Of a stretch of DNA of 12,531 nucleotides, positions 1 to 12,531 are shown piece by piece. The DNA comes from Actinomycetes bacterium. GTDB lineage: Bacteria > Actinomycetota > CALGFH01. The number at the start of each line of letters is the position of its first letter. The first letter of the stretch is position 1. The notes under the pieces were generated by a model, which searched no databases, was not told the origin of the DNA, and was given only the letters and a program-made list of their open reading frames with translations. The stretch spans positions 1 to 12,531 of the forward strand of contig JASLIH010000188.1 of NCBI GenBank assembly GCA_030152105.1, read 5' to 3'. The position numbers and the translations under genes were made by a program.

Positions 1-505
1 GGTATTCCTTCAGGGTGATTTTCAATTCCTGCTGGCGGGCGGCATCGGGGGCCAATGCGATGGCGCGCGACTGTTGCTGGATGGCCTCGTCGGCACGGCG
101 GTTGGCGAAGAGGGCGCGGGCGTAGGTTTCCAGCACGTCAACGCTCTTGCCGCCGTCGGCGTCGTAGGCCGCGCGGGCAAACTTCAACGCGAGCTTGAGG
201 TTGCGCGTCTTGATGTTTTCATCGGTCAGCAAGGTCCAAGCGATCTCCGTTTGCAACGTCACGTCGCGGGAGTCGGCCAGTTCGAGCTTCTGCGTCAGGG
301 AATCGACCTTGGCCGCGTCGCCCGTGCTGGTGACGGCGCGGTAATACTCTTGGAACGTCCGTTGCAGGCTGAAATTGCCGCGGTAGTCTTCCAACTTGAA
401 TCCCTTCGGCGCCAGCGCCGTCGCCTGCTGCTCGATGGCAGCCAGTTCTGTCGCCGGTTTGCCGGCTGCCACGGCGCGTTGGTAGTCGCGGCACAACCCG
501 TTCAT
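1..505 (-). CDS. TPR-type protein, internal/C-terminal fragment (foreign-looking)
   Basis: One minus-strand frame is open from the left edge to beyond position 530 and reads as a helical repeat protein. Recognisable stretches are EIAWTLLTDENIKTRNLKLA, then ETYARALFANRRADEAI, then SRAIALAPDAARQQELK, a tetratricopeptide-like pattern ending near LKEY at the window edge. From memory, such stretches (a TPR tail after 'AWTLLTDE') occur at the C-terminus of thioredoxin/redoxin-like secreted proteins in Planctomycetes and Verrucomicrobia; this is family knowledge, and no thioredoxin domain is visible here. Codons such as AAA, GAA, GAT and TTG are much commoner than in the rest of the window. The protein is incomplete: its C-terminus runs off the left edge, and upstream it collides with the plus-strand phosphoesterase around 486-517. 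ATG at 505 is in frame but is unlikely to be the true start, because the frame stays coding-like above it. Confidence 0.6.
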   Translation of the reverse strand, partial: MNGLCRDYQRAVAAGKPATELAAIEQQATALAPKGFKLEDYRGNFSLQRTFQEYYRAVTSTGDAAKVDSLTQKLELADSRDVTLQTEIAWTLLTDENIKTRNLKLALKFARAAYDADGGKSVDVLETYARALFANRRADEAIQQQSRAIALAPDAARQQELKITLKEY

Positions 506-986
506 GTACTTCGCCAGCGTCCGCGACCACCCCGACCGCTGCGCCAAGGTCGTCCCCCTCGACCAGCTCGACACCGACCTAGCCGCCGGACCGCTCCCCC
601 GGCTGGTGTTCGTCACCCCCAACCAAGACCACGACATGCACGGCGCCGGCGAGGGCGGCAACGACCCGGCCCTGACCGCCACCGCCGACCACTGGCTTGC
701 AGGCCTCTACCACAAGCTCGCCAGCTCCCCCGCCTGGCACGACGACACCCGGCTGGTCATCACCTGGGACGAAGCCGCCAACGGCGACAAGCTCGGCTGC
801 TGCGGCGGCCTAGCCGCCGGCGGCCAGGTCGCCACCATCATCACCGGACCACAGGTCAAAGCCGCCCGCGACAACACCCCCTACAGCCACTACGCGCTGC
901 TCCGCTCCATCGAGACGCTGGTCCACCTGCCGTACCTGGGCCACGCCAGCGACCCCGCGACCACCACCATCCCCGCCCTCAGCTGA
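486..986 (+). CDS. Phosphoesterase (acid phosphatase-like), N-terminally truncated
   Basis: This is the C-terminal half of a phosphoesterase-family protein (PF04185-type, alkaline-phosphatase-like fold), usually secreted and acting on phosphate esters or phospholipids. Visible family landmarks in order are HNPFMYFASVRD near the break, VVPLDQL, the metal-site motif TPNQDHDMHG, LVITWDEA, and a C-terminal YSHYALLRSIETL segment with LPYLGHA. Family members normally have a further N-terminal portion with a signal peptide and a first metal-binding motif (a 'VVMEN'-like segment). Here the frame meets a stop at 483-485 just before RHNPF, so that portion is absent. ATG 504 lies inside the conserved NPFMYF motif and is not a credible start. 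No ribosome-binding site precedes it. The gene is therefore broken by the junction with the foreign-looking left end. Domain identity is secure; whether the truncation is biological or an assembly artefact is not. Confidence 0.8.
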   Translation, partial: SRHNPFMYFASVRDHPDRCAKVVPLDQLDTDLAAGPLPRLVFVTPNQDHDMHGAGEGGNDPALTATADHWLAGLYHKLASSPAWHDDTRLVITWDEAANGDKLGCCGGLAAGGQVATIITGPQVKAARDNTPYSHYALLRSIETLVHLPYLGHASDPATTTIPALS

Positions 987-1057
987 CCACGACCGGTCGG
1001 CCCGCCGCGCCCGCCCGCAGAGCAGCGTCGTCTCGCCGAAGCCGCCCGGCGCGCGGA

Positions 1058-1087
1058 TTGACACCTCCGGGGACGAACGAGCAGAGT
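1058..1087 (+). promoter_or_regulatory. Likely promoter of the DUF6131 gene
   Basis: A perfect TTGACA at 1058-1063 is followed after 18 bp by CAGAGT at 1082-1087, close to the TAGRRT -10 preferred by actinobacterial housekeeping sigma factors. It lies about 55 bp upstream of the GTG at 1143 in the 156-bp gap after the phosphoesterase, which otherwise shows no gene. Confidence 0.4.
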
Positions 1088-1128
1088 CCGGTCGGCCGAG
1101 TGCCTCGGCGCAGACGTGTGACGCTACT

Positions 1129-1135
1129 GAGGAGG
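1129..1135 (+). promoter_or_regulatory. Ribosome-binding site fixing a GTG start
   Basis: GAGGAGG ends 7 nt before GTG at 1143. It is the reason for accepting the small GTG-initiated gene that follows. Confidence 0.75.
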
Positions 1136-1142
1136 CAACCGC

Positions 1143-1298
1143 GTGCTCGTTCTCGGACTGATTCTGCTTCTGCTCGGGTGGCTCACCGGCATCGGGATCC
1201 TGACGACGCTTGGGATCATCCTGCTGGTGATCGGGGCCGTCCTGTGGATCCTGGGGTCGACGGGACGCCCGGTCGGTGGCCGTCGCTACTGGTGGTGA
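1143..1298 (+). CDS. DUF6131 family small membrane protein (51 aa)
   Basis: A 51-residue protein begins at GTG 1143 and ends at TGA 1296-1298. It is two hydrophobic helices with a short basic tail: LVLGLILLLLGWLTGIGIL, then LGIILLVIGAVLWILGSTGR, then GGRRYWW. The pattern 'LGLILLLLGWLTGI...GAVLWILGSTGR.VGGRR.W' is what I know as DUF6131, a widespread actinobacterial microprotein of unknown function; the assignment is from memory of the family. A strong GAGGAGG ribosome-binding site and a TTGACA promoter precede it, so it probably has its own transcript. It converges on the DUF1345 gene with only 12 bp between the stops. Its location should be the cytoplasmic membrane with the basic C-terminus inside. 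Its small size and GTG start make it easy to miss. Confidence 0.8.
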   Translation: MLVLGLILLLLGWLTGIGILTTLGIILLVIGAVLWILGSTGRPVGGRRYWW

Positions 1299-1310
1299 CC
1301 GCCTCCTCGC

Positions 1311-1991
1311 CTAGTGGGCCAGTCCGGCGATGAGATTGATGGTGGCGGCCAGGATCACCGACCCGAACAGGTAGGACAGGAGGGCGTGGCGTAGCGCCGT
1401 GGCCCGGATCTCGGTGGTCTTGAGGTCGGTGTCACTGACCTGGAAGGTCATGCCGATCGTGAACGCCAGGTAGGCGAAGTCGGCGTAGCGGGGCGGGTCG
1501 TCCTGATTGAAGTCCACCCCGCCGTCGGGACCGCTGTAGTAGAGGCTGGCATACCGCAACGTGAAGATGGTGTGCACGACGGCCCAGGACAGGACCACGC
1601 TGGCCAGGCCGAGCCCGGCCTGCAGGCTCTCCACGGCACCGCTGCTGCCGCCGGCCCGGACAATGACCAGGCACACGGCAACCAGGCTGGCCACACTCGC
1701 GCTCAGGAGCAGGACGTCGGTGGCGGCCCGGCCGGGGTCCTCGGCGACGGCCTGGCGCGCGGTGTGCTCGGAGTCGAGGTGCGACACCGTGGCGTAGGTC
1801 CATGCCAGATACGTCAGCGCGGCGGTATCCCAGCCCAGCAGTGGGGCGAGCTCCCAGAGCCCGAACGCCCCGGCCACACCGGCCACGACGGCCCCGGCGA
1901 TGGCGGCGACCAGGAACCGGGACCGGGCCGAGGCGCCCCGTCGCTCGCCCGCCTGGCCGGCGGGCAGGTCGCGGGCCTTGGACGTCGACAT
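1311..1991 (-). CDS. DUF1345 family membrane protein (226 aa)
   Basis: An integral membrane protein of unknown function. After a basic N-terminal tail (ERRGASARSR) the sequence shows about five hydrophobic segments: residues ~27-46 (FLVAAIAGAVVAG...), ~50-68, ~92-113 (LLLSASVASLVAVCLVIV), ~122-145 and ~195-224. The family signature is clear: HTIFTLRYASLYY, followed by ADFAYLAFTIGMTFQVSDTD, as in DUF1345 (PF07077) proteins, whose usual length (~210-230 aa) is matched. ATG 1991 is used because it is the only one giving the full N-terminus; no strong ribosome-binding site precedes it. It is divergent from the 2022 gene with a 30-bp gap. The family has no established reaction. Confidence 0.85.
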   Translation of the reverse strand: MSTSKARDLPAGQAGERRGASARSRFLVAAIAGAVVAGVAGAFGLWELAPLLGWDTAALTYLAWTYATVSHLDSEHTARQAVAEDPGRAATDVLLLSASVASLVAVCLVIVRAGGSSGAVESLQAGLGLASVVLSWAVVHTIFTLRYASLYYSGPDGGVDFNQDDPPRYADFAYLAFTIGMTFQVSDTDLKTTEIRATALRHALLSYLFGSVILAATINLIAGLAH

Positions 1992-2021
1992 GGCTCCAGG
2001 CTACCTCTAGGCTCGGTGGCC
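1992..2021. promoter_or_regulatory. 30-bp divergent promoter region, probably leaderless on at least one side
   Basis: The two start codons are separated by only 30 bp. Reading plus, TAGGCT (2008-2013) ends 8 nt before ATG 2022. Reading minus, TAGCCT (complement of 1998-2003) ends 6 nt before ATG 1991. Both match the TANNNT -10 consensus at the distance expected for leaderless actinobacterial transcripts, and neither gene has a good Shine-Dalgarno sequence. Confidence 0.4.
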
Positions 2022-2663
2022 ATGACCGACTGGGCGACGATCTCCTCGATGGCCACCGCCGGCGCCACCCTGGTGCTGGCGGTGGGCACCTTCGCCTCGG
2101 TGCGCTCGGCCAACAAGGCCGCGCGCACCGCCGAGCGGGCCCTGCTGGCCGGGTTGCGCCCGGTGCTGGTGCCGTCCCGGCTGGAGGACCCACCGGACAA
2201 GATCTCCTGGGCCAACAACCACTGGACCAGGCTCACCGGCGGCCGGGCCTCCATCGAGCTCGTGGACGGCCACATCTACCTGGCCATGTCGCTGCGCAAC
2301 GTCGGCTCTGGCATCGCTGTCCTGCAGGGCTGGCACCCGGCACTGGAGTGGAACCCGGGAGGGTCGCACGCCGAGCTGGACCAGTTCCGGCGCCAGGGCC
2401 GGGACCTGTTCGTTGCCGCCGGCGGCCTCGGCTTCTGGCAGGGGGCGGTGCGCGACAGCGGCGACGAGCTCCATTCGAGCCTGTCCGCGGCCATCCAGGA
2501 GCGGCGCCGGTTCGCCATCGAGCTGCTCTACAGCGACCACGAAGGCGGCCAGCGCACCATCAGCCTGTTCTCGGTCACGCCCCGGGACGTGCCCGACGAC
2601 CCCGAGCAGTGGCTGTGCTCGGTGGCCCGCCACTGGAGCATCGACCGGCCGGACCCGCGCTAG
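2022..2663 (+). CDS. Unrecognised protein with one N-terminal membrane helix (213 aa)
   Basis: I do not recognise a named family. The protein begins MTDWATISSM and has one N-terminal membrane helix at about residues 10-30 (ATAGATLVLAVGTFASVRS). A basic stretch (NKAARTAERALLAGLRP) follows, then a soluble domain of about 160 residues. That domain has a beta-rich core (HIYLAMSLRNVGSGIAVLQG, ending in RFAIELLYSDHEGGQRTISL), a conserved-looking LRNVGSG turn and several tryptophans. The 'membrane anchor plus LRNVGSG-type beta domain' arrangement resembles many anonymous membrane-anchored bacterial proteins. ATG 2022 is chosen because it gives the membrane helix a normal short N-terminus; upstream in-frame sequence only mirrors the DUF1345 gene. 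It ends 15 bp from the stop of the convergent SMP-30 gene, with no obvious terminator between them. Confidence 0.75.
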   Translation: MTDWATISSMATAGATLVLAVGTFASVRSANKAARTAERALLAGLRPVLVPSRLEDPPDKISWANNHWTRLTGGRASIELVDGHIYLAMSLRNVGSGIAVLQGWHPALEWNPGGSHAELDQFRRQGRDLFVAAGGLGFWQGAVRDSGDELHSSLSAAIQERRRFAIELLYSDHEGGQRTISLFSVTPRDVPDDPEQWLCSVARHWSIDRPDPR

Positions 2664-2678
2664 GCGGCTGCGCTGCGG

Positions 2679-3632
2679 TCACGCGCCGGTGGCGTTGACA
2701 TAGAGGGCGTAGATCGAACGGCTGGCGGCCATGAACAGGCGGTTGCCGGCGGGGCCGCCGAAGCACAGGTTGGCGCACGCCTCCGGGAGCAGGACCTGCC
2801 CGATCAGGGTGCCGTCCGGGGCGAACACGTGGACGCCGTCGTAGCCGTCGCCGCCACCACCGGCGGCGGCCCACAGGTTCCCCTCGGTGTCGCAGCGGAT
2901 ACCGTCCGAGCTGCCGGGGCTCATGTCCGCGAACCGCCGTCCGGCCCCGACCCGCCCCTCGGCGACGTCGTAGACGTTGATGGTGGGCGGCGTGGAGCCC
3001 GAGTCCACCACATAGAGCCGGGACTCGCCGGGCGCGAAGCAGAGGCCGTTGGGTCGTTCCAGGTCCTGGACGACCGGCTCGGCATCGCCCCGCTCGGGGT
3101 CCAGCCGGTAGACGGCGGTGGGCAGCTCCAGCTCCGCCCGCCGGCCCTCGTAGTCCGACAGGATCCCGTAGCCGGGGTCGCTGAACCACACCGAGCCGTC
3201 CGAGGCGACCACGACGTCGTTGGGCGCGTTGAGCGGCTTGCCGTCGAACCGGTCGATGAGCACGGTGATCGAGCCGTCGTGCTCGGTCCTGGTCACCCGC
3301 CGGGTCAGGTGCTCGCAGGAGACGAGACGGCCCTGGCCGTCGCGGGTGTGGCCGTTGGCGTGGTCGGCGGGGCTCCGGAACGGCGTGACCAGGCCCGTCG
3401 CCTCGTCCCAGCGCAGCATCTGGTTGCCGGGGATGTCGCTCCAGACCAGGCAGTGGTGGTCGCCGAACCAGACCGGCCCCTCGACCCACCGGTAGCCGGT
3501 CGCGATCCGTTCCACCGCCGCGTTGTGGAGCCGGTAGCGGTCGAACCGCGGGTCCAGGACCCGGACGGCGGGATCGGGGTAGCGCCCGGGCGCGTCGGGC
3601 CAGCGCTCGCGCGGCAGCGGTGCATACTCCAT
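2679..3632 (-). CDS. SMP-30/gluconolactonase-like protein (317 aa)
   Basis: A six-bladed beta-propeller of the SMP-30/gluconolactonase/LRE-like family, metal-dependent lactonases that open sugar lactones or related esters. All four expected metal-site residues can be placed: E51 in WVEGPVWF, N138 in LNAPNDVV, N195 in [10 protein letters not shown], and D243 in [25 protein letters not shown] and [10 protein letters not shown] further support the family, and the length is typical. No signal peptide is seen, so it should be cytoplasmic. ATG 3632 is preferred over 3638 and 3674 because AGAGG at 3640-3644 lies 7 nt upstream of 3632 but only 1 nt from 3638. It is divergent from a short-chain dehydrogenase, a frequent pairing in sugar or polyol oxidation, where the dehydrogenase makes the lactone and this enzyme opens it. 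The actual substrate cannot be read from the sequence. Confidence 0.88.
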
Positions 3633-3639
3633 GGTCATA

Positions 3640-3644
3640 CCTCT
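3640..3644 (-). promoter_or_regulatory. Ribosome-binding site selecting the SMP-30 start
   Basis: AGAGG on the minus strand is 7 nt from ATG 3632 and only 1 nt from ATG 3638, so it favours the inner start. Confidence 0.5.
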
Positions 3645-3664
3645 GGAAGGCTCGTTGGGCCGAT

Positions 3665-3693
3665 GCTCCCACACCGCTGGGTGGCGTGGGAGC
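3665..3693. promoter_or_regulatory. Inverted repeat between divergent genes, operator candidate
   Basis: GCTCCCAC (3665-3672) and GTGGGAGC (3686-3693) are exact reverse complements separated by 13 nt, so arm centres are 21 bp apart, about two helical turns. The element sits in the 80-bp gap between the divergent SMP-30 and dehydrogenase genes. A dimeric repressor site is the simplest reading; a 5'-leader hairpin of the dehydrogenase mRNA is the alternative. No regulator gene lies beside it in this window. Confidence 0.45.
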
Positions 3694-3712
3694 GGACCGT
3701 CGGGGAGGATCG

Positions 3713-4477
3713 ATGAGCAGCAGCGAGGCGCCGAAGGTGGCGGTGGTGACCGGAGCCGGGAGCGGTATCGGGGCCGCGGTAGCGCACGCCCTGGCCGGCG
3801 ACGGCTGGGTCGTGGTGCTGGCCGGCCGGCGGCCTGACGCCCTGGCGTCGGTCGCCCAGCAGGGTGCCCGGCTGCCCGGGGTGCTCGACCCGGTACCGGC
3901 CGACGTCACCGACGAGGCGTCGGTGCGGGCGCTGTTCGACCGGGCGGTGGAGCGGCATCGCCGCGTGGATCTCCTCTTCAACAACGCCGGCACCGGCGCG
4001 CCGGCCCGCGAGCTGGACACGGTCCCCCTCGCCGAGTGGGACGCCGTGGTGGCGGTGAACCTGACCGGGGCGTTCCTCTGCACCCGGGAGGCGTTCCGGG
4101 TGATGCGCCACCAGCGGCCCCGCGGCGGCCGGATCATCAACAACGGCTCGATCTCGGCCCATGTCCCCCGGCCCGGGTCGGTCGCCTACACCGCCACCAA
4201 GCACGCGATCACCGGGCTGACAAAGTCGACGTCGCTGGACGGGCGGGCCCACGACATCGCCTGCGGGCAGATCGACATCGGCAACGCCGCCACCGACCTG
4301 ACCGAGCCCATGGCGACCGGCGTGCCCCAGGCCGACGGCAGCGTCCGGCCCGAACCGAGGATGGACGTGGCCGACGTGGCCCGGGCCGTGTGCTACATGG
4401 CCGGGCTGCCCCTGGACGCCAACGTCGCCACCATGACCGTCATGGCGACCAAGATGCCGTTCGTGGGGCGTGGCTAG
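3713..4477 (+). CDS. Short-chain dehydrogenase/reductase (SDR), 254 aa
   Basis: A classical SDR oxidoreductase using NAD(P)(H). The Rossmann glycine motif TGAGSGIG is at residues 13-20, an arginine pair after the second strand (R39-R40) hints at NADP preference, NNAG is at 90-93, and the catalytic triad is S146, Y159 and K163 (AYTATK). Length is typical. GGGGAGG at 3702-3708 lies 4 nt before ATG 3713, which sets the start; the longer upstream frame is not used. It is divergent from the SMP-30 lactonase, suggesting an alcohol/aldose dehydrogenase plus lactonase pair, but the substrate is not visible. The C-terminus ([11 protein letters not shown]) is of a kind seen in SDRs of unknown specificity. 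Its TAG stop overlaps the stop of the convergent gene. Confidence 0.9.
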
Positions 4478-4737
4478 CGTCCTGCATCTCCCCTGCCGGC
4501 TCGGGTAGGGTCCCGCCGCCGCCCGAGCGCGAAGTAGGAGATTGGCAGGATCCCGGCGGAGCTGACGACGGCCACGACCGCGGCCCAGATCCACTTCGGC
4601 CCTCGGATCTGGCTTGCCGGCCGGCGCTTGATGTCGACCAGGGCGGCAACCTTCAGGATGCCTTCGGCAACTGCCGCGGTGATGAGCAGTCCGCGGGTGC
4701 GCGGGCTGAGATCGCTCCACTGTCTTCTGGCAGCCAT
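4474..4737 (-). CDS. PLDc_N domain small membrane protein (87 aa)
   Basis: A small two-helix membrane protein resembling the phospholipase D/cardiolipin-synthase N-terminal domain (PF13396) without any catalytic PLD part. The pattern is helix 1 at ~17-34 ([18 protein letters not shown]), a loop [17 protein letters not shown] at 35-51, helix 2 at ~52-66, and the characteristic end ISYFALGRR at 66-74. Stand-alone PLDc_N proteins are common in Actinobacteria and their role is unknown. ATG 4737 is chosen because GGAGG at 4743-4747 lies 5 nt upstream; the GTG at 4752 would put that site inside the coding region. The stop overlaps that of the convergent SDR gene at CTAG 4474-4477. Confidence 0.78.
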
Positions 4738-4742
4738 GACAT

Positions 4743-4747
4743 CCTCC
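4743..4747 (-). promoter_or_regulatory. Ribosome-binding site selecting the PLDc_N start
   Basis: GGAGG on the minus strand ends 5 nt before ATG 4737, ruling in favour of this start over the GTG 15 bp upstream. Confidence 0.6.
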
Positions 4748-4776
4748 GCCACCGGCAGGGACAGCTGATGGCCTGC

Positions 4777-4782
4777 ACCTTA
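4777..4782 (-). promoter_or_regulatory. Possible -10 element for the PLDc_N gene
   Basis: TAAGGT on the minus strand, 39 nt upstream of ATG 4737, fits TANNNT. No convincing -35 hexamer is seen at normal spacing, so this is weak. Confidence 0.22.
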
Positions 4783-4803
4783 CATCGCGACCCCAACGGC
4801 CGC

Positions 4804-5224
4804 TCAGGGTTCTGGGCGTCCGGTGAAGCTCCACTGCAACTGCTCGGCGGCCTTGCGGGCGAGCGCCGGGTCCTCACCGAACAGCGGCGACGCGTTCGGG
4901 TCGTTCAGGAACGGCTTGAGCTGCCGCAGCGCCTGGGCCGAGATGGGCCGGCGCTGGTCCAGGAGTGCGGCGTTGATGGCCGCCAGCTCCGCATGGCAGG
5001 CCAGGGACGACCTGGGTGCGCAGCATCAGGGGCGCCTCCCAGTCCGGGTGCCGGAACTGCCGACCGTCTGGCCGGTACCCGGCTGCCGCCAGCAGCCGCT
5101 CCACCGACCGGGCCCAGCCACGCCGACGCCGCATGCTGGGCAGGACGCCGATCGTGATGGCCTCGGTTGCAGGGGGTCTGCGGCCGGTCAGCGCGTGGAG
5201 AACCCGCTGCAGGCTGGCTCGCAT
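4804..5224 (-). pseudogene. Unrecognised gene interrupted by a frameshift (~139 codons)
   Basis: The reading begins at ATG 5224, 6 nt after an excellent AAGGAG (5231-5236): MRASLQRVLHALTGRRPP, then RRRRGWARSVERLLAAAGYR and FRHPDWEAPLMLRTQVVPGL. Coding character then leaves this frame near 4994-5010 and continues in another minus frame with HAELAAINAALLDQRRPISA, LRQLKPFLNDPNASPLFGED and ARKAAEQLQWSF, ending at TGA 4804-4806. The downstream part is clearly native protein (NPF-rich, helical), whereas the first frame degenerates into Gly/Pro/Ala/Arg sequence. One extra base, or loss of two or five bases in the repetitive GGCAGGCCAGG stretch, would explain it. No family is recognised. No membrane segment or signal peptide is visible, so the intact protein would be a small soluble one. 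A sequencing indel is possible, but there is no long homopolymer. Confidence 0.6.
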
Positions 5225-5230
5225 CGCAAG

Positions 5231-5236
5231 CTCCTT
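5231..5236 (-). promoter_or_regulatory. Ribosome-binding site for the frameshifted gene
   Basis: AAGGAG on the minus strand, 6 nt from ATG 5224. It shows the gene start is intact and that the longer upstream frame is not used. Confidence 0.65.
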
Positions 5237-5317
5237 GTCCGCCAGTGATCTGTGACTGTTGGGCCCGTTTGACCGGGGCAGCACCCAGCGGCGGTCAGAA
5301 CAGGCCGCGGGTGGACG

Positions 5318-5713
5318 TCAGGCGGTAGGGTGCGGGGGCGCTCGAGCTGGCAGCCGCACCGACCAGCTGCGCCTCCACAGGCGTGCCGGGCCCACCGCCG
5401 GCGCACGTCGCGCTTGCGCCCAGTAGACGCCGCCCAGCAGCGGGACCACCAGCAGGCTGAGCAGCAGGATCGGCCGTGGGCGCGGCCCGGGGGCCTCGAC
5501 TGGCGGCCGCGGCACCGGACCGGCCGGCTGCAGGGCACCCGGCTCGATCCCGAGCTGGACCAGGCTGGGGGTCACACGGTTGGCTGGAGTCCCGGCCGCC
5601 GGCGCGACCAGGGCGCCCGCCGACAGCGACACCAGCGTCGCGGCAAGCATCACCAGGGTCCTGATGAACTGCGGCCGCCCGCTCCCCCCATAGTCGGGGG
5701 ACCCATAGCGCAT
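5318..5713 (-). CDS. Small secreted/membrane protein with signal peptide, possibly frameshifted
   Basis: No family is recognised. Visible parts: a signal-peptide-like segment at about residues 17-41 (FIRTLVMLAATLVSLSAGAL, then APAAG), a short Pro-rich extracellular region (TPSLVQLGIEPGALQ), and a C-terminal membrane helix (PILLLSLLVVPLLGGVYWAQ) followed by Arg. This resembles a small bitopic exported protein. After VYWAQARR the open frame becomes Arg/Trp-rich and stops at 5318. A different minus frame continues with native-looking GGGPGTPVEAQLVGAAASSS and YRLTSTRGLF up to TGA 5295-5297, so a one-base loss around 5385-5420 is suspected. The start is uncertain: ATG 5713 gives a normal n-region, ATG 5800 would give a 29-residue extension, and none has a strong ribosome-binding site. 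Confidence 0.4.
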   Translation of the reverse strand: MRYGSPDYGGSGRPQFIRTLVMLAATLVSLSAGALVAPAAGTPANRVTPSLVQLGIEPGALQPAGPVPRPPVEAPGPRPRPILLLSLLVVPLLGGVYWAQARRAPAVGPARLWRRSWSVRLPARAPPHPTA

Positions 5714-5889
5714 CCAGCGAACCACGCCAAGGAACTGGCCGCCCGCGGTCGAGCCCGATGAGGGCGCAGTGAGAGCTCCCCGCGCGGGGTCCCAACTCAT
5801 CCGGCGCTCACGCTCGCCGCCGTAGGACGGTGCCAGGAGGACCGGCGCCGCGGGGAGCCGCCGCCGTCATGGCGACACCCCCGCCGCCC

Positions 5890-5936
5890 CGCCACACCGT
5901 GGCGACGCCTCCCGCCGCCACCCGGCCAACAGCCGG
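5890..5936 (-). terminator. Two GC-rich hairpins downstream of the envelope operon
   Basis: The 5801-5989 gap shows no convincing gene. It contains CGCCAC-ACC-GTGGCG (5890-5904, 6-bp stem, 3-nt loop) and CCGGC-CAACA-GCCGG (5922-5936, 5-bp stem, 5-nt loop), both beyond the rhomboid-like stop. There is no U-tract, as is common in high-GC genomes, so terminator function is only plausible. Confidence 0.3.
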
Positions 5937-5989
5937 ATCCGAATGGCCGGCACGTTCGGGGTGCTGCGCCTCACCCTCCAGCCTGGCGG

Positions 5990-6703
5990 CTACCGGTGGC
6001 GTTTCGCCCACGCCGCCGGAGCCCCGTTCACCGACCACGGCAGCGGGACCTGCCACTGAGCTCGAGCCGTGGGAGGACCCGGGGGCCGGTGCCGCGAGAA
6101 GACCAGGGCCAGGGCCACCCCGATGGGGACCGCGAGCAGGTGCTCGGCCGTGGCCAGGTCGGGAGCGACAACGACGTCGACGGCCAGCCCGGCTGCCAGC
6201 ACGGCGGCCACCGGCAGCGACCGGGTCGCAACGGCCAGGGCGGCGGCCGCAGTGACCACCACCGCCGAGGTCCCGACGTCGAGCACGGCCAGCCCCTGCC
6301 CGGCCCTGCCGCTGGCCAGCCAGCACAGGTCGACCAGGGCGGTGGGGAGGGCATGGCCGACGGCGCCGAGGGCGAGCAGCCGCCGGCTGCCGATGGCCGT
6401 CTCCAGCGGCCCGAGCACCAGCCAGGTGGCGGCCACCGTCCAGACCGCCTCGACCGGCCGCCGGATCAGGAAGGCGCTCCCCAGCAAGGGGAGCAGCGGG
6501 CCTCGGGGCAGGTCGGTGGCCCGCCAGGCGCAGCAGGAGGCCACCACCCGGTGCCCGCCCGCCGGGTCGTGCCACAGGGCGCTCACGACGAGCGTCGCGA
6601 GCAGGAACGAGACCGAGGCGGGGGCCGTGGCGAGCAGGCCGTTGCCGGCGACCGCGGTCAGGAACGGACGCTGGTAGGCCATCACCCGGCCGGCGATGAT
6701 CAT
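5990..6703 (-). CDS. Rhomboid-like membrane protein (237 aa)
   Basis: A polytopic membrane protein with about six hydrophobic segments, resembling the actinobacterial rhomboid-like family (putative intramembrane serine proteases). A Gly-x-Ser in LDVGTSAVVV gives candidate nucleophile S146, and the last membrane segment has EHLLAVPIGVALALV with candidate base H188. GAVGHALPTALVDL (H117) before the serine helix also fits. The classic GxSG and WR motifs are not present, so proteolytic activity is uncertain. ATG 6703 overlaps the PBP stop (ATGA at 6700-6703), implying translational coupling; an internal ATG (MAYQRPF) would also be possible. It is the last gene of the regulator-kinase-PBP operon, so a role in envelope maintenance, such as cleaving or chaperoning a membrane partner, is inferred. 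Confidence 0.65.
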   Translation of the reverse strand: MIIAGRVMAYQRPFLTAVAGNGLLATAPASVSFLLATLVVSALWHDPAGGHRVVASCCAWRATDLPRGPLLPLLGSAFLIRRPVEAVWTVAATWLVLGPLETAIGSRRLLALGAVGHALPTALVDLCWLASGRAGQGLAVLDVGTSAVVVTAAAALAVATRSLPVAAVLAAGLAVDVVVAPDLATAEHLLAVPIGVALALVFSRHRPPGPPTARAQWQVPLPWSVNGAPAAWAKRHR

Positions 6704-8634
6704 CCGTGCTGGTGGCGCGGTGGCGCGGCCAGGGCGGCGGCCATGTAGTCGTGGAAGATGAGGGCGGGGAAGGTGCCGCCGTAGACGGGGCCGCCATTGA
6801 ACTGGTCGGCCATCGGGGTCTGCCTGAGCGGGTCGCCGACCCAGACCGAGGTGGCCAGCTGGGGGGTGAAGCCGGTGAACCAGGCGTCGGCGAAGCTGGT
6901 GGTGGTGCCGGTCTTGCCGGCCACGGGCCGGCCGATGGCGGCCCGGAAGCCGGTCCCGCCCGGCCCCACGACCCCGCGCAGGATGTCGACGGCGGCCGCC
7001 GCCACCTGTGGGTCGAGGACCCGGCGGCAGGAGGGCCGCCCGTCGTACAGGACCCGGCCGGTCGGGCCGGTGATCCGGGTGATGGTGGCCGGCTGGCAGT
7101 GGATCCCGCCGGCGGCCAGGGTGGCATAGGCGCTTGCCAGCTCCAGCGGGGTCACGTTCTCGGTGCCGAGGACCAGTGAGCAGTAGTCGCGCAGCGGCGA
7201 GGTGATCCCCATGCGCCGGGCCATCCGGATCGCGTTGGCGGTCCCGACCCGCACCATCAGCTGGGCGAAGTAGGTGTTGACGGACTCGGCGGTGGCCTGG
7301 GCCAGGGCGATGCGGCCGGGCGAGGCCGGCTCGGCGTTGTGGACGCTGTAGCCGGCCGGGCAGGCCGGCGCCGTCACCGTGGTCGGCGAGGCGGTGTCGA
7401 AGCTGGTGCTGGCCGGGATGCCCTGCTCGAGGGCGGAGACCAGGTAGAAGACCTTGAACGAGGAGCCGGGCGGGAAGCCACCGCCTCCCTGACCGGTGGC
7501 CAGGTTCACCTTGGAGCTGGCGAAGTCGCGGCCGCCGACCATGGCCACCACCGCCCCGCTGGCCGGGTCGAGGCTGACCAGCGCGCCGCCGAGGCCGACG
7601 CCGGCCAACCGGCCGGTGACCGCCTGCTCGGCCAGGTGCTGGTCGGCGGGCGAGAGGGTGGTGGCAACCCGCAGGCCGCCCTCGAACACCGCCTGCCGCC
7701 GGGCCGCCGAGCCGGCCGGGCCGAGGGCTCGGTCGAGGGCGTGGTCGTCGAGCAGGGCGCGGGTGACGTCGTCGACGAAATAGGGGAAGTGGACCGCCTC
7801 GCGGTGCAGCCTTGGCCGCAGCGGCTGCCGCTTGGCCGCCGCGACCCGGGCCGGGCTGGCGAAGCCGACCGCCGCCATCCGGTCCAGGACCTGGTCGCGG
7901 CGGGCCCGGGCGACCGGGCCACCGGTCGGCCGGTACCGCTCGGGGTTGGCGATGGTGCCGGCCAGGGAGGCCGCCTGGGCCAGGGTGAGGCGCCCGACTG
8001 GCCGGGAGAAGTAGTGCTCGGAGGCGGCGGCGATCCCGTAGACCCCGTCGCCGAAGTAGACCCGGTTGAGGTAGGCGGCCAGGATCTGGTCCTTGCTCAG
8101 GTGCCGCTGGAGCTGGATGGCATCCAGCGCCTCGACCAGCTTGCGGTGCAGGCTGCGGCGGTCTCCGGTGACCACGTTCTTGACGTACTGCTGGGTGAGG
8201 TCGCTGCCTCCCTGGCGGATGTGGCCGCTGGTCACGTCGGCGACCGCCGCCCGGGCGATGCCGCGCAGGTCGAGGGCGCCGTGGGCGTAGAAGCGGGCGT
8301 CCTCGATCGCCAGGACGGCGTCGCGGACCGTCATCGGCACCGCCGACAGCGGGACCACCACCCGGTCCTGGTCGCCGTGGAGCACGGCCAGGACCGATCC
8401 GTCGGCGGCGCGGATGACCGAGCGGGCCGGCGGCGGGGCCAGCAGGCGGCCGAGCGGATGGGCGTCGCCACTGACCTCCAGGGCGGCGGCCGTGGCCATC
8501 CGAGCCGCCGGCAGCACCCCGGCCAGGGCCAGGCCGCTGAGGACCACGCTGGTCGCCACCAGCAGGAGGAGCAGCCGGGGCAGGGCCCGCCGGCTGACGG
8601 GGTGCGGTGGTTCCGGTGGATGGAACCCGCTCAT
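6700..8634 (-). CDS. Class A penicillin-binding protein (glycosyltransferase + transpeptidase), 644 aa
   Basis: A bifunctional peptidoglycan synthase acting on lipid II outside the membrane. A Pro-rich cytoplasmic tail precedes one anchor helix (residues ~18-41). The GT51 domain shows AIEDARFYAHGALD (E111, catalytic Glu), QGGSDLTQQ at 141-149 (usually QGGSTITQQ), RKLVEALDAIQLQ, LSKDQILAAYLN and VYFGDGVYGI. The transpeptidase domain shows SxxK at S391-K394 (PPGSSFK), SVN at 451-453 and KTG at 574-576 (AGKTGTTTSFADAWFTGF). All catalytic motifs are therefore intact. Four cysteines (C425, C485, C513, C536) lie in the extracellular transpeptidase domain and may form disulfides. There is no PASTA tail; the protein ends just after the transpeptidase domain. 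ATG 8634 overlaps the kinase stop (ATGA at 8631-8634) and its own stop overlaps the next start, so it is mid-operon and probably under the adjacent two-component system. Confidence 0.93.
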   Translation of the reverse strand: MSGFHPPEPPHPVSRRALPRLLLLLVATSVVLSGLALAGVLPAARMATAAALEVSGDAHPLGRLLAPPPARSVIRAADGSVLAVLHGDQDRVVVPLSAVPMTVRDAVLAIEDARFYAHGALDLRGIARAAVADVTSGHIRQGGSDLTQQYVKNVVTGDRRSLHRKLVEALDAIQLQRHLSKDQILAAYLNRVYFGDGVYGIAAASEHYFSRPVGRLTLAQAASLAGTIANPERYRPTGGPVARARRDQVLDRMAAVGFASPARVAAAKRQPLRPRLHREAVHFPYFVDDVTRALLDDHALDRALGPAGSAARRQAVFEGGLRVATTLSPADQHLAEQAVTGRLAGVGLGGALVSLDPASGAVVAMVGGRDFASSKVNLATGQGGGGFPPGSSFKVFYLVSALEQGIPASTSFDTASPTTVTAPACPAGYSVHNAEPASPGRIALAQATAESVNTYFAQLMVRVGTANAIRMARRMGITSPLRDYCSLVLGTENVTPLELASAYATLAAGGIHCQPATITRITGPTGRVLYDGRPSCRRVLDPQVAAAAVDILRGVVGPGGTGFRAAIGRPVAGKTGTTTSFADAWFTGFTPQLATSVWVGDPLRQTPMADQFNGGPVYGGTFPALIFHDYMAAALAAPPRHQHG

Positions 8635-10043
8635 CGCGCCCTCCGGGGGGCCTCGCCCGGCGGCTCGGCTGGCAGGGTCAGGGCAAAGGTGCACCCGGCG
8701 CCGGGAACACTTCTGACCGAGATGCGCCCGCCGTGCGCCTCGACCAGCTCCTTGCAGATCGCCAGGCCGAGCCCGCTGCCTCCGCGGGCTCTGGTCCTGG
8801 CCGCGTCCAGCCGGTAGAAGCGGTCGAACACCCTGGCGAGGTGCTCGGGGGCGATCCCGGGGCCGGTGTCGGTCACGGCCAGCCCGGGCCCGTCGGCGGT
8901 GTCCCAGACCCGGACCTGGACCGAGGCGCCCGGGCCGGCGTACTCGACCGCGTTGTCGACCAGGTTGGTGACCACCTGGGTGATGCGGGTGTGGTCGGCC
9001 ACGACCGGCGCCGACGAGGCATCCACGGTGAGCTGGACGCCCGCCTTCTCGGCGAGCGGGCGGAGCTGGGTGGCGACCTTGGTGGCGACCTCGCCCAGGT
9101 CGAAACGCTCCAGGAGCAGCTCCAGCCGGTTCTCGTCGCGGTGGGCCAGGGTGAGCAGGTCGTCGACGATCTTGCTCATCCTGGCCACCTCCTCGGCCGC
9201 GCTGTCCAGCACCTCGGAAGCCCCGGCGGCCGGGTCGTCGGCGCGGAGCGCCACCTCCAGCTCGGCCCGCATCACGGCCAGCGGCGTGCGCAGCTCGTGG
9301 GAGGCGTCGGCGACGAACCGGCGCTGCTCGGCCACGCCGTGCTCGATGCGGTCGAGCATGCCGTTGAGGGTGACGGCCAGGCGGGCCAGCTCGTCGGCGG
9401 CGTCGGGCACCGACACCCGGTCGTGCAGCCGGTTGGCGCCGATCGCCCCGGCCTGCTCGGCCATCCGGTCGACCGGCCGCAGCGCCGCCCTGGCCAGCAG
9501 CCACCCGCCCCCACCGGCCAGGACCAGCGCGATCGGGCCGGCCACGAGGAGAAGCAGGCGCAGCCGTTCAACCGACTTGTCGACCTCGGTCAGTGGGGCC
9601 GCGACCGCCAGCACCGTCCGCGGCGTCCGGCGCAGGCCGAGCACCCGGTAGCGCGTCCTGTCCGGTCCCGGGCGCATCTCGGCCCGCACCGGGTGGCCGT
9701 CCAGCACCTGCCGCACCATCGCCGGGGTGAGCAGGGACCGGGCCGGTACCCCGGTGCCGGCCCGGTCCTGGACCTGGCCGGCGGAGGACCGCAGCTGGGC
9801 GACGGTCGCGCCGCGGGACAGGCCGGCCAGGCTGTCCTCGGACAACCTGGCGGCGCCGCCGTCGGTGTCGGCCAGGACCCCGACCGCCTGGGCGTCGAGG
9901 CCCTTGTCGACCTCGGCGACCAGGTCGGCACGCAGGCGCAACAGTAGGAAAAAGGCGAGCGTGGCCAGGATCACCGCCAGCAGGGCCACGTACCAGGCCG
10001 TGAGGCGGGCCCGGACCGGGAGGCGGGCGAGCCAGCCAGCCAC
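8631..10043 (-). CDS. Sensor histidine kinase of a two-component system (470 aa)
   Basis: A membrane sensor kinase. TM1 is at ~16-35 (AWYVALLAVILATLAFFLLL), then an extracytoplasmic sensor region of about 125 residues without a recognised domain, TM2 at ~163-184, and a HAMP linker. HisKA follows with H249 in ASHELRTPL, then HATPase_c with the N box NLVDNAVEYA (N360, N364), G1 box DTGPGIAPEH (392-401), F box VFDRFYR and G2 box GGSGLGLAI (421-429). All catalytic boxes are present. The start is placed at GTG 10043, 4 bp after the regulator stop; the longer frame upstream only mirrors the regulator gene. The stop overlaps the PBP start. It should phosphorylate the adjacent regulator in response to an envelope signal; the signal itself is unknown. 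Confidence 0.92.
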   Translation of the reverse strand: MAGWLARLPVRARLTAWYVALLAVILATLAFFLLLRLRADLVAEVDKGLDAQAVGVLADTDGGAARLSEDSLAGLSRGATVAQLRSSAGQVQDRAGTGVPARSLLTPAMVRQVLDGHPVRAEMRPGPDRTRYRVLGLRRTPRTVLAVAAPLTEVDKSVERLRLLLLVAGPIALVLAGGGGWLLARAALRPVDRMAEQAGAIGANRLHDRVSVPDAADELARLAVTLNGMLDRIEHGVAEQRRFVADASHELRTPLAVMRAELEVALRADDPAAGASEVLDSAAEEVARMSKIVDDLLTLAHRDENRLELLLERFDLGEVATKVATQLRPLAEKAGVQLTVDASSAPVVADHTRITQVVTNLVDNAVEYAGPGASVQVRVWDTADGPGLAVTDTGPGIAPEHLARVFDRFYRLDAARTRARGGSGLGLAICKELVEAHGGRISVRSVPGAGCTFALTLPAEPPGEAPRRAR

Positions 10044-10047
10044 GCCG

Positions 10048-10719
10048 CTACGCCGGCTCGAGCCCGTAGCCGACGCCCCGGACGGTGCGGATGCACACCA
10101 GGCCGGGTGGCTGCTCGAGCTTGCGACGCAGGTAGCCGACGTAGACGTCGACCACGTTGGAGAGGCCGTCATAGTTGTAGTTCCAGACGTGCTCGAGGAT
10201 CTCGGTACGGCTCACCACCTGGCCGGGGCGGCGCATGAGGAACTCGAGCAGGGCGAACTCCCGGGCCGACAGCAGCACCGGCCGGCCCGACAGGCTCACG
10301 ACGTGGGCGGCCGGGTCCAGGACCAGCTCGCCGACGGTGAGGACGGCCGGCCGCTCGCGGGCTCCCCGTCGGACCAGGGCACGCAGGCGGGCCAGCAGCT
10401 CCCCGAACGCGAACGGTTTGACCAGGTAGTCGTCGGCGCCGACGTCCAGGCCGCTGATCCGGTCGGCCACCCGGTCGCGAGCGGTGAGCATGAGCACGGG
10501 CGCCCAGCGCCCGGCGAGGCGGAGCCGCCGGCAGACCTCGATGCCGTCCAGGCCCGGGAGCAGGATGTCGAGCACGATGGCGTCGTAGTCCCACTCGGTG
10601 GCCCGGTGCAGGCCGTCGTTGCCGTCGAGCGCGGCGTCGACCGCGTAGCCCTCCTGCTCGAGCCCACGCCGGATGGCCCGGGACATCTTGATCTCGTCCT
10701 CGACCAGCAGCACTCGCAT
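10048..10719 (-). CDS. OmpR/PhoB-family response regulator (223 aa)
   Basis: A DNA-binding response regulator. The receiver domain (1-~115) has the acidic pocket E7-D8, phospho-acceptor D51 in IVLDILLPG, T79 in MLTARD and K101 in LVKPF. The C-terminal winged helix (~125-220) shows LLSAREFALLEFLMRRPGQ, SRTEILEHVW, NVVDVYVGYLRRKLE and IRTVRGVGYGL, typical of the OmpR/PhoB class. GGGAGGAG at 10726-10733 selects ATG 10719 over ATG 10725, which would abut the site with no spacer. It is the first gene of the operon with the kinase, PBP and rhomboid-like protein, and divergent from the MprF-like gene. It likely binds the RTGAGA repeats between 10767 and 10819, controlling itself and probably the divergent gene. 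Confidence 0.94.
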   Translation of the reverse strand: MRVLLVEDEIKMSRAIRRGLEQEGYAVDAALDGNDGLHRATEWDYDAIVLDILLPGLDGIEVCRRLRLAGRWAPVLMLTARDRVADRISGLDVGADDYLVKPFAFGELLARLRALVRRGARERPAVLTVGELVLDPAAHVVSLSGRPVLLSAREFALLEFLMRRPGQVVSRTEILEHVWNYNYDGLSNVVDVYVGYLRRKLEQPPGLVCIRTVRGVGYGLEPA

Positions 10720-10725
10720 GCTCAT

Positions 10726-10733
10726 CTCCTCCC
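10726..10733 (-). promoter_or_regulatory. Ribosome-binding site selecting the regulator start
   Basis: GGGAGGAG on the minus strand is adjacent to ATG 10725 but 6 nt from ATG 10719, so 10719 is the better start. Confidence 0.65.
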
Positions 10734-10765
10734 TACCCATGGTCCACCAGCCCAGCCGATCTGGT

Positions 10766-10820
10766 GTGAGAGAACCATGAGAATGGCTGCCCGGCCCGGG
10801 CGATCTCACCCGGCTCTCAT
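10766..10820. promoter_or_regulatory. Mirror-symmetric RTGAGA operator in the divergent promoter
   Basis: TGAGA occurs at 10767-10771 and 10778-10782, and its complement TCTCA at 10804-10808 and 10815-10819. Each pair has an 11-bp period and the two pairs are mirror images about position 10793. With flanks, the four half-sites read GTGAGA, ATGAGA (plus) and ATGAGA, GTGAGA (minus), so the consensus is RTGAGA. Direct repeats with an 11-bp period are the binding mode of OmpR/PhoB-type regulators. Between the pairs lies a 13-bp palindrome, GCCCGG-C-CCGGGC (10789-10801). The element lies in the 150-bp gap between the regulator gene and the MprF-like gene, so it could serve both. No clear -10 hexamer was identified on either side. 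Confidence 0.6.
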
Positions 10821-10869
10821 CGAGCTCGCGGTAGAACTGTCCCGCTCCCGGAGGAGGAGGACCGGATCC

Positions 10870-12531
10870 ATGGTGGCCCGCGACACGACCGCGGTCCCGG
10901 CCGCCCGGGTCGACCCGGCGGCCGTGCATGGATCCGCGGCCGGGCGCGGCCGGGTGCGGCGTGCCTGGCCGGCCCCCCGGCTGGCCGCCGCCCTGGCCGC
11001 CCTGGCCGGCGTGCTCAACCTGCTGTCGGCGCTGCTGCCGGCAGAGGCCGACCGGCTGCGAGCCCTCGACGAGCTGGTCCCCGGAGCGGTGTCGGTGGGC
11101 GCCACCGCGGCCACCGCAGCCGCCGGGATCGGCCTGCTGCTGCTGGCCGGTGGGCTCCGGCGCCGCCAGCGGCTGGCCTGGCTGGCCACCGTGACGCTGC
11201 TGGGGGGCAGTGCCGTGCTCAACGTCGCCAAGGGCCTGGACGTGGAGGAGGCGCTGGTCGAGGCGTTCCTGGCCGGGTTGCTGGTCAGCCAGGCCGGCTG
11301 GTTCACCGCCCGGCCGGGGCCGCTGGAGCGCCGGGCGGCGCTCCGCCCGGCGCTGCTGGTCGTGCTGGCCACCGCCGGCTACTCGGCGCTCGGGTTGCTG
11401 GCCAACGCCGACGACGTGGCCGGGCCGATAACGGTGGCCCGGATCGCGGGTGAGACCGGCCGCATGGCGGTCGGGCTCGGCTCCGGCATCGCGTTTGACG
11501 GCCGCTTCGGCCGCGTCTTCCCCGCCTCGGTAGCGGCCGTCTTCTACCTCGGCGCGCTGGTGGTGGTGGTGCGCGCGCTCGCCCCGGCCCTGGTCCGGCC
11601 GGCTCGCGACCCCGGGCTGGCCGACGCCGTGGCCGCCTCCGGCGACTCGCTCGCCTACTTCGCCCTCCGCGACGACCGGATGAGCGTCCGAGACGGCGAT
11701 GCCCTGGTGTCGTGGGCGCCGGTCGGGGTGGTCGCCCTGGCCGCCGGTGACCCGCTCGGCCCGCCGGCCGGATGGCCGGGCGCGGTGGCCGCATTCCTGG
11801 CCGAGGCGGCCGCCCAGGGCCGGACCGCCGCCGCGCTCGGCTGCGGCGCCGCCGCCGCCCACACCTACCAGGCGGCCGGCCTCACCACCCTCTATCTGGG
11901 CGACGAGGCCGTCCTGGAGCTGGACCGGTTCACCCTCGAGGGCCGCGCGGTGCGGATCGCCCGCCAAAGCTGGCACCGGGCCCAGCGGGCCGGGCTCACC
12001 GCCACCGTCAGCCGGGTCGGCGGGCTGGACCCCGACGAGCTGGCCCGCCTCCGCGCCCTGGCCGCCCACTGGCCCGGCGGCACGCCCGAGCGGGGCTTCT
12101 CCATGGCCCTGGGGCGCCTGTTCGACCCCCGGGATGCCGCCGGGTTCCTGGTCGTCGGCCGCGACGCCGCCGGCCACCCCCTCGGCCTCCTCCACCTGGT
12201 CCCCTGGGACGGTGACGGGGCCAGCCTCGACGCCATGCGGCGCGACCGCGACGCCCCCACCATCCTCAACGACTTCCTGGTCGTCGAGGCGGCCAGGCAA
12301 CTGCCAGCACTCGGGATCCGGCGGCTGTCGCTCAACTTCTCGTTCCTCCGCGCCATCCTGGACGCCGGCCCCGACCTGGGACTGTCGTTGCGGGCCGCCC
12401 GCTGGGGACTACGCCAACTGTCACGCCGGTTCCCGATCCAGTCCCTCTACCAGTTCAACAAGAAGTTCGCCCCGGCCTGGCAACCCCGCTACCTGGCCGT
12501 GCAGACAGCCGAGGAGCTGGCCACCGTCGCC
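10870..12531 (+). CDS. MprF/LysX-like phosphatidylglycerol lysyltransferase (DUF2156), incomplete at the right edge
   Basis: One frame is open from ATG 10870 to the window end (554 codons, no stop). GGAGGAGGAGG at 10850-10860 lies 9 nt upstream. The N-terminal half is a membrane domain with about six hydrophobic segments (e.g. LAAALAALAGVLNLLSALL and VAAVFYLGALVVVVRAL). The C-terminal half is a DUF2156 (GNAT-like) domain: DSLAYFALRDDRMSV, VGVVALAAGDPLGPP, PERGFSMALGRLFD, NDFLVVEAAR, LSLNFSFLR near 487-495, and LYQFNKKFAPAWQPRYL at ~526-542. These features match the LysX/MprF transferase domain, which moves lysine (or alanine) from aminoacyl-tRNA to phosphatidylglycerol, reducing negative surface charge and sensitivity to cationic peptides. 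Mycobacterial LysX carries a fused lysyl-tRNA synthetase after this point; whether this protein does lies beyond the window. It is divergent from the two-component/PBP operon. Confidence 0.85.
   Translation, partial: MVARDTTAVPAARVDPAAVHGSAAGRGRVRRAWPAPRLAAALAALAGVLNLLSALLPAEADRLRALDELVPGAVSVGATAATAAAGIGLLLLAGGLRRRQRLAWLATVTLLGGSAVLNVAKGLDVEEALVEAFLAGLLVSQAGWFTARPGPLERRAALRPALLVVLATAGYSALGLLANADDVAGPITVARIAGETGRMAVGLGSGIAFDGRFGRVFPASVAAVFYLGALVVVVRALAPALVRPARDPGLADAVAASGDSLAYFALRDDRMSVRDGDALVSWAPVGVVALAAGDPLGPPAGWPGAVAAFLAEAAAQGRTAAALGCGAAAAHTYQAAGLTTLYLGDEAVLELDRFTLEGRAVRIARQSWHRAQRAGLTATVSRVGGLDPDELARLRALAAHWPGGTPERGFSMALGRLFDPRDAAGFLVVGRDAAGHPLGLLHLVPWDGDGASLDAMRRDRDAPTILNDFLVVEAARQLPALGIRRLSLNFSFLRAILDAGPDLGLSLRAARWGLRQLSRRFPIQSLYQFNKKFAPAWQPRYLAVQTAEELATVA

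Follow-up and report, generated by a model that had tools for sequence, protein, structure and literature searches.

The window, by which we mean the whole 12,531-bp stretch of DNA that we analyzed, contains a two-component operon on the minus strand and, divergent from it, a gene for an MprF-like protein that runs off the end. Four copies of a short repeat lie between them. The features are:

6709..8592, minus strand: class A PBP-like transglycosylase/transpeptidase, downstream of the kinase gene (Pfam; a 72% identical homologue lies in the cluster of genome G051)
8631..10043, minus strand: sensor histidine kinase with HAMP, HisKA and HATPase_c domains (Pfam); probable GTG start at 10043, judged from the sequence
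10048..10719, minus strand: OmpR-family response regulator (RR) of 223 amino acids, with PF00072 (Response_reg) and PF00486 (Trans_reg_C); the putative regulator of the element
10720-10869, no strand: intergenic region of 150 bp between the RR gene and the MprF-like gene
10749..10754, minus strand: candidate -10 of the RR operon, TGGGCT, 11 bp after the last half-site; weak, placed by homology, without an A at position 2
10766..10782, minus strand: putative RR-facing operator pair, which reads TTCTCAT-ggtt-CTCTCAC on the minus strand (exact match and relatives)
10766-10771, plus strand: GTGAGA half-site (exact match)
10777-10782, plus strand: ATGAGA half-site (exact match)
10783..10803, no strand: G+C-rich spacer of 21 bp between the two arms (from the sequence)
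10804..10820, plus strand: putative LPG-facing operator pair, TCTCAC-ccggc-TCTCAT (exact match and relatives)
10804-10809, plus strand: TCTCAC half-site (exact match)
10815-10820, plus strand: TCTCAT half-site (exact match)
10832..10837, plus strand: candidate -10 of the MprF-like gene, TAGAAC, 11 bp after the last half-site; placed by homology to 23 of 31 related loci, without the final T
10870..12531, plus strand: MprF-like lysylphosphatidylglycerol synthase (LPG_synthase_C; PF09924, E = 8.3e-67), which runs off the end of the window

Two minus-strand ORFs downstream of the PBP gene (5991-6703 and 5321-5800) have no Pfam match and are possibly in the same operon.

The first-pass annotation of this DNA had described the neighbors of the element as an OmpR-type RR, a kinase, and an MprF-like gene, and the Pfam domains agree. 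The RR gene, which adjoins the element, encodes both a receiver and a winged-helix domain. Its best 25 of 93 matches to NCBIfam models were all below the curated cut-off, with heavy-metal and RppA models first. By sequence, its nearest solved relatives are PhoP and PrrA of M. tuberculosis, and we found no named equivalent for it. The MprF-like protein matched the LysX/MprF models of NCBIfam, below their cut-offs. Among its best matches listed are metagenome relatives at 81-87% identity.

The geometry that the first-pass annotation had noticed also holds up: all four half-sites are exact in the TGAGA core, both pairs (RTGAGA-N5-RTGAGA) have a period of 11 bp, and the two pairs point outward from a single center at 10793, one toward the RR/kinase operon and the other toward the MprF-like gene. 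These two pairs are the only matches to RTGAGAN5RTGAGA without mismatches in the 12,531 bp. With up to 2 mismatches, there are 5 matches in the window, compared to a mean of 1.09 in shuffled sequences. TGAGA or TCTCA occurs 8 times in the entire window, and 4 of these 8 are within the element. It had also been argued that four matches with identical spacing are hard to obtain by chance, and indeed, when the 150-bp intergenic region was shuffled by dinucleotides 20,000 times, no shuffle gave mirrored TGAGA pairs. A mirrored pair of any 5-mer, with a period of 9-12, arose in 164 of 20,000 shuffles of the same region.

To see if the site is conserved, we examined the DNA upstream of related RR genes. 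Among 49 RR loci (42-78% identity), 21 have a pair of the relaxed motif YTCAB, compared to a mean of 0.65 in shuffled sequences; the relaxed motif was chosen on these same 49 loci. The exact TCTCA pair is found in 6 of the 49. Searching 396 Actinomycetota genomes for the RR, we obtained matches at E ≤ 1e-72 in 43 of them, and after scoring up to 7 candidates per genome, we had 24 new loci (57-78% identity). Within 200 bp upstream, 17 of these 24 have a YTCAB pair with an 11-bp period on either strand (16/24 on the RR-facing strand alone), and the other 7 lack the pair on both strands. At any other period from 7 to 16, at most 3 loci have a pair, and the backward control gave none. Shuffling gave a mean of 0.30 loci and a maximum of 2. 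The exact TCTCA pair, whose core is fixed by the window, is present in 9/24 loci (shuffle mean 0.01). In the window, the half-sites are head-to-tail direct repeats with an 11-bp period, and the relatives are enriched for such repeats at period 11 only.

Among the best 80 RR homologs listed, which come from many phyla, a relaxed pair with period 11 lies upstream of 6 (0-2 at other periods), and the exact TCTCA pair is upstream of 2. The six loci with the relaxed pair are from four Actinomycetota and two Chloroflexota. Some close relatives depart from the full arrangement: with RRs of at least 66% identity, G044, G211, G269, and G082 have RR-facing units only, and G158 and G305 have no intact pair.

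Two other kinds of repeats turned up near RR genes. In L157, L158, and L159, whose RRs are at 48-49% identity, three or four YTCA units stand in tandem upstream of the RR, 11 bp apart, and there is no mirror arm. By eye, a pair ATGAA-N6-ATGAA lies upstream of the RR and points away from it in L001/L217 (from a Rubrobacter MAG), L150, L151, L153, L173, and L174.

We aligned the 31 RR-facing pairs that we found among 74 RR regions (the window, the 49 loci, and the 24 loci; no duplicates were dropped). The consensus is CTCTCATC-N3-CTCTCAT, and its C/T flanks are conserved even though the search pattern did not force them. In 23 of the 31 loci, a -10-like hexamer follows the pair after 10-11 bp. 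The first base of the NANNNT pattern is base 11 after the pair in 12 loci and base 12 in 10, and in one locus both positions fit; any other offset accounts for at most 4 of the 31. The -10 element that follows a pho box lies at about this distance. On the RR side, the window is one of the 8/31 loci in which NANNNT starts at neither base 11 nor base 12, and no sigma-70 consensus promoter was detected in 10700-10900.

The mirrored arrangement recurs as well. A second pair that faces away from the RR is found within 60 bp in 11 of the 31 loci, including the window (0-2 at other periods), and inward-facing second pairs are found in 0/31. Among the closest relatives, those whose RRs reach 70% identity or above, there are 9 loci, and the mirrored pair is present in 6 (the window, G051, G104, G198, G232, and G046), or in 6 of the 8 that carry an RR-facing pair, counting the window in both cases. 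The non-mirrored loci in this group are G044 and G211, which have the RR-facing pair only, and G158, which has no intact pair. In the six mirrored loci with RRs at 71% identity or above (window included), 22 or 23 bp separate the 5-base cores of the two arms. In the other five mirrored loci, where RR identity is lower, the gap ranges from 3 to 53 bp. Two of the mirrored loci, L152 and L155, contain paralogs with TTCAG-type sites, and their outward arms are of the TTCAG type as well. This is what one would expect from a single protein reading both arms.

The exact four-copy pattern is rare. In its outward form, it occurs in 4 of 396 genomes, at one place each (G047, G051, G198, and G324), and the backward control gave 0. 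In its inward form, it occurs in 2 of 396 genomes, and with such small numbers, 4/396 versus 2/396 does not by itself prove a preference for one orientation. Three of the four outward hits are at a two-component operon or an MprF-like gene; in G324, a 159-amino-acid ORF lies between the four-copy element and the RR. The fourth hit, in G047 (L137:5557-5612), has no two-component genes among the neighbors that we scanned. It overlaps a 181-amino-acid ORF without a Pfam match and adjoins a DUF5997 gene. The two inward TCTCA/TGAGA elements (L242 from G387 and L243 from G236) share a similar 47-bp sequence. Their 16-base arms form a perfect palindrome in G236 (16/16) and a partial one in G387 (13/16); the G387 element is no more palindromic than the outward hit in G047.

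On the side of the MprF-like gene, 88 of the 396 Actinomycetota genomes have a match to the MprF-like protein, and the best are in G051 (65% identity), G336 (51%), and G067 (45%). Among 37 loci with MprF-like genes (L081-L117, mostly with 1.5 kb of upstream DNA), only G051 has the exact pair, and it has both arms in the mirrored arrangement. The four-copy pattern in G051 is at a single place in the genome, 9195-9245 of contig 31, and it is absent from both other genomes of the same class. On this contig, the MprF-like match is at 9480-11105, and the ortholog of the RR (78% identity) is at 4399-5061, about 4 kb from the element. As its divergent neighbor, the element has a gene for a DMFA2_C protein instead. 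Hence, the element goes with the MprF-like gene even where the gene order differs.

Contig 31 of G051 has other features of interest. It shows signs of carrying the two-component system twice (L118:1-1683 and 4399-6512): the start of the contig encodes an RR C-terminus that is 77% identical to the window's RR, along with two adjacent stretches that match the kinase, and the full RR-kinase pair follows some kb later. Upstream of the full RR gene (L118:4100-4399), several TGAGG- or TGAAG-like units, in steps of about 11 bp, face CCTCAT-N5-TCTCAT in an extended form of the mirror. Also, contig 68 contains a second DMFA2_C gene (L143:3197-4926) with TCTCAY-N5-TCTCAY just beyond its 3' end, so both of the DMFA2_C genes that we saw in G051 adjoin such a site.

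In other relatives, the divergent neighbor of the RR is a different envelope gene. As found with tblastn, five relatives (G104, G046, G232, G158, and G198) have a conserved lipoprotein at this position, followed by an ABC ATPase. The lipoproteins of the other four are 48-56% identical to the protein from G232, and the ABC ATPases are 68-75% identical over most of their length. Four of these five loci are mirrored. The MprF-like gene is in the cluster in the window and in G051, and the 72% identical PBP is common to both. In the loci that we compared, the MprF-like gene and the ABC transporter are not both found beside one system.

We also scanned for TCTCAYN5TCTCAY in 10 of the 11 genomes that have an RR at 66% identity or above (G082 was left out). 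We found 21 places in the 10 genomes, and none for the backward control. Ten of the 21 are at RR genes, two are at the MprF-like gene of G051, one is just after the kinase gene of G211, and eight are elsewhere. One of these eight, in G051, is upstream of a LytR-CpsA-Psr gene and is followed 11 bp later by TACAAC. Some of the places are near metabolic genes or overlap coding sequence, so probably not all of them are operators. The place after the G211 kinase gene (L201/L237, contig C153) also precedes a small ORF and a phosphoesterase gene.

The first-pass annotation had tied its reading of the element to conservation in orthologous intergenic regions. Among the closest RR orthologs, most keep the site upstream of their genes, often with the mirrored second pair, and so does the closest ortholog of the MprF-like gene that we found (in G051). 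The further proposal, that one regulator controls both divergent transcripts, is supported with two limits: in four mirrored relatives the divergent gene encodes the lipoprotein, and in no relative whose locus was read did we find the RR and MprF-like genes as divergent neighbors. We still infer the binding partner, now from the comparison of relatives and not from adjacency alone.

Given this comparison, the element is very likely a pair of operators that are read by this subfamily of RRs. We also think it probable that the two sites bind RR dimers back to back, and that they would autoactivate the RR-kinase operon and activate the divergent envelope gene. More specifically, each arm of the element would be a tandem head-to-tail site for a dimer of the adjacent OmpR-family RR. 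The phosphorylated RR would bind CTCTCATC-N3-CTCTCAT immediately before each -10 position and bring in RNA polymerase, as PhoB does at the pho box. Leftward, this would autoactivate the regulator-kinase(-PBP) operon; rightward, it would activate the MprF-like gene, so that the two genes would respond jointly. The system as a whole may be an envelope-stress module, as in four relatives the mirrored operator separates the RR from a divergent operon for a lipoprotein and an ABC transporter. From the types of targets, our guess is that the signal is cationic peptides or envelope stress.

Our preference for activation comes from the likeness to the E. coli pho box, with its CTGTCAT half-sites. Alternatively, the same RR might bind the same operator and repress one or both promoters, by negative autoregulation or because the arms are used exclusively. 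We consider this unlikely because the distance to the -10-like hexamer in 23/31 loci, together with a half-site that is near-identical to CTGTCAT, matches the geometry of the pho box as an activator site. On the other hand, geometry alone gives no sign, and the -10 candidates in the window are imperfect. Also, our sites would overlap with the -35 region, unlike the activating sites of CenR from Rhodobacter sphaeroides: those are reported to be co-directional and upstream of the -35, and CenR sites overlapping a promoter element reportedly repress (PMC9275681, in the portion available). We hold activation less firmly than the identity of the operator.

The RR itself varies with the type of half-site. 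We compared loci with T/C-type half-sites (19, including the window) to loci with G-type half-sites (TTCAG or CTCAG; 8), and left out four loci of mixed type. Residue 187 is serine in 19/19 of the T/C-type loci, and residue 191 is aspartate in 17/19. In the G-type loci, residue 187 is proline (7/8) or glycine (1/8), and residue 191 is glutamate in 8/8. Ser187 and Asp191 are presumably in, or at the start of, the recognition helix, given the fold of the family. This pattern fits with the half-site being read directly by the recognition helix, but the co-variation is confounded with phylogeny.

These residues also bear on whether the element is instead bound by a paralogous RR from this family, so that adjacency is misleading. 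Similar YTCAB pairs lie upstream of the genes for many paralogs (~48-63% identity), which implies that the half-sites are related across the RR family. However, all eight of the G-type loci differ from the window's RR at both positions, while the 19 T/C-type loci share Ser187. Furthermore, the four-copy element stays with orthologs of the RR or of the MprF-like gene in G198 and G051. We therefore view a paralogous regulator as quite improbable.

Chance, or a structural hairpin of RNA or DNA, is hardly credible given the shuffles (0/20,000) and the conservation in relatives, even though G+C-rich DNA readily forms inverted repeats and, of the two inward control hits, one is a perfect palindrome and the other a partial one. 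As for specific structures, we rejected a hairpin (RNA folding of the region gives z = -0.18, and the 6-base spacers of the two arms match at 1/6 positions) and an attenuator or terminator (there is no terminator-like site in 10700-10900). No Rfam family matched the window at its gathering threshold.

To return to two back-to-back operators for the adjacent RR, the spacing between the arms raises a further idea. In the closest mirrored orthologs, the gap stays at 22-23 bp, roughly two turns of the helix, while the spacer has changed over most of its sequence and the divergent gene has been exchanged. So, we speculate, with considerable doubt, that the mirror element might be a single bidirectional switch, in which two RR dimers contact each other and both divergent promoters are locked to a common on/off state. 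It would then be a portable cassette for different envelope genes. Either way, the nearly fixed mirrored spacing makes these loci a good test case for the co-regulation of divergent promoters.

More broadly, CTCTCATC-N3-CTCTCAT is a concrete and testable DNA code for a family of actinobacterial two-component systems. It ties this family to envelope genes (MprF-like, lipoprotein-ABC transporter, and LytR-CpsA-Psr). The code varies between paralogs (TCAT versus TCAG) along with recognition-helix residues, which may help to read the regulons of these RRs from sequence alone.

We did not find a published description of this element with a literature text search, in which the full-text matching of sequence letters was noisy. 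Among known operators, the closest in form is the pho box. In E. coli, PhoB binds head-to-tail half-sites (CTGTCAT) with an 11-bp period, the box ends about 10 bp upstream of the -10, and the gene for the RR is itself a target. The pairs that we describe share the 11-bp head-to-tail repeat and the orientation, with CTCTCAT instead of CTGTCAT, and the gene for the RR would likewise be a target. The distance to a -10-like hexamer is similar in 23 of the 31 loci, though in the window both hexamers are one position off. They differ from the pho box by one base of the half-site, by having another regulator and other targets, and by the presence of two mirrored pairs over one intergenic region.

We suspected that MprA-type regulators use TCTCAG repeats, for which the Corynebacterium MprA motif, as given in the available part of its source, provides no support. 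That motif is TKTTAAGAAM (PMC12113857), and the motif for CutR is TAWATAAA (PMC12802291). CutR and MprA are similar to our RR in that, according to these partial sources, they are two-component RRs of Actinomycetota with envelope or secretion roles. By eye, neither motif matches CTCTCATC-N3-CTCTCAT, so we rejected a CutR or MprA regulon.

CenR binds a direct repeat, TGA-N8-TGA, whose printed spacing is 11 bp from start to start (the text says 10; PMC9275681, seen in part). Each pair in our element contains TGA-N8-TGA, and autoregulation and envelope targets would be common to both systems. But our half-site is longer (CTCTCATC), its TGA reads against the direction of transcription, and the -10 is nearer to the pair. 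The mirrored pair is a feature of our element, and the portion of PMC9275681 that was available makes no mention of one for CenR.

Two other systems resemble ours in their targets. In Staphylococcus aureus, the cationic-peptide two-component system GraXRS-VraFG controls the mprF gene and an ABC transporter (PMC3128592, in the portion available). In our loci, the cluster of the two-component system has an MprF-like gene (in the window and G051) or a lipoprotein and ABC ATPase (in five other relatives). The same excerpt gives the GraR site as a palindrome, ACAAATTTGT, and reports that GraXRS does not autoregulate. In contrast, our element consists of direct repeats of CTCTCATC upstream of the RR gene itself, and it does not have the palindromic ACAAATTTGT form.

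In Streptomyces coelicolor, the targets of CseBC-sigma E include MprF, PBPs, and a LytR-CpsA-Psr protein (PMC6767563, in part), and we see the same kinds of genes here. As described in that excerpt, mprF is a target of sigma E and is reached by an indirect route, whereas a putative RR site is directly at the MprF-like gene in the window. Judging from its sequence, the putative operator is of the OmpR/PhoB direct-repeat kind, and the nearly fixed-gap mirror that is common to two promoters is what makes it distinctive.
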